From positions 1-64,000 of the forward strand of contig NZ_JRKJ01000018.1 of NCBI RefSeq assembly GCF_000770795.1: a stretch of 64,000 nt of DNA. Reading direction: 5' to 3'. Positions 1-64,000 of the stretch are shown one piece after another (position 1 is the first letter of the stretch; each line of letters opens with the position of its first letter). The notes below the pieces were generated by a model. That model did no database searches, was not told the origin of the DNA, and was given only the letters and a program-made list of their open reading frames with translations. The stretch is from Lysobacter dokdonensis DS-58 (lineage in GTDB: Bacteria > Pseudomonadota > Gammaproteobacteria > Xanthomonadales > Xanthomonadaceae). The position numbers and the translations under genes are program-made.

Positions 1-29
1 GAAACCCGCCGCAAGGCGGGTTTCTTTTT
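1..29 (+). terminator. Rho-independent terminator of an upstream gene
   Basis: A perfect 10-bp stem (GAAACCCGCC pairing with GGCGGGTTTC) with a GCAA tetraloop is followed by five T residues. It must end a plus-strand gene that lies before the window. The same GAAACCC/GGGTTTC style of hairpin recurs at 59026-59053. Confidence 0.85.
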
Positions 30-87
30 GGGCGAAGGGACGCCACCGCCGGTTATCCTTCGCGACATTCGACCCAAGCGACGCACC

Positions 88-1695
88 ATGCCCGCACTCG
101 CCTCCAGCCTCGATCCCCGTTCGCAGGACTTCCAGGACAACGTCGCGTATCACCGCGCGTTGGTCGAAGAACTCGATGCGCGACTGCAGCGCGCGGCCGA
201 AGGCGGCGGCGCGAAGGCGCGCGACAAGCACACCGAGCGCGGCAAGTTGCTGGTGCGCGACCGCATCACCGCCCTGCTCGACCCCGGCTCGCCGTTCCTT
301 GAAATCGCACCGCTCGCCGCCGAAGGCATGTACGACGGCGCGGCGCCCGCCGCGGGCATCGTCGCCGGCATCGGCCGCGTGCATGGGCAGGAAGTGGTGA
401 TCGTCGCCAACGACGCGACGGTCAAGGGCGGCACGTATTTCCCGATGACGGTGAAGAAGCACCTGCGCGCGCAGGAAGTCGCGCGCGAGAACAAGTTGCC
501 GTGCGTGTACCTCGTCGACTCGGGCGGCGCGTTCCTGCCGTTGCAGGACGAGGTCTTCCCGGACAAGGAACACTTCGGCCGCATCTTCTACAACCAGGCG
601 CGGCTGAGCGCGGAAAACATCCCGCAGATCGCCGTGGTCATGGGCTCGTGCACCGCGGGCGGCGCGTACGTGCCGGCGATGTGCGATGAGTCGATCATCG
701 TGCGCGAGCAAGGCACGATCTTCCTCGGCGGCCCGCCGCTGGTGAAGGCCGCCACCGGCGAAGTCGTCGATGCCGAATCGCTCGGCGGCGCGGACGTGCA
801 TACGTCGGTGTCGGGCGTGGCGGATCATTTCGCCGAAGACGACCGCGATGCCTTGCAGATCGCGCGCAACCTCGTCGCGCATCTCAACCGCAGCAAGACC
901 GTGCCCGTCGCCACGCAACCGGCGCGCGAGCCGTTGTTCGCCAGCGAGGAGTTGTATGGCATCGTGCCGAAGGACACGCGGCGCCCGTTCGACATCCGCG
1001 AGGTGATCGCGCGCATCGTCGACGGCAGTGAGTTCCAGGAATTCAAGGCGCGCTACGGCAAGACGCTGGTGTGCGGCTTCGCGCACATCCACGGTTATCC
1101 GGTCGGCATCATCGCCAACAACGGCATCCTGTTTTCCGAGAGCGCGCTCAAGGGCGCGCACTTCATCGAACTGTGCAACCAGCGCGACATCCCGCTGGTG
1201 TTCCTGCAGAACATCACCGGCTTCATGGTCGGCCGCAAGTACGAGAACGCGGGCATCGCGAAGGACGGCGCGAAGATGGTGACGGCGGTTGCGTGTTCGC
1301 ACGTGCCGAAGTTCACCGTCGTCATCGGCGGCAGCTTCGGCGCGGGCAATTACGCGATGTGCGGCCGCGCGTACGGCGGGCGCTTCCTGTGGATGTGGCC
1401 CAACGCGCGCATCAGCGTGATGGGCGGCGAACAGGCGGCGAGCGTGCTCTCCACGGTGAAGCGCGACGGCATCGAAGCCGCGGGCAAGACGTGGTCGCCC
1501 GAAGAGGAAGAAGGCTTCAAGGCGCCGATCCGCGACCAGTACGAATCGCAGGGCAATCCGTATTACGCAAGTGCGCGCCTGTGGGACGACGGCATCATCG
1601 ATCCGGCCGATACGCGCCGCGTGCTGGGGCTGGGCCTCGCCGCTGCGCTCAATGCGCCGATCGAGAAGGGCCGATTCGGCATTTTCCGAATGTGA
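88..1695 (+). CDS. liuB: Methylcrotonyl-CoA carboxylase, carboxyltransferase (beta) subunit
   Basis: This is the carboxyltransferase subunit that moves CO2 from biotin to 3-methylcrotonyl-CoA in leucine breakdown. The 535-residue protein has the usual length for the family. Typical acyl-CoA carboxyltransferase stretches are visible: [26 protein letters not shown] and [20 protein letters not shown] start at 28 is possible in frame, but it lies inside the terminator tail. The ATG at 88, which begins the conserved [15 protein letters not shown]-type N-terminus, is preferred. The partner biotin subunit LiuD is encoded at 5924-7933. The isovaleryl-CoA dehydrogenase expected upstream is outside the window. 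Propionyl-CoA or geranyl-CoA carboxylase beta are alternatives, made unlikely by the liuC, liuD and liuE neighbours. Confidence 0.93.
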
Positions 1696-1831
1696 TCGAT
1701 GCACCGATGAATACGGGAAACCGTGAAATCAAGCTGTCCGCTGCCTGAAGAAAGCGCCCTTCGGGGCAGCGTCAAAACCGCGTGACGAGTGCTAGCCTCG
1801 ACGTTCCCTCAAAGCAGCAGGATTCCGCGCC

Positions 1832-2341
1832 ATGGCCCTTTGGAAAGATCAGGCTCCCGCCAAGCCCGCCACCGGCAACCCGCCTCCGTCGTCGCCGGAA
1901 CCGGTCCGCATCCAGCCCGAAGCCGTCGCCACGCCGACGCCTGCCGCAACGCCTTCGCCGTCCGCCGCGCCCGCCGCGCGTCCCGTGCGCCAGGTGAGTG
2001 AATCGATCATCGCCGCCGACCTCACCATCGAAGGCAAGATCCACGGCACCGGCCACGTGCGCATCGCCGGCCAGTTCAAGGGCGACGTCAACGTCGAAGG
2101 CGACCTGACCATCGAGAAGGGCGCCAAGCTCACCGGTGGCGTCAAGGCGCAGAAGATCATCATCGCGGGCGAACTCGACGGCAACGTCGAATCCGCGCAG
2201 CGCGTCGAGCTGCTCGAAAGCGGCGTGCTCAACGGCGACCTCAAGGCCACCTCGTTCACCGTCGCCGCCGGCTCGCGCATGCGCGGTTCGGTCGAATTCG
2301 GCTTCGGCGACAAGGCCGACCGCAAGGGCGACGAAGCCTGA
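1832..2341 (+). CDS. Bactofilin (polymer-forming cytoskeletal protein)
   Basis: A 169-residue protein with a proline/alanine-rich disordered N-terminus (about residues 1-55) followed by a bactofilin beta-helix core. The core begins near SESIIAADLTIEGKIHGTG and shows the repeating short beta-strand pattern of the DUF583/bactofilin family (GHVRIAGQFKGDVNVEGDL, KIIIAGELDGNVESA). Bactofilins polymerise without nucleotides and organise cell-envelope or morphogenesis proteins. The ATG at 1832 follows an AGCAGGA-type ribosome site. The gene is 2 bases from the next gene, a zinc-ribbon protein, so the two are likely cotranscribed. The physiological role here is unknown. Confidence 0.9.
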   Translation: MALWKDQAPAKPATGNPPPSSPEPVRIQPEAVATPTPAATPSPSAAPAARPVRQVSESIIAADLTIEGKIHGTGHVRIAGQFKGDVNVEGDLTIEKGAKLTGGVKAQKIIIAGELDGNVESAQRVELLESGVLNGDLKATSFTVAAGSRMRGSVEFGFGDKADRKGDEA

Positions 2342-2343
2342 GC

Positions 2344-2709
2344 ATGAGCGTTGCCGCGCGACCAGGCACGCCAGGCGCCACGCGCACCTGTCCGCACTGC
2401 AAGGCGACGATCCTCGAAAGCGCCAGCGTGTGCCCCGCCTGCCGGGGCCACCTGCGTTACGACGACGCGGCGATCGCGCGCGCGAAAACCGCGATCCAGC
2501 CGCTGCAGATCGAAGGCACGATCTCGCCCCCGGATGGCGACACCATCTACGAATACTCGATGGTGTTGTCGATCAAGAACGACCGCGGCGAGGAAGTCGC
2601 CAGGCAAGTGGTCGGCGTGGGCGCGTTGCAGCCCGATGAGAAGCGCACGTTCTCGGTGTTCGTCGAGATGACCGAGGCGACGGGGGCGAAGGCGAAGCGG
2701 CGACACTAG
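2344..2709 (+). CDS. Small zinc-ribbon protein of unknown function
   Basis: A 121-residue protein. Near the N-terminus are two CxxC pairs, CPHC (about residues 16-19) and CPAC (about 28-31), forming a zinc ribbon. They are followed by a beta-rich region containing IYEYSMVLSIKNDRGEEV and a basic tail ending KAKRRH. It starts right behind the bactofilin stop and probably shares its transcript. No precise family is recognised. A role in binding or scaffolding next to the bactofilin is possible but is only an inference from context. Confidence 0.75.
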   Translation: MSVAARPGTPGATRTCPHCKATILESASVCPACRGHLRYDDAAIARAKTAIQPLQIEGTISPPDGDTIYEYSMVLSIKNDRGEEVARQVVGVGALQPDEKRTFSVFVEMTEATGAKAKRRH

Positions 2710-2946
2710 TCAGTGCGACGAGCACCCGTCGCAACTGCCGCACCCATCCGCCGGCTTCACCGCCGGCGCGATCCAGACGCCCACCTTCCGCATCCACTGC
2801 GGGCGCGATTGCCGCACCAGCGGCACCGCGCACGCGACGCGCAACTTACGCACGCCCGCGGGCCAGCGCGAATTGAGCACGTACACGCCACTCGCGGCGA
2901 CGGCGATGCCGACCGCGACGTACTGGATGGCGACCCCTGCGTGCAT
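2710..2946 (-). CDS. FeoB-associated Cys-rich membrane protein
   Basis: A 78-residue protein with one N-terminal membrane segment (about residues 6-27, AIQYVAVGIAVAASGVYVL) and a basic middle. Its short tail ends DGCGSCDGCSSH, with three cysteines that could bind metal. Its ATG overlaps the feoB stop by one base, and it is the last gene of the feo operon. The position and Cys-rich tail match the small FeoC-like/FeoB-associated membrane proteins often found after FeoB. Iron delivery or FeoB complex assembly is the likely role, but this family is poorly characterised. Confidence 0.78.
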   Translation of the reverse strand: MHAGVAIQYVAVGIAVAASGVYVLNSRWPAGVRKLRVACAVPLVRQSRPQWMRKVGVWIAPAVKPADGCGSCDGCSSH

Positions 2947-4796
2947 CAGCCGCCTCCCAACGCGACGGCGACCTGATAGGTCACCAACGAGGCGAGATAC
3001 GCCAGCGCGAACAGATATCCCGCGCTGATCGCCATCTGCTTCCACGACCCGGTTTCGCGCTTGATGGTGGCCAGCGTCGACAGGCACTGCGGCGCGTAGA
3101 TGTACCAGACGAGCAGCGACAACGCGGTGGCCAGTGACCAACCGCTCGCGATGATCGGCGAGAGCGCCGCGCTCGCCGCCGCATCGTCGGCGGCCTGCAA
3201 CGCGTAGACGGTGGCGAGCGACGACACCGCCACTTCGCGCGCCGCCAGGCCCGGGATCAGCGCGATGCAGATCTGCCAGTTGAAGCCGATCGGCGAGAAC
3301 ACCGTCTGCATCGCGCGGCCGATGTGGCCGGCGAAACTGTTGGTGACATCCGTACCGCCGTGCGGGAAATACAGCAGCACCCACAGCAGCACCGTCATCG
3401 CCAGGATGATGCCGCCCACGCGCTTGAGGAAGATCATCGCGCGTTCCCACAGGCCGAGCACGAGGTCGCGCGGATGCGGCATGCGGTAGGACGGTAGCTC
3501 GAGCATCAGCGGATGCTCGCTCTTGTCGCGACGCCACTTCTTCATCACCCACGCTACTGCGAGCGCGCTGAGGATGCCGGCGGCGTAGAGCGCGAACAGC
3601 ACCAGCCCCTGCTGGTTGAACCAGCCGATCTTCTTCGCGGGAATGAACGCGCCGATCAGCAACGCATACACCGGCAGGCGCGCCGAGCACGTCATCAACG
3701 GCGCGACGATGATCGTCGCCAGTCGATCGCGCGGATCCTGGATCGAGCGCGTCGCCATGATCCCGGGGATCGCGCACGCGAACGACGACAGCAGCGGAAT
3801 GAACGAACGGCCCGACAAGCCCGCCTTCGCCATCGTGCGATCCAGCAGGAACGCCGCGCGGGGCAGATAGCCGGATTCCTCGAGCGCGAGGATGAAGAGG
3901 AACAGGATGAGGATCTGCGGCAGGAACACGATCACGCCGCCGACGCCCGAGATGATGCCGTCGGCGAGCAGGCTGTTGAGCGGGCCGGCGGGGAGCGTCG
4001 TGCGCGCCCATTCGGCGAGCCACGACGTGCCGGCGTCGATGCCGTCCATCAACGGCGTCGCCCACGCGTACACGGCCTGGAAGATCAGGAACATCACCAG
4101 GCCCAGCGCGACGAGCCCGAAGACCGGATGCAGCAACCAGCGATCCAGCGCATCGTCGATTTCCGCCGTGCGGCGCGGCATCGTCACCGCGAGCGACAGC
4201 AGGCGGCGCGTTTCGGCATGCAGCGCATCGGGATCGACATCCGCCGCCGTCGACGCGACGCCCTGCGCGTTCGGCGACATCGAATCGAGCATCGACACCA
4301 GCGCACGCGCGCCATCGCGGCGCACGGCGATCGTCGGCACGACCGGCACGCCGAGTTCGCGCTCCAACGCGGGCAGGTCGACTTCGATGCCGCGACGCTT
4401 CGCCGCGTCCATCATGTTCACCGCGAGCACCATCGGCCGGCCGAGCGCGCGCACTTCGAGCGCGAAGCGCAGGTGGAGGCGCAGGTTGGTGGCATCGACG
4501 ACGCACACGATCACGTCGGGCGCCGGTTCGCCGGGATAGAAGCCGCGGCACAGGTCCCGCGTGATCGCTTCGTCCAGGCTCGCCGCGTGCAGGCTATAGG
4601 CGCCCGGCAGATCGAGCAACGCGTACGAGCGGCCCGACGGCGCGTGGAAGCGGCCTTCCTTGCGCTCGACGGTGACGCCGGCGTAATTGGCGACCTTCTG
4701 CCGGCTGCCCGTCAGCAGGTTGAACAGCGCCGTCTTCCCGCAGTTGGGATTGCCGACGAGCGCCACGCGCAGCGGCGTTGCGAGCGCGGCGCTCAC
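2946..4796 (-). CDS. feoB: Ferrous iron transporter FeoB
   Basis: A 616-residue inner-membrane Fe(II) permease. The N-terminal G domain shows GNPNCGKT (P-loop, about residue 14), a DLPGAYSL G3 motif and VNMMD (G4). The membrane part contains the gate motif LPVY and several long hydrophobic helices. The chosen GTG start (at 4796) overlaps the end of feoA by four bases (GTGA) and leads directly into the conserved RVALVGNPNCGKT. The protein is shorter than the E. coli homologue (about 773 residues), as in many other proteobacteria. It forms an operon with feoA upstream and a Cys-rich membrane protein downstream. Confidence 0.95.
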   Translation of the reverse strand: MSAALATPLRVALVGNPNCGKTALFNLLTGSRQKVANYAGVTVERKEGRFHAPSGRSYALLDLPGAYSLHAASLDEAITRDLCRGFYPGEPAPDVIVCVVDATNLRLHLRFALEVRALGRPMVLAVNMMDAAKRRGIEVDLPALERELGVPVVPTIAVRRDGARALVSMLDSMSPNAQGVASTAADVDPDALHAETRRLLSLAVTMPRRTAEIDDALDRWLLHPVFGLVALGLVMFLIFQAVYAWATPLMDGIDAGTSWLAEWARTTLPAGPLNSLLADGIISGVGGVIVFLPQILILFLFILALEESGYLPRAAFLLDRTMAKAGLSGRSFIPLLSSFACAIPGIMATRSIQDPRDRLATIIVAPLMTCSARLPVYALLIGAFIPAKKIGWFNQQGLVLFALYAAGILSALAVAWVMKKWRRDKSEHPLMLELPSYRMPHPRDLVLGLWERAMIFLKRVGGIILAMTVLLWVLLYFPHGGTDVTNSFAGHIGRAMQTVFSPIGFNWQICIALIPGLAAREVAVSSLATVYALQAADDAAASAALSPIIASGWSLATALSLLVWYIYAPQCLSTLATIKRETGSWKQMAISAGYLFALAYLASLVTYQVAVALGGG

Positions 4797-5041
4797 GCCA
4801 GGGCCTCGTCGCGGCGCACGACGATGCGATCGGCTTCCGCGCGGCGCAGGGCGAAGCGTGTAAATCCGACCTGCACCAGCAAGGGCTCGGCGCCGAGCGG
4901 ACCGGCGGCCAACACCTCGACGGCCTCGCCCGCGACAAAGCCGAGTTCGCGCAAACGGCGCGCGATGGCGTCGTTGGGCGCATGGTCTTCGACGCGTTCG
5001 ACGGCGGCGGCGATGCGGCGCGGCAGGTCGGTCAGCCTCAC
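4793..5041 (-). CDS. feoA: Ferrous iron transport protein FeoA
   Basis: An 82-residue SH3-like protein that partners FeoB. Recognisable features are RRLRELGFVAGEAVEVLAAG and the terminal RFALRRAEADRIVV, typical of FeoA. Translation is assigned to the GTG at 5041. An upstream in-frame TTG at 5077 lies inside the Fur-box-like site, so it is less likely to be the start. The gene overlaps feoB by four bases. Expression is probably repressed by Fur under iron-replete conditions. Confidence 0.88.
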   Translation of the reverse strand: MRLTDLPRRIAAAVERVEDHAPNDAIARRLRELGFVAGEAVEVLAAGPLGAEPLLVQVGFTRFALRRAEADRIVVRRDEALA

Positions 5042-5061
5042 GGGGCGGGCATCCGGGCAAA

Positions 5062-5076
5062 TAGGAATTGTTCTCA
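5062..5076. promoter_or_regulatory. Candidate Fur box upstream of feoA
   Basis: TAGGAAT-T-GTTCTCA matches the 7-1-7 Fur pattern TGAGAAT-N-ATTCTCA at 11 of 14 positions. It lies 20 bases upstream of the feoA GTG, in the divergent region between feoA and liuC. This is where an iron-dependent repressor would act. Confidence 0.55.
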
Positions 5077-5135
5077 AGAATACCACTGGTGCGGGCCGGC
5101 TTATCATTCGGCCTCTTTCCCGGACGGACGGCCCG

Positions 5136-5924
5136 ATGCGCGACAGTTTGCAGTTGCTCCGCGAGGGCGCCCTCGCCCGCCTGCGCCTGGCCCGGCCGCA
5201 GCTGCACAACGCGTTCGACGCCGCCCTCATCGCGGACCTGACGGAGACCTTGGCCGAAGTCGGGGCCGACGCCTCCGTCCGCGTTCTCGTACTCGAAGGC
5301 GAAGGCGCTTCCTTCTCCGCCGGCGCCGACCTGAACTGGATGCGCGGCATGGCCGCGGCCAGCGAGGAGGACAACCGCGCAGACTCGCTGAACCTCGCGC
5401 GCCTGATGCGCACGCTCGACGAACTCCCGAAGCCGACCATCGCCCGCGTCCACGGCGCGGCCTTCGGCGGCGGCGTGGGCCTGGTCGCCTGCTGCGACAT
5501 CGCGATCGCCACCGCCAACGCCACCTTCGGCCTGACCGAAGCCCGCCTCGGCCTCCTGCCCGCCGTCATCTCGCCCTACGTGATCGCCGCCATCGGGCCG
5601 CGCCAGGCGCGGCGGTGGTTCGCAACGGCGGAACGGTTCGATGCGACCGAAGCGCACCGCATCGGCCTCGTGCACCAGGTCGTCGCCGACGAGATCGCGC
5701 TCGACCACGCGGTGCGCCAACAGGTCGAACTGCTGATGCAGGCCGGCCCGGTGGCCGCCTCCACCGCGAAGGCGCTCGTGCGCCGCATTGCGAACCCGCA
5801 CGCCGCCCACACCCTCGATACGGAGAATGCGGCGCTCATCGCCGGGCTCCGCGTCTCGCCCGAAGGCCAGGAAGGCCTCGCGGCATTCCTCGACAAGCGC
5901 AAACCCGCCTGGACTCAACACTGA
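5136..5924 (+). CDS. liuC: Methylglutaconyl-CoA hydratase (enoyl-CoA hydratase family)
   Basis: A 262-residue crotonase-fold enzyme expected to hydrate 3-methylglutaconyl-CoA to HMG-CoA. The oxyanion-hole regions are visible: ASFSAGADLNWM and HGAAFGGGVGLVACCDIAIA. A catalytic glutamate lies in FGLTEARLGLLPA. The specific substrate is inferred from context: it is followed immediately by liuD (the stop and start share one base, TGATG) and then liuE. By itself the family would only support a generic enoyl-CoA hydratase. The ATG at 5136 begins just upstream of the conserved N-terminal beta-strands. Confidence 0.9.
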   Translation: MRDSLQLLREGALARLRLARPQLHNAFDAALIADLTETLAEVGADASVRVLVLEGEGASFSAGADLNWMRGMAAASEEDNRADSLNLARLMRTLDELPKPTIARVHGAAFGGGVGLVACCDIAIATANATFGLTEARLGLLPAVISPYVIAAIGPRQARRWFATAERFDATEAHRIGLVHQVVADEIALDHAVRQQVELLMQAGPVAASTAKALVRRIANPHAAHTLDTENAALIAGLRVSPEGQEGLAAFLDKRKPAWTQH

Positions 5925-7933
5925 TGTTCGATACGGTCCTCATCGCCAACCGCGGCGAAATCGCCTGCCGCGTGATCCGCACCTGCCGTCGCCTCGGCAT
6001 CCGCACCATCGCGGTGTTCTCCGAAGCCGACGCCGATGCGCAGCACGTGCGCCTGGCCGACGCCGCGTATCCGATCGGCGGTCCGCGTCCGCAGGACAGC
6101 TACCTGCGTGGCGAGGCGATCATCGAGGTCGCCAAACAATCCGGCGCGCAGGCGATCCACCCCGGCTACGGGTTCCTGAGCGAGAACGCCGACTTCGCCG
6201 ATGCGGTTGAAGCCGCGGGCATCACCTTCATCGGCCCGAAGGCCGCCTCGATGCGCCGCATGGGAAGCAAGGCGGGCGCGAAGGAACTGATGCAGGCGGC
6301 GCACGTGCCCGTCGTCCCCGGCTACACCGGCGCTGATCAAGCGCCCGACCTGCTCGCGCGCGAAGCGGCGCGCATCGGCTTCCCGCTGATGATCAAGGCG
6401 GCGCACGGCGGCGGTGGCAAGGGCATGCGCATCGTGCGCGTGCTCGACGAATTCCTCCCCGCCCTCGAATCCTGCCAGCGCGAAGCCCGCAACGCCTTCG
6501 GCCGCGACCGCGTGCTGCTCGAACGTTACGTCACGCGCCCGCGCCACATCGAAATCCAGGTCTTCGCCGACACGCACGGCAACACGCTGCACCTCAACGA
6601 ACGCGAGTGCTCCGCGCAGCGCCGCTACCAGAAGGTGCTCGAGGAATCGCCGTCGGTGATCCTCTCGCCCGCGATGCGCAAGCAGATGGGCGATGCCGCC
6701 GTCGCCGCGGCGCAGGCGATCGACTACGTCAACGCCGGCACGGTCGAATTCATCGTCGAGTCCGACGAAAGCGGCACGCCGACCGGTTTCTACTTCATGG
6801 AAATCAACACGCGCCTGCAGGTCGAACACCCGGTCACCGAACTGGTGACGGGCCTGGACCTCGTCGAATGGCAATTGCGCGTCGCGGCGGGCGAACCGCT
6901 GCCGCTCGCGCAGGACGCGATCCGCCAGGACGGCCACGCCATCGAAGTGCGCCTGTATGCCGAAGACCCGGAAGCCGGCTTCCTGCCGGGCTCGGGCAAG
7001 CTCGAACGCCTGCGCCTGCCGGAGACGAACGCGCACGTACGCATCGATTCGGGCGTCATCGCCGGCGACACGGTGACGATCTTCTACGACCCGATGATCG
7101 CCAAGCTCATCGTGCACGACGCCGATCGCGCCTCGGCGCTGGCCCGCATGCGCGATGCGCTGTCGCAATGCGAGATCGGCGGGCCGAAGTCGAACATCGA
7201 ATTCCTCGAACGCCTCGTCCGGCATCCGGCAGTGGTCAACGGCACCATCGACACCGCGTATCTCGATCGCCACCTCGACGAATTCATGCCGCAGGCCGAA
7301 GTCGACCGCGGCCTGCTGCTCGCCGCCGCGACCGCGCAATTGCTGTCGCAGGAAGGCGCCGCGCGCGACGCGGCCGCCGCATCGACCGATCCGACCTCGC
7401 CCTGGGCCATCGCCGACGGCTGGCGCCTCGGGCACGCGGGCAAGCGCGACCTCGCCTTCCTGCATCGCGGCGATCGGCTGCTGGTCTCCGCACATGGCAG
7501 CGGCGGGAACTACCGCATCGAGCACGACGGGGCCACGCACGACGTCGCCGGCGCCCGCCTGTCCGACGGCGAGCTGAGCGCGCGCTTCGACGGTGAGAGC
7601 CGCCGATTCACCATCGACCTCGACGCCCAGCGCACGGTCGCGCACGACGGCCAGCGCCGCCTGCGCCTGGAGCCGGTCGGGGTGTATCGTCGGGATGCGG
7701 GTGCGTCCGGCGATGGCGGCAACCGTGTCCTCGCACCGATGCCCGGCCGCGTTGTCGTCGTGAAGGCGCGCGCGGGCGACGAGGTCCGCGCCGGCGAGGA
7801 GGTCCTGGTGATCGAAGCGATGAAGATGGAACTGAGCCTCAAGGCGCCGCGCGACGGGCGCATCGGCGAAGTGCGTGCGGCCGCCGGCGATTTCGTCGAC
7901 GCCGACGCCGTCCTCGTGACGCTGGAAACCTGA
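5924..7933 (+). CDS. liuD: Methylcrotonyl-CoA carboxylase, biotin-containing (alpha) subunit
   Basis: A 669-residue fusion of biotin carboxylase and biotin carboxyl carrier domains. The N-terminus FDTVLIANRGEIACRVIRTC, the glycine-rich ATP-grasp loop KAAHGGGGKGMR and the INTRLQVEHPVTE motif define biotin carboxylase (residues 1 to about 445). The biotinyl lysine is Lys634 in EAMKMELSL, near the C-terminus. It works with LiuB in leucine catabolism. It overlaps the liuC stop by one base and is 4 bases from liuE, so the three genes are one transcriptional unit. Confidence 0.95.
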   Translation: MFDTVLIANRGEIACRVIRTCRRLGIRTIAVFSEADADAQHVRLADAAYPIGGPRPQDSYLRGEAIIEVAKQSGAQAIHPGYGFLSENADFADAVEAAGITFIGPKAASMRRMGSKAGAKELMQAAHVPVVPGYTGADQAPDLLAREAARIGFPLMIKAAHGGGGKGMRIVRVLDEFLPALESCQREARNAFGRDRVLLERYVTRPRHIEIQVFADTHGNTLHLNERECSAQRRYQKVLEESPSVILSPAMRKQMGDAAVAAAQAIDYVNAGTVEFIVESDESGTPTGFYFMEINTRLQVEHPVTELVTGLDLVEWQLRVAAGEPLPLAQDAIRQDGHAIEVRLYAEDPEAGFLPGSGKLERLRLPETNAHVRIDSGVIAGDTVTIFYDPMIAKLIVHDADRASALARMRDALSQCEIGGPKSNIEFLERLVRHPAVVNGTIDTAYLDRHLDEFMPQAEVDRGLLLAAATAQLLSQEGAARDAAAASTDPTSPWAIADGWRLGHAGKRDLAFLHRGDRLLVSAHGSGGNYRIEHDGATHDVAGARLSDGELSARFDGESRRFTIDLDAQRTVAHDGQRRLRLEPVGVYRRDAGASGDGGNRVLAPMPGRVVVVKARAGDEVRAGEEVLVIEAMKMELSLKAPRDGRIGEVRAAAGDFVDADAVLVTLET

Positions 7934-7937
7934 GCCC

Positions 7938-8831
7938 ATGTCCGACGTCGTGCGCATCGTCGAAGTCGGCCCGCGCGACGGGCTGCAGAACGAGAAGACG
8001 CTGATTCCCACGCCGGCGAAGATCGAGCTGATCGATCGCCTGACGGCCACCGGTTTGTCGACGATCGAAGCCACGAGTTTCGTCAGCCCCAAGTGGGTGC
8101 CGCAACTCGCCGACGCCGCCGACGTGTTCGCCGGCATCACGCGCAAGCATGGCGTGCGCTATCCGGTGCTGGTGCCGAACGAACAGGGCTACGACCGTGC
8201 GCGCAGCGTCGGCGCCGACGAAGTCGCGGTGTTCACCGCCGCATCGGAAGCCTTCAACCAGAAGAACATCAACGCGACGATCGACGAATCGATCGAGCGT
8301 TTCCGCCCCGTGCTCGAGCGCGCGAACCGCGATGGCGTTCGCGTGCGCGGCTACGTCTCCACGGTGCTCGGCTGCCCGTACCAGGGCGAAGTCCCCGTCG
8401 CGGACGTCGTGCGCGTCGCCAAGCGCATGCATGACTTGGGCTGTTACGAGATCTCGCTCGGCGACACCATCGGCGTCGGCACGCCCGCCAAGGCGCGCGC
8501 GATGTTGCGCGCGGTGGCGCAGGAAGTGCCGATGCACGCGCTCGCCGTGCATTTCCACGACACCTACGGGCAAGCGCTGCCGAACCTGCTCGCGTGCCTC
8601 GAAGAAGGCGTCCGCGTCGCCGATGCGTCGGTCTCCGGCACCGGTGGCTGCCCGTACGCGAAGGGCGCGAGCGGCAACGTCGCCACAGAGGACGTCGTGT
8701 ACATGCTGCACGGCATGGGCATGCAGACTGGCGTCGACCTCGACAGACTCGTCGACACCGGCCGCTGGCTCGCCGCATTGCTGGGGCGCGCCAGCAGCAG
8801 CAAGGTCACGCAAGCGCGGGCCGCTGCGTGA
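7938..8831 (+). CDS. liuE: Hydroxymethylglutaryl-CoA lyase
   Basis: A 297-residue TIM-barrel enzyme that splits HMG-CoA into acetyl-CoA and acetoacetate, the last step of leucine degradation. Diagnostic motifs are GPRDGLQNE at the N-terminus (catalytic Asp and substrate contacts), AVHFHDTYGQ (metal-binding His pair) and GTGGCPYAKGASGN (catalytic Cys in the flexible loop). The length matches the family. Its stop overlaps the GTG start of the downstream c-di-GMP protein by three bases. Confidence 0.95.
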   Translation: MSDVVRIVEVGPRDGLQNEKTLIPTPAKIELIDRLTATGLSTIEATSFVSPKWVPQLADAADVFAGITRKHGVRYPVLVPNEQGYDRARSVGADEVAVFTAASEAFNQKNINATIDESIERFRPVLERANRDGVRVRGYVSTVLGCPYQGEVPVADVVRVAKRMHDLGCYEISLGDTIGVGTPAKARAMLRAVAQEVPMHALAVHFHDTYGQALPNLLACLEEGVRVADASVSGTGGCPYAKGASGNVATEDVVYMLHGMGMQTGVDLDRLVDTGRWLAALLGRASSSKVTQARAAA

Positions 8832-11311
8832 AGGACGACGCGCTCCGCCGGAAGCTTGCCGATGCGGAGGCCGCGCTCCAGGCCGCCAACGCGGCGCTCG
8901 AAGTGGAACGCAATCGGTTCCGCGCCTTGTTCGACGCAGTGCCCGACCCCGTCAGCATTCTCGACTGGGAAGGCACCGTGCTCGACCTCAACAAGGCGGG
9001 CATCGCGGCCTACAACCGCCCGCGCACCGACATCGTCGGCAAGAACATCGACACGCTCAATCCCGACCTCCCGCGCGACCACCTCGCGCCGGTGTGGGAA
9101 GTGCTCAATCGCGGCGGGACGTACGTCGTGGAAGTCACCAACATGCGCGCCGACGGCACGCGCTTCCCCGTCGAAGTGCACTCGGCCGGGTTCAGCGATG
9201 GCGGCGAGACGCGGATCGTCGCCGTCGCGCGCGACCTCAGCAAACGCCACGAAGCCGAAGTCCGCTATCGCGAACTGATGGAAGTCATCGACAAGGGCAT
9301 CCTCGTGCGCAAGGCCGACGGCCGCGTGGCGTACGCCAACCCCGCCGCGATGCGCATCCTCGATATCCCGAAGGGCGCAAGCCTGGAAAAGGAACTCGCG
9401 CTCGACCACTGGCGCATCTTCGACGAACACGGCCAGGAACTCGACGACCAGGAACTGCCCTCCTTCCGCGCCCTGCGCACGGGCACGATTTCGCCGAGCA
9501 CGGTGCTGGGGTTCCTCAACCTCAACACGCGCCGGTTGGTGTGGCTGTCGATCACGTCGGTGCCCCAATTCGCGCCGGGGCAGGATCATCCGCAACAGGT
9601 GCTGTCGCTGTTCTCCGATGTCACCGCGTTCAAGCGCGACATCACGCTGTTCGATCGCGTGCAGGACCTCGCGCACGTCGGCGGCTGGGAATGGGACGCC
9701 AACAGCGAGCACGTCTATCTCACCGGCGAGGCGCAGCGCATGCTCGGCCTGGCGCGCGCGTCGGCGAGCATCAGCGAACTGCAGGCGTGCCTGCGCGAAA
9801 CCGAACGCAAGCGCTTCCACGATGCGCTGACGCGCGCGGTGGAGCACGGCGAAGGCTTCGAGATGGACTTGCAGGGCATCCGCGCCGACGGCCATACGCT
9901 GTGGATCCGCATCATCGGTGAATCCGAGGCCGCCGATCCCACCGGCACGCGCCTGACCGGCACGTTCCAGGACATCACCGAAACCAAGCAGGCCGAAGAA
10001 ACCCTGCGCGTGCAGGCGCGCACCGACCCGCTAACGATGCTGCTCAATCGCGACGCGGTGCTGGAAGAACTGGAGGCGCGGCTGTCGGACCGCTCGCACA
10101 GCGACGTCGCCGTGCTCTACATCGACCTCGACCGCTTCAAGGTCGTCAACGATGTCCTCGGCCACGCGGCCGGCGACCAGGTGATCGCAAGCGCCGCGCG
10201 TCGCATCCAGCGCGCGGTGGCCACCGAAGGCCTGATCGCCCGCTTCGGCGGCGACGAATTCCTCGTCGTCTGCCAGACCGGCGACGACCCCGAACGTCCG
10301 CAACGCCTCGCCGCATCCATCCTCGACGCCTTCGGTGACGCCTTCCGCATGGCGGGAGAAGAATTCACGATCACCGCGAGCGTCGGCATCGCGCGCGCGC
10401 CGGAGCACGGCGATCGGCCGCAGCTGCTGATCCAGAACGCCGACGTCGCGATGTACGACAGCAAGCGCCGCGCGCGCAACGGCTGGCAGGATTTCAGCGC
10501 CGCACTGGCCGAGCAGCAACAGCAGCGCCTGCAGATGGAGACGCACTTGCGGCGTGCGGTGGACAACCGCGAGTTCAAGCTGGTCTACCAGCCGCAGGTC
10601 GAACTCGCCACGGGGCGCATCATCGGCGCGGAGGCGCTGATCCGCTGGCGCAACGACACGCTCGGCGAAATGCGGCCGGATCACTTCATCGGACATGCGG
10701 AGAACACCGGCGACATCGTGCGCATCGGTGGTTGGGTGCTGCGCGAGGCGTGCCAGCAGATGCGGCGCTGGCGCGACGAAGGCCTGCCGATCGAGCGCGT
10801 CGCGGTGAACGTGTCGTATCGCCAGTTCCTCGCCGAGGATCTCGCGGAAACCGTCTCCGAAGCGCTGGCAAGCGCGGGCCTGCCCGGCGACGCGCTCGAA
10901 CTCGAATTCACCGAGCGCGTGCTGATCGAAGACGCGCCCGACACGCTGACCACGTTCGCCGGCCTGCGCATGTTGGGCGTGTTGTTGAGCATCGACGATT
11001 TCGGCGAAGGCTACAGCGCGCTCAACTATCTGCGCCGCCTGCCGATCCACGGCCTGAAATTGAGCCAGCAGTTCCTGACCGGCGTCCCGCACAACACCTC
11101 GGACGTCGCGATCTGCCAGGCCGTCGCCGGCATCGCACAGAGCCTCGGGCTCGGCCTGGTGGCCGAAGGCGTCGAGAACGACGCGCAACGCCAGTTCCTC
11201 ATTCGCCTGGGCGTGAAGATCGGCCAAGGCTTCCTGTTCGCACCGGGCCTGACGCCCGACGAACTCGCATTGCGCATCGCGCACCATGAACCTTCGAGAG
11301 CCCATGCCTGA
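8828..11311 (+). CDS. PAS-GGDEF-EAL c-di-GMP signalling protein
   Basis: An 827-residue cytoplasmic protein. A short coiled coil (residues 1-30) leads into about three PAS sensor domains (roughly 30-395). A GGDEF diguanylate cyclase domain follows (about 395-565, intact RFGGDEF) and then an EAL phosphodiesterase domain (about 570-820). The EAL domain retains GAEALIRW, the ELEFTER glutamate, DDFGEGYSAL and the AEGVEN glutamate, so hydrolysis is plausible. The usual KID motif reads KLS. No RxxD inhibitory site is seen before GGDEF. The GTG start at 8828 overlaps the liuE stop, linking it to the leucine operon transcript. No membrane segment or signal peptide is present. Confidence 0.92.
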   Translation: MKDDALRRKLADAEAALQAANAALEVERNRFRALFDAVPDPVSILDWEGTVLDLNKAGIAAYNRPRTDIVGKNIDTLNPDLPRDHLAPVWEVLNRGGTYVVEVTNMRADGTRFPVEVHSAGFSDGGETRIVAVARDLSKRHEAEVRYRELMEVIDKGILVRKADGRVAYANPAAMRILDIPKGASLEKELALDHWRIFDEHGQELDDQELPSFRALRTGTISPSTVLGFLNLNTRRLVWLSITSVPQFAPGQDHPQQVLSLFSDVTAFKRDITLFDRVQDLAHVGGWEWDANSEHVYLTGEAQRMLGLARASASISELQACLRETERKRFHDALTRAVEHGEGFEMDLQGIRADGHTLWIRIIGESEAADPTGTRLTGTFQDITETKQAEETLRVQARTDPLTMLLNRDAVLEELEARLSDRSHSDVAVLYIDLDRFKVVNDVLGHAAGDQVIASAARRIQRAVATEGLIARFGGDEFLVVCQTGDDPERPQRLAASILDAFGDAFRMAGEEFTITASVGIARAPEHGDRPQLLIQNADVAMYDSKRRARNGWQDFSAALAEQQQQRLQMETHLRRAVDNREFKLVYQPQVELATGRIIGAEALIRWRNDTLGEMRPDHFIGHAENTGDIVRIGGWVLREACQQMRRWRDEGLPIERVAVNVSYRQFLAEDLAETVSEALASAGLPGDALELEFTERVLIEDAPDTLTTFAGLRMLGVLLSIDDFGEGYSALNYLRRLPIHGLKLSQQFLTGVPHNTSDVAICQAVAGIAQSLGLGLVAEGVENDAQRQFLIRLGVKIGQGFLFAPGLTPDELALRIAHHEPSRAHA

Positions 11312-11789
11312 CGTGTCCGTTCGCCTCATCCACGCGCGCGACGATGCGCGCATGGCGGAAATCATCCGCACCGTGATGCCGGAGTTCGGCGCGTGCGGCG
11401 CGGGGTTCGCGATCAACGATCCGGAAGTCGACTGGATGAGCCGTGCGTACGCGCAGCCGCGAAGCGCGTACTGGGTGGTCGAGCGCGATGGCGTCGTCGA
11501 GGGCGGCGGCGGTGTCGCACCGCTGGAAGGCGGCGACCCCGACACGTGCGAGCTGCGCAAGATGTACTTCCTGCCGACGTTGCGCGGCCTCGGCGCGGGC
11601 GCGGAAGTGATGCGCCTGTCGCTCGACACCGCGCGCCAATTCGGTTTCAAGCGTTGCTACCTCGAAACGCTCTCCGGCATGGATGCGGCGATGAAGTTGT
11701 ACGAGCGCACCGGTTTCAAGCGCATCGACGCACCGATGGGCGATACCGGCCACGGCGGCTGCAACACGTTCTACCTGCTGGAGCTGTGA
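11304..11789 (+). CDS. GNAT family N-acetyltransferase
   Basis: A 161-residue single-domain GCN5-related acetyltransferase. The acetyl-CoA pyrophosphate loop is [11 protein letters not shown], followed by the typical [21 protein letters not shown] segment of motif B. The ATG at 11304, with a GAGAG ribosome site, is preferred over one at 11286. Both lie within the end of the upstream GGDEF/EAL gene. The substrate is unknown. It is followed by a secreted amidohydrolase two bases later. Confidence 0.88.
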
Positions 11790-11791
11790 CG

Positions 11792-13075
11792 ATGCGTCGG
11801 ATGCTCGCTGCATTGCTGGCGTTCGCGACGGTGCAAGCCTTCGCCGCCGATGCACCGAAACCGGCGTACCTGCTGCAGCCCGATCGCGTGTGGACGGGCG
11901 AAGGCGCATCGCACGCCGGATGGGCGGTGCTGGTGCGCGATGGCGCGATCGTTGCGGTCGGTGATGCATCGAAGATCGACGCCCCGGCGGACGTGCAACG
12001 CATCGCCCTGCCCGGCACCACGCTGGTGCCCGGGCTGATCGACCTGCATTCGCACGTCTTCCTGCATCCGTACAACGAAACGCTCTGGAACGACCAGGTG
12101 CTGAAGGAACCGACGGCCGAACGCGTGTTGCGCGCGGCGCGCCACGCGCACGACACCTTGCAGGCCGGCTGGACCACGCTGCGCGACCTCGGCACCGAAG
12201 GCGCGAACTACGACGACGTCGCGGTGAAGCACGCGATCGAGAAAGGATTGATCGACGGCCCGCGGTTGTTCGTCGCCACCAAGGCGATCGTCGCCACCGC
12301 GAGCTACGGGCCCGGCCCGCGCGGATTCCGCGACGACCTCGACCTGCCGCGCGGCGCGCAGGAAGTCAGTGGCGTCGACGCCGGCATCGCCGTCGTGCGC
12401 GACCAGGCGGGACACGGCGCGGATTGGATCAAGTTGTACGGCGACTTCCGCGTCGGCTCCGATGGCGGCATGCGCCCGACATTCACCTCGGCGGAACTGA
12501 AGGCGATGATCGACGCCGCGCATCTCTCCGGCCGTCCCGTCGCGGTACATGCGATGACCGACGAGGCGGTGCGCATGGCGGTGGACGCCGGCGCCGACAC
12601 AATCGAACACGGATACGAAGTGTCGGAAGCCACGTTCCGTCGAATGAAGGAGCGCAACGTCGCGTGGCTGCCCACGCTCACGGCGACCGAGGCCTACGGC
12701 GAATACTTCGAACATTACGTGCCGGGCCAATCCGGACCGACGCAGGAAATGCGCGACGTCGCGGCGGCCTTCGCCCGCGCGCGCAAGGCCGGCGCGACGA
12801 TCGCCTGCGGCAGCGACGTCGGCGTGTTCGCGCACGGCACCAACTATCGCGAACCCGAATGGCTCGTGCGCCTGGGCATGACCCCGGCCGAAGCGATGGC
12901 CGCGTGCACGACCGTGGCCGCGAAGGTGCTTCGCCAGGATGCGACGTTCGGCGCGATCCGCGTGGGCCTGCGCGCCGACCTGGCCGCATTCACGGGCGAC
13001 CCGACGCAAGACATCGGGGCGCTGCGGCACCCGGTGTTCGTCATGAAGGACGGCACGGTCGCCCGCGCCCCTTAG
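11792..13075 (+). CDS. Secreted amidohydrolase (imidazolonepropionase-like)
   Basis: A 427-residue metal-dependent hydrolase with a Sec signal peptide (residues 1 to about 19, ending AFA before ADAPKPAY). Metal-site residues of the amidohydrolase superfamily are all recognisable: DLHSHV (HxH), the lysine in [22 protein letters not shown] and the aspartate of GSDVGVF. The sequence resembles Xaa-Pro/prolidase-like and imidazolonepropionase-like exported amidohydrolases that cleave dipeptides or cyclic amides. The exact substrate cannot be read. The gene is translationally close to the GNAT gene (2-base gap). Confidence 0.9.
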
Positions 13076-13115
13076 GGTAAAATCCCGCTTCTTTTCCGCC
13101 CGCAGGGACTCCCCC

Positions 13116-13886
13116 ATGCAGCTCTCCTCCACCCGCGCCCTGATCACCGGCGGCGTCTCCGGCCTCGGCTTCGCAGTCGCGCAGCACCTGGTCGCCAACG
13201 GCGCGAAGGTCGCGCTGTTCGACGTCAACGAAGAGAAGGGTGCCGCCGCCGTCGCGCAACTCGGCGCAGGCAACGCGCAGTTCTTCAAGACCGACGTCAG
13301 CGACGAGGCGGGCGTGGTCGCCAACGTCGCCGCCGCGAAGGACTTCCTCGGTGGCCTCAACGCCGCGATCAACTGCGCCGGCATCCTCGGCGCGGGCCGC
13401 GTGCTCGGCAAGGAAGCGCCGATGCCGTTGTCGCAGTTCTCCACCACGGTGATGGTCAACCTCGTCGGCAGCTTCAACGTCGCCAAGGCCGCGGCCAACC
13501 TGATGCAGCACAACGACGCCGGCACCGACGGCGAGCGCGGCGTGATCATCAACACCGCATCGGTCGCCGCCTATGAAGGCCAGATCGGCCAGGCCGCGTA
13601 TTCGGCCTCGAAGGGCGGCGTGGTCGGCATGACGCTGCCGATGGCGCGCGAACTCGCGCGCTTCGGCATCCGCGTGATGACGATCGCCCCGGGCATCTTC
13701 TGGACGCCGATGGTCGACGGCATGCCGGAGAACGTGCAGCAGTCGCTCGCTGCCTCGATCCCGTTCCCCTCCCGCCTGGGCAAGCCCGAAGAGTTCGCCG
13801 ACCTCGTCGCGTACATCCTCGGCAACACCTACCTCAACGGCGAAACCATCCGCCTCGACGGCGCCACGCGCCTCGCACCGAAGTGA
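13116..13886 (+). CDS. Short-chain dehydrogenase, 3-hydroxyacyl-CoA dehydrogenase type II-like
   Basis: A 256-residue Rossmann enzyme. The NAD-binding motif is TGGVSGLG, the second strand ends in VALFDV (Asp after beta2 favours NAD), and the catalytic set includes INTASVAA and YSASK. The overall pattern, including [13 protein letters not shown] and [14 protein letters not shown], resembles HSD17B10-type 2-methyl-3-hydroxyacyl-CoA dehydrogenases. These act in branched-chain amino acid and fatty-acid oxidation, in keeping with the liu genes upstream. A GGTAAAAT -10-like element lies just upstream. The substrate is inferred. Confidence 0.9.
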
Positions 13887-13890
13887 TCCC

Positions 13891-14457
13891 ATGAAGGCTT
13901 ACGACATCAAGAAGGGCAACGTCGTCGAACACAACGGCGGCGTGTACCAGATCCGCGACATCGAACGCAGCTCGCCGCAGGGCCGCGGCGGCAACGTGCG
14001 CTTCCGCTTCGTCATGTACAGCATCCCGGGCGGCACCAAGCTCGATGCGAGCTTCGACGGCGACGACAACCTGCGCGAAGTCGAGATGAGCCGCCGCGAA
14101 GCGACGTATTCGTACAAGGACGGCGATGCGTTCGTGTTCCTCGACGACGAGGACTACACGCCGTACACGCTCGACGCCGACGCGGTCGGCGACGCCGCCG
14201 GCTACATCGTCGACGATCTCACTGGCATCTATGTGCAGCTGATCGAAGACGCGCCCGTGGCGATCCAGTTGCCGCAGAGCGTGGCGATGGAAGTGATCGA
14301 AACGCCGCCGGAACTCAAGGGCGGCACGGCCACCAAGCGCCCGAAGCCGGCGAAGCTGCAGACCGGCCTGGAAATCATGGTGCCGGAGTACATCGGCAAC
14401 GGCGAGAAGGTGTGGGTCAATACGACGACGGGCGAGTTCGCGGGTCGCGCCGAGTAA
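13891..14457 (+). CDS. efpL: Elongation factor P-like protein EfpL (YeiP)
   Basis: A 188-residue EF-P paralogue with three OB-like domains. It shares YeiP hallmarks: SPQGRGG at the tip of the first-domain loop (Arg32 at the tip), DEDYTPYTL in the middle and the C-terminal [14 protein letters not shown]. True EF-P has a lysine or a modified arginine in a different loop context. EfpL relieves ribosome stalling at proline-rich and other difficult sequences. The ATG at 13891 is 4 bases after the SDR stop. Its 3' end overlaps the convergent Nudix gene by 41 bases. Confidence 0.92.
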
Positions 14458-15001
14458 GCCACTTCCGGGCCATCCGCCGGACCGAGTCGTCCATCGACTC
14501 GTCGTCCACCAGCGACGCGATCGCACGCCATGCCAGCGCGTGCGATTCGTCGCTGACGACGAACTCCTCGCTCCCATTCGCACGCACGACGTATCGCACG
14601 TCGTAATGGACATGCGCCGGCACGCCCTTGTGTTCGGGGATCTCGTGCGCGTCGAGGTCGAAGATCCCGGCCTCGACCGACAAGTCCGACAGCCCCGATT
14701 CCTCCTGCGCCTCGGTCAGCGCCACGCGCGCGAAATCGCGCACGCCGTCGGCGTGCCCGCCCAGCTGCAACCAGCGATCGAGCTTGCGATGGTGCGTGAG
14801 CAGCACGCGCTCGCCCGTGCGGTCGACCAGCCAGGCCGAGGCGGTGAAGTGGCCCGCCAGCCGCTCGCGCACGAACGGATCCTGCGCATCGTCGAGCAGG
14901 GCGAGGAAGCGGCCGACGGTGGCCGCTTCGGCCGGCCAGCGCGCGCGATAGTCGGCCAGCGACAGGCGTGGTGCTTCTCCGGCATTCGGATCGAGGGACA
15001 T
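14417..15001 (-). CDS. Nudix hydrolase
   Basis: A 194-residue Nudix-fold protein. The helix part of the Nudix box is present as TEAQEESGL, and the loop as GGHADGV. The expected first glutamate and the arginine of the REXXEE motif are replaced ([14 protein letters not shown]). The family with [25 protein letters not shown] at the N-terminus hydrolyses nucleoside diphosphate derivatives; the substrate is unknown. It is convergent with efpL and overlaps it by 41 bases. Confidence 0.87.
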
Positions 15002-15054
15002 CGGCTGCGGATCATTGGGGGGAAGACGGGATTATCGCCGCCCCCTGACGTTAC

Positions 15055-15084
15055 TTGTGCGCCCGCGCCGCCGCGGGGTATGTT
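15055..15084 (+). promoter_or_regulatory. Candidate sigma-70 promoter for the amino-acid permease
   Basis: TTGTGC (15055-15060) and TATGTT (15079-15084) are separated by 18 bases, about 70 bases before the permease ATG. Confidence 0.4.
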
Positions 15085-15156
15085 CGCGGGCGGCCCACGC
15101 CACCGCCGTTTCCGGCACCCGTGGGGCTCACTAATCAGCTCTCCGGGGAGAACCAA

Positions 15157-16698
15157 ATGCTGTTCTGGCGTGTCAAGCCTCTGGATTTAATCCTGAAGAC
15201 AGCCGAGAAGAAGGCGCTCAAGCGCCAGCTCGGCGCCTTCCAACTGACGATGCTCGGCATCGGCGCGATCATCGGCACGGGCATCTTCGTGCTGACCGCC
15301 GAAGCGGCGCAGAAGGCCGGTCCCGGCATGATGGTGTCGTTCGTGATCGCAGGCTTCGTCTGCGCGGTCGCGGCGCTGTGCTACGCCGAGCTCGCGGCGA
15401 TGGTGCCCGTCTCCGGCTCCGCCTACACCTACTCCTACGCGGTCCTCGGCGAGTTCGTCGCCTGGCTCGTGGGCTGGGCCCTCATCCTCGAATACGCCGT
15501 CGCGGCAAGCGCAGTGTCGGTCGGATGGTCCGGCTACCTGGTCGGCCTGCTCAAACACTCGGTCGGCATCGAGATCCCGGCCGCACTGGCCACCGGCCCC
15601 TACGCCGGCGGCATCGTGAACCTCCCGGCGATCTTCATCGGCCTGCTGGTCACCGCGCTGCTGATCCGCGGCACCAAGGAAAGCGCGGTGTTCAACGCCT
15701 TCCTGGTGACGGTCAAGGTGCTCGCGCTGTGCGCATTCATCGCGCTGGCGATTCCGGTGATGAAGGACACGAACTTCCACCCGTTCGCGCCTCTGGGCAA
15801 CGCCGGCATCGTGGGCGCCGCGGCGTCGATCTTCTTCGCGTACGTGGGCTTCGACGCGGTCTCCACCGCCGCCGAGGAAACCAACAATCCGCAGCGCAAC
15901 ATCCCGATCGGCCTGATCGCCTCGCTGGTGGTCTGCACGATCTTCTACCTGCTCGTCGCCGCCGGCGCCATCGGCTCCTACGGTGCGCAGCCGGTGTTCG
16001 CCGCGGATGGTTCGCCGCTCTCGCCGGGTTCGCTCGAACTCGCCGCGCGATGCAAGGAACTGGCCGGCGACAACATGCCGCTGGTGTGCTCGAGCGAAGC
16101 GCTGGCGCACGTGCTGCGCATGATCGGCCACCCGATGGTCGGCAACCTGCTCGGCCTGGCCGCGTTCATCGCCCTGCCGTCGGTCATCCTGATGATGATC
16201 TACGGCCAGACGCGCATCTTCTTCACGATGTCGCGCGACGGCCTGCTGCCGCCGGTGCTGAGCAAGGTGCATCCGCGCTTCAACACCCCGCACATCGTGA
16301 CCATGATGACGGGCCTGGCGGTCATGATCGCCGCGGCGTTCCTGCCGGTCGGCAAGCTGGCCGACATCTCGAACTCGGGCACGCTGTTCGCGTTCCTCGT
16401 GGTCTCGCTGGCGGTCATGATGCTCCGCCGCAGCGATCCGACGCGTCACCGGCCGTTCCGCACCCCGCTGGTGTGGATCATCGCCCCGATGTCGGTCATC
16501 GGCTGCATGGTGCTGTTCTGGTACCTGCCGCGCGACGCCAAGCTGGTCTTCCCGATCTGGGCGGCGATCGGCCTGTTCTTCTACTTCATCTACGGCTACC
16601 GCAAGAGCCACATGAAGCCGGGCAACGCGCCGGTGGACGATGGCCCGACGCTCGAAGCCGCGCCGGTCTTCCACGAAGGTCCGGAACCGGGCCCGTAA
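15157..16698 (+). CDS. APC-family amino acid permease (cationic amino acid transporter type)
   Basis: A 513-residue inner-membrane transporter with about 12 hydrophobic segments. The first transmembrane region carries the APC signature [11 protein letters not shown]. The extended N-terminal [19 protein letters not shown] and a C-terminal ending near [20 protein letters not shown] match the YfnA/CAT-1-like branch. The exact amino acid substrate is unknown. The ATG at 15157 is preceded by GGGGAG. A strong terminator follows at 16722-16752, so the gene is probably monocistronic. Confidence 0.92.
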
Positions 16699-16721
16699 GC
16701 GAAGCCACATGGCGACACCGG

Positions 16722-16752
16722 AACGGCGCGGGCAACCGCGCCGTTTCCTTTT
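16722..16752 (+). terminator. Rho-independent terminator after the permease gene
   Basis: A 10-bp stem AACGGCGCGG/CCGCGCCGTT with a GCAA tetraloop is followed by a TTCCTTTT tail. It lies 24 bases after the permease stop. Confidence 0.8.
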
Positions 16753-16805
16753 GCGGCAACGGCCCGTTTGCGGCGGCTGAACACGCATTCGGTAAACTCC
16801 CCCGC

Positions 16806-17444
16806 ATGAACGCCCCCCTCCCCTTCGACCGCGAAGCGCTGCGGCGCGCGGCCGGCGAGATCGTCGCCAACGTCACCGAACTCGCCGCCCGCGGGTGGAC
16901 GCCGGCCACCAGCAGCAACTTCTCGCGGCGCATCGATGCGCACCATGCGGCCATCACCGTCTCCGGCCGCGACAAGGGCCGCCTGAGCGACGCCGACATC
17001 ATGGTCGTCGACCTCGAAGGCCAGCCGGTGGCCACGGAGCACCGCCCCTCCGCGGAAACGCTGTTGCACACGCAGCTCTACAAGCGTTACCCCGAAGTGG
17101 GCTGCATCCTGCACACGCATTCGCAGAACCAGACCATCGCCTCGCGATTGTTCGCCGGCGCCGGGCAGATGCGGCTGGACGGCTATGAACTGCTGAAGGC
17201 CTTCCGCGGCAACGACACGCACGAAGCCGAAGTGATCGTCCCCGTGCTGCCGAACTCGCAGGACATGCACACGCTGGCCGCGCAGGTGGACTGCCTGCTC
17301 GACCGCCAACCGATGTGGGGGTATCTCATCGACGGCCACGGGCTGTACGCCTGGGGCACCGACATGGCCGAAGCGCGCCGCCACCTGGAAGCGTTCGAAT
17401 TCCTGATCGGCTGCGAACTGGAACTGAGGAAGCTGCAACGATGA
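16806..17444 (+). CDS. mtnB: Methylthioribulose-1-phosphate dehydratase
   Basis: A 212-residue class II aldolase-fold enzyme of the methionine salvage pathway that dehydrates 5-methylthioribulose-1-phosphate. Motifs include [11 protein letters not shown] at the N-terminus, ILHTHSQNQ (zinc-binding His pair) and DGHGLYAWG (third His). It begins an overlapping operon mtnB-mtnD-mtnC; its stop overlaps the mtnD ATG by four bases. A weak TAAACT -10-like element sits before the start. The first pathway genes (mtnP, mtnA) are not in the window. Confidence 0.93.
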
Positions 17445-18001
17445 GCCGCCTGCGGATTTTCGAAGAAGACCATCCCGACCAGCCGGTCGTCGTCGCGCGC
17501 ACACTCGAGGAGATCGCGCGCGAACTCGCGCCGATCAACGTGCAGTTCGAGCGGTGGGAAGCTTCGCAGCCCGTCCAGGCTGGCGACTCTCCCGAAACGG
17601 TCATGGCCGCCTACAAGGCCGACATCGACCGCCTGGTCTCCGAGCGCGGCTTCAAGACGGTCGATGTCGTGAGCATCGCGCCCGACAACCCGAACCGCGC
17701 GGAGATGCGCAAGAAGTTCCTCGACGAGCATTTCCACAAGGAAGACGAGGTGCGTTTCTTCGTCGACGGCTCGGGGCTGTTCACGCTGCACGTCGACGGC
17801 CGCGTCTACGAGATGCTGTGCGAGTCCGGGGATCTGATCGCGGTGCCCGATGGCATGACGCATTGGTTCGACATGGGGCCGGAGCCGCGCTTTGTCGCGA
17901 TCCGGTTCTTCACCGAGCCTGATGGCTGGGTCGGGCATTTCACCGGCACCGACATCGCGCAGAAATTCCCGCGCTACGAGACCGGGCAGGCGCGCGAGTG
18001 A
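17441..18001 (+). CDS. mtnD: Acireductone dioxygenase
   Basis: A 186-residue cupin that oxidises acireductone to the keto acid precursor of methionine (Fe form), or to a CO-releasing off-pathway product (Ni form). Metal ligands are visible in [15 protein letters not shown] (H-x-H-x3-E) and the later histidine in [10 protein letters not shown]. It overlaps mtnB by four bases and shares a base with the mtnC start, as expected for tightly coupled translation. Confidence 0.95.
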
Positions 18002-18693
18002 TGGGCGCGCGCATCCTGACCGACATCGAAGGCACCACCAGCAGCATCTCCTTCGTGCGCGACGTGCTGTTCCCGTACGCGCGCCGCGCGCTGCCGGGCT
18101 TCGTGCGCGAACACGGCGACGAGCCGGACGTGCGGCGTTGGCTCGACCAGGTTGCCGTCGAGAACGGCGGCGTGTGCAGCGACGATGTGATCGTCGAAAC
18201 GCTGCAGGGCTGGATCGACGAAGACCGCAAGCACACCGCGCTCAAGGCCTTGCAGGGCATGGTGTGGGACGCGGGCTACCGCAATGCCGACTTCACGGCG
18301 CCCCTGTATCCGGATGTCGCGCCCGCATTGCGGGCATGGCGCGATGCGGGTGTGCCGCTCGCGGTGTATTCGTCGGGCTCGGTGCCCGCGCAGAAGCTGT
18401 TGTTCGGGCACACCGATGCGGGCGACCTGACGGGCGTGTTCGACGCGTGGTTCGATACCGCCGTGGGCCACAAGCGCGACGCCGACAGCTACCGCCGCAT
18501 CGCCGCGGAATACGGCGGGAATGCGGGAGACATCGTGTTCCTGTCCGACATCGTCGAAGAACTGGACGCCGCACGCGAAGCGGGCATGCGCACGGTGTTG
18601 CTGGATCGTCGTGCGGATTACCCGACGCCGCGCATGGGTAACGCGGCCAATGGGCACACGCGGGTGGAATCGTTCGCCGACGTCACATTCTAG
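18001..18693 (+). CDS. mtnC: Enolase-phosphatase E1
   Basis: A 230-residue HAD-superfamily protein with bifunctional enolase and phosphatase activity. It makes acireductone from 2,3-diketo-5-methylthiopentyl-1-phosphate. The first HAD motif is atypical but normal for MtnC ([14 protein letters not shown]). The second is [13 protein letters not shown], and the last acidic motif is [12 protein letters not shown]. The ATG at 18001 shares its A with the mtnD stop. A GTG at 17998 is an alternative. The 3' end overlaps the convergent phosphoesterase by 11 bases. Confidence 0.94.
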
Positions 18694-19939
18694 GGTCGTC
18701 GAGACGATACGTCGTCGTGGCCCGCACTTCCCCCCGCCACGTATCGAACGCGCGCACTTCCACCGTGTGCTCACCCACGTCGAGCTTCGTCGGCAATGCC
18801 CCGCGCCACAGATGCGTCGACGGATCGGCTTCCGGCGAGCGATCGAACCCGCGCAGCGCCTCCGCCTGATCGTCCAGCACGTTCTCCGCGACCAACCGGG
18901 GATCCGGCTGCAGCACGCGCCGCATCGGCATCCAGTCGCCGTCGTCGATGCGATATTCCACGCGCGTGCCCGCGTGGCCCATGTAGACATTCGCGTACAC
19001 GCCCCACGCCGGATAGGCCCCGCGACGCAACGCCTTCGGCGCATGCAGCCCGATCTGCGTGTCCGCAGCATCGCGCGCCGGATGCCAGGCGAGCGCGTAG
19101 CTACCGTCGGCCTTGACGTCGAGCGTCGCGAAGCCGTTCGGCGTGCCGTCGCTCATCGTCGCATCCGGAATGCCTTGCGCATCCGGCACGCCCGACCAGA
19201 ACGCACCGCAGGCCGCGCCGACGTTGTACTCGTGCAGCGGTTGCGCGCCGTCCCAACCGTCCTTCGCGCCATGGAAGTAGTGCTGCTGGTTGTGCGTATG
19301 CGCGCTGAGCAGCAGCACATGCGGGAACGGCCGCAGCAACGCGAACAGGCGCTTGCGATCGGCCGAACGGAACGTCTCCCACCCTTCGACCTGCGAGGTG
19401 TCGAAGAACGGAATGTGCGCTGCGACGATCAGCAGCTTGTCGCGCGGCACATCGCGCAGCCAGCGCTCGATCCGGGCGAACTGGTCGTCGCGGATGCCAC
19501 CGACGTAGCCCGGCGTCTGCTTCGGACGCGCGACGACATCGTCGAGCACGATCACGTTGGCCGCATCGAACTTGCGCAGGTACGTGTCCGCGCCGAACGC
19601 CTTGCGGAAACTCCGGAGCGAGGCCGCATCCGATTCCGCCCCCACGTCCATGTCGTGGTTGCCTGGCGCGAACAACACGGGAATCCCGAGCTTCCTCGTC
19701 GCCGCCTTGACCCCCGGATACAACGCCGGCTTGTCGTCGACGATGTCGCCGAGCACGATCGTCGCAACGCTGTCCTTCGCCAAAGGCGTCGCAGGCGCGA
19801 CGATATCGCGCGAGAAGTAATCCACATCGGCGGCCGACTTGGGCTGCGGATCGCCGAAGACCAGGAAGCGTTGATCGCCGTCCGCCGCGATGGCGACGGA
19901 ACAGACCAGGCACAACAGGGCGATCAGGATCGGGCGCAT
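18683..19939 (-). CDS. Secreted calcineurin-like metallophosphoesterase
   Basis: A 418-residue exported phosphoesterase with a Sec signal peptide (residues 1 to about 18, ending AIA before ADGDQR). The metallophosphatase motifs are present in order: FGDPQ, LGDIVDD, GNHDMD, AAHIPF and SAHTHNQ. A C-terminal all-beta region (roughly residues 270-418) resembles the extra N/C-terminal domains of calcineurin-like phosphoesterases. The gene lies 7 bases after hisIE on the same strand and may be read from the his operon, although no histidine role is known. Confidence 0.88.
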
Positions 19940-19946
19940 GGCGCGA

Positions 19947-20534
19947 TCATGCCACGCGGCGTGCGTCGAGCACTGCCTCCATGTCCTTGAGCCCCAGGCC
20001 GCGCACGCGCAGCAGCACCAGCAGGTGGAACACCAGGTCGGCGGACTCGCCGAGCAATGCGGCATCGTCCTGCGCTACCGCGGCCAGCGCGGTTTCGACG
20101 CCCTCCTCGCCCACCTTCTGCGCGATGCGGCGCACGCCCTCTTCGAACAGGCGCGTCGTGTAACTGCCGGGCGGCCGCGTGGCTTCGCGCGTGCGGATCA
20201 GCGCGTCGAGCGCCGCGAGGGGATGGGCCGCCGAATGCGTGAAGCAACTCGCGCTGCCGGTGTGGCACGTCGGGCCCTGCGGTCGCGCGAGCACGAGGAT
20301 CGAATCGCCGTCGCAATCGGCCGACAACGACACGAGTTCGAGCCAATGGCCTGAGGTTTCACCCTTCGTCCATGCTCGCCCGCGGCTGCGACTGAAGAAC
20401 GTCACGCGCCCCGTGGCACGCGTGGCCGCCACGGCCGCGGCATCCATGTAGCCGAGCATCAGCACGCGCAATGAATCAGCGTCTTGCACGATGGCCGGCA
20501 CGAGGCCACCCTGCTTGTCGAAATCGAGGTTCAT
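19947..20534 (-). CDS. hisIE: Phosphoribosyl-AMP cyclohydrolase / phosphoribosyl-ATP pyrophosphatase (HisIE)
   Basis: A 195-residue bifunctional enzyme. Residues 1 to about 108 form HisI, with [28 protein letters not shown] and the metal-binding cysteines in CDGDS and CHTGSASCF. The remaining part is HisE, with [24 protein letters not shown] reading as the pyrophosphatase helix. It catalyses steps 2 and 3 of histidine synthesis. The ATG overlaps the hisF stop by four bases. Confidence 0.95.
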
Positions 20535-21304
20535 GCCGCGCGCACCGCGATGCCCCGCGTGGCGAGCGCGCGCTTGAGATCGGCGATCGCGATCGCGCCG
20601 GAATGGAAGACGCTGGCCGCGAGTGCCGCATCGACATCCGCCGCATCGAACGCGTCGAAGAAGTGCGCCACGCTTCCCGCACCGCCGGAGGCGACCAACG
20701 GAACGCGGCAGATCGCACGCACGGCCTGCAGTTGCGCGATGTCGTAGCCATCGCGCGTGCCGTCGCTGCCCATGCAATTCAGCACGATTTCGCCGGCCCC
20801 GCGCTCCTGCGCTTCGCGCACCCAGTCGAGCGTGCGGCGTCCCGGTGCGCGCATCGCGGCCGGATCGCCCGTGTGGCTGCGCACGCGCCATTCGCCGTCT
20901 GCCTCGCGCGTGCTGTCGATGCCGACCACCACGCACTGGGTGCCGAACGCGTCCGCCAGTTCGTCGATCAACGCCGGTTGTTCCAGCGCAGGCGTGTTGA
21001 CGGACACCTTGTCTGCGCCCGCCCGCAACACCGCGCGCGCGGTGGCGACGTCGCGCACGCCGCCCGCCACGCAGAACGGGATGTCGAGTTCGCGTGCGAC
21101 GCGCGCGACCCATTCGGTCGACACGCTACGGCCCGCGGGGCTCGCGCCGATGTCGTAGAACACCAGTTCGTCCGCACCCGCGTCGCGGTAACGCCTGGCG
21201 AGTTCGACGACGTCCCCCATGTCGACGTGGTCGCGGAAGCGCGCCCCTTTGACGACGCGCCCCTCTCGTACATCGAGACACGGAATGATGCGGCGGCTCA
21301 ACAT
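20531..21304 (-). CDS. hisF: Imidazole glycerol phosphate synthase, cyclase subunit
   Basis: A 257-residue TIM barrel. The N-terminal [20 protein letters not shown] carries the catalytic aspartate (D11). The second one is in [15 protein letters not shown] (D130 equivalent). It forms the synthase with HisH, using ammonia channelled from glutamine. It overlaps hisA by seven bases and hisIE by four. Confidence 0.96.
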
Positions 21305-22029
21305 GCGAGCGCCTCCGCCAGATCGAAGCGGCCTTCGAGCAACGCGCGCCCGAGGATCGCACCACCGCAACCGGCGCCGCGCGCGGCGCGCACGTCGTCC
21401 AGGTCGCGCACTCCGCCGGAGACTTGCACGGCGACCGAGGGCGCGCAGGCGCGCAGCGCGGCGTACAACGCCGGGTCGGTTCCGCTGAGCATGCCATCCC
21501 GTGCGATGTCGGTGCACAGCAGATGCCGCAGGCCTTGGTCGCGGTAGAAGGACAGCAGGCCGAGTGCGTCGCTGCCCGCGGTCTGCGTCCAGCCGCGCGT
21601 GGCCGGGAGCCAGCGTCCGTCTTCCTCGCGCACATCGAGCGCGACGACGATGCGTTCGGCACCGAACCGTTCGATCCATCGCACGACACGTGCCGGAGTC
21701 TCAACGGCGAGCGAACCGATCACCACGCGCGCGGCGCCCGCGTCGAGCAGTGCGGCCACGTCGTCCGACGTCCGCACGCCACCACCGGTCTGCACTTGCA
21801 GACGGCCTCCATCGGCAATGCGCCGAAGCAACGGCGCCAACGTGTATCCACCGACACGCGCCGCATCGAGGTCGACCAGATGCAGCCACGTCGCGCCCGC
21901 ATCGGCGAAGGCCATCGCGCGCGCGAGCGGGTCGGCGTCGTAGCGTGTTTCCTGCGCATAGTCGCCTTGACGCAAGCGCACGACGCAGCCGTCGCGCACA
22001 TCGATCGCCGGGTAGCAGGTGAACCTCAT
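21298..22029 (-). CDS. hisA: ProFAR isomerase
   Basis: A 243-residue TIM-barrel isomerase (phosphoribosylformimino-AICAR ribotide isomerase). The first strand [15 protein letters not shown] carries the general base aspartate, and [13 protein letters not shown] carries the second catalytic aspartate. It overlaps hisH by four bases (ATGA) and hisF by seven. Confidence 0.95.
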
Positions 22030-22637
22030 GCGGCCTCCCTGCGCGCGTCGGCGAAGGCGAGGAAGTTGCGGAGGATGCGCGCGCCCACTGTGCCCGATCG
22101 CTCGGGATGGAACTGCGTGCCACAGATCGCGCCGCGCCGCACCACTGCGGCGAACGGGCCGCCGTGCGTAGCGCTGGCGATGCACGCATCCGTCACCGGC
22201 GCCGCGTAGCCGTGCACGAAGTAGGCTTGCGCATCGGGCGCCAGGCCGGCGAGCAGCGGGTCGCTGTTGCGCGCATCCAATCGGTTCCACCCCATGTGGG
22301 GAACGCGAATGCCGGGCGATGGCGCGAGTGCGCGCACGACGCCAGGCAACAGGCCGAGACACTGCGCACCCTGCTCTTCCGAGGCGTCGAACAGGAGTTG
22401 CATGCCTAGGCAGATGCCGAGCAACGGGGCATCGAGCTCGGGCAGTGCCGTGTCGAGTCCGCGGGCGCGCAGCAGTCGCATCGCGGTGCCCGCAGCGCCC
22501 ACGCCGGGCAGGATCACCGCACGCGCGTCGCGCAGGCCGTCGGCGTCGCGCACGATCCGCACGTCGGCGCCGAGGCGCTCCAGCGCGATGCGCACGGAGC
22601 CGAGGTTCGCGCCCCCCGCATCGATGAGCGCGATCAC
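22026..22637 (-). CDS. hisH: Imidazole glycerol phosphate synthase, glutamine amidotransferase subunit
   Basis: A 203-residue class I glutamine amidotransferase. The nucleophile elbow is [10 protein letters not shown], with the conserved Cys. The His-Glu pair is in QFHPERSG. It supplies ammonia to HisF. A GTG start at 22637 overlaps the hisB stop by four bases. An [11 protein letters not shown]-like N-terminus ([13 protein letters not shown] here) is typical of HisH. Confidence 0.95.
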
Positions 22638-23707
22638 AGCGTGCCCTTCGTGCTGGGAAGCGAGCCGTCGACCCGCGCGATCGCCTGCCGCAATGCGCGC
22701 CCGACGGACTTGAAGCACGCTTCGATCTTGTGGTGGTCGTTGTCGCCGCGCACCTGCAAGTGCAGGTTCAGACCCGCGCCTTCGCACAGCGAGCGGAACA
22801 GGTGCGGCACGAGTTCCGTCGGCAATCCGCCGACCTGCTCGCGCGCGAACGCGCCTTCGAACACGAACACCGGTCGCCCCGACCAATCGAGCGCGGCGGT
22901 GGCCAGCGCTTCGTCCATCGGCAACATGAAGCCGTAACGCGCGATGCCGCGCTTGTCGCCGACCGCTTCGCGCAAGGCCTGCCCCAACGCAAGCGCGCAA
23001 TCCTCCACGGTGTGGTGCTCGTCGATGCGCAGGTCGCCTTCGCATCGCAGCGCCAGCGCGAATCCACCGTGCTTGCCGAGCTGCTCCAGCATGTGGTCGA
23101 AGAAGCCCAGCCCGGTGGACACGTCCGGATCCCGCGCGGTGTCGAGGTCCACCTCTACCGCGATGCGCGTCTCCTTCGTCTCGCGCACCACGCGCGCGGT
23201 GCGCGAACTCCCCAACAGGGAATCGGCGACCATCGGCCAGGTCGCATCGCCGCCGAACTGCGGCGTGCGCAACTGGAACCCGCGGATGCCCAGATTGCGC
23301 GCGAACTGCACGTCCGTCTCGCGATCGCCGACCATCGCCGAACGCGCCCAGTCGATCGACCGGTCCTGCAACAGGGGCACGACCAGACCGATGTTGGGCT
23401 TGCGCGTCGGCAGGTTGTCCGCCGGGAAGCTGCGGTCGACGAGGATCTCGCGGAAGACGATGCCCTGGCTTTCCAGAACCTGCAGCATCAGTCGTTGCGG
23501 ACCGTCGAATGCGGCTTGCGGGAATGCATCGGTCCCCAACCCGTCCTGGTTGGTCACCATCACGAAGGCGTAGCCCGAATCGCGCAGCCGCAGCAGCGCG
23601 GGAATGCAATCGCGCACGAAACGCACCTTGTCGAGGCGATCCACCTGGAAGTCGGCGGGTTCCTCGATCAGCGTGCCGTCGCGGTCGATGAACAGGATCG
23701 GCGTCAT
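22634..23707 (-). CDS. hisB: Bifunctional histidinol-phosphatase / imidazoleglycerol-phosphate dehydratase
   Basis: A 357-residue fusion of an N-terminal HAD phosphatase (residues 1 to about 165; [13 protein letters not shown] nucleophile, [17 protein letters not shown]) with a C-terminal dehydratase (about 168-357; [45 protein letters not shown] with metal-binding histidines). This fused form is normal in gammaproteobacteria. The ATG overlaps the hisC stop by four bases. Confidence 0.97.
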
Positions 23708-24795
23708 GCGAGGGCTCCGCGCAGCGCGGCGAGGAGGCGCGCGTTCTCATCGGCGGTGCCGATGGTGATGCGCAGCGCATCGTGCAATCGCGGCATCGCG
23801 CGCATGTCGCGGACGACGATGCCGGCATTGCACAGGGCGCGCCACGCGCCTTCGGCATCGGCGAAGCGCACGAGCAGGAAGTTGGCCTGCGAGGGATAGA
23901 CACGGCGAACGCCGGGGAGCATGCGCAGCGATTCGCGCAGGCGGTCGCGCGCCTGTTTGGTCGCGGTGATGCGCGATGCCGTTGTTTCGAGTGAGGTCGG
24001 CGACAGCGCGGCGACCGCGACCTCCGCACTGCTCGCGGGAATGGGATACGGCGCCTGGCAGCGGCGCAACGCTGCGATCACGTCGGGATCGGCGATGGCG
24101 CAGCCGATGCGCGCGCCCGCGAGGGCGTGCGCCTTTGACAGCGTGCGCAGCACGACCAGGTTGCGCAGCGCGGCGACCTCGCGCACGAGCGCAGGCGCCT
24201 CGGCGAACTCGACATACGCCTCGTCGACGATCACGAGCGCGCGACCATCGAGGCGACGCGCGAGGCCGACCACGGCTTCTCGTGGCGCAACGCCGCCGGC
24301 CGGATTGCCGGGCGAGCACAGGAACACGAGTTTCGCGTGGAGTGCCACGGCGGCCTGCGCGACCGCGTCGAAGTCGATGCGGAAATCCTCGCCGTCGTCG
24401 AACAACGGGGCCTCGACCACCCGCGCGCCGTGCAACCGTGCGGACACCGCATACATGCCGAAGACCGGCGGCGTCGCGAGCACGGCGTCGCGCGAGGGCG
24501 CGCAGAACGCACGCACGAGCAGATCGATCGCCTCGTCGCTGCCGCGACCGACCAGCAGGCGCGCCGGATCGCAGCCATACAGACGCGCAAGACGCGCGAC
24601 GAGCCCCTCGGGCTGCGGCGACGGATAACGGCGCACCGCACCGGAAGGATCGGCGCTGCTCCGGTCGCAGGCTTCGTTCGCGTTGAGCCACGCGTCGCCG
24701 CGCACCGACTCGCTGCGCGCGGAACGATAGCCGACGAAACCATGCAGGTCCTCGCGCATCAGCAGCAGGGGGTCGCTGGAACGGAACGCGTTCAT
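23704..24795 (-). CDS. hisC: Histidinol-phosphate aminotransferase
   Basis: A 363-residue PLP-dependent class I/II aminotransferase. The PLP lysine lies in [16 protein letters not shown], and [10 protein letters not shown] and [12 protein letters not shown] are the usual ring-contact motifs. The ATG at 24795 overlaps the hisD stop by four bases; an in-frame ATG at 24801 would lengthen the overlap. It converts imidazole acetol phosphate to histidinol phosphate. Confidence 0.95.
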
Positions 24796-26096
24796 GCGCA
24801 TTCCAGCCGCACATCGATGGCGCGCGCATGCGCCTCCAGCCCTTCGGCGCGCGCGAGCGTCGTCGCCGTCGCGCCGATGGCGGCGAGCCCCGCCCGATTC
24901 GCCGACTGCACGCTGATCGCGACCTGGAAGCTCGCGACGGACAAGCCGCTGATGGCACGCGCGGCCCCGCCGGTCGGCAGCACGTGATTCGTGCCACTGC
25001 AGTAATCGCCGATGGCTTCGGGCGCGAAGCCGCCGAGGAACACCGAACCCGCCGCGTGGACACGCGGCAACCAGGCGCGCGGCGCCTCCACGGACAGGAT
25101 CAGGTGTTCCGGCGCGTAGTCGTTGCTGACGTCGAAGGCGTCGGCCAACGTCGGCACACGGATCGCGCGCGATTGCGCGAGCGCGGCGGCGGCGATCGCA
25201 CGGCGTGGCAGCGAGGCGAGTTGCGCTTCGAGTGCCGTTGCGACCGAATCGATAAACCCCGTGTCGTCGCTCACGAGGATCACTTGCGAATCCGCGCCGT
25301 GCTCGGCCTGCGACAACAGATCGGCGGCAACGAAGCGCGGATCGGCCGACGCATCGGCGATCACCAGCACTTCTGACGGCCCCGCGGGCATGTCGATCGC
25401 GGGCCCGTCGCCGGCCATCGAAACAAGTCGCTTGGCCTCCGTCACGAAGGCGTTGCCCGGGCCGAACAACTTGTCGCAGCGCGGAATCGACGCGGTTCCG
25501 AAGGCCATCCCCGCGATCGCCTGCGCGCCACCGACCTTGAACACCCGCGTGATGCCGCACCGTTTCGCGGCCGCAAGCACCAGCGGATCGGCGCTGCCGT
25601 CGGCACGCGGCGGCGTGCACAGCACGATGTCGGGACAACCGGCCAATCGCGCCGGAATGCCGAGCATCAACACGGTCGAGGGCAGAGGCGCGCTACCGGC
25701 GGGCGCGTACAGGCCCACGCGGCGGATCGGGCGCAGCATGCGCTCGCAACGCACGCCGGGTGCGGTGTCCAATGCATAGGGTTGCGGAACGCCAGCGCGA
25801 TGGAAGGTTTCGATGCGCGTGGCGGCGTCGTCGATGGCGTTGCGCACGTTCGCCGAGACTTCGGCTGCGTCGAACTCCGCCTGCGTCACTGCGAGCGATT
25901 CGAGGCGCGCGCCGTCGAATCGTTCGGTCAATGCGAACAATGCCGCGTCACCTACCACGCGCACCTGTTCGACGATCGCTTCCACCGAAGCGCGCACGCT
26001 CGCCGAAGCGACCTGCGCCGGCCGACGCAGCGCTTCGCCACGCGCGGCCGCGGACATCGACGCCCAGTCCAATCGCGTCCATTGCACGGCGGTCAC
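24792..26096 (-). CDS. hisD: Histidinol dehydrogenase
   Basis: A 434-residue zinc enzyme that performs the last two oxidations to histidine. Zinc and catalytic residues are seen in [13 protein letters not shown] and the YAPEHLIL segment. [14 protein letters not shown] and [15 protein letters not shown] are family signatures. The GTG start at 26096 overlaps the hisG stop by four bases. Confidence 0.96.
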
Positions 26097-27010
26097 GCGA
26101 GCATCCTCTCGACGGGCACCACGAGCAACGCATCGGCGCCCGCGCGCTTGAGGTCCTCCAGCCTTTGCCAGGTGACCGCACCGCGACACACCGCCTGCAA
26201 CGCCACGCGGTCGGTGCCGTCCACGCGCATCACCGTCGGTTGTTCGGCATCGGGCAACAGCGCCATCAGTGCGGGGACGTTGCACGAGGCGGCCTGGAAC
26301 AACAGCAACTTGCTGTCGCGCAGGCCCAGCACCGCGTCGAAGCGCCGCAGCAACAACGCGGCGATCTCCGCGCGCGCATCACCGAAGGGCGCGACGGGGC
26401 CAGCGAGGACGGCTTCGCTCTCGAGCAATACGTCCGTCGCGCGGAGCTGGTTGGCAGCCAACGTCGCGCCGCTCGACACCAGGTCGCAGATCGCGTCGGC
26501 CTTTCCCAGGCGGGGCGCGATCTCGACGGAACCCGACAGCGTCACGACTTCGGCGGCGATGCCCCGCTCGTCCAGCCACTGCGTCAACAACGCGGGATAG
26601 CTGGTTGCGATGCGCAACCCATCGAGCGCGAGCGCCTGCGCTTCGCCCCACTGCTGCGGCACCGCGAGCGCGAGCTTGCACGCGCCGAAGCCGAGGCCGC
26701 GCCACTCTCGGAACGGCGCCGGCGCACCGGCCAGCACACACTCCCCCGCGCGTTCGAGCAATACGTTGCGGCCGACGATGCCCAGGTCGCACGTGCCGTC
26801 GGCCAGCAGCCCGGGAATGTCGTCGTCGCGCACGAGCAGCAGATCGATCGGCATCGTCTCGCCGATGCAGAACAGGTGGTCGCGTGTTTCGCGCCAAGCG
26901 TAGCCGCAGGAGGCCAGCAACGCGCGCGCCGGCTCGGCGAGGCGACCGGATTTCTGGACGGCGATGCGCAAACGATCTCGCACCGCCCGGTTCGGGGCGG
27001 ACAGGGACAT
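26093..27010 (-). CDS. hisG: ATP phosphoribosyltransferase
   Basis: A 305-residue long-form HisG with a C-terminal regulatory domain, so no HisZ is needed. It starts [18 protein letters not shown], with the conserved core CDLGIVGRN and the PRPP loop in [20 protein letters not shown]. It catalyses the committed step and is usually feedback-inhibited by histidine. Twelve bases separate it from the upstream regulator gene, so both are on one transcript. Confidence 0.95.
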
Positions 27011-27021
27011 GGCGGGGACCT

Positions 27022-27345
27022 TCAATGCGAGGCGGCGTGGCGGCGCTTGCGGCGGAGGGCGGCGTGATAGCCGCCCGCACCGCGCTCGAGCGTGCGTGCG
27101 ACGCGACCGACGGTGGTCACGCTGACGCGGGTGCGCTCGTGGATCTCGCGATAAGGAACGCCCTCGATCAGGAGGGGCACGACCTTCCAGCGGTCGGCCA
27201 TCGATTCCAGCTCCGCCGGTGTGCACAGGTCGAGCAGGAATGCGCGCACGTCCTCGGGCTTCTGCAGGGCGGCCAACGCCGCGGCCAGGCCATCGAGGGC
27301 GGCATCGGCTTCGGCTTCCGGCAGGGGATCGGGACGTTGTTTCAT
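27022..27345 (-). CDS. TrpR-family (YerC/YecD-like) transcriptional regulator heading the his operon
   Basis: A 107-residue protein. It has the TrpR-like helix-turn-helix: [18 protein letters not shown], then [19 protein letters not shown] and [10 protein letters not shown]. This resembles the YerC/YecD group found beside histidine genes. It is the first gene of the operon and sits just below a perfect inverted repeat that overlaps the promoter (27351-27400). Autoregulated repression of his transcription in response to histidine is a reasonable inference. The ligand was not tested. Confidence 0.85.
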
Positions 27346-27350
27346 CGCGT

Positions 27351-27376
27351 TAATGTATTAGCGTGTTAATACATTA
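27351..27376. promoter_or_regulatory. Perfect palindromic operator before the his operon
   Basis: TAATGTATTA and TAATACATTA are exact inverted 10-base arms separated by GCGTGT. The site begins six bases upstream of the ATG of the TrpR-family gene. It covers the -10 element and the expected transcription start, as a repressor operator would. Confidence 0.75.
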
Positions 27377-27400
27377 GGCCACACGGACGAGCTGCGTCAA
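27371..27400 (-). promoter_or_regulatory. Sigma-70 promoter of the his operon
   Basis: On the minus strand, TTGACG (27400-27395) and TAATGT (27376-27371) are 18 bases apart. The -10 falls inside the palindrome. Confidence 0.6.
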
Positions 27401-27434
27401 CCCCTTGCCGTCCGGGGATGATGACGGCGGGCGG

Positions 27435-29318
27435 TCAGTCGCTCAGCGCAGCCCGCACCGCATCCAACACGACGTTCTCGACGACCAGTCTCACCGCCAT
27501 CGCGACGTCGCCGTCCAGCGCGCGGTCGCGGTGCATCGGCTCGATGCGCGTGCGGATCGCGGCGTGCGCCGCTTCCACGGCGCGCCCGGGGCGGTATTCG
27601 TCCGCATCGGAGAGTTCGGCACGCAGCCCGTCGACTTCCTTGAGGAATCGCGTGCGGTCGCCATCGTCCTTCAGCGGGCCGCCCTGCACTTTCGCCGCGA
27701 ACCCGTCCGCGTCCGCGCGATCGGCCAGCGACCGCGCGGCGTTGATCATGTCGCGCCGCAGGTCGAGCGCCTGCGCGGCCGTCATCAGCTCCAGGCCCAG
27801 TACCTTGCCGAGGTCGCCGACCATCGCGAGCACGTGGCGCGCTTCGTTGGCGCCCATCGAGACGTGGTCTTCGGCGTTCGCGCTGGTCGGGATCGAGTAC
27901 ACGGAGGCCGGCATCGCGCGACTGGCGAGGTCGTTGACGATCGCCGCCGCGGTGTATTGCACGATCATCAGGCCCGATTCTGTCCCGTCTTCGTTGCCGA
28001 TGAGGAACGCGGGCAAGCCATCGTTGGTGGCAGGATCCACGAGCTTGTTGAGGCGGCGTTCGCTGATCGACGCGAGCACGGGAATCGCGGCCTTGACGTA
28101 GCTCATCGCCAGCGCGAGCGGCATGCCGTGGAAGTGGCCGGCGGAAATCACCTGCTCTTCCACGTGGCGCGCCTGCGCGTCGGGGAACACCAGCGGGTTG
28201 TCGGTCACGGCATTGAGTTCGACATCGAACACGCGCTTGGCCTGCGCGAGGGCATCGCGGACCGCGCCATGCACCTGCGGAATGCAACGCAACGAATAGC
28301 TGTCCTGCGGTTGGTGCTTCTTGCCCCCGCGGAACGGGCGGAAGCGGTCGTAGAACTTCTCGCGGCCGTGGCGCTGCGAGAACGCCACCCAATCCCAGCC
28401 GATGTCGAACGAGAGCGCGTGCGATGCGTCGTCATCCCATGCCGACGGCGACCAGGCGCGGAACTTCGGCACGAGGTGGTACGGGATGTCGGCGAGCGTC
28501 GAGCCTTCGAGCAACTGCCGCAAATGCGCGGCGACGTGTACTTGGCCCGGATGCGGGCGCAACGCGTGCACCTCCTCGGCGAACGCGCCCAGGCGGCCCG
28601 CGAACGCGTCGATCGTCATCGCCGCGGCGATGTCGGCGGTATCCAGCAATTCGTCCAGGCGTTGCAACGCAAGCGAACCGCACGCCAGCATCTGCGCGGT
28701 GCCGTTGTTGAGCGCCAGGCCTTCCTTGTACGACAGCGACACGGGCGACAAGCCCTTGCGCTTCAGGGCTTCGTGGCCCGGCATGCGTTCGCCGTCGATG
28801 AAGGCTTCGCCGCCGCCGAGCAGCACGATGGCCAGGTGCGACAACGGCGCGAGATCGCCCGAGGCACCGACCGACCCCAACTGCGGCACCACCGGCACGA
28901 TGCCCGCGTTGAGCATCGTCGCCATCGCCTGCAGCGTTTCCACGCGAATGCCCGAATGCCCGCGCAGCAGAGTGTTGATGCGGATGCACATCATGGCGCG
29001 CACGACTTCCGGCGCGAACGCATCGCCCACGCACACCGCGTGCGTGACGATCAGGTTGTTCTGCAACTCGCGGTGCAACGAGCGATCCGTGTCCGCCTTG
29101 CGCAACGGATGCCCGCCGAGCAGCTTGTCGGCGTTGCTGCCGAAACCGGTCGATACGCCGTAGATGGGCTCCTCTCGCGACACTTGTTCGGCGAGGAATT
29201 CCGCCGCGCGCGCCACGGCCTTCAACGCGTCGGCGTCGAGTTCCACGTGCGCGCCATGCGCGACTTCCACCAGCGTGCGCTGCGTGAGCGACACACCATC
29301 GAGACGAACGGGCCTCAT
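27435..29318 (-). CDS. hutH: Histidine ammonia-lyase-like enzyme with an internal insertion
   Basis: A 627-residue member of the MIO-dependent aromatic amino acid lyases. The self-processing Ala-Ser-Gly is at residues 152-154 ([14 protein letters not shown]), and the Asn of [10 protein letters not shown] is kept. Glu483 in [10 protein letters not shown] matches the HAL-specific glutamate rather than a PAL/TAL residue. The selectivity pair reads Thr92-His93, where typical HAL has Ser-His. The protein is about 110 residues longer than usual. Much of this is an insert of about 58 residues (about 278-335, rich in Trp and Arg) just before [10 protein letters not shown]. Its ATG overlaps the hisS stop by four bases. 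No other hut gene is nearby. A tyrosine or other aryl lyase is possible. Confidence 0.85.
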
Positions 29319-30682
29319 CGCGTGGTCTCCTGCAATTTCGCCGGAAGATCGGCTTCTTCGAGTTCGAACTGGTCGCCGCTGCGCATGTCCTTCACCGCGA
29401 CGACGCCACGCGAAGCCTCGTCCTCGCCGCGGATCGCGACGAAGCGGATGCCCGCGCGATCGGCGTACTGCAATTGCTTGGCGAGCTTGCGCGGTTCGAG
29501 TTGCGTTTCGACGTTCAGGCCCGCGGCGCGCAGCCGCTGCGAGAGCGCGAGCGCATCGGGCAGCATCGCATCGTCCATCAGCGCGACGAGCACGTCGACG
29601 GAACTGGCAGCCGTCGACACCAGCCCGGCCTTCTGCAACTGATAGAACAGGCGCGTCAGCCCGATCGAGATACCGACGCCCGGCAGCTTCGACTTCGTGT
29701 AATGGCTCGCAAGGTTGTCGTAGCGGCCGCCCGAACAGATCGAACCGATCTGCGCGTGCGCATCGAGGAAGGTCTCGTAGACGATGCCGGTGTAGTAATC
29801 CAGGCCGCGGGCGATCGAGAGGTTCAGCGCGTAGCGGTTCTCCGGGACGCCGAGCGCCTGCAGCTGCGCGAGCACCGCGCGCAATTCCGCGCGGCCTTCC
29901 TCGAACAACGCCGTGCCTTGCGGGAAGGCGTCGAGTTTGGCCAACGCATCTGCGTGGCCCGTCGAGCGCACCTGCGAGAACGCCATCAGCGCATCGACCA
30001 CGTCCCGCGCCAGCCCGTAGCCCTCGCCCGCCAGCGTCGCGCGCACGGCGTCGGGGCCGCGCTTGTCGAGCTTGTCCAGCTCGCGCAACACGGCGGTCTG
30101 CCGCTCGCCGTCGCCGATGCCCAGGCCCTCGAAGTAACCGCGCAGCAACTTGCGATGGTTGAAATGGATGGTGAAGTCGCCGATGGCGAGGTGGTCGAAC
30201 ACCGCGGCGATGACCGCCGGGATCTCGGCGTCGAAGCGCGGCGAGAGCGAATCCTTGCCGATGACGTCGATGTCGCACTGGTAGAACTCGCGATAGCGCC
30301 CGCTCTGGGCGCGCTCGCCGCGGTAGACGCGCTGCATCTGGTAGCGGCGGAAGGGGAACGCGAGGTCGTGTTCATGTTCGGCCACGTAGCGCGCCAGCGG
30401 GACCGTGAGGTCGAAGCGCAGCGCCAGCTCCGGCCGCCCTTCCTTGGCCGCGCTGTCGAGCGCGCCGGTGGACTGGACGAAATACACCTGCCGCTCGGTG
30501 TCGCCGCCCGACTTGGTCAGCAGGACGTCTGACAGCTCCATCACGGGCGTTTCAACCGGCAGGAAGCCGAACTGCTCGAAGGTGCGCCGGATCGTGTCCA
30601 GCATGCGCTGGAAGGCGATCTGGTCGCGCGGCAGCAATTCCATGACGCCCGATGGCGTGCGGGGCTTGATCGGCGTGCTCAA
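29315..30682 (-). CDS. hisS: Histidyl-tRNA synthetase
   Basis: A 455-residue class II synthetase charging tRNA-His. Motif 2 ([13 protein letters not shown] and [32 protein letters not shown]) and the histidine-specific loop [12 protein letters not shown] are clear, followed by a C-terminal anticodon-binding domain with [22 protein letters not shown] start at 30682 with GGAG six bases upstream fits best. An upstream in-frame start would add 22 residues not typical of the family. It is paired with hutH by a four-base overlap. Confidence 0.93.
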
Positions 30683-30804
30683 TGCAGGCTCCAGGGGATT
30701 TCGGGGCGCCGGCGCCGGGCTTCCGCCCCGGCCGGCCGCAAGCCGCATAGTCTAGCGGCTGCCCGCCGTGCCCCTCTCCCTCGCACTTTCGCACCACGAC
30801 AGAC

Positions 30805-30834
30805 TTGCCTCGGCCCGACGCGGGCCGCTAGAAT
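30805..30834 (+). promoter_or_regulatory. Promoter of tRNA-Pro
   Basis: TTGCCT (30805-30810) and TAGAAT (30829-30834) are 18 bases apart. The expected start near 30841 is just before the tRNA 5' end. Confidence 0.6.
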
Positions 30835-30849
30835 TCGCGGCTCGGCTGT

Positions 30850-30926
<77 letters not shown>

Positions 30927-30940
30927 ATTTTTCTGGCCGA

Positions 30941-30973
30941 AACAAAAAAACCGCCGCGAGGCGGTTTTTTGTT
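30941..30973. terminator. Bidirectional terminator between tRNA-Pro and katE
   Basis: The hairpin CCGCC-GCGA-GGCGG is flanked by an A-run before it and T-runs after it (T6, then GTT). It can stop the tRNA transcript on the plus strand and katE on the minus strand. The katE stop codon begins at 30978. Confidence 0.8.
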
Positions 30974-30977
30974 GCGC

Positions 30978-33377
30978 TCACACGCGCGGCGGGTCGGTTT
31001 CGCGTTCCCAATGGCGGCGGCCGGCGGCCGCGATGTAGGCGTCGATGGCCTTCGACGCGTTGCCGCCCACCACCACGCCCGGGTCCTGCCCGCCATCCGG
31101 CAACGTCGCCGGGATACGGGCTGCATCGAGCAGCGCGTCGCTGTCACCAAGGATCAGCAACGCCTTGCAATGCCGGTACTGTTCCTTGAGGTAGTCGAGC
31201 GTGCGCGCATCCATGCGCAGCTCGCCCATGCGGTCCGCGCCGTCGGGCACGATCATGCCGTCGAACAACACGCCCGGTTCGTTCTCCAGCGACACGTCGG
31301 CGTCGAGCGTATCGCCCCTGTCGGTCACGCACGGGCCGATGCGCACGCCCATCAGGCGCGGCACCGCGCCGGCGTCGAGCAACGCGCGCTGCACCGTTTC
31401 GACCGTCTGGCCGTTCACGCCGTCGGCGACGAGGATCGCGAACTTGCGCGAGCGCACGCCGCCATCACCGGGACGCGCCAGCATCGACAACGCCGGCGAT
31501 GCATCGACTTCGGATTGGGGGACCTTTGCGATGGCGCGCGGCAACGGTTCGGGAACTTCCATGCCAAGACCGTCGGCCACTTGCGCGGCAAGATCCGCCG
31601 ACACGTTCGCCAACCCGGCGAGCATGCGCGCACGCACCGCTGGCACCGTCACCTTGCTCAACTCGAACCGGAACGCGCCGGCGATATGCGCTTGTTCGGC
31701 GGGCGACTGGCTGTCGAAGAACAACGTCGCCTGGTTGTAGTGTTCCGCGAACTTCTCGGGGTGACCGCGCAGTTCATCCTGCGTCACCGGTTCCGGGAAC
31801 GACACGAACCCCGCGCTTCCCGCCTGGAACGGGCACCCGCCGCCGAGGCTGTTGGGCTCGTACGACACGCGGCCGCGGTGGATGGCCTGGCGATGCAAAC
31901 CATCGCGCTGGTTGTTGTGCACCGGCGCGATCGGCGCGTTGATCGGGATCTCGTGGAAGTTCGGACCACCCAGGCGCGTCAGTTGCGTGTCGACGTAAGA
32001 ATGGATGCGCCCGGCGAGCAACGGGTCGTTCGTGAAGTCGATGCCCGGGATGACGTGCGCCGTGCAGAACGCCACCTGCTCGGTCTCGGCGAAGAAATTG
32101 TCGGGATTGCGGTTCAACACCATGCGTCCGATGGGCTGCACGGGGACCAGCTCTTCCGGAATCAGCTTCGTCGAATCGAGGATGTCGAACGAATAGCGCT
32201 CGGCTTCTTCCTCGGTGAACAACTGGACGCCGAGTTCGTACTCCGGGTACTCGCCGGCTTCGATCGCTTCCCACAGATCGCGGCGATGGAAGTCGGGATC
32301 CGCGCCCGAGATCTTGACCGCTTCCTCCCACGCCAGCGCATGCGTGCCGAGTTTCGGCGTCCAGTGGAACTTGCACAGCGTCGCCTCACCCTGTGCGTTG
32401 ACGAAGCGGAAGGTGTGCACGCCGAATCCTTGCATCATGCGGTACGACCGCGGGATCGCGCGGTCGGACATCAGCCACATCAGCATGTGCGTGCTTTCGG
32501 GCATGAGCGAGACGAAGTCCCAGAACGTGTCGTGCGCCGAAGCCGCCTGCGGCATCTGGTGATGCGGCTCGGGCTTCACTGCGTGCACGAGGTCGGGGAA
32601 CTTCATCGCGTCCTGGATGAAGAACACCGGCATGTTGTTGCCCACCAGGTCCCAGTTCCCTTCGTCGGTGTAGAACTTCACCGCGAATCCACGCACATCG
32701 CGCGCGGTGTCCTTCGAACCGCGTTCGCCCGCCACGGTGGAGAAGCGCACGAATACCGGCGTGATCTTGCCCTTCGCCTGGAACGGCGCCGCGCGCGTGA
32801 TGTCGGTCAACGGTGCGTAGCATTCGAAAAACCCGTGCGCGCCGCTGCCGCGCGCGTGCACGATCCGTTCGGGGATGCGTTCGTGGTCGAAGTGGGTGAT
32901 CTTCTCGCGGAGGATGAAATCCTTGAGCAACGCCGGACCGCGCAAACCCGCTTTGAGCGAATGCTGATTGTCGGAAACGGGGACGCCCTGGTTGGTGGTC
33001 ATGCGGCGCGCGGTTGCGTCGGTGCGCACGGGATCGAGCGGACCGACGGCAACGGGATCGCCGTTCCCGGCGCGCGTGCCGAGCTTGTCCGATGTGTTGA
33101 CCTCACTCAGCGAGCTCGCGGTGACATCGTCGCTCGGCGCTTCGACGCCCTCGCCTTCCTGCGGCGCGTGCGCGTTGTCGTAGCCGTATTCCAGTGGCTT
33201 GTTGGCATTGAACGGCATTGCCTCGGCGGTGGCCTCCACGTCCGCAGCGCGCTCGGCGATGCGATCGCCCGTGCCCTTCGGCACGCCGCGCGCACTGCCG
33301 CTGTCGGTGTTGCGGGCAGCGGCTCGGCCGGCGGTGCGCGAAGCGGGCGTGGAGGAAGACGGCTTGCGACGGGCCAT
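30978..33377 (-). CDS. katE: Large-subunit catalase (KatE type)
   Basis: A 799-residue monofunctional heme catalase with a C-terminal flavodoxin/DJ-1-like domain (about residue 640 to the end, beginning near [14 protein letters not shown]). An unusual low-complexity Lys/Ala/Arg N-tail comes first. Catalase motifs include the histidine region of [41 protein letters not shown] and [20 protein letters not shown] with the heme tyrosine. ATG at 33377 is preferred; the preceding GAGAAC may be the ribosome site. It begins a block of stress-type genes on both strands. Confidence 0.95.
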
Positions 33378-33526
33378 GTGCGTGTTCTCGATTCGTGGAA
33401 TCGGCACGGTACGAATCGTTTCGTGCACGCGATGTCCAAGTGTGCTCAAGCCCCGGATGGGCTGAACGATTCAGCAGCAGCGACGAACGGGCGTTCAGCT
33501 GCACCCGGAGCGTCTAGCATCGGGTC

Positions 33527-33739
33527 ATGCGCCGCGATGACACACCCGCTGCCGAGAACCGACGCCTCGCCACCGCGCTGGCGGAGAACCGGCGCCTGCG
33601 CGCGGAGACGCAACGCAACCTGGATACGGCGCGGATCTGGTCCGAGGCGGTCGCGCACAACATCCACGAAGCGCCGCGCTGGGTGTGGACCATCCCACCG
33701 CGACCGAACGCCGGCGACGAGCGGGACTCGACGCGCTGA
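33527..33739 (+). CDS. Small predicted coiled-coil protein of unknown function
   Basis: A 70-residue charged protein with a short duplicated motif (AENRRLATAL then AENRRLRAET), predicted helical. A TAGCAT -10-like element and a GGAG site are upstream. There is no family recognition. It lies between katE (divergent) and other small stress-linked genes. Confidence 0.5.
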   Translation: MRRDDTPAAENRRLATALAENRRLRAETQRNLDTARIWSEAVAHNIHEAPRWVWTIPPRPNAGDERDSTR

Positions 33740-33838
33740 CGCGTCGCTGAATCGCTCATTTTCAGCCTTGCGCAACATGCAAGGTCTACACATCCGTCGC
33801 GGCAGCCTCGCAGGCAGTCAACACACGCGAGGTCAACG

Positions 33839-34096
33839 ATGCTTCCGCCCGGCTTCCAGTGGCAACGTGGATCGTCTTCGTGGGGCACCGCGTCCTGGCT
33901 CGTCGCCAACGGACAACCCGTCGGCATCGTGAGCACGCTCGACGAAATCTGCTACCTCTCGCACCCGAGCAACCAAGGCTTCGGTTGGACTACCGAGCGC
34001 GCCGAATCGCCGGAAGATGCCATCGTCGCGCTCGAACGCTGGGCGCAAGCCAACGCGCGCCGGCCGTGGATGCCGGCGCGGAGCCGCGCAGCCTGA
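33839..34096 (+). CDS. Small hypothetical protein
   Basis: An 85-residue protein with FQWQRGSSSWGTASWLVANG near the N-terminus, then PVGIVSTLDEICYL and an acidic-aromatic segment ending AIVALERWAQANARRPWMP. No signal peptide or family is recognised. Spacing (65 bases before the hemerythrin gene) allows cotranscription with it. Confidence 0.6.
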   Translation: MLPPGFQWQRGSSSWGTASWLVANGQPVGIVSTLDEICYLSHPSNQGFGWTTERAESPEDAIVALERWAQANARRPWMPARSRAA

Positions 34097-34160
34097 AAGT
34101 TGACGCTTCGTCCACTGCACTTCGCGCACCATCGGGGCTTGCAAACGGACGGAGGACACC

Positions 34161-34685
34161 ATGGCACGCGACATCCTGAAGACGCTGAAAGACGAGCACG
34201 ACCAAGTGCGCGAGATGTTCGAGCAGGTCAAGGACACGACCGACCGCGCGGTGAAGACCCGCGTCGAGCTGCTCGACAAGATCGAGAACGCGCTCATCCC
34301 GCACGCGAAGTGGGAAGAACAGGTGTTCTACCCTGCGTTCAAGGAACGTGCCGATCGCGAAGGCCTCCAGACGCACGCCGAAGCGCTCGCCGAGCATCAC
34401 GCGGTGGAGAACTCGGTGATTCCCGAGGTGCACATGGCCGAGCCGGGCACGCCGGAATTCGCGGGCCGTTGCAAAGTGTTCGGCGAGTTCGTCGACCACC
34501 ACGCCAAGGAAGAAGAGAAGACCATGTTCAAGATGGCGCGCGAGATGTTCAGCGCCGAAGAACGCGCGCAGATGGACGAAGACTACGAGGCATGGAAGGC
34601 CTCCCCGGATGCCGAGAAGATGCTCGTGGCCGAGAAGTCGAAGGCGGCCAGCGGCGGGCTCGCGGCGCAGGCGACGCGCCAGTAA
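34161..34685 (+). CDS. Hemerythrin-like HHE domain protein
   Basis: A 174-residue protein with a four-helix HHE/hemerythrin fold that can bind a di-iron centre. Histidine and glutamate ligands are present in LIPHAKWEEQVFYPAF, LAEHHAVENSVI and VDHHAKEEEKTMF. Related proteins act in oxygen/NO sensing or iron-linked stress. GGAGG precedes the ATG. It is five bases from the downstream DUF6766 gene, so an operon is likely. Confidence 0.9.
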   Translation: MARDILKTLKDEHDQVREMFEQVKDTTDRAVKTRVELLDKIENALIPHAKWEEQVFYPAFKERADREGLQTHAEALAEHHAVENSVIPEVHMAEPGTPEFAGRCKVFGEFVDHHAKEEEKTMFKMAREMFSAEERAQMDEDYEAWKASPDAEKMLVAEKSKAASGGLAAQATRQ

Positions 34686-34690
34686 CGGCA

Positions 34691-35362
34691 ATGGCAGAAG
34701 AAACGCGTCGACCTACCGACTCGTTCTTCCGCCGCAACGGGCTGTCGCTGGTCGCGGCCGCCCTGATGATCGGATCGCTGGTCGGTCAGTTGTTGACAGG
34801 CCATGCGGTGTACAACGAAGAGCGCGGCGAGCTTGGGCTCGCCGCGCTTTCGTTTGCGCAGTACCTCGTCAGCGGACATGCGCTGTCGTCGACTTTCGAA
34901 AACTGGGAAAGCGAGTTCCTGCAGATGGGGATGTTCGTCTTGCTGACGGTCGTCCTGCGGCAGAAGGGCTCGTCCGAGTCACGCCCGATGCGCGCCGAGG
35001 ACGAGAATCCGCGCATCGACCCTGGTCCGACGCCCTGGCCTGTCCGCAAGGGGGGCCTCTGGAAGTCGCTTTATGGGCATTCGCTAGCCATCGCCTTCAT
35101 GGCGCTGTTCGCCCTCTCCTTTGCCCTGCACGCATTCGGCAGTTGGGAACGCGACGGCGTCGAGCGCATGGCCAGGCACGAAGCATCGCTTGCCCTGGGT
35201 GATTACGTGCTGTCGTCACAATTCTGGTTCGAGTCCTTCCAGAACTGGCAGAGCGAATTCCTCGCGGTGCTGTCGCTGGTGCTGCTGAGCATCTGGCTGC
35301 GGCAGAAAGACTCTCCGCAATCCAAACCACTGGAAGCACCGCACTCGCAAACCGGGGAATGA
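34691..35362 (+). CDS. DUF6766 family membrane protein with internal duplication
   Basis: A 223-residue inner-membrane protein with four hydrophobic segments in two similar halves. Residues 58-99 and 172-213 repeat the pattern aromatic-x-NW-x-SEFL, then a hydrophobic helix, then LRQK and a Ser/Pro-rich loop (FENWESEFLQMG compared with FQNWQSEFLAVL). Each half starts with its own membrane helix. No enzyme motif is visible. Its position next to hemerythrin and catalase suggests a stress-envelope role. Confidence 0.8.
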   Translation: MAEETRRPTDSFFRRNGLSLVAAALMIGSLVGQLLTGHAVYNEERGELGLAALSFAQYLVSGHALSSTFENWESEFLQMGMFVLLTVVLRQKGSSESRPMRAEDENPRIDPGPTPWPVRKGGLWKSLYGHSLAIAFMALFALSFALHAFGSWERDGVERMARHEASLALGDYVLSSQFWFESFQNWQSEFLAVLSLVLLSIWLRQKDSPQSKPLEAPHSQTGE

Positions 35363-35367
35363 CGGCG

Positions 35368-35589
35368 TCAGCCGATCCACGCTTCCCTGACGAATTCGCG
35401 GATCTCGGGCCACGTGAGCGCGCTGTCCGAGATTTGCGACCAGGCCTCTTCCGCGTAAGGCTCGACGTCGAGCCATGCGTATTGGCAGGCGACACGACGC
35501 AACGCCTGTACGAACGTCGCGACCTGCTCGCATTGCTGGAGCAGATCGTGACTCAGTAGCTCGTCGGTGCTCACCCTGCGGAATCTCAT
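35368..35589 (-). CDS. Small hypothetical protein
   Basis: A 73-residue protein (start MRFRRVSTDELLSH, end REFVREAWIG) with balanced composition and no signal peptide. It lies 15 bases after the DUF4142 gene and is probably on the same transcript. No family is recognised. Confidence 0.55.
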   Translation of the reverse strand: MRFRRVSTDELLSHDLLQQCEQVATFVQALRRVACQYAWLDVEPYAEEAWSQISDSALTWPEIREFVREAWIG

Positions 35590-35604
35590 CGGGGCCGCGC
35601 CTGC

Positions 35605-36159
35605 TCAGCGCTGTCCTTGCAGCTTCCTGGCGTGGTCGAGGTGCATCGACACCGCCGCGCGGGTCTTGGTCAGGTGCGCCTTGACCTTCGCGTCCCTCGC
35701 CTTCGGCAGCAGCTCGTTGTCGAGCTTGGCGAGGACCTGCGCGTGGCCTTCGACCATGCCGTCGATGTACGCCTTCTCGAAGGCCTTGCCTTCAAGCGGC
35801 GTGAGTTTCGCCATCAACGCGGCGTCGGCCTTTTTCTGGAGGTCGACCGCGCCGTCGCGCGCCAGGCTCGGCGCCCGCAGATTCGGGGTCGCCGACAGGC
35901 TCGTGGTGGCCGACAGGTTCGCGGTGTGATCCCGCACCATCATCTCGGCGTACACCTTCACCTCGCCGGTCACGCCCTTCTTCAGCGCGAGCTTGGCCGC
36001 GTCGATCTCATCCTGGTCGACGGTCGCAAGCACGCTGAGCGCGGTGGAATCCCGGCTTTCGCGCTGGACAGCTTCTTGCGCCATCGCGGCCGGCAAGGCC
36101 GCCGCGCAAGCGGTGGCGACGATCGTGGAAAGCAACGTCGTGCGAATCCCGTGGGTCAT
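35605..36159 (-). CDS. DUF4142 family secreted protein
   Basis: A 184-residue exported protein with a Sec signal (residues 1 to about 27, ending AMA before QEAVQ). The DUF4142 core follows: AAKLALKKGVTGEVKVYAEMMVRDHTAN, a mainly helical domain, and ends in MHLDHARKLQG. It is likely ferritin-like, and metal binding is possible through the conserved acidic and histidine residues. The ATG at 36159 has an AGGAGG site. DUF4142 proteins are often found with catalases in soil bacteria. Confidence 0.88.
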   Translation of the reverse strand: MTHGIRTTLLSTIVATACAAALPAAMAQEAVQRESRDSTALSVLATVDQDEIDAAKLALKKGVTGEVKVYAEMMVRDHTANLSATTSLSATPNLRAPSLARDGAVDLQKKADAALMAKLTPLEGKAFEKAYIDGMVEGHAQVLAKLDNELLPKARDAKVKAHLTKTRAAVSMHLDHARKLQGQR

Positions 36160-36354
36160 GGTCCTTGCCTCCTCGAGCCTCGTTGAACCGACGCGTTCGC
36201 CGGCGAATCGAAATTGCGCGCGGGCAAGTCTTCGATACGTGAATCGCGACACGGGCGCGGCGGAAAATCTTTCTCGCCTGAATCACGGCCGCTGTAGCGC
36301 TGGTTTGATCGTCCTCCGTGCAGTCTGCCTCGAACCCATGAGGAGACGACACCA

Positions 36355-37521
36355 ATGAAAGCGCTGACATGGCAAGGCAGCCACGACGTACGCGTGGAGA
36401 CCGTGCCCGACCCCACCATCCGAGACGCCGAGGACATTCTGCTGCGCGTCACGGCCACCGCGATCTGCGGCTCGGACCTGCATCTGTATCGCGGCAAGGT
36501 ACCCGGCATGAAGGACGGCGACATCCTCGGCCATGAGTTCATGGGCGTGGTGGAGGAAGTCGGCCCCGGCGTGTCGCGAGTCAAGAAAGGCGACCGCGTC
36601 GTCATCCCCTTCACGATTTCCTGCGGCGATTGCTTCTTCTGCCAGAAGTCCCTGTACGCCGCGTGCGAAACCACCAATCCGTCGCGCGGGGCGATCCTCA
36701 ACAAGAAGGACGTGCACTCGGGCGCGGGCTTGTTCGGCTACACGCATCTTTACGGCGGATATGCCGGCGGCCAGGCCGAGTTCGTCCGCGTGCCGAAGGC
36801 CAACGTCGGTCCGCTCGTCATTCCCGAAGGCGTCGCCGACGAGGAAGTGTTGTTCCTCTCCGACATCCTGCCGACGGGCTACCAAGCCGTCCTCAATGCA
36901 GCGGTCGGCGAAGGCTCGACGCTCGCGATCTTCGGCGCCGGTCCGGTCGGACTGATGTCCGCCGCCTGCGCGCGCCTGCTCGGCGTCGAGCGCATCTTCA
37001 TGGTCGACCAGCATCAGTATCGCCTCGACTTCGCGAAGGAGACGTACGGCGTGGAGCCGATCAACTTCGACGTCGACGACGATCCGGCGCAGGTGATCGT
37101 CGAGCGCACGAATCATCGAGGCGTCGATGCGTCCATCGAAGCTGTCGGTTTCGAGGCCAAGGGCAGCGTCGTCGAAACCACGCTGACCAACCTCAAGCTC
37201 GAAGGCAGCAGCGGCAAGGCGCTGCGACAGTGCATCGCGGCCACGCGCCGCGGCGGCGTGGTGAGTGTGCCGGGCGTGTACGCCGGATTCATCCACGCAT
37301 TCCTGTTCGGCGATGCATTCGAGAAGGGCCTGACGTTCCGCATGGGCCAGACGCATACGCAACAGCACATGCCCGCGCTGCTGGACTTCATCCTCGATGG
37401 CAAACTCGCGCCGAACGTGATCATCTCGCACCGCATGGCGCTGGCCGAGGCGGCGGAAGCGTACAAGATCTTCGACAAGGCGGAGGACGATTGCCGCAAG
37501 GTCGTGTTGCGGCCGCATTGA
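36355..37521 (+). CDS. Zinc-dependent alcohol dehydrogenase, formaldehyde-dehydrogenase-like
   Basis: A 388-residue medium-chain dehydrogenase. Catalytic zinc ligands occur in ICGSDLHLY and GHEFMGVV. The structural zinc site has the cysteines in [17 protein letters not shown]. The NAD-binding turn is [10 protein letters not shown]. This resembles glutathione-independent formaldehyde dehydrogenase-like proteins. The substrate is unknown. A strong terminator follows at 37542-37572. Confidence 0.9.
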
Positions 37522-37541
37522 GCGAGTGGAACGCCTCAAAC

Positions 37542-37572
37542 GAAGATCGCCGCCCTCTGGGCGGCGATCTTC
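37542..37572. terminator. Strong bidirectional-type terminator hairpin
   Basis: A 14-bp perfect stem (GAAGATCGCCGCCC with GGGCGGCGATCTTC) and three-base TCT loop lies 20 bases after the dehydrogenase stop. The minus-strand side also faces the end of the esterase gene. Confidence 0.75.
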
Positions 37573-37583
37573 TGTTCGTCGGC

Positions 37584-37608
37584 CTGGATCCCCGCTTCGC
37601 GGGGATGA
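37584..37608. repeat. REP-like dispersed palindrome
   Basis: ATCCCCGC-TTC-GCGGGGAT is a perfect 8-base stem within CTGG...GACA flanks. It resembles the short palindromes scattered in many proteobacterial genomes. Only one copy is in this window, so its family status is inferred. Confidence 0.5.
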
Positions 37609-37614
37609 CACGCG

Positions 37615-38739
37615 TCAGGGCGTGGCGAAGGCCTTTTTCAACTGCGCACCGGCGAACTTTTCGGCGTCCTTCGCCTTGTCCACCGCCGCGCCCATGCCGA
37701 AGAATTCGTGCGTGACACCGTCGTATTTCTGCACGGTGGCGTCGACGCCCGCGGCCTTCAACGCATCGGCCAGCGCTTCGCCGTCCGAACGCAGCGGGTC
37801 GATCTCCGCCAGGATGATCGTCGCCGGGGCCACGCCCGCGAGGTCCTTGCGCTTGGCGATCGCGATGCGCGGGTCGGCGGTCTGGTCGGCATTGTCGAAC
37901 GTGTGCTTGACGAACCACTCCATCATCGGCTTGTTCAGCGGCTTCGCATTCGCGTTCTGCACGTAACTCGGCGAATTCATGTCGTTGTTGGCGACCGGAT
38001 AGACGAGCACCTGGTGCACCGGCGCCTGCAGCTTCTGGTCGCGTGCGGCGATGGCGATGTCGGCCGCCATGTTGCCACCGGCGCTTTCGCCGACCACGGC
38101 GATCTTCTTCGCATCGCCACCGAGTTTGGCGGCGTTGGCGAGCACCCATTTGTACGCCGCGAGCGTGTCTTCATGCGCGGCGGGGAACTTGTGCTCCGGC
38201 GCCTGGCGATAGTGCGTCGAGACGATGATCGCGCCCGATGCATTCGCCAGCGCGCGCGGGCTCGCATCGTACGTATCGAGATTCGCGATCACCCAACCGC
38301 CGCCGTGGATGTACAGCACGACCGGCATCGGGCCCTTGCCTTCCGGCGTGTAAATGCGAATCGGGATCGGGCCGCCTGCGCCGGGGATCGTGCGGTCTTC
38401 GACTTTCGCCACCGGTTCGGGCGTCGTCGGCTTGCCCTGCGATTCCAGCAACGCTTTCACCGCATCGGCCGGAGACGGTTGCATGCGTGCTTCGTCCGGC
38501 GTGAGCGTTTCGATCGGCTTGCCGCCGAGTTTCGCGAGCTGGTCGAGGACGGCCTGCATTTGCGCGTCGGCCTTCGGCGGCGTGGCGTTTGCAGCGGGCG
38601 ACATCGTCGATGGTGCCGCGGGTGCACCGGCCATCGTCGAAGAGGCCGGCGGCGTCGATGCCGCGTCGTTGTCGTTGCGATGGCACGCGGTGGCGAGTGC
38701 GGCGGCGAGTACGCCGACCGTCAGGATTGCATGGCGCAT
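37615..38739 (-). CDS. Lipoprotein alpha/beta-hydrolase (HSL/family IV esterase-like)
   Basis: A 374-residue protein with a lipoprotein signal peptide ending LATAC (lipobox) and a linker. The alpha/beta hydrolase core has YIHGGGWVIA (oxyanion hole), VGESAGGNMA (nucleophile) and the C-terminal VTHEFFGMG histidine; AEIDPLRSDGEAL carries the acid. It probably hydrolyses carboxylic esters, anchored to the outer or inner membrane. The ATG at 38739 follows GGAGG closely. Confidence 0.88.
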   Translation of the reverse strand: MRHAILTVGVLAAALATACHRNDNDAASTPPASSTMAGAPAAPSTMSPAANATPPKADAQMQAVLDQLAKLGGKPIETLTPDEARMQPSPADAVKALLESQGKPTTPEPVAKVEDRTIPGAGGPIPIRIYTPEGKGPMPVVLYIHGGGWVIANLDTYDASPRALANASGAIIVSTHYRQAPEHKFPAAHEDTLAAYKWVLANAAKLGGDAKKIAVVGESAGGNMAADIAIAARDQKLQAPVHQVLVYPVANNDMNSPSYVQNANAKPLNKPMMEWFVKHTFDNADQTADPRIAIAKRKDLAGVAPATIILAEIDPLRSDGEALADALKAAGVDATVQKYDGVTHEFFGMGAAVDKAKDAEKFAGAQLKKAFATP

Positions 38740-38776
38740 TGGAGGTCCTTTTCGTTGCATGGGGAAAGTCGTGCGC

Positions 38777-40531
38777 TCACTTCATGGGCTTCTGATCCTG
38801 GTCGTAAGTGCCGATCAGTTCGCCCTTCGCGATGACGTGGCCTTGCGCCGCCTTCAGGAGCTGGTCGCGATCCGCACCGATGGGAAGATCCAGCGTGGTG
38901 TCGAGCGCCAACACCTGGAAGTGATAGTGGTGCGCCGGGTCTTCCGCTGGCGGGCGCGGGCCGAGGTAGCCGGCATTGCCGCGGCTCGTCTTGCCCTGCA
39001 TCAGGCCTGGGGGATCGGGAAGCTTCAGCGATTCGTGCAGGCCTTCGGGCAACTGCGTGACGTTGCCCGGGATATTCCAGGCGACCCAGTGCACGAACGG
39101 CGTGATCGGCTTGGCGTCGGGGTCTTCCATGATGATCGCGTACGACTTCGCGCCGGCGGCCGCCGTCCAGGACAATGCCGGCGATACGCCGTCGTAGTAC
39201 TCGCTGTGCTTCTTCGGGATCGGGGCGTTCGGCTTGATCGTCGGCGACGTGACCTTCAGCGCGCCCGAGGTTTTCGTTTCGTCGCGCTGCATCGCGATCG
39301 GCACGCCGACGCCCATTTTCGCCTGCGCTTCCATCGGGCCGGCCGGTGGCGTCTTCGCTTGTCCCATCGCCTTGCCGTTGGCGGACACGCGATACAGCAC
39401 GCCGTTGACGTCATCGCCGACCAGCAGCGCGCCGTCCTTCGCCATGGCGATGCCCACCGGGCGGCCGAAGTAGGCCTTGCCGCCGTCGGTGAGGAACCCT
39501 GTCATGAACGGTTCGATCTTCGTGGGTGCACCATTCTCGAAATCGACGCGTACCACTTCGTAACCCGACGGCTTGCGACGATTCCACGATCCGTGCATCG
39601 CCACGAACGCATCGCCCTGCCCGTCGAAGGCCATCTGCATCGGCGCTGCGTGCGCGGTGTAGCCCATCACCATGGGCTCGCTGCTCTTCGCCCATTCCTC
39701 GCGCGTGATGCCGCCCGGCGGCGGCGCGCCCTGCACGTTGATTTCGTTCTTGCCGTAGACGTAGGGCCAGCCGTATTTCTTGCCCTTCGCGAGCTTGTTG
39801 AGCTCTTCCTTCTGCACGTCGTCGCCGAGATCGTCGATGCCGTGGTCCACGCCCCACAGCTCACCAGTAGACGGCTCCCAGCCGAATCCGATGGTGTTGC
39901 GGAGCCCACCGGCAAACACCGTGCGCGTCTTGCCGTCGGGCGACATGCGCACGATGGTGGCGTGCTCGGGATTGGATTCGTTGCACGCGTTGCAGGTCGA
40001 ACCGATGCTGACGTAGAGCATGCCGTCGGGGCCGAAGGCGAGCGTGCGATTGGGGTGTTGCCCGCCATCGGGCAGGTCGCCGGCGAGCATCTTCAGCTCT
40101 CCCACGCCGCCGTCGGGTTTCAGGTCGCCGACGAAGACTTCCTTCACCGTCGCCACGTACAGCTTGCCGTCGTGGATGGTGATCCCGTGGGCGCCCGCGC
40201 GATGCAGTACCTCCACCGGTGTACCGTCCGCACGGCCGTCGTTGTCCGCGTCCTGGAGCATCACCACGTCGCCTTCGTCGCGGCGCGACACATAGACGCG
40301 ACCATCGGGGGCGACGGCGAGGATGCGGGCATTGCCGAGGTCTTTCGCGAACACCCCGACCGTGTAACCCGACGGCACGCGCAGCTTCGCGATGTTGTCG
40401 GACGTCGCTTGCGCGCGCGCCGGTTTGGTGACCGAGGTCTGTACGTCGACGTTCGCGGGTTTGTCCTGCGCGACCGCGGCGCCCGCCCATGCAGCCAGGC
40501 ATGCGAGCGTCAGTGCGTTCCTTCGAAACAT
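38777..40531 (-). CDS. PQQ-type sugar/sorbosone dehydrogenase fused to a YbhB/PEBP domain
   Basis: A 584-residue exported protein with a signal peptide (residues 1 to about 21). The first part (about residues 45-415) is a beta-propeller of the glucose/sorbosone dehydrogenase type: GYTVGVFAKDLGNARIL, GQHPNRTLAFGPDGMLY and PVGIAMAKDGALLVGDD. The last 150 residues are a Raf-kinase-inhibitor-like YbhB/PEBP domain: PALSWTAAAGAKSYAIIMED, WVAWNIPG and GPRPPAEDPAHHYHFQVLAL. PQQ binding is inferred only from family. The ATG at 40531 follows an AGGAG site. It is close to the esterase (37 bases). Confidence 0.87.
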   Translation of the reverse strand: MFRRNALTLACLAAWAGAAVAQDKPANVDVQTSVTKPARAQATSDNIAKLRVPSGYTVGVFAKDLGNARILAVAPDGRVYVSRRDEGDVVMLQDADNDGRADGTPVEVLHRAGAHGITIHDGKLYVATVKEVFVGDLKPDGGVGELKMLAGDLPDGGQHPNRTLAFGPDGMLYVSIGSTCNACNESNPEHATIVRMSPDGKTRTVFAGGLRNTIGFGWEPSTGELWGVDHGIDDLGDDVQKEELNKLAKGKKYGWPYVYGKNEINVQGAPPPGGITREEWAKSSEPMVMGYTAHAAPMQMAFDGQGDAFVAMHGSWNRRKPSGYEVVRVDFENGAPTKIEPFMTGFLTDGGKAYFGRPVGIAMAKDGALLVGDDVNGVLYRVSANGKAMGQAKTPPAGPMEAQAKMGVGVPIAMQRDETKTSGALKVTSPTIKPNAPIPKKHSEYYDGVSPALSWTAAAGAKSYAIIMEDPDAKPITPFVHWVAWNIPGNVTQLPEGLHESLKLPDPPGLMQGKTSRGNAGYLGPRPPAEDPAHHYHFQVLALDTTLDLPIGADRDQLLKAAQGHVIAKGELIGTYDQDQKPMK

Positions 40532-40708
40532 GGGCAACTCCTGTCGTGGTCGCGGCATGTTGGAAATCGGCCAGTCCAAGCGAAGTGATCCCCGCACCTG
40601 AATCGCGGAAAGGTTTTCCGCGCCGGTATGGAATCGAGTCGAACTCGACGGCGTTTGCCGTGACACCGGCTGACGGCGGATACGCGGAATCCACTCCGGC
40701 AGACTCCG

Positions 40709-43700
40709 ATGACGCCACCCCCGAACGAGACGCGACCGGCCAAGCGCCGAACTCCCGCGGCATCGCAGGAGGCGCATGGGGAGCCGCCGTCGCACGAGTC
40801 GCACCTGCCTCTGATCGTCGGGCTCGGTGCCTCGGCAGGCGGGCTCGAAGCATTCAGCACCTTCTTCCAGCACGTGCGGGCGGACGAGAACATCGCCTAT
40901 GTGCTGGTGCAGCATCTGTCGCCCGATCACACGAGCATCCTCGGCGAATTGCTGCAACGCCATACCTTGGTGCCGGTGCAGGAAGCCACCGATGGCACCG
41001 CCGTGCAGCCGGGCCACATCTACGTCATTCCGCCGGATGCGACGCTCACGATCCACGAAGGCCTGCTGCAACTGAGCAAGCCCGCGCCGCCGCGGCAATA
41101 TCGCTGGCCCATCGACAGCTTCTTCGAGTCGCTTGCCGAAGACCAGGGCGAGAACGCGGTGGGGATCGTGCTCTCCGGCGCTGGCAGCGACGGCGCGCGG
41201 GGCCTGCGGGCGATCAAGGAACGCGGCGGCCTTGCCCTCGCGCAAGCGAGCATCGATCACGTCGCGATGGCGGGCATGCCCGCGAGCGCTGCCGCGACCG
41301 GCATGGTCGACGACGTGTTGCCGGTCGACCGGATGCCCGCGCGCCTGGTGGCGCATTTCGAACACCTGCGCTTGTCGCGGGCGACGAAGGCCCCGACGGC
41401 ACGCGCCAGGACCTGGCCGCGCACCTGCACACCATCACGGGCCTGTTGCGCGCCCACGTGGGCCACGACTTCAGCCAATACAAGGAAAAGACGCTGGTTC
41501 GCCGCATCCAGCGGCGCATGCAGGTGGCGCAGGCCGATTCGGTCGAGGCCTACATCGCCTTCCTGCAGGGCAATCCGCGCGAACTCGACAACCTGTTCCG
41601 CGAGTTGCTGATCGGCGTGACCGAATTCTTCCGCGACCCCGACGCCTTCGACGTCCTGCAGGAGCAGGCGATCCCGATGTTGCTCGAGGATCGTACGGCG
41701 GCCGACACGCTGCGCGTGTGGATCCCCGCGTGCGCGACGGGCGAGGAAGCGTATTCCATCGCCATCGCCCTCTCGGAGGCCATCGCGCATCGCCGCGGCG
41801 GGCCGAAGGTGCAGATCTTCGCCACGGACATCGACGACCGCGCGATCAACAGCGCGCGCGCCGGGCGCTTCCGCGGCCCGTTGCCGGGCGTGTCGCCGGA
41901 ACGGCTGGAGCGGTGGTTCGTGCAGGACGGCGATTACTACGTGGTGGTCAAGCCGATCCGCGAAATGATCGTCTTCTCACCCCACAGCGCGATCAAAGAC
42001 CCGCCGTTCTCGCGCGTGGACCTGATCTCCTGCCGCAACCTGCTCATCTACCTCAATTCCGAATTGCAGGAACAGGTGCTCCGCACGTTCCACTACGCGT
42101 TGCGTTCGGGCGGCGTGCTGATGCTGGGGCCATCGGAAAGCCTGGGACGCAGCACCACGATGTTCTCGGTGCTCGACAAGAAGCACCGCCTGTACGTGCG
42201 CCGCAGCGAGAGCCGCGGTGCCTTGCCGATGGCCGCGCCGCGCCGGCTCACGCCGGTGGACACCGGCGCCCGGGCGTTCACGCAAGCACGGGGCGGCGTC
42301 GCCGAGGACATGATCGACCGCAACGCGCGCCGCGCGCTGGAACGGCACGGCCCCGCGTACGTCGTGATCGACTCCAACCACGACATCCTGCGCTTCTTCG
42401 GCGACACCGGGCGCTACCTCGGCCCGAGCACCGGTACCGCGAGCCTCAACTTGTTCGCGCTGCTGCACAAGGGATTGCGCGCGCCCGCGCGCAGCGCGTT
42501 GCAGCAGGCCCTCGCGCGCCAGGCGGTCGTGCAGGAAGGCCAGATCAGCGGGCGCGGCAACGAGCGCATCCCCGTGCGCCTCATCGCCGAACCGATCTTC
42601 GAACAGGAAGAGAGCCGCGACGAGCGCCGCACGAACCTGTGCGTGCTGATCTTCAAGGAACTCTCGCCGGCCACGAAAACGCCGGAGTCCGTCCCCTCGG
42701 CCGAAGGCGCCCGCGCCGCGAAGGGTGACACCCGCCGCGCCCAGGAACTCGAGCTCGAACTGGCGACGACGCGCGAGCAACTGCACACGGCCATCGACGA
42801 GCTCGAAACCGCCAACGAGGAGATGAAGTCCGCCAACGAGGAATACCAGTCGGTCAACGAGGAACTGCAATCCTCGAACGAAGAACTGGAAACCTCCAAG
42901 GAGGAAATGCAGTCGATCAACGAAGAACTGCAGACGGTCAACGTCGAGCTCAACAGCAAGAACGAAGCGCTCGGCCGCCTCAACAGCGACCTGCACAACC
43001 TGCTGGAAAGCACGCAGATCGCCACGTTGTTCCTGGATTCCTCGTTGCACGTCAGCGGCTTCACGCCGGCGATCAGCGACCTGTTCCACCTGCGCGAAGG
43101 CGACCACGGCCGACCGATCACCGAGATCACCGCGCGCATCCCGTATCCGCAGCTGAAAGCCGACGTCAAGCAGGTCTTGCGCACGCTGGCGATGGTCGAG
43201 CGCGTGCTGCCGGGAGGCGTGGACGGCGCGGTGTATCTGCTGCGCATGCGTCCCTATCGCACGACCGACAACGTCATCGACGGCGTTGTGCTCACCTTCA
43301 TCGACATCACCGAGCGGCAACAGCACGAGTACGAACGCGGGCGGTTGGCGGCGATCGTCGATTCGTCGTGGGACGCGATCATCGGCCATTCGCGCGACGG
43401 CACGATCACGACCTGGAACGCCGGCGCCGAGCGCATGTTCGGCCATGCCGCGACGCGCGCGATCGGGCATTCGCTGTTGATGCTGGTGCCGCCGGACGGA
43501 CAAGACGAATTGAAGTCGCTGCTCGCCATCAGCGCGGGCGAACAGCCGATGACCGAAGAACGCCTGATGAACTGGCTGCGCCAGGACGGCGCGCCGCTTG
43601 CAGTATCGGTGCGCACCTCGCCGGTGCTCGACCAGTCCGGCGCCGTCATCGCCGGCTCGACCATCGTGCGCGACATCACCGAGCCCAAGCGCACGGCGTT

Positions 43701-44682
43701 CCGATTGCAGGAGACCGAGCGACGCCTGGCGGACGTCGTCGCCCAGACCACCATCGGTGTCGCGCAGGTGACGCTCGACGGCAACGTGGAAACGGTGAAT
43801 CCGCGCTTCTGCGAAATCCTGGCGCGCTCCAACGACGCGGTGCTCGGCCGGCACTTCCGCGACTTCACGGACGCGCAGGACGTCGACGAAAGCGAGCGCC
43901 TGTTCGCGAAGCTTGTCGCCGACGGCGCGCCGTTCCAGGTCGAGCAACGCTACGTGCGGCCCGACGGCACGCGCGTCTGGGCCAACACGCACGTCTCGCT
44001 GATCCACGGCGAAGACGGCCTGCCCCGTCGCGCGGTGGCGATGGTGCTGGACATCACGCAGCGCAAGCTGGCCACGGAGCATCGCGAACTGCTGCTCCGC
44101 GAGCTCAACCATCGCGTGAAAAACACGCTCGCAACCGTGCAGGCGATCACCACGCAGACGCTCGCCAACGCCGACGATCTCGGCGGGTTCAAGTCGGATT
44201 TCTTCGCGCGCCTGCAGGCGCTCGCGCGCTCGCACGACTTGCTCGCGAAGGAAAGCTGGCAGGGCGCGGATCTGTCCGCGCTGTTGCTGGAGGAACTCGC
44301 GCCCTACGCGACCTCCAGCGGCGTCGCGCCCGATATCGACGGCGATGCGGTGCGCCTGTCCGCGCGGGAAGCGCTCGCCCTGGGCATGGCCTTGCATGAG
44401 CTCGCGACCAACGCGGCGAAGTACGGCGCGTTCTCCGATGCGAACGGCAAGGTGCGCGTGCGCTGGCAGGTTTTGACGCGCGACGGTGCGCGCTGGCTGG
44501 AATTGCGCTGGGAGGAACGCGACGGCCCGGCCGTGACGACGCCTTCACGCCGCGGGTTCGGCACGCGATTGGTGAACGACGGTATCCGACATGAATTGGG
44601 CGGCAACGTCTCGCTCGACTTTGCACCGGCCGGCTTGACGTGCATGATCGAATTTCCGCTCAAAGACGACTCCGTCTCGTGA
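40709..44682 (+). pseudogene. Frameshifted CheB-CheR-PAS-HWE histidine kinase
   Basis: Two reading frames together encode one chemotaxis-like hybrid kinase. From 40709 the CheB methylesterase domain (GLGASAGG, AYVLVQHLSPDH, SGAGSDGARG) is read. Near 41391 the frame changes by one base, and the CheR domain (VGHDFSQYKEKTLVRRIQRR, ACATGEEAYSIA) continues. Then come a long coiled coil (repeating NEE motifs), several PAS domains and a HisKA_2/HWE kinase (LRELNHRVKNTLATVQ, LHELATNAAKYGAF, LRWEERDG). Adding one C to the CCCC at 41391-41394 restores KAPDGTRQDL without a stop. A sequencing error, a true mutation or two separate proteins cannot be told apart here. A response regulator overlaps the end. 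Confidence 0.85.
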
Positions 44683-45074
44683 TCGAACCGGCTGCCCAGC
44701 CCGATCCACGAACACCCCGGACCCGCCTGCTGATGGTGGAAGACGAAATGTGCCTGGCAATGGTGTTGAGCGACCTGCTCGAAGGCGAGGGTTACGAAGT
44801 CGTGTCGGCGGGCCGCTTGTCCGATGCGCAACGCCTCGCGTCGCAGGACTTCGACGTCGCGATCCTCGACATCAACCTCGGCGGCGATCTCGTCTATCCG
44901 GTGGCGCGCACATTGCGCGAACGCGGCGTGCCCTTCCTGTTCGCATCGGCGTACGGGGCGTCGGTGTTGCCGGCGGAATTCAGCCACATGCAGGTGGTCG
45001 CAAAGCCCTATGCGGCCGAACGCATCACGAGTGCAATCGCCGGCTTGCTCGCCAGCGAACGCGCGGCCCGCTAA
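44679..45074 (+). CDS. Single-domain response regulator
   Basis: A 131-residue CheY-like receiver. The acidic pocket is in LLMVEDEMCLAMV, the phospho-acceptor Asp in VAILDINLGG, and the conserved Lys in VVAKPYAAERI. The GTG at 44679 overlaps the kinase stop by four bases, so the pair is cotranslated. There is no output domain; the partner target is unknown. Confidence 0.92.
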   Translation: MIEPAAQPDPRTPRTRLLMVEDEMCLAMVLSDLLEGEGYEVVSAGRLSDAQRLASQDFDVAILDINLGGDLVYPVARTLRERGVPFLFASAYGASVLPAEFSHMQVVAKPYAAERITSAIAGLLASERAAR

Positions 45075-45592
45075 TCGCGCAGGCGCTCGAGTTCCAGTCG
45101 CAACATCTCCGCATTGGCATCGGCCCACATCGCGAGCCAGTGCACGGCCGCCGCGCGGGTGGTCGTCACGCGCGTGCCGCGGAATTGCCACGGGCGATAC
45201 AACCGCGTGACCGCGTACCATCCGCGATCGCTGTGGTCGGGGATCGCTTCGGCGATCGGCAGCCGGTTCCGCGGGACGTACACCATGCGCGCGCTCGAGT
45301 CGCGCTCCCAGAAGTCCCGCACCTCCCAATCGAACCCTTCGGGGAGCGGCACGCCGCACGTCGGGTCGTAGCCCAGGCGCAATGCGAGGTCTGGTTGCAG
45401 CACCACGTAGAAGTGATCGTCGAACGCGCCTTCGATGCGTTCGACGAGGTCGGCGGGCAGGCCGTCGGTATCGAACGTTCCGCAATGCCGCAACGGGCCG
45501 TGCCCGCGCTCGGCTTCGCGCGAGGCCTTCATGCAATCGGGCACGAGGACCAGCTCCCCTCGCCCGGTGTACACGCTGCATCGCATGTTCAT
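45071..45592 (-). CDS. Hypothetical protein of unknown function
   Basis: A 173-residue cytosolic protein starting MNMRCSVYTGRGELVLVP, ending MLRLELERLRD. Aromatic and charged regions are seen (FDDHFYVVLQPDLALRLGYDP, RDFWERDSSARMVYVPRNRLP), but no recognised domain. GGAGGG sits directly before the ATG. It is convergent with, and overlaps by four bases, the response regulator gene. Confidence 0.65.
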   Translation of the reverse strand: MNMRCSVYTGRGELVLVPDCMKASREAERGHGPLRHCGTFDTDGLPADLVERIEGAFDDHFYVVLQPDLALRLGYDPTCGVPLPEGFDWEVRDFWERDSSARMVYVPRNRLPIAEAIPDHSDRGWYAVTRLYRPWQFRGTRVTTTRAAAVHWLAMWADANAEMLRLELERLRD

Positions 45593-45637
45593 TCCCTCCG
45601 GGGCCGATGATCGTCGCGTCCGCCGCGATAAGCCGGC

Positions 45638-45705
45638 GTGAACATTTTCACGCCGCCTGCGCATCGCCTGCACGTGCATGAATGCGCGCGGTGAACTGTA
45701 TTCAC
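45638..45705. promoter_or_regulatory. Two GTGAA-N4/5-TTCAC palindromes in a divergent intergenic region
   Basis: GTGAACATTTTCAC (45638-45651) and GTGAACTGTATTCAC (45691-45705) are two near-identical inverted repeats 53 bases apart, between a minus-strand gene and a plus-strand gene of unknown function. They look like paired binding sites for one transcription factor. The protein is unknown. Confidence 0.5.
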
Positions 45706-45733
45706 CCCGGGCGCGGAATCCGGCACCATTTCC

Positions 45734-46078
45734 ATGCGTCGACTCTTTCGCGATTCGCACATGGCCCCCATCGATCCCCGCGTCATCGTCATCGTCACCT
45801 TCGTCGGCGGCCCGCTGCATGGTTTGCAGCAGGCCCTGGATTCGCCGGCGGAACAGTTCTGGCGCGACCTGCCCAACGGGTCGGCGCTGCTTTACGGGCG
45901 GCGCTGGATGTCCGCCGACGACGGGGGCGATTCACCCGCGCATGCGGTGTACTCGCCCGTGGGTATGTCGGAACACGCGTTTCGCGAGCTGTTGCCGACG
46001 GTCGAACTGGAACTGCGCGACCAACCCGTCGCCGCGTTCTCCAACGAAGCCAACAAGCAATCGCGCGGCACCTCCTGA
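45734..46078 (+). CDS. Small hypothetical protein
   Basis: A 114-residue protein with an internal start option at 45761 (MAPIDPRVIVIVTF). It contains GGPLHGLQQALDSPAEQFWRD-type sequence and ends EANKQSRGTS. No family is recognised. It is followed by a STAS-like gene 22 bases later and is divergent from another unknown gene across the palindromic region. Confidence 0.6.
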   Translation: MRRLFRDSHMAPIDPRVIVIVTFVGGPLHGLQQALDSPAEQFWRDLPNGSALLYGRRWMSADDGGDSPAHAVYSPVGMSEHAFRELLPTVELELRDQPVAAFSNEANKQSRGTS

Positions 46079-46100
46079 AACCCTGCACGGAACGGATTCC

Positions 46101-46493
46101 ATGCCCCATACGCTCCATCATCCCGACCCTCGGACCGTCGAAGTCCGCTACACCGGCGTCGTCGGTTACGCCGAGCGCACGCTCGCCGTCGAACACACCG
46201 CGCGCGAAGCCCACGCCAGGCAGGCGGACCGGCTGCTGATCGATTTCACCAGCTGCGCGACGATCGAGGAAGACAAGGCGCATCGCGCCGACTACATCGC
46301 GCGCACGATCACGCTGTTCACGATGAAGAACGCCCGCGTCGCATTGGTCGGCGTGCCCGCGGAATTCGCGTGGCCCGCCGAACTGGCGTGCGAAATCCGG
46401 CACATTCCGGCGCGCACGTTCGATACGCGCGAGGATGCGCTGGAGTGGTTGGCGTTGGACCGGGTGGAATTGGACGCACCCGACGTCGTTTGA
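46101..46493 (+). CDS. STAS/SpoIIAA-like domain protein
   Basis: A 130-residue protein with alternating beta-strands and helices: TVEVRYTGVVGYAE, then RLLIDFTSCATIEEDKAHRA and RVALVGVPAEFAW. It resembles the SpoIIAA-like anti-sigma antagonist/STAS fold seen in small stress-signalling proteins. No phosphorylated Ser is clearly identifiable. Function is unknown. It ends one base from the convergent cysA gene. Confidence 0.6.
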   Translation: MPHTLHHPDPRTVEVRYTGVVGYAERTLAVEHTAREAHARQADRLLIDFTSCATIEEDKAHRADYIARTITLFTMKNARVALVGVPAEFAWPAELACEIRHIPARTFDTREDALEWLALDRVELDAPDVV

Positions 46494-46494
46494 G

Positions 46495-47544
46495 TCAACG
46501 CGCGTCCGGATACACCGCGGCGCGCATCGGGCGTACGCGCACCACATCGCCCACGCGCGGCACTTGCGCCTGCTGCGCATCGCCCAGGTCCAGCTCCATC
46601 GTGCGCGGTTGCCCCGCGCATTCGAGTTCGACCGTGATGCGGTCGGCGCGACGGAACAGATCGACCACCTTGGCCGCGAAACCGTCTCCTTCGTTGACGA
46701 TGGCGAGCTCGTGCGGCCGCGTCATCAGGATCGCCGCGCCCGTGTAGTCGCCTTCCATCGGCAGCGCGAGCGATTGACCCGCCATCCGGAACACGCCGTC
46801 GTGCACCTGGCCTTCGATGCGGTTGGCGCGGCCGATGAATTCGAAGACGAACGGCGAGGCCGGCGCGCGGTGGATGTCTTCGACGGAGGCGACCTGTTCG
46901 ATGCCGCCATCGCGCATCACGACGACGCGGTCGGCCAGCTCGAGCGCTTCTTCCTGGTCATGCGTGACGAAGAGCGTCGTCTGCCCGGTGCGCTCGTGCA
47001 GGCGGCGCAGCCAGCGGCGCAATTCGACGCGCACCTTGGTGTCCAGCGCGCCGAAGGGTTCGTCGAGCAGCAGCACGTTCGGCTTGATCGCCAGTGCGCG
47101 CGCGAGTGCGACGCGCTGCTTCTGCCCGCCCGACAATTGGTCCGGATAGCGCGTGCCGAGCTCGGGCAACTGGATCAACGCGAGCAGTTCCTCCACGCGC
47201 TTGGCGATCTCCACCTTCGGTGGCCGCTGGCTGCGGGGGCGGCTGCGCAGGCCGAAGGCGATGTTTTCCGCGACCGTCATGTGGCGGAACAGCGCGTATT
47301 GCTGGAAGACGAAGCCGACGTTGCGCTGGCGCAGGCGCATCGACGTCGCATCGGTTTCGCCGAAGTGCAACGTGCCGGCGTCGGGATGCAGCAGGCCCGC
47401 GATCACGCGCAGCAACGTGGTCTTGCCGGAGCCCGAGGGCCCGAGCAACGCGACCAGTTCGCCCGAGGCGATGTCCAGGTCGACCCCGTCCAGCGCCGCG
47501 ACGCCGGGATAGTGCTTGCTGATGCCTTTGAGGTGCAGGTCCAT
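46495..47544 (-). CDS. cysA: Sulfate/thiosulfate ABC transporter ATP-binding protein
   Basis: A 349-residue ATPase. Walker A is GPSGSGKTT, the ABC signature LSGGQKQRVALARALA, Walker B VLLLDEPFGALD, and the switch H-loop VTHDQEE. A C-terminal regulatory TOBE-like domain follows. It powers uptake with CysT, CysW and Sbp. It is the last gene of the sulfate operon, 5 bases from cysW. Confidence 0.95.
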   Translation of the reverse strand: MDLHLKGISKHYPGVAALDGVDLDIASGELVALLGPSGSGKTTLLRVIAGLLHPDAGTLHFGETDATSMRLRQRNVGFVFQQYALFRHMTVAENIAFGLRSRPRSQRPPKVEIAKRVEELLALIQLPELGTRYPDQLSGGQKQRVALARALAIKPNVLLLDEPFGALDTKVRVELRRWLRRLHERTGQTTLFVTHDQEEALELADRVVVMRDGGIEQVASVEDIHRAPASPFVFEFIGRANRIEGQVHDGVFRMAGQSLALPMEGDYTGAAILMTRPHELAIVNEGDGFAAKVVDLFRRADRITVELECAGQPRTMELDLGDAQQAQVPRVGDVVRVRPMRAAVYPDAR

Positions 47545-47549
47545 GCGGC

Positions 47550-48392
47550 TCAGTGTCTCCGATGCGTCCGCGCCAGTGCATCGCCGTGGCGCGCTTCGAG
47601 CCAGAAGCGCACCACCAGCGTGACGAGTGCGAGCCCCGCGAGGAGCGAGGCCACCGCGAAGGCCGCGGTCGCGTTGAATTCGTTGTAGAGGATCTCGATG
47701 TGCAGCGGCAGCGTGTTGGTCAGGCCGCGGATGTGGCCCGAAACCACCGACACCGCACCGAACTCACCCATCGCCCGTGCGCCGCACAGCAAAACCCCGT
47801 ACAGCAGCGCCCACTTGATGTTCGGCAATGTGATCCGGCGGAACATCTGCCACGGGCCCGCGCCAAGGGAGCGCGCGGCGAGTTCCTCTTCCGCGCCCTG
47901 CTGTTCCATCAGCGGAATCAGTTCGCGCGCGACGAACGGGAAGGTGATGAACAACGTCGCGAGCACGATGCCGGGCCGAGCGAACAGGATTTCCAGGCCG
48001 AAGCGATCGATGACCGGCGCGAACCACCCTTCCCGTCCGAACAACAACACCAGGCACAGGCCCGCGACGACAGGCGACACCGCGAACGGCAGGTCGATCA
48101 GCGCCAGCAGCAACTGCTTGCCGCGGAATTCGAAACGCGTCACGGCCCATGCGGTCGCCAGGCCGAAGAACGCATTGAGCGGGATGACGATCGCGGCCGT
48201 GATCAGCGTGAGTTCCAAGGCGGCGCGCGCGTCGGGTTCGGTGAGCGCGGCCCACCACACGCCGACGCCCTCGGAGAACGCCGCGCCGAGCACCATCGCG
48301 AGCGGCATCACCAGCAACAGCGCCATGACGATCACGCCAAGTGTCGTCAGCCCGATGCGCAACCAGCGCGGCGGCCGCAGCGGATCATCCAT
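47550..48392 (-). CDS. cysW: Sulfate ABC transporter permease CysW
   Basis: A 280-residue permease with six transmembrane segments. The EAA-like loop is EEELAARSLGAGPWQMFRRI, and the conserved cytoplasmic contact is ARAMGEFGAVSVVSGHI. It overlaps cysT by eight bases. Sulfate specificity follows from gene order and cysA/sbp. Confidence 0.93.
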   Translation of the reverse strand: MDDPLRPPRWLRIGLTTLGVIVMALLLVMPLAMVLGAAFSEGVGVWWAALTEPDARAALELTLITAAIVIPLNAFFGLATAWAVTRFEFRGKQLLLALIDLPFAVSPVVAGLCLVLLFGREGWFAPVIDRFGLEILFARPGIVLATLFITFPFVARELIPLMEQQGAEEELAARSLGAGPWQMFRRITLPNIKWALLYGVLLCGARAMGEFGAVSVVSGHIRGLTNTLPLHIEILYNEFNATAAFAVASLLAGLALVTLVVRFWLEARHGDALARTHRRH

Positions 48393-49239
48393 CGCGGCGC
48401 TTTCCGGCGGTCAGTGCGGGGATCAATGCGTTGATCGCGAGCAGGCACACGAACGAGGCGGCGAGCAGCAACGCGGCGATCGCGACCGCGCCGTCGTAGT
48501 CGTATTCCTCCAGGCGGATCGTGATCAGCAGCGGCGCGATCTCCGTCTTGAACGGCAAGTTGCCCGCGATGAAGATCACCGACCCGTATTCGCCCAGCGC
48601 ACGCGCGAAGGCGAGCGAGAAGCCCGTCAGCAGCGCCGGTGCGAGTTCGGGCAACACCACGCGGCGGAACGTGGTGAAGCGGCTCGCGCCGAGCGAGGCG
48701 GCGGCTTCTTCCTGGTCGCGCCCCAGCGTTTCCAATACCGGTTGCAACGTGCGCACCGCGAACGGCAGCCCGATGAACACCAACGCGATCACGATGCCCG
48801 CCGGCGCGTACGCGATCTTGATGCCGTGGGGATCGAACAAGCGCCCGACCCACCCGTTCGGCGAATAGATCGCGGTCAATGCGATGCCCGCCACCGCGGT
48901 GGGCAATGCGAAGGGCAGGTCGACGAGCGCGTCCATCAATCGGCGTCCGGGAAACTCGTAGCGCACGATCACCCACGCGACCAATGCACCCGCGAGCGAT
49001 GCGATCACCGCCGCGATGGCCGATGCACTGAAACTCAGGAACAACGAGGCACGCACGCGCGGATCGGCGAGCACGTGCATCCAACCCTCTCCGCCCAGCC
49101 CCGCCGCACGCACGACGAGCGCGGCGAGGGGCAACAGCACGATCAACCCGAGCCACGCCATGCCCAGGCCGAGGCTCAACCCGAAACCGGGCAGCGGATG
49201 GCGCATCCGCCTCCGCAGGTCGGTCACGACGGTCGACAT
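48385..49239 (-). CDS. cysT: Sulfate ABC transporter permease CysT
   Basis: A 284-residue inner-membrane permease. The loop EEAAASLGASRFTTFRRVVL and the segment LARALGEYGSV-like (FARALGEYGSVIFIAGNLPF) mark the sulfate permease family. It starts 4 bases after the sbp stop. Confidence 0.93.
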   Translation of the reverse strand: MSTVVTDLRRRMRHPLPGFGLSLGLGMAWLGLIVLLPLAALVVRAAGLGGEGWMHVLADPRVRASLFLSFSASAIAAVIASLAGALVAWVIVRYEFPGRRLMDALVDLPFALPTAVAGIALTAIYSPNGWVGRLFDPHGIKIAYAPAGIVIALVFIGLPFAVRTLQPVLETLGRDQEEAAASLGASRFTTFRRVVLPELAPALLTGFSLAFARALGEYGSVIFIAGNLPFKTEIAPLLITIRLEEYDYDGAVAIAALLLAASFVCLLAINALIPALTAGKRRDG

Positions 49240-49243
49240 CGTT

Positions 49244-50242
49244 TCAGCGCCCCGGTTTGTAGATGCGGTCGAAGAAGCCGCCGTCGGTGAAATGCGTCTT
49301 CTGCGCGTTCGCCCAACCGCCGAACGCAGTGTCGATCGTCACCATCGGCACCTTCGGGAATCGCGCGAGCGCGGCGCGCGGCAGGCCCTTCGGCAGCGCA
49401 GGCCGATAGAAGTGGTTCGCGACGATCTGCTGTCCCTGCGGCGTGTAGAGGAAGCGCAGGTAGGCTTCGGCCTGCTGGCGCGTGCCGTGTTTGTCGACGT
49501 TCTTGTCCACCCACGCCACTGGCGGTTCGGCCTTGATGCTCAGCGAAGGCACGACGATGTCGAACTTGCCGCGCGTCTGCGCGTCGTTGGTGGCGAGCAG
49601 CGCTTCGTTCTCCCATGCGATCAGGACATCGCCCATGCCGCGTTCGACGAAGGTCGTCGTCGCGCCGCGCGCGCCGGTGTCCAGCACGGGCACGTTGCGG
49701 AACAACTTGGCCATGTAGTCGACGACCTTGCCACCGTCGCGATACTCGCGCGACGCCCACGCCCAGGCGGCGAGGTAGTTCCAGCGCGCACCGCCCGACG
49801 TTTTCGGATTCGGCGTGATGACGGCGACGCCCGGGCGCGCGAGGTCGTTCCAGTTCCGGATCTTCTTCGGGTTGCCCTTGCGCACGAGGAAGACGATGGT
49901 CGAGGTGTACGGTGCGCTGTTGTAGGGCAGGCGCGACTGCCAGTTCGCGGGCAGGAGTTTGGCCTTCTGCGCGATGGCGTCGATGTCCGCGGCGAGCGCG
50001 AGCGTGACGACGTCCGCGCCGAGGCCTTCGATCACCGCACGTGCCTGCTTGCCCGAGCCGCCGTGCGAGGTGCGCAGGTTGAGGTCTTCGCCGGTCTGTT
50101 TTTTCCATTGCGCGGCGAAGGCGACGTTGACGTCTTCGTAGAGTTCGCGCGTGGGGTCGTAGGAGACGTTGAGCAGCGTCGTACGCGCCGACGCGGTGCC
50201 GGCGAGCAGGACGAGTGCGAACGTGGCGAGGAAAGGTTTCAT
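49244..50242 (-). CDS. sbp: Periplasmic sulfate-binding protein
   Basis: A 332-residue secreted solute-binding protein. A signal peptide (residues 1-19, ending SARTT) is followed by [20 protein letters not shown], a signature of the sulfate-binding family. [13 protein letters not shown] and the [13 protein letters not shown] loops form the anion pocket. The ATG at 50242 gives a normal leader. First gene of the sulfate operon. Confidence 0.93.
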
Positions 50243-50396
50243 TCGTGACCGTCGGGGGAGTGGAAAGCGGGGCATACGGTTGCGCAGGTTCGTCCGGGCG
50301 CCATTCGGGATGCGTGATGGCCTTGGCCCATCGTCCTCTTGCACCGCCCATCGCGTCGGCGTATTGCTGCCCCGACCAAGCGACGGAGAGCCGGGC

Positions 50397-50741
50397 ATGC
50401 GTCTTCGGGGATCGATGTTGTCGTTGGGCGCGCTGGCCGCGCTCGCCGCGTGTTCGAACAACGGGTACGTCACGTTCCGTGGCGCCCTGCTCGTCCCGCC
50501 CGCCGGGCAGCAGGGCGAATGCCGCCTGTCGCTGCCGCAGTTCAAGGACACGCCGGACGAAGGCGACTACACCCGCGAGATCCACGGGCAATTCCAGCAA
50601 TCCTTCCCCATCGATGCGCAGACCCGCGATTACGAGGTCGAGATCGCCTGTGCGGGGTACGAGCCCCTGCGCCGGACGGTGCACCTGGACCAGGGGGAGT
50701 TCGGGGTCGACTTGGGAAATCTGGTCCTCGAAAAGCGCTGA
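50397..50741 (+). CDS. Small predicted lipoprotein
   Basis: A 114-residue protein with a lipobox (LAAC at about residues 16-19, [16 protein letters not shown]). The mature part has a carboxypeptidase-regulatory-like beta fold feel ([35 protein letters not shown]). GGAGAG precedes the ATG. Its 5' end faces the sbp start divergently. No family assignment is certain. Confidence 0.75.
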
Positions 50742-50760
50742 GGTCTTTCGCGTCAGCCAC

Positions 50761-50790
50761 TTGACGCGCAAACGCGAATCACTATCATTT
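50761..50790 (+). promoter_or_regulatory. Promoter with overlapping Fur box
   Basis: TTGACG (50761-50766) and TATCAT (50783-50788) are separated by 16 bases. The segment AATCACTATCATT (50777-50789) matches the Fur-type AATCATTATCATT with a single difference and covers the -10 element. Iron repression of the downstream heme-type gene is predicted. Confidence 0.65.
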
Positions 50791-50818
50791 GCCGCTAGAC
50801 AGGCTCGGCGGCAAATGG

Positions 50819-51373
50819 ATGCTTTGGCACGCGCGGACATCGCAGGCCCCACCCGGCACGCAGCAGGCGTTGCCCACCCCGGCGCAGCTGGCCGGCCTGG
50901 GCCCGGTGCTGTGCCTGTCGCGGGTGCAACCCGGCGGCGCGCTGGCCGGATGGGCCCAGGCCGCGCGGTCCGAGGTGGCATGCGCCGTCGAGCGTGAAGG
51001 CCCCTGCGAGGCAATCCATTTCGTCGATCTCCGCGGCCGCCCCTGCTGGCGCCTCTACCTGCTGCCCGACAGCGACTTCCTGGCCTGGGATGCGCTGATC
51101 GCGCCGCTGCGCAAGCGCGTCGACCGCGCATGGCACGCCGCGCGCGGCCATCGCCTCGAGCGCCGCCTCCATGTCGAACGCTGGTCGGCGACCGTGCTGT
51201 CGCTGCGGGCCACGTGGTCGCACGTCGACGAGCGCCTGGCGCTCGCGGCGGATCGGTGTTTCGTCTCCCCGCTCGGCCTGTCGATCGCGCATCGAATCGC
51301 GCGCAACGAAGGCATCCCGCTCGACGCCCCGAATTCCACCGATTGCTGCTGCGCGCACCACGCGTGGCGATGA
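50819..51373 (+). CDS. HemS/ChuX-like heme utilisation protein
   Basis: A 184-residue single-domain protein. The region IHFVDLRGRPCWRLYLLPDS resembles the HemS/ChuX/HutX sheet strand (typically QFFDAEG...FKIYL). A second helical part holds DRAWHAARGHRLERRLHVE. Family match is by eye and modest. Its promoter carries a Fur box, which agrees with a heme or iron role. No heme transporter is adjacent. The 3' tail ends with CCCAHHAWR. The ATG at 50819 is chosen; a TTG at 50789 is possible. Confidence 0.6.
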   Translation: MLWHARTSQAPPGTQQALPTPAQLAGLGPVLCLSRVQPGGALAGWAQAARSEVACAVEREGPCEAIHFVDLRGRPCWRLYLLPDSDFLAWDALIAPLRKRVDRAWHAARGHRLERRLHVERWSATVLSLRATWSHVDERLALAADRCFVSPLGLSIAHRIARNEGIPLDAPNSTDCCCAHHAWR

Positions 51374-51455
51374 CCGCCTTTCCGGCAACTACAAGAAGGA
51401 TCGGCCTACATCGTTGCGCCGGTGATGCTGACGGCGCTGGCCTGGTCGTTGTGGC

Positions 51456-52754
51456 TTACGCGGATGACGAAGGGTTGGCGAGACGGCGGCGCAATTCGGT
51501 CAATCGCATGTCCCCCGCTCCACCCGGCGAAACACGCGCCGCCAGACTCGCCGAAGGATCGCCTTCCGCCCACTTCGCCGGATCGGACGCCTGCTTGTAC
51601 GCCTCGCGGAACGGCACGCCCTCGCGTGCGAGATCGACCGCCAGGTCCGTCGCATACATCGACGGATCGAGCGCCTCGCGCATGCGGTCGACGTTCCAGT
51701 CGAGGTTGCGCAACAAATCCGGCAACAACGCGAGCGCGGCCAGGCCCTTGCCGAAGCCATGGAACAGTGCACCCTTCGAAATCTGCAGGTCCCGGTGGTA
51801 ACCGCCCGGCAACGACAGCAGGTGTTCGATCTCGCTGCGCGCGGCCGCAACGCTGGCATAGGTGCCGCGCATCAGCTCGACGACATCGGGGTTGCGTTTG
51901 TTCGGCATGATCGAACTGCCCGTCGTGTACTGCGAGGGCAGGCGCACGAATCCGTACTCCGCCGTCGTGAACACGCTCAGGTCCCACGCCAGGCGGCGCA
52001 GGTCGAGCATCGCGCTCCCGAGCGTTTCCAGCGCGGCGATCTCGAACTTCCCACGCGAGAGTTGCGCGTAGAGGGGCGAGACCTGCATGCGCGCGAAACC
52101 CAACGCTTCGGTCGTGTGCCCGCGATCGAGCGGGAGATTCACGCCGTACCCGGCGGCCGTGCCGAGCGGATTGGCATCCACCCACGCGCGCGTGTCGGTG
52201 GCGCGTTGCGCATCGTCGATGAACGCTTCGGCCCACCCCGCCCACCACATGCCCGCGGAAGAGACGACGGCGCGTTGCAAGTGCGTGTATCCCGGCATCG
52301 GAATCGACGCCTCGGCCTCCGCGCGATCCAGCGCGATGCCCGCCACTTCGCGGCACAACGCCTGCACCAATGCGAGCTTGTCCTTCAGCCACAGACGCGT
52401 GGCGACGAGGATCTGGTCGTTGCGGCTGCGGCCGGCGTGGATGCGACGCCCCGCGTCGCCGAGGCGCTCGGTCAGGCGCGCTTCGATGGCCGAATGCCCG
52501 TCCTCGAAGCGCGCATCGAGCACGAACGCACCGCTGCGGAAATCCTCCGCCAGCGCGGTCAACTCACGTTCGAGCCCCGCGAGCTCATCGCTCGTGAGCA
52601 TTCCGATCCGCTGCAACCCCTGCGCATGGGCGCGGCTGGCGGCGATGTCGTGCAGGAAGAATTCGCGATCGAGCAGCACGTCGTCGCCGGCGAGGAACGA
52701 TTGAATCTGCGCGTCGACCCGGACGCCCGGCTTCTGCCACAACAGGTCGCTCAT
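51456..52754 (-). CDS. argH: Argininosuccinate lyase
   Basis: A 432-residue fumarase/aspartase-superfamily enzyme that cleaves argininosuccinate to arginine and fumarate. The signature [18 protein letters not shown] with its flexible loop, the [11 protein letters not shown] segment and HAGRSRNDQ are clear. The ATG overlaps the argC stop by four bases. It is the last gene of the arginine operon. Confidence 0.95.
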
Positions 52755-53722
52755 GCGGCCTCCGCGTGCGCATCGAGGGGAATGCCGGCGAACTCGTCGA
52801 AACCGAACGCCAGGTTGAGGTTCTGCATGGCCTGCGTGGCCGCGCCCTTGAGGAGATTGTCCTCAGTGGCGACGACGACCAGGCGATGCCCGTCCTCCGA
52901 CAGCGTGAAGCCGCCGATGTCCACGTGGTGGCGGCCGGCGATGCCGCTGACCCACGGCGCGTCGTCGACGACGCGCACAAGCGGTTCGCTGGCATACGCC
53001 TCGCGATAACGCGCACGCACGGCGTCGCGATCGAAGGCGGTGCGCAGATGCAGGTTCGCCGTGATGGTCAGCCCGCGGAAATGCGGCGCGACGTGCGGCA
53101 TGAATTCGATCGGATGCCGCAACCGCGCACTCACCTCGCGCTCGTGCACGTGGCCCGTGAGCGCGTACGGCATGAGGTTGTCGAGCAACTTGCCCGGATC
53201 GTTCTTGTCCGAGGGCGTCGTGCCCGCGCCGGAGTAACCCGAGACACCGAAACATTGCACCGGCCCGTCGAGGAACTCGCGCATCGGCGCGACCGCCAGT
53301 TGCATCGCGGTCGCGTAGCAGCCCGGGTTGCTGATGCGGCGCTGGCCTGCATGCTTCGCACGCGTCAGCTCCGGCAAGCCGTAGTACCACTGCGGGTCGA
53401 AGCGGAAGTCCGCCGACAGGTCGACGATCACCGGATCGACATCCGCGAAATCGAACGCCGCCACGTAGGCGGCGGCTTTCCCATTCGGCAGCGCGAGCAC
53501 CACGGCGTCGGCGCCCAGCGCCGGAATATCCTCGAGCGCAGGGGCGCTGTAACGCAGCTCGCCCAGGTACGCGGGCTCGAACTCCGCGACGCGATGCCCC
53601 GCCCGCTCGCGCGAGGAGACGTACGCCAGGTCGAACTGCGGGTGCCCGCAGATGAGCTTGATCAGTTCGGTGCCGACGTGCCCCCGCGCACCGACGATGC
53701 CGATGGTCGCCTTGCCGCTCAT
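52751..53722 (-). CDS. argC: N-acetyl-gamma-glutamyl-phosphate reductase
   Basis: A 323-residue NADP-dependent enzyme. The N-terminal [14 protein letters not shown] binds NADP, the active Cys is in [13 protein letters not shown], and [12 protein letters not shown] belongs to the catalytic region. It reduces N-acetylglutamyl phosphate to the semialdehyde. It overlaps the acetyltransferase stop by four bases. Confidence 0.94.
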
Positions 53723-54318
53723 GCGTGACGCCCCATGCGGCCGATGAGGTTCTGCTTCACCGCCGGCCACTCCGCATCGATGATCGAGAAGTTCACCGTG
53801 TCGCGCAGCGTGCCGTCGCGATGGCGGACGTGGTTGCGCGTGATGCCTTCTTCCTTCGCGCCCAGGCGCGCGATGGCGGTGCGCGAGGCGAGGTTGAACC
53901 AGCTCGTCTGCAATCCGACCGAGGCGCAGCGCAAGGTTTCGAACGCATGGCCGAGCAGCAACAACTTCGCTTCGGTATTCAGGCCCGTGCGCTGCACGCT
54001 CGCGGCATACCAGGTGTACCCGATCTGCAAGCGCGGCACTTCGGGTGCGAGCTCGTAGTAGCGCGTGGTGCCGACGATCTTGCCTGCGCCATCGCGGACG
54101 ACGAATGCGAGCTGGTCGCCTTTCGCCTGCTTGCCGAGCGCGCCGTCGATGTAGGCATCGACGTCCTTGGCTTCCGGCACGTTCGTGAACCACAGGTCGT
54201 ACAGCCGGCCATCCTCCACTGCTGCGCGCAGGCCGTCGGCGTGCGCGGGCGTCAACGCTTCCAGGCTGACATGGCGGCCCCGCAAGGTCGGCGGCGTCGT
54301 CCAATCGGCGGTCGTCAT
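53719..54318 (-). CDS. GNAT acetyltransferase within the arg operon
   Basis: A 199-residue RimJ/RimL-like GNAT. The binding loop sits around [21 protein letters not shown], and the conserved LGAKEEGI and NFSIIDAEW segments are typical of the ribosomal-protein-like acetyltransferases. It overlaps the neighbouring argC and argAB genes by four bases each. The substrate is unknown, though its place among arg genes may matter. Confidence 0.85.
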
Positions 54319-55649
54319 GCCGCATCCTCCAGGGTGGCGGGCCTTGCGGCGCAATGATCGACGCAGCGCGCGATTTCGTCGAGCGATTCGACCCCGTACC
54401 AGTACACGTCCCAGCGCGGCTGCTTCAGGCACCCGTCGCTTTCGGAGAAATAGAACGCGTTGACCGGATTGCCGCGGCGCGAGCGCCAGAACATGCGCGG
54501 GTTTTCCTCGCGCATGACGTTCCAGACCGCACGGCCGAGGCCTTCGCCCTGCGCTTCGTCGAGGACGGCGAACTTGTCGAGGTACACGCCCGCATCCTCC
54601 TGCGTGAGGATCACCGCGACGCGGTAATTCTCGCTGACGTACGCACGATGCAGCGTCGTGCGCTCGAAGTAATCCGGCAACAGCTTGCGTCCGAACGCGG
54701 ACTCGATGAGCGTGCGCATGCGCGGCAGGTCGAGTTCGTCCCAGCGCGTCGCCGACAGCACGCGTTCGCCACGCCGCACCAAGGTGCCGGAGCCGGTGTG
54801 CGTGAACAGTTCCTTCGCCAACTCGGCCGGCCGAGTGATCGACACGGATGTCGACAGCGGCAGCGTGTCGAGCAACGCCTTGATCTGTTCGATCTTGACC
54901 TTCATGCCGCCATGGATCCACGGCTGCGCGATCAGATGTTCGTACTCGGTCGAGAGATTGATCGAGTCGATCACGTTGCCCGCATCGTCCAGCAGGCCGC
55001 CCGTGCCGGTGAGGAACACGATCTTGTACGGTTGGAGCTTCTGCACGAGCTCGTTCGCCGCGAAGTCGGCGTTGATGTTGAGGATCTGTCCGCCGGCGGT
55101 TTCGCCCAGGCTTGCGATGACCGGGATCGAACCGGCCTGCAGGCTCGCCTGGATCGGCGCGAGGTCGACGCGCTTCACTTCGCCCACCAGGCCGAGCGAT
55201 TCGCGATCGAGATACTCGGCTTCGAACACGCCGCTGACGATCGACGTCGCGCGCGCGTCCTGCGCCTGCAGTGCTTCGACGAGCTTGAGGTTCTGCGCAT
55301 GGAAGACGCGTCGGACGATCGCCAACGCTTCGGGCGACGTCACGCGCAACCCGTTCACCGTGCGCTTCTCGATACCGGCGGCGGCGAGTTCGTCGTCGAG
55401 CTGCGGGCCCGCGCCGTGCAGCACGATGGGCGTGAGGCCGACGTCCTGCAGGAACGCGAGCGACGAGGTCAGCGCTTCGAGATCGTCGCGCAGCACCGCG
55501 CCGCCGACCTTGACGACGGCGAAGCGCGCCGCGTCCAGTTGCGAGAAGCGCTTGAGGTACTGCGAGATCTCCTTCGCGCCGGCCATGCTCGAAAGCAGTC
55601 GGACGATGGTCTGGCGGGTCTGGGGATCGTGGATGTGCATGACGTTCAT
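54315..55649 (-). CDS. argB: Bifunctional N-acetylglutamate kinase / synthase
   Basis: A 444-residue fusion. Residues 1 to about 290 are the amino acid kinase domain, with [35 protein letters not shown] and [15 protein letters not shown]. The C-terminal 150 residues are a GNAT-like NAGS domain: [38 protein letters not shown] and [15 protein letters not shown]. This NAGK/NAGS fusion is characteristic of Xanthomonadaceae. The ATG overlaps the deacetylase stop by four bases. Confidence 0.94.
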
Positions 55650-56728
55650 TCGAGGATGCGCACGATGGAGTCGGTGTAACGCTGCAGTTGGTCGAGGGCG
55701 ACCCATTCGTCGGCGGTGTGCGCCTGGGCGATGTCGCCCGGTCCGTAGACGAATGCGGTCATGCCCGCGCGCGAGAAGAGCGACGCCTCGGTCCAGAAAT
55801 CGACGGCGTTGCCGATGGGCAGGCCGAGCTCGTCGGCGAGGTCGCGCGCTTCCAGGCGCCGCGCTTCGGCGAGCGCGATGTCGCCCGACGGCAGCGACGG
55901 GCCGCGGAAGGTTTCTTCGTAGCGGGCGAGCGCGCCGGGTTCGGCGAGCTTGCCGAACGCGTCGTGCAACTGCTCGAACGCCATCGACGGCAACGGACGG
56001 AACCCGAAACGCACTTCCGCCGCCGGCGCGATCACGTTCGCCTTGATGCCGCCTTCGACGCGGCCGATGTTGAAGCGCAGACCCGTCAGCCCGCCGAAGC
56101 GCTGGTGCGATTCGGCGTCCACGAGATCCAGCGCGCGGCTGCCCCAGCGCATCGCGTGGTGCAGCGCGCTGGCGTGCAGCGCGTTCTCGCCCGACGCATG
56201 GCCCGCCTGGCCCTGGAAACGCAGCAACACCGAACTGATGCCACGATGCGCGAGCACCGCTTCGCATTGCGTGGGTTCGGCAATGATCGCTTCGGCGAAC
56301 CCGTGATCGCGTGCGAGGAATGCATCGATGCAGCGCGCGTCGTTGGCTTCCTCGTCGCTGCTGAACAGGAACGCCGCGTCGCCCTGCGTCACGCCTGCTG
56401 CGGCGACCAGGCCCGCAGCCGCGCCCTTGATGTCGCATGCGCCCAGGCCGATCGCACGATCGGCCGTGATGCGCAGGCGCAACGGATCGGCCGTCCACGC
56501 GGGCGAGGACGGCACCGTGTCGAGATGGACGTTGAACACGCGGCGCGGGTTGCCGCGCACGGCGAGCAGCGACACCGCGCCCTCGCCATGGTCGGTCACC
56601 GTGCACTCGAAGCCCGGCAGATGCGCGCGCAGGTACGCGAAGATGCCCGCCGTCGTGATCGCCCGCGGCGGGTTGCGCGTGTCGAACGATACGAGCGATT
56701 CGAGATGGCGAAGGACGCGATCGAGCAC
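55646..56728 (-). CDS. argE: N-acetylcitrulline/acetylornithine deacetylase
   Basis: A 360-residue M20 metallopeptidase. Metal ligands are in [31 protein letters not shown] and [11 protein letters not shown], and a C-terminal histidine sits in [11 protein letters not shown]. In this operon context the substrate is inferred to be N-acetyl-citrulline. The start is one base after the argG stop region and is tightly coupled to argB. Confidence 0.92.
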
Positions 56729-56729
56729 C

Positions 56730-57929
56730 TCAGCGGTCCTTTTCGTTCACCTGGGCCCACAACGTGCTGCTCATGCCGAACAGGCGGATGAAGCCTTCGG
56801 CTTCCTCCACGCCCCAGTCGGCCGATTGCGCGTAGGTGGCGCCCTTCGCATTGAGCAGGTGCGGCGAACGGATTGCGACTGCGTCGACGCGGCCGCCGCG
56901 CGTTTCGAGCACGACTTCGCCGTTGACCATGCGCTGGCTGGAGGCGAGGAAGGCTTCGAGGTCGGTCTTCAGCGGATCATGGTAGAAGCCTTCGTACACG
57001 AGCTCGACCCACTTGCGCGCCACGTCCGGCTTGAAGCGGTTCTGCTGCTTGGTCAGCACCGCTTCCTCCAGTGCGCGATGCGCGGCGAGCAACGCGGCCA
57101 GGCCCGGGGCTTCGTACACGATGCGGCCCTTCAGGCCGATCGTCGTATCGCCGGTGTACATGCCGCGGCCCACGCCGTACGGCGCGAACAGGGCGTTGAG
57201 CTTGGCGAGCAACTGCGCACCGGGCATCTGCTTGCCGTCGATCGACACTGCTTCGCCTTTCACGAACGCGATCGTCACTTGCAGCGCATCGGCCGGCCAT
57301 TGCTCGCGCGGTGCGCACCAACCGCGGGCGCCTTCGCCCGGCGCTTCCCATTTGTCGATCTCACCGCCCGACAACGTCACGCCGAGCAGGTTTTCGTTGA
57401 TCGTGTAGGCCTTCTGCTTGGCGCGCACGGCGAAGCCGCGTTCCTCGAGGTACGCCTGTTCGTACGCGCGCGTCTGCGTGTGCTCCTTCTGGATCTCGCG
57501 GATCGGCGCGACGATCGTGTAATCGCCGCTCGCCTTCACCGCCAGATCGAAACGCACCTGGTCGTTGCCCATGCCCGTGCAGCCATGCGCGATCGCGCGC
57601 GTGCCGAGTGCATGTGCGCGTGCGAGCGTCGCATCGACGATCAGGTAACGGTCCGACACCAGCAGCGGATACTGGCCCTGGTAACCCTCGCCCGCCATGA
57701 CGAAGGGCTTGACGAAGCCGTCCCAGATCGCGGGACCGCCGTCGATGGTGACGTGCGAGGCCACCCCGAGTTCCGCGGCGCGCGCTTCGATGGTCGCGCG
57801 TTCTTCCGCATCGACGCCGCCGGTGTCGGCGAACACGGTGTGAACGTTCCAGCCCTGCTCCTGCAGGTACGGCACGCAGAAGGAGGTGTCGAGGCCGCCG
57901 GAAAAGGCGAGGACGATGTCTTTGTTCAT
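56730..57929 (-). CDS. argG: Argininosuccinate synthase
   Basis: A 399-residue ATP-pyrophosphatase-type ligase. The ATP loop is [33 protein letters not shown] and [20 protein letters not shown] are conserved substrate-binding segments. Here it is placed between the transcarbamylase and the deacetylase genes. The ATG at 57929 has a GGAG-like region before it. Confidence 0.94.
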
Positions 57930-57955
57930 TGGAGATCGGTTCCGGGAATAAGGAG

Positions 57956-58984
57956 TCAGCGGCGCTGGCCGATGAGCGAGGCCATGACCGCTTTCTGCAC
58001 GTGCAGGCGGTTCTCGGCTTCGTCGATGGCGATGCATTGCGGCGAATCCATCACCGCGTCGGTGGCCTTCACGTTGCGGCGCAGCGGCAGGCAGTGCGAG
58101 AACACGCCGTTGTTCGTCAACGCCATCTTGGCTTCGTCGACGATGAAGTGCTGGTGCGCATCGCGGATGGGCTTTTCCGGCGCCCAGTTGCCGAAGTACG
58201 GCAGCGCGCCCCAGCTCTTGGCATACACGGCATCGGCGCCGCGATACGCGCTTTCGATGTCGTGGCTGACCTGCAGGGAGCCGCCGCTTTCGGCGACGTT
58301 CTGCGCGGCCCACTGCATGTAGCGCTCGTCGAGGATGTACTCGGGCGTCGGGCACAGCAGCGTCACGTCCATGCCCATGCGCGTGGCGATGGTGAGCGCG
58401 GAGTTGGCCACCGCGGTGTTCAGCGGCTTGGGGTGGTAGGTCCACGTCAGCACGTATTTCTTGCCGCGCAGGTCGGTGGTGCCGAAGTGTTCCTGCAGCG
58501 CCAGGATGTGCGCGAGCTCCTGGCACGGGTGCGTGATCGTCTCCATGTTGATCACCGGCACCGACGAATATTTCGCGAACCCCTTCAGCACGCGGTCTTC
58601 GCGATCCAGCGACCAGTCGACGAACTTCGGGAACGCACGCACGCCGATCAGGTCCACGTAGCGCGACAGCACGCGCGCGACTTCGGCGATGTGCTCTTCG
58701 GTTTCGCCGTCCATCACCGTGCCGAGGTCGAACTCGATCGGCCAGGCGTCCTTCCCCGGCTGCAGCACCACGGCGTGGCCGCCGAGCTGGAAGGCGCCGA
58801 TCTCGAAGCTCGTGCGCGTGCGCATCGAGCTGTTGAAGAACACCAGCGCGATGGACTTGCCTTCGAGTGCCCGCGGGCCGAGCGGCTGCTGCTTGTACTG
58901 CGCAGCCATCGCGAGCACGGCGTCGAGCTCGTCGCGCGACCAGTCCTGGGTGTTGAGGAAGTGCCGGAGCGGAACCTGTTTCAT
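57956..58984 (-). CDS. argF': N-acetylornithine transcarbamylase
   Basis: A 342-residue transcarbamylase of the AOTCase type. The carbamoyl phosphate loop is [13 protein letters not shown], with [11 protein letters not shown] and [13 protein letters not shown]. The usual ornithine-specific SMG loop is replaced by [17 protein letters not shown], typical of N-acetylornithine use (EC 2.1.3.9). This determines that the cell makes arginine through N-acetylcitrulline. It is the first structural gene of the arg operon, with a 240-base leader. Confidence 0.95.
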
Positions 58985-59025
58985 GGAGCGTCCTGTGGGG
59001 AAGGAAATCGCCGGGCCATGAACGA

Positions 59026-59090
59026 AGAAACCCAGCGCAAGGGCTGGGTTTCTGGCGGATCCGATACGACGCGGCGCGCTACCCAGCGAA
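59026..59090 (-). promoter_or_regulatory. Candidate transcription attenuator of the arginine operon
   Basis: On the minus strand, AGAAACCCAGC (59053-59043) and GCTGGGTTTCT (59036-59026) form a perfect 11-bp terminator-style hairpin, followed by a TCGTT tail, 42 bases before argF'. An upstream GCTGGGT (59087-59081), which covers the end of a small leader ORF, can pair instead with the same ACCCAGC, giving a possible antiterminator. The U-tract is weak, and the hairpin could simply end the upstream gene. Confidence 0.45.
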
Positions 59091-59183
59091 AATGTGGGGG
59101 AGCGGTCGGCGCGCGCGCGAGGTCATGCCCGCCGCCATGTAGGCGGAGGTGAGGACGTCGGCGTCGGCGCGGCAGGTCTGCAT
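59079..59183 (-). CDS. Possible arginine leader peptide
   Basis: A 34-codon reading frame [10 protein letters not shown]...[14 protein letters not shown]. Three arginines in four codons (Arg23, Arg25, Arg26) come 7-8 codons before the UAG stop, and its last two codons overlap attenuator segment A. There is no strong ribosome site, and shorter starts at internal ATGs (codons 16 and 20) are possible. High GC makes chance open frames likely. Confidence 0.3.
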
Positions 59184-59224
59184 CGGGCGCGCATGGTCGC
59201 ACCGACGGGCCGTCGTTGCAATGT

Positions 59225-59680
59225 TCACTTGCGCGGCGGGATGTAGGGAACGACGCTCACGCGCACGCGCAGGCGGTTGCCCGGGTCGTACGGCAGGCGC
59301 GAGCGGTACTTCGTGCCGCGATAGACGTAGTCCACGTCGTAGGCGATCGGGCGGCGGAACTCGCGCACCACCGGCACCATCTCGCAGTTTTCCTGCTGGG
59401 GCGCGGGCTCGGGCTTGCGCGACACGGCGCCCTTCACCGCGCCGACGATCTTCGCCAGGCCCTTCTCTTCGGCGGCATGCGCCTGGTCGGAGCACCGCGG
59501 TTCCATCCGCGTGGCGCGCAGCACCTGGTAGATCGGCTGCACCCGCATGACCTGGGCGAAGTCCATCCGCACGTTCTCGGGCTGCAGCACCGTGGTGCCG
59601 GCGTCCTGCGCGAACGCCGGCCGCCCGGCGAGGGCCAGGGCAAGGAGGACGGCAAGACGGAAGGACGTGAAGAGGCGCAC
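59225..59680 (-). CDS. Small secreted protein of unknown function
   Basis: A 151-residue protein with a Sec signal peptide (residues 1-24, AGRPAFA before QDAGTT). Two cysteines (RCSDQ and ENCEMV) and the terminal [20 protein letters not shown]-type motif recall small exported Xanthomonadaceae proteins. A GTG start at 59680 gives the best signal peptide. Divergent from cysS; the arg leader follows it. Confidence 0.72.
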
Positions 59681-59715
59681 GCATTCAGTGTAAAGGCCGG
59701 ACGCGGGCTGCGGCC

Positions 59716-59744
59716 TGAATCAGGGCTTTCCCGACCGCTAGAAT
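59716..59744 (+). promoter_or_regulatory. Weak candidate promoter of cysS
   Basis: TAGAAT (59739-59744) is a good -10. The -35 region TGAATC (59716-59721) is poor, with a 17-base spacer. The cysS start is 27 bases downstream. Confidence 0.35.
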
Positions 59745-59770
59745 GGCGCGGTTTCCCCATCCCCCGACCC

Positions 59771-61147
59771 ATGGCCCTTCGCCTCCACAACACCCTGACC
59801 CGCCGGGTCGAGCCTTTCGCGCCGCTGGACCCCGTCAACGGGCCCACCATGTATCTGTGCGGGCCGACGGTCTACAACTACGTCCACATCGGCAATGCGC
59901 GCGGGCCGGTGGTGTTCGACGTGCTGGCCGCCCTGCTCCGCCGCCGGTTCGGCCAGTTGCGCTACGCGCGCAACATCACGGACGTCGACGACAAGATCAA
60001 CGCCGCCGCGCGCGAGGCCGGCGTGCCGATCTCCGCCATCACCGAACGATTCACGCAGGTCTATCTCGACGAGATGGCCGCACTCGGCGTGCAACCGCAG
60101 CCGCTGCAGCCGAAGGCCACCGAGCACATCGCACAGATCATCGCGATGATCGAGCGCCTGATCGAGCGCGGGCACGCGTACGCCGCGGAGGGCCACGTGC
60201 TGTTCTCCGTCGGCAGCTACAAGGATTACGGCAAGCTCTCGCGCCAGTCCCCCGAAGACATGCTGGCCGGCGCGCGCGTCGACGTCGCGCCCTACAAGCA
60301 GGATGCGGGCGACTTCGTGCTGTGGAAGCCTTCGACCGACGATCTCCCCGGCTGGGATTCGCCCTGGGGCCGTGGCCGCCCAGGCTGGCATATCGAATGC
60401 TCGGCGATGGCCGAGGCGCACCTGGGCGAAACGATCGACATCCACGCCGGCGGCATCGACCTGCAATTCCCGCACCACGAAAATGAAGTCGCGCAGAGCG
60501 AATGCGCGCACGGCGGCAAACCGTTCGCGCGCTTCTGGCTGCACAACGGGATGCTGGTGTTCGGCGGCTCGAAGATGTCGAAATCGCTCGGCAACGTCGA
60601 ACGCATCCACACACTGCTGGAACGCTACCCCGGCCGCTCCGAGGCGCTGCGTTATGCGCTGCTTTCCGCGCACTACCGCCAGCCGCTGGATTGGACGCCG
60701 GCGCTGGTCGAGCAATCGATCCGCACGCTGGATCGCCTGTACGGCACGCTGCGAGACCTGGGCGACGTGGACGCGACGGCGGTGATCCCGCAGTCGGTCG
60801 AAGAGATGCTCGACGACGATCTGAACACGCCGCAGGCATTGGCCGAACTCGCGCGCCTGGCCGGCGACGCGCGCAAGGCCGAGGGCGCCGATGCGCGGCG
60901 CGATGCCAAGGCCGCGTTGCTCGGCGCGGGCCTCGCGCTGGGCTTGTTGCAGCGCGAACCGTCGGAGTGGATCGCGGGCGAGACCTCGGACGACGACGAC
61001 GCGCGCATCCAGGGCCTGATCGACGCACGCATCGCCGCCAAGGCCGCGAAGGATTTCGCCCGCGCCGACGCCATCCGCAAGCAGTTGGCCGACGACGGCA
61101 TTCTCCTGGAGGACACGCCCCAGGGCGTACGTTGGAAACGCGCATGA
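59771..61147 (+). CDS. cysS: Cysteinyl-tRNA synthetase
   Basis: A 458-residue class I synthetase. The signature HIGNARGP replaces the usual HIGH, and the second signature is KMSKS. Zinc ligands are found in [16 protein letters not shown] and FPHHENE. The ATG at 59771 starts the conserved [14 protein letters not shown] region. Its stop overlaps the sufE ATG by four bases. Confidence 0.96.
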
Positions 61148-61593
61148 ACGCCGTCGCCGACCACCGCGTGTTCCCGCTGGAGCCCACCGCCGCCGATGCA
61201 CAGGCAGCGATCGCGGAGGAGTTCGCCTTCTTCGGTGATTGGTCGGAGCGTTACCAGTACCTCATCGACCTGGGCCGCAAGCTGCCGCCGTTCCCCGATG
61301 CGCTGAAGACCGAGGAACATCGCCTGCACGGGTGTCAGTCGATGGTGTGGATCGTCGGCGAAGGCGATCCGCAGCGCCTGGATTTCGTGGCGACCAGCGA
61401 TTCGGCCATCGTCGCCGGCTTGTGCTTCCTCGCCCTGCGCGTCTATTCGGGGCGCTCGGCGAGCGAGATCCTCGAGACCGAACCGGATTACGTGAACGAC
61501 ATCGGCCTGGCCAAGCACCTCTCGCCGACCCGCAGCAACGGCCACGCCGCGCTGCTCGCCTTCATCCGCGAGCGTGCGCGGGCCGCCGCGTGA
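61144..61593 (+). CDS. sufE: SufE family sulfur acceptor
   Basis: A 149-residue SufE/CsdE protein. The acceptor Cys lies in [11 protein letters not shown], and [19 protein letters not shown] and [18 protein letters not shown] are typical. It takes sulfur from a cysteine desulfurase for Fe-S assembly. No desulfurase is adjacent. It overlaps the MFS gene by four bases (GTGA). Confidence 0.93.
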
Positions 61594-62822
61594 GCGCCGA
61601 CGCACTGCCATCGCCGCTGCGCAATCGCGCGTTCCTCGAACTGCTGACGTATCGCATCCTCGCGATGCTGTCCTACCAGATGGTCGCGGTGACCGTCGGC
61701 TGGCACATCTACGAGATCACGGGCGATCCGCTGGCGCTGGGCCTCGTCGGCCTGGCCGAAGTCATTCCGTATTTCTGCGTCGCGCCCTTCGCCGGTTATC
61801 TCGTCGACAACCTCAAGCGCCGGCGCCTCGGCGCGATGGCGTGCGCGGGCCTGGCGATCACCGCGACGCTGCTCGTGTCCTTCGCCGCCGGATGGACCGC
61901 GGCGGCGGGGACGTGGCTGATCTACGCGGCGATCGCGCTGACGGGCACGGTGCGTTCGTTCCTCACGCCGATCTACAACACGCTGTTCGCGCGCGTGTTG
62001 CCGCGCGAGCAGTACGCGCGCGGCGCAGGGCTCGGGAGCGTGGTGTTTCAGCTCGGGCTCGTGCTGGGCCCTGCGTTCGGCGGCGTGATGGTGGCCTGGG
62101 CCGGGAAGACCGCTGCGTACGGCGTCGCCGCGGCATTCGCGATGGCCGCGGGCCTGGCGCTGATCACCATGCGCATCGACGAGCCGCACATTCCGGCCGA
62201 ACGCGCGCCGATCTTCGCCAGCATCGGCGAAGGCCTGCGCTTCGTGTTCGGCCACCAGATCCTGCTCGGTGCGCTGGCGCTGGACATGTTCGCGGTCTTG
62301 TTCGGCGGTGCGGTCGCGTTGCTGCCGGCCTTCATCAAGGACGTGCTGCACGCCGGCCCCGAAGCGCTGGGCATCCTGCGCGGTGCGCCGGCGGCCGGTG
62401 CGGTGATCGTGGGTCTGTGGATGGCGCGCAAGCCGCTGGAGAAACACGCCGGGCGCGTGCTGCTGATCGCGGTGGCGTTGTTCGGCGTCTGCATCATCGG
62501 CTTCGCGCTGTCGACGCACCTGTGGCTGTCGGTGGCGCTGCTGTTCGCTTCGGGCCTGTGCGACGGCGTGTCGGTGGTGCTGCGCTCGACGATCCTGCAA
62601 CTCGCCACCCCCGACGCCATGCGCGGGCGCGTCTCGGCGATCAACGGGATCTTCATCGGTTCGTCGAACGAACTGGGCGCCTTCGAATCGGGGCTGGCGG
62701 CGAAGATCCTCGGGCTGGTGCCGAGCGTGATCTTCGGCGGATGCATGACGATGTCGATCGTGGGCATCACGGCGAAGTTCGCGCCGAAGTTGCGCAGGTT
62801 GAACCTGAAGGACCTGCACTGA
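61590..62822 (+). CDS. MFS transporter (DHA3/EntS-like)
   Basis: A 410-residue permease with about twelve transmembrane helices and no signal peptide. Loop motifs such as YLVDNLKRRRLGAMA and ATPDAMRGRVSAING agree with the DHA3/EntS group of exporters. Start is a GTG overlapping sufE. Substrate unknown. A strong shared terminator follows. Confidence 0.88.
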   Translation: MSADALPSPLRNRAFLELLTYRILAMLSYQMVAVTVGWHIYEITGDPLALGLVGLAEVIPYFCVAPFAGYLVDNLKRRRLGAMACAGLAITATLLVSFAAGWTAAAGTWLIYAAIALTGTVRSFLTPIYNTLFARVLPREQYARGAGLGSVVFQLGLVLGPAFGGVMVAWAGKTAAYGVAAAFAMAAGLALITMRIDEPHIPAERAPIFASIGEGLRFVFGHQILLGALALDMFAVLFGGAVALLPAFIKDVLHAGPEALGILRGAPAAGAVIVGLWMARKPLEKHAGRVLLIAVALFGVCIIGFALSTHLWLSVALLFASGLCDGVSVVLRSTILQLATPDAMRGRVSAINGIFIGSSNELGAFESGLAAKILGLVPSVIFGGCMTMSIVGITAKFAPKLRRLNLKDLH

Positions 62823-62824
62823 GG

Positions 62825-62854
62825 CAAAAAAAAGCCCCGCTTTAGCGGGGCTTT
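62825..62854. terminator. Bidirectional terminator between the MFS gene and dksA-like gene
   Basis: AAAGCCCCGC and GCGGGGCTTT form a perfect 10-bp stem around a TTTA loop. A-runs precede and T-rich bases follow, so it can work on both strands. Confidence 0.85.
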
Positions 62855-62867
62855 CTTCATGCGTGCA

Positions 62868-63905
62868 TCAATCGCCCATCTGCTTTTGCAGGTGTTCCCA
62901 GCGTTCCTGCTCGTCGATCGTGCGTTCGGCGGTCAGGCGGGCTTCCAGTCGGTCCAGGCCGATCTCTTCGCCCGAGTCCACGCTGTAGCCGTATTCGCCG
63001 GCGTCCAGGCGCTTGAGCGTGCTGTCGATCTTGCCGATCAGCTTGCGATAGCGGTCGCGGGTGCGCAGCTCGAGCGAGTTCTCGGTCTCGCGCGTCGCAC
63101 GTTCGGCTTCGTCGCCGACGTCGCGCACTTCGTCCTTGAGGTTCTCGATGGTCTGCTTGGATTCCTCGACGAGGTCCGCGCGCCAACCGAGCAGGCGCTG
63201 GCGGAAATATTCCACCTGCAGCGGGCTCATGTACTCCTCATCCTGCGAGGGCTTGTAACCCTGCGGAACGACGGGGCGGCCCGTGCCCTCATCGGTCTTG
63301 TAGTCGACGACTTTCACTTTACCCCGCGGTGCAGGTGCGGCCGGTTTGGCGGCCACGGCAACCGCCACTTTGCCCTCCGGGCGTGGGCGGGGCGTGACGG
63401 CGGGCGCAGCCGACGAGGCGGGCTTGGGCGACGTCGCGAGCGCTGGCTTTGCGGATTTCGCCGCGGCCTGCGGTGCGGGGGCCTTCGCTTCGACCTTCGG
63501 CGCCGGCGTGACCGGTGCGCTCTTGGTCGCGGGCTTCGCGGCGGGCTTCTTGACGGCGGCGACGCGCGTCTCGGGCTGCTTCGCGGGCGCTGCGGCCTTC
63601 ACGGGCGCGGCCTTGGCGACGGGCTTGACCGGAGCGGCGGCCTTCTTCGCGGGCACGGGCTTCGCGGCGGGCTTCACGGCCTTGGCGGGCGCGGGCTTCT
63701 TCGCGGGCGCGGCTTTCTTCGCGACGACGGGCTTCTTCGCAGGCGCGGCCTTCTTCGCGACAGGCTTCTTCGCCGGCGCGGGTTTCTTCGCTGCGGGTTT
63801 GGCGGGCTTTGCGACGGGCTTTTTCGCCGCAGTCTTCTTCGCCGCCGGCTTGGCGACCTTCTTCGCGGCCTTGGCGGCCTTCTTCGCTGGTTTCTTCGCT
63901 GCCAC
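62868..63905 (-). CDS. DksA-like RNA polymerase-binding protein with Lys/Ala/Pro-rich extension and no zinc cysteines
   Basis: A 345-residue protein. Residues 1-215 are low-complexity Lys/Ala/Pro repeats (AAKK, KPAAKK, KAAPAKK), similar to histone H1-like or AlgP proteins. The last 130 residues align with DksA: MSPLQVEYFRQRLL, coiled coil, and LELRTRDRYRKLIGKIDSTL. The four DksA cysteines are replaced (GYSVDSGEEIG for C114/C117; AERTIDEQER for C135/C138). The coiled-coil tip reads D265-x-x-E268-x-A270 in place of DxxDxA. A GTG start and a TATAAC promoter are upstream. Confidence 0.87.
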   Translation of the reverse strand: MAAKKPAKKAAKAAKKVAKPAAKKTAAKKPVAKPAKPAAKKPAPAKKPVAKKAAPAKKPVVAKKAAPAKKPAPAKAVKPAAKPVPAKKAAAPVKPVAKAAPVKAAAPAKQPETRVAAVKKPAAKPATKSAPVTPAPKVEAKAPAPQAAAKSAKPALATSPKPASSAAPAVTPRPRPEGKVAVAVAAKPAAPAPRGKVKVVDYKTDEGTGRPVVPQGYKPSQDEEYMSPLQVEYFRQRLLGWRADLVEESKQTIENLKDEVRDVGDEAERATRETENSLELRTRDRYRKLIGKIDSTLKRLDAGEYGYSVDSGEEIGLDRLEARLTAERTIDEQERWEHLQKQMGD

Positions 63906-63946
63906 GAGCGGTACGTCCTCGTTCCCTTGAGGCGGGAAAGCGCGCT

Positions 63947-63975
63947 GTTATACCCTGCCCCGTCATGGGCGGCAA
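63947..63975 (-). promoter_or_regulatory. Sigma-70 promoter of the dksA-like gene
   Basis: On the minus strand TTGCCG (63975-63970) and TATAAC (63952-63947) have an optimal 17-base spacer. The start would be near 63940. Confidence 0.6.
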
Positions 63976-64000
63976 CCCGCGAAACCCGTGGACAAAGGCC

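Follow-up and report, generated by a model that had tools for sequence, protein, structure and literature searches.

The arginine biosynthetic operon of Lysobacter dokdonensis DS-58 and its relatives is very probably switched on at arginine shortage by a leader open reading frame (ORF) and an RNA that can fold in two ways, in the absence of the usual arginine repressor. The leader precedes argF' in a 64,000-nucleotide stretch of contig NZ_JRKJ01000018.1 (hereafter the window), and sequence comparison suggests, with a probability of about 85%, that it is a ribosome-mediated transcription attenuator of the trp/his type, which is specific for arginine and acts in place of ArgR. Transcription would begin about 2 nt upstream of the leader AUG, with the ribosome trailing the RNA polymerase. 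When charged tRNA-Arg is ample, the ribosome would pass the R-A-R-R codons, reach the stop codon and cover segment A, upon which segment B would pair with segment C and transcription would end ahead of argF'. When charged tRNA-Arg is scarce, the ribosome would halt on the Arg codons, most critically at CGA, and would leave segment A, usually 11–19 nt downstream, open, so that A:B would form before C is made and the arg operon would be transcribed. We infer termination, stalling, arginine dependence and the kinetic order of folding from elements, conservation, covariation and spacing that are directly observed, and from the 5' end of a Xanthomonas RNA reported by Liang et al. (2011, PMC3039613), which lies 2 nt before the leader AUG.

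The initial annotation had placed a 34-codon leader with R-A-R-R codons ahead of argF', and each of its elements is found in position on the minus strand (Table 1), including the overlap of segment A with the leader stop, where the final T of GCTGGGT is the first base of TAG. The terminator-type B/C hairpin that it had described, a predicted intrinsic terminator, has an 11-bp stem and a 6-nt loop, is followed by T-rich DNA in the window, and covaries in relatives. As a single sequence, the window leader has an unimpressive fold z-score of -1.88, and a generic terminator scan called 2 terminator-like sites in 4 kb compared with 2.2 in shuffles, which is chance level. Between the Arg codons and B, the sequence that best complements B has a score of 19, compared with an average of ~10 over 200 dinucleotide shuffles (p = 0.005 and 0.010 in two shuffle runs). 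In the window genome, the leader model has one strong match, at 96.3 bits, with the next best at 26.3 bits. A T-box or a known Rfam riboswitch was rejected, as the sole Rfam match at gathering score in the window is a tRNA. The strong evidence for the leader switch is comparative rather than drawn from the single sequence.

Table 1. Features of the leader and of the arginine operon in the window.
Feature	Position	Strand	Basis
Probable promoter: -35 TTGCAA (59221–59216), 17-nt spacer, -10 GACCAT (59198–59193)	59193–59221	-	Layout shared in the window's family
Match to Rfam RF02242 (Xoo5)	59069–59145	-	37.5 bits, E 1.9e-6; under the 50-bit gathering score
Leader ORF, 34 codons plus TAG (ATG 59183 to TAG 59079)	59079–59183	-	Direct reading; protein-level constraint in relatives
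R-A-R-R codons CGC GCG CGC CGA, proposed stall site	59106–59117	-	Direct reading; comparison with relatives
Segment A, GCTGGGT, antiterminator arm pairing with B	59081–59087	-	Direct reading, pairing, covariation
Segment B, AGAAACCCAGC, partner of A or C	59043–59053	-	Direct reading, pairing, covariation
Segment C, GCTGGGTTTCT (59036–59026), with T-rich tail to 59021 (59030–59021: TTTCTTCGTT), predicted terminator	59021–59036	-	Direct reading, pairing, covariation
argF', N-acetylornithine carbamoyltransferase, first gene of the operon	57956–58984	-	NF003384, 625.6 bits
argG	56730–57929	-	Family search
argE'-type M20 deacylase	55646–56728	-	Family search
argAB, amino-acid kinase and NAT domains	54315–55640	-	Family search
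argH-like ORF	51456–52754	-	Named by eye from the translation

Families are denoted here by the labels of the genome set (f1, f2 and so on), where f1 is the family of the window, with Lysobacter, Xanthomonas, Luteimonas, Stenotrophomonas, Pseudoxanthomonas, Thermomonas and others as named members. A leader, that is, an ORF with an Arg cluster, a complement of B and a terminator, is present at 138 of the 146 argF' loci examined, eight loci without a terminator having been removed before the leader count. These loci comprise 81 from the family set chosen by ArgF' together with the window, 41 chosen with the leader model itself, and 24 remote ones that came from 30 further remote genomes searched with the ArgF' protein alone; the leader is present at 81/81 and 16/24 of the loci in the two sets taken by ArgF'. 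All 80 family loci, which are the best 80 of 578 ArgF' relatives in named genomes, have a small ORF with the T/A-S-R-A-R motif, followed up by a terminator hairpin and by a complement to B that is at least 5 nt long, and the DNA of L007 and L030 carries the motif too. Together, f1, f2, f3 and f12 provide 113 leaders with the motif, 95 of which are distinct.

When 398 genomes of the order were searched with the leader model R1, every listed f1, f2 and f12 genome matched at E ≤1.6e-15 and 8/10 f3 genomes at E ≤2.4e-10, while at E ≤0.01 a match was obtained in 384 genomes and none in 14, which belong to f3, f5, f7, f8, f9 and f11. The tally of 384/398 overstates the spread of the leader, because weak model matches are mostly bare terminators; only bare terminators were matched in the f9 genomes G230, G311 and G356. 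Among the 87 loci taken from model matches (L083–L169), ArgF' adjoins in 72 and does not in 15. Eight of the 24 remote ArgF' loci are without a leader (five in f11, one in f5 and two in f9). In the f9 genome G205, which has no leader at argF', an Arg-rich small ORF, GGCTGG and a terminator stand directly before argAB (L206:1356–1530), so that the leader of this genome seems to precede a different arg gene. Neither a leader nor ArgR was found, at the places looked at, in the genomes G201 and G223, of f5 and f9 respectively, which counts against the proposed attenuator. The leader search was confined to the order, because at E ≤1e-80 ArgF' was found only there (5/369 genomes of the class, all five inside the order). 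The initial annotation had made its proposal depend on the conservation of the leader and its pairing in relatives, and the leader ORF, the Arg codons, the A/B and B/C pairing and the position before the first arg gene are indeed kept in ten of the order's families, and compensatory changes accompany them.

The ArgR repressor does the same job as that proposed for the leader, namely low arg expression at plentiful arginine, but it is a DNA-binding protein instead of an RNA leader. ArgR (PF02863) was found in none of the 198 family genomes, the window genome included, and an operon controlled by ArgR was rejected for this reason. In the order, PF02863 was present in 8/299 genomes, all of them f11; the control for the PF02863 searches was positive in 8/14 known genomes. 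In five f11 genomes (G207, G216, G224, G231 and G255), argR lies ~1.4 kb from an argF'-like gene, and the five argF'-like loci examined have neither leader nor terminator, a comparison made with the reserve that the f11 carbamoyltransferases share only 39–42% identity with ArgF' and may have a different enzymatic role. If the attenuator reading is correct, one family of the order would rely on a repressor and the other families sampled on an RNA leader, and the tuning of arginine synthesis would be explained in most of the ArgR-less order (Xanthomonas, Lysobacter, Stenotrophomonas, Luteimonas and kin).

Both partners that the initial annotation had assigned to segment B, A or alternatively C, are supported by the covariation across relatives that it had proposed to look for. 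In the wide alignment A2, which holds 86 leaders (29 of 81 from f1, L006 being excluded for a misplaced cluster, and 57 others), and by shuffles that ignore the relatedness of the sequences, A:B shows 86.3% standard pairs, two-sided change at 4/8 pairs (reached by 8/500 shuffles) and 35 double-change cells compared to 16.6 when shuffled (0/500 as high), whereas further pair types are not above shuffles (290/500). By the same measures, B:C is 99.6% paired, with 58 double-change cells versus 18.3 (0/500). The covariation scores in A2, 0.167 for A:B and 0.245 for B:C, exceed those obtained when the arms are slid (0.023–0.084 and at most 0.141, respectively). B:C covariation is visible even in the family-only alignment A1, where A:B is 93.4% paired and scores 0.071, a value that 465/500 shuffles equal or exceed; A1 gives no A:B covariation because A is nearly invariant there and several rows are misaligned. 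The middle position of the three arms (A-B-C) reads T-A-T in 91, C-G-C in 36 and mixed in 11 of the 138 leaders, with 14 changes in A, 11 in B and 10 in C on the ArgF' tree. In f12 it is C-G-C in 20/21 leaders, and L160 has T-A-T across all three arms.

Segment A was chosen as the best complement of B, a possible bias that does not extend to the alignment counts, where it was not chosen in this way. In a control in which the middle base of B was swapped, the own B scores higher in 80/89 leaders (A) and 36/40 leaders (G); in f3 the own B is preferred in only 4/8, which counts against the pairing. Shuffle tests of 129 distinct regions yielded p ≤0.05 for the B complement in 91 and p ≤0.01 in 29, with a median of 0.025 in f1, 0.27 in f2 and 0.33 in f3. 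The remote leaders L141, L174, L176 and L177 show no clear segment A, which likewise counts against it.

These comparisons also bear on the idea that B/C is a plain terminator of the upstream gene, a same-strand ORF that ends at 59225, and that the leader ORF exists by chance. Such an origin is hardly credible and was rejected, since the leader is conserved and coding, A covaries with B, the terminator is only 41 nt from argF', which starts at 58984, and the Xoo5 5' end reported for Xanthomonas in the passages of PMC3039613 falls within the interval. The upstream ORF itself (59225–59680, minus strand) belongs to no Pfam family, and its NCBIfam matches (PRK11280, UmoD) are weak and below cut-off. 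The gap immediately after it is overlapped by the leader promoter.

An Arg cluster is found in all 138 leaders kept. In the twelve codons around the motif in the 95 distinct leaders, deviations from the majority number 69, 19 and 265 at codon positions 1, 2 and 3, respectively, which shows that the leader ORF is under protein-level constraint and therefore very probably translated. The residues around the Arg codons are near-invariant in the 95 distinct f1, f2, f3 and f12 leaders, whose third positions vary synonymously, and by this comparison peptide conservation exceeds the need of codon sensing and counts against pure attenuation. The same near-invariant residues would be expected if the nascent peptide ...ARMA[SA]GMTSRARRP itself responded to arginine or another ligand by arresting or releasing the ribosome, the readout through A/B/C being unchanged. 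However, the peptides of f4, f6, f7, f8, f9 and f10 are unrelated to that of the window, merely Arg-rich (RRRR, RRLRRP, RRRP and similar), and are combined with the same A/B/C, and codon choice in the cluster is skewed to CGA, which makes nascent-peptide sensing rather improbable. The Ser codon before R-A-R-R (59120–59118 in the window) is TCG in 95/95 distinct leaders, and its neighbours vary at the third base. No NCBIfam model was found for four leader peptides, and the window peptide matched 0 Pfam families at E ≤0.01, a search of low power for so short a peptide.

A single inosine tRNA-Arg decodes CGC, CGU and CGA, and it reads CGA least well. The cluster Arg codons of the 138 leaders, counted in related and therefore non-independent sequences, are CGC (186), CGA (148), CGT (99), CGG (2) and AGA (1), with at least one cluster CGA in 133/138 leaders, and in the 95 distinct leaders the final Arg of the cluster is encoded by CGA 90 times and by CGG once. 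The Arg codons in the five arg genes of the window are CGC (112), CGT (19), CGG (9), CGA (3) and AGG (1), and as an internal control, the Arg seven codons before the motif Ser is often CGG (33/70). From this codon choice we infer that the leader monitors the inosine tRNA-Arg isoacceptor at its weakest codon. A near-leaderless gene in which cluster Arg is nearly all CGC, CGU and CGA, with CGA enriched, would also be a natural test of codon-choice ideas.

The spacing of the elements agrees with that required of a ribosome stalled in the cluster, as 11–19 nt separate the last Arg codon from A in 130/138 leaders and 5 to 27 nt do so in the other eight, and the attenuation reading of the initial annotation is thereby supported by spacing as well as by conservation and covariation. 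Folding was computed for 136 leaders on the RNA before C exists, with a threshold of 0.5 for A:B. With the ribosome on the last Arg codon, A:B exceeds this threshold in 96/136 leaders, compared to 1/136 with the ribosome on the stop codon. Other values count against the switch: A:B is above 0.5 in 78/136 leaders with the ribosome on the first Arg codon, in 78/136 without a ribosome, and in only 46/79 f1 leaders with the ribosome on the last Arg codon. In the window, A:B is 1.0 with the ribosome on the last Arg codon, 0.0 on the stop codon, 0.96 without a ribosome and 0.15 on the first Arg codon, the last of which likewise counts against the switch. The contrast in these folding values is therefore between a ribosome at the stop codon and a stalled one, and according to this model an untranslated leader could also read through. 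Once C is included, B:C prevails in almost every state (means 0.90–1.0), a further point against the switch, and since the terminator wins at equilibrium, the decision would fall while the polymerase is between B and C, and would thus be kinetic. In classical attenuators the decision is likewise made while the polymerase is between the two segments.

The start of the leader transcript is indicated by promoter matches and by a published RNA. The best promoter match ends 6–10 nt ahead of the leader start in 62/71 f1, 3/3 f2, 8/8 f3 and 10/14 f7 leaders, and 24–37 nt before it in 17/21 f12 leaders, and the generic scan of 4 kb called 0 promoter sites in the window. A Shine-Dalgarno-like 4-mer is found in 4/127 leaders with an assigned start, 11/138 having been set aside for the lack of a start codon within the 22–40-codon window. 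Independent support for the near-leaderless start comes from the Rfam sRNA Xoo5 (RF02242), whose consensus begins with cuAUG, in which AUG is the leader start, and whose model stops short of B and C. Full-length matches above the gathering score were obtained at the leader in 4/8 and 7/20, that is, 11/28 loci scanned (L009:1743–1866, L022:1743–1866, L027, L066, L082, L074, L045, L071, L067, L016 and L014), and the match in the window fails this threshold. Judged by these matches, the orphan sRNA Xoo5 of Rfam is the 5' part of this leader in Xanthomonas.

Liang et al. (2011, PMC3039613) determined the 5' end of sRNA-Xoo5 by RLM-RACE, taking the farthest among six to ten clones, and the 3' end from two cloned sequences, with a cloned length of 124 nt; their Northern blots showed bands of ~130 and ~100 nt early in growth and only of ~100 nt later. 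The RACE-mapped 5' end is 2 nt before the leader AUG, and the leader gene of Xanthomonas is therefore practically leaderless; from this end, transcription in the window is expected to start at about 59185. The predicted terminated RNA is ~160 nt long (L022 coordinates, from 1743), and the cloned Xoo5 3' end lies just before B. The published sizes of ~130 and ~100 nt do not match ~160 nt, perhaps owing to processing, trimming or a size error, and they count against the attenuator reading.

Since Rfam classes Xoo5 as an sRNA and small RNAs were seen on the Northern blots, the locus might be a gene for a trans-acting sRNA without a tie to argF' control. This was rejected as very improbable, as the coding constraint, the Arg clusters and the location ahead of argF' (or argAB) across the order argue against it, and the passages of PMC3039613 give no Xoo5 target; the words 'arginine' and 'leader' are absent from the main text of that paper. 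Another way to accommodate the cloned Xoo5, which ends before the hairpin, is arginine control based on Rho or RNA stability, as in Salmonella speF, with a hairpin that only shields 3' ends. In the passages of PMC6386406, speF orf34 is a 34-codon ORF that senses arginine via consecutive Arg codons, but its authors report no intrinsic terminator there, whereas here the hairpin with its T-run covaries, as does the alternative A:B, and control of the speF kind has very little probability. It is conceivable, though unlikely, that a second role exists beside cis codon sensing by the attenuator, either for the conserved peptide as an arginine-dependent arrest peptide or for the released leader RNA (Xoo5) as a trans-acting molecule. 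Such a role would account both for why the peptide is conserved in f1, f2, f3 and f12 and for Xoo5 RNAs that are shortened and vary with growth phase. A trans-acting product of an attenuator has been described for Sinorhizobium trpL.

The leader shares with the proteobacterial attenuators of the trp/his type a leader peptide containing codons for the amino acid that the operon makes, a stop codon by segment 2, mutually exclusive 2:3 and 3:4 pairings and a terminator before the first gene. It differs from them in that the amino acid is arginine, the gene is near-leaderless, A and C are almost identical in sequence, and no uniform 1:2 protector hairpin was found, only short segment-1 complements. 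Leaderless attenuator ORFs are known in the mycobacterial cysteine uORFs and Sinorhizobium trpL, in which the mRNA likewise starts at or near the AUG, but these concern other amino acids and lineages. Salmonella speF orf34 has the length of 34 codons and the clustered Arg codons in common with the leader, but its output consists of Rho termination, RNase G decay and control of the ribosome-binding site of ornithine decarboxylase (passages of PMC6386406). Homology to peptides of the orf34 type (DUF2618, named in that paper) was not found in the low-power Pfam search of the window peptide (0 families, E ≤0.01). The cysS leader uORFC-8-2 of Rhodobacterales is also predicted to act by ribosome-mediated attenuation with tandem cognate codons, but it concerns cysteine, a tRNA synthetase gene and other bacteria (passages of PMC8632094). 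RF02242 covers the same locus in Xanthomonas, but is described as an sRNA in the passages of PMC3039613.

Ribosome-mediated attenuation is old, and Arg-codon sensing is known for speF with another output (passages of PMC6386406). An attenuator with an intrinsic terminator on an arginine biosynthetic operon was not found in the open-access literature, a search by which a prediction in a subscription journal could be missed. What is new in the leader is its identity with Xoo5, the near-leaderless gene and the CGA enrichment in the cluster; the initial annotation had missed the presence of Xoo5 in Rfam, the near-leaderless start, the ArgR absence and the CGA preference. If the attenuator reading is true, arginine would join the amino acids whose own biosynthetic operons have a classical attenuator, and an orphan Rfam sRNA would gain a function. 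Elsewhere in the window, the minus-strand ORF at 62868–63905 shows, by eye, a long Lys/Ala/Pro repeat region and, after it, a C-terminal part resembling DksA.
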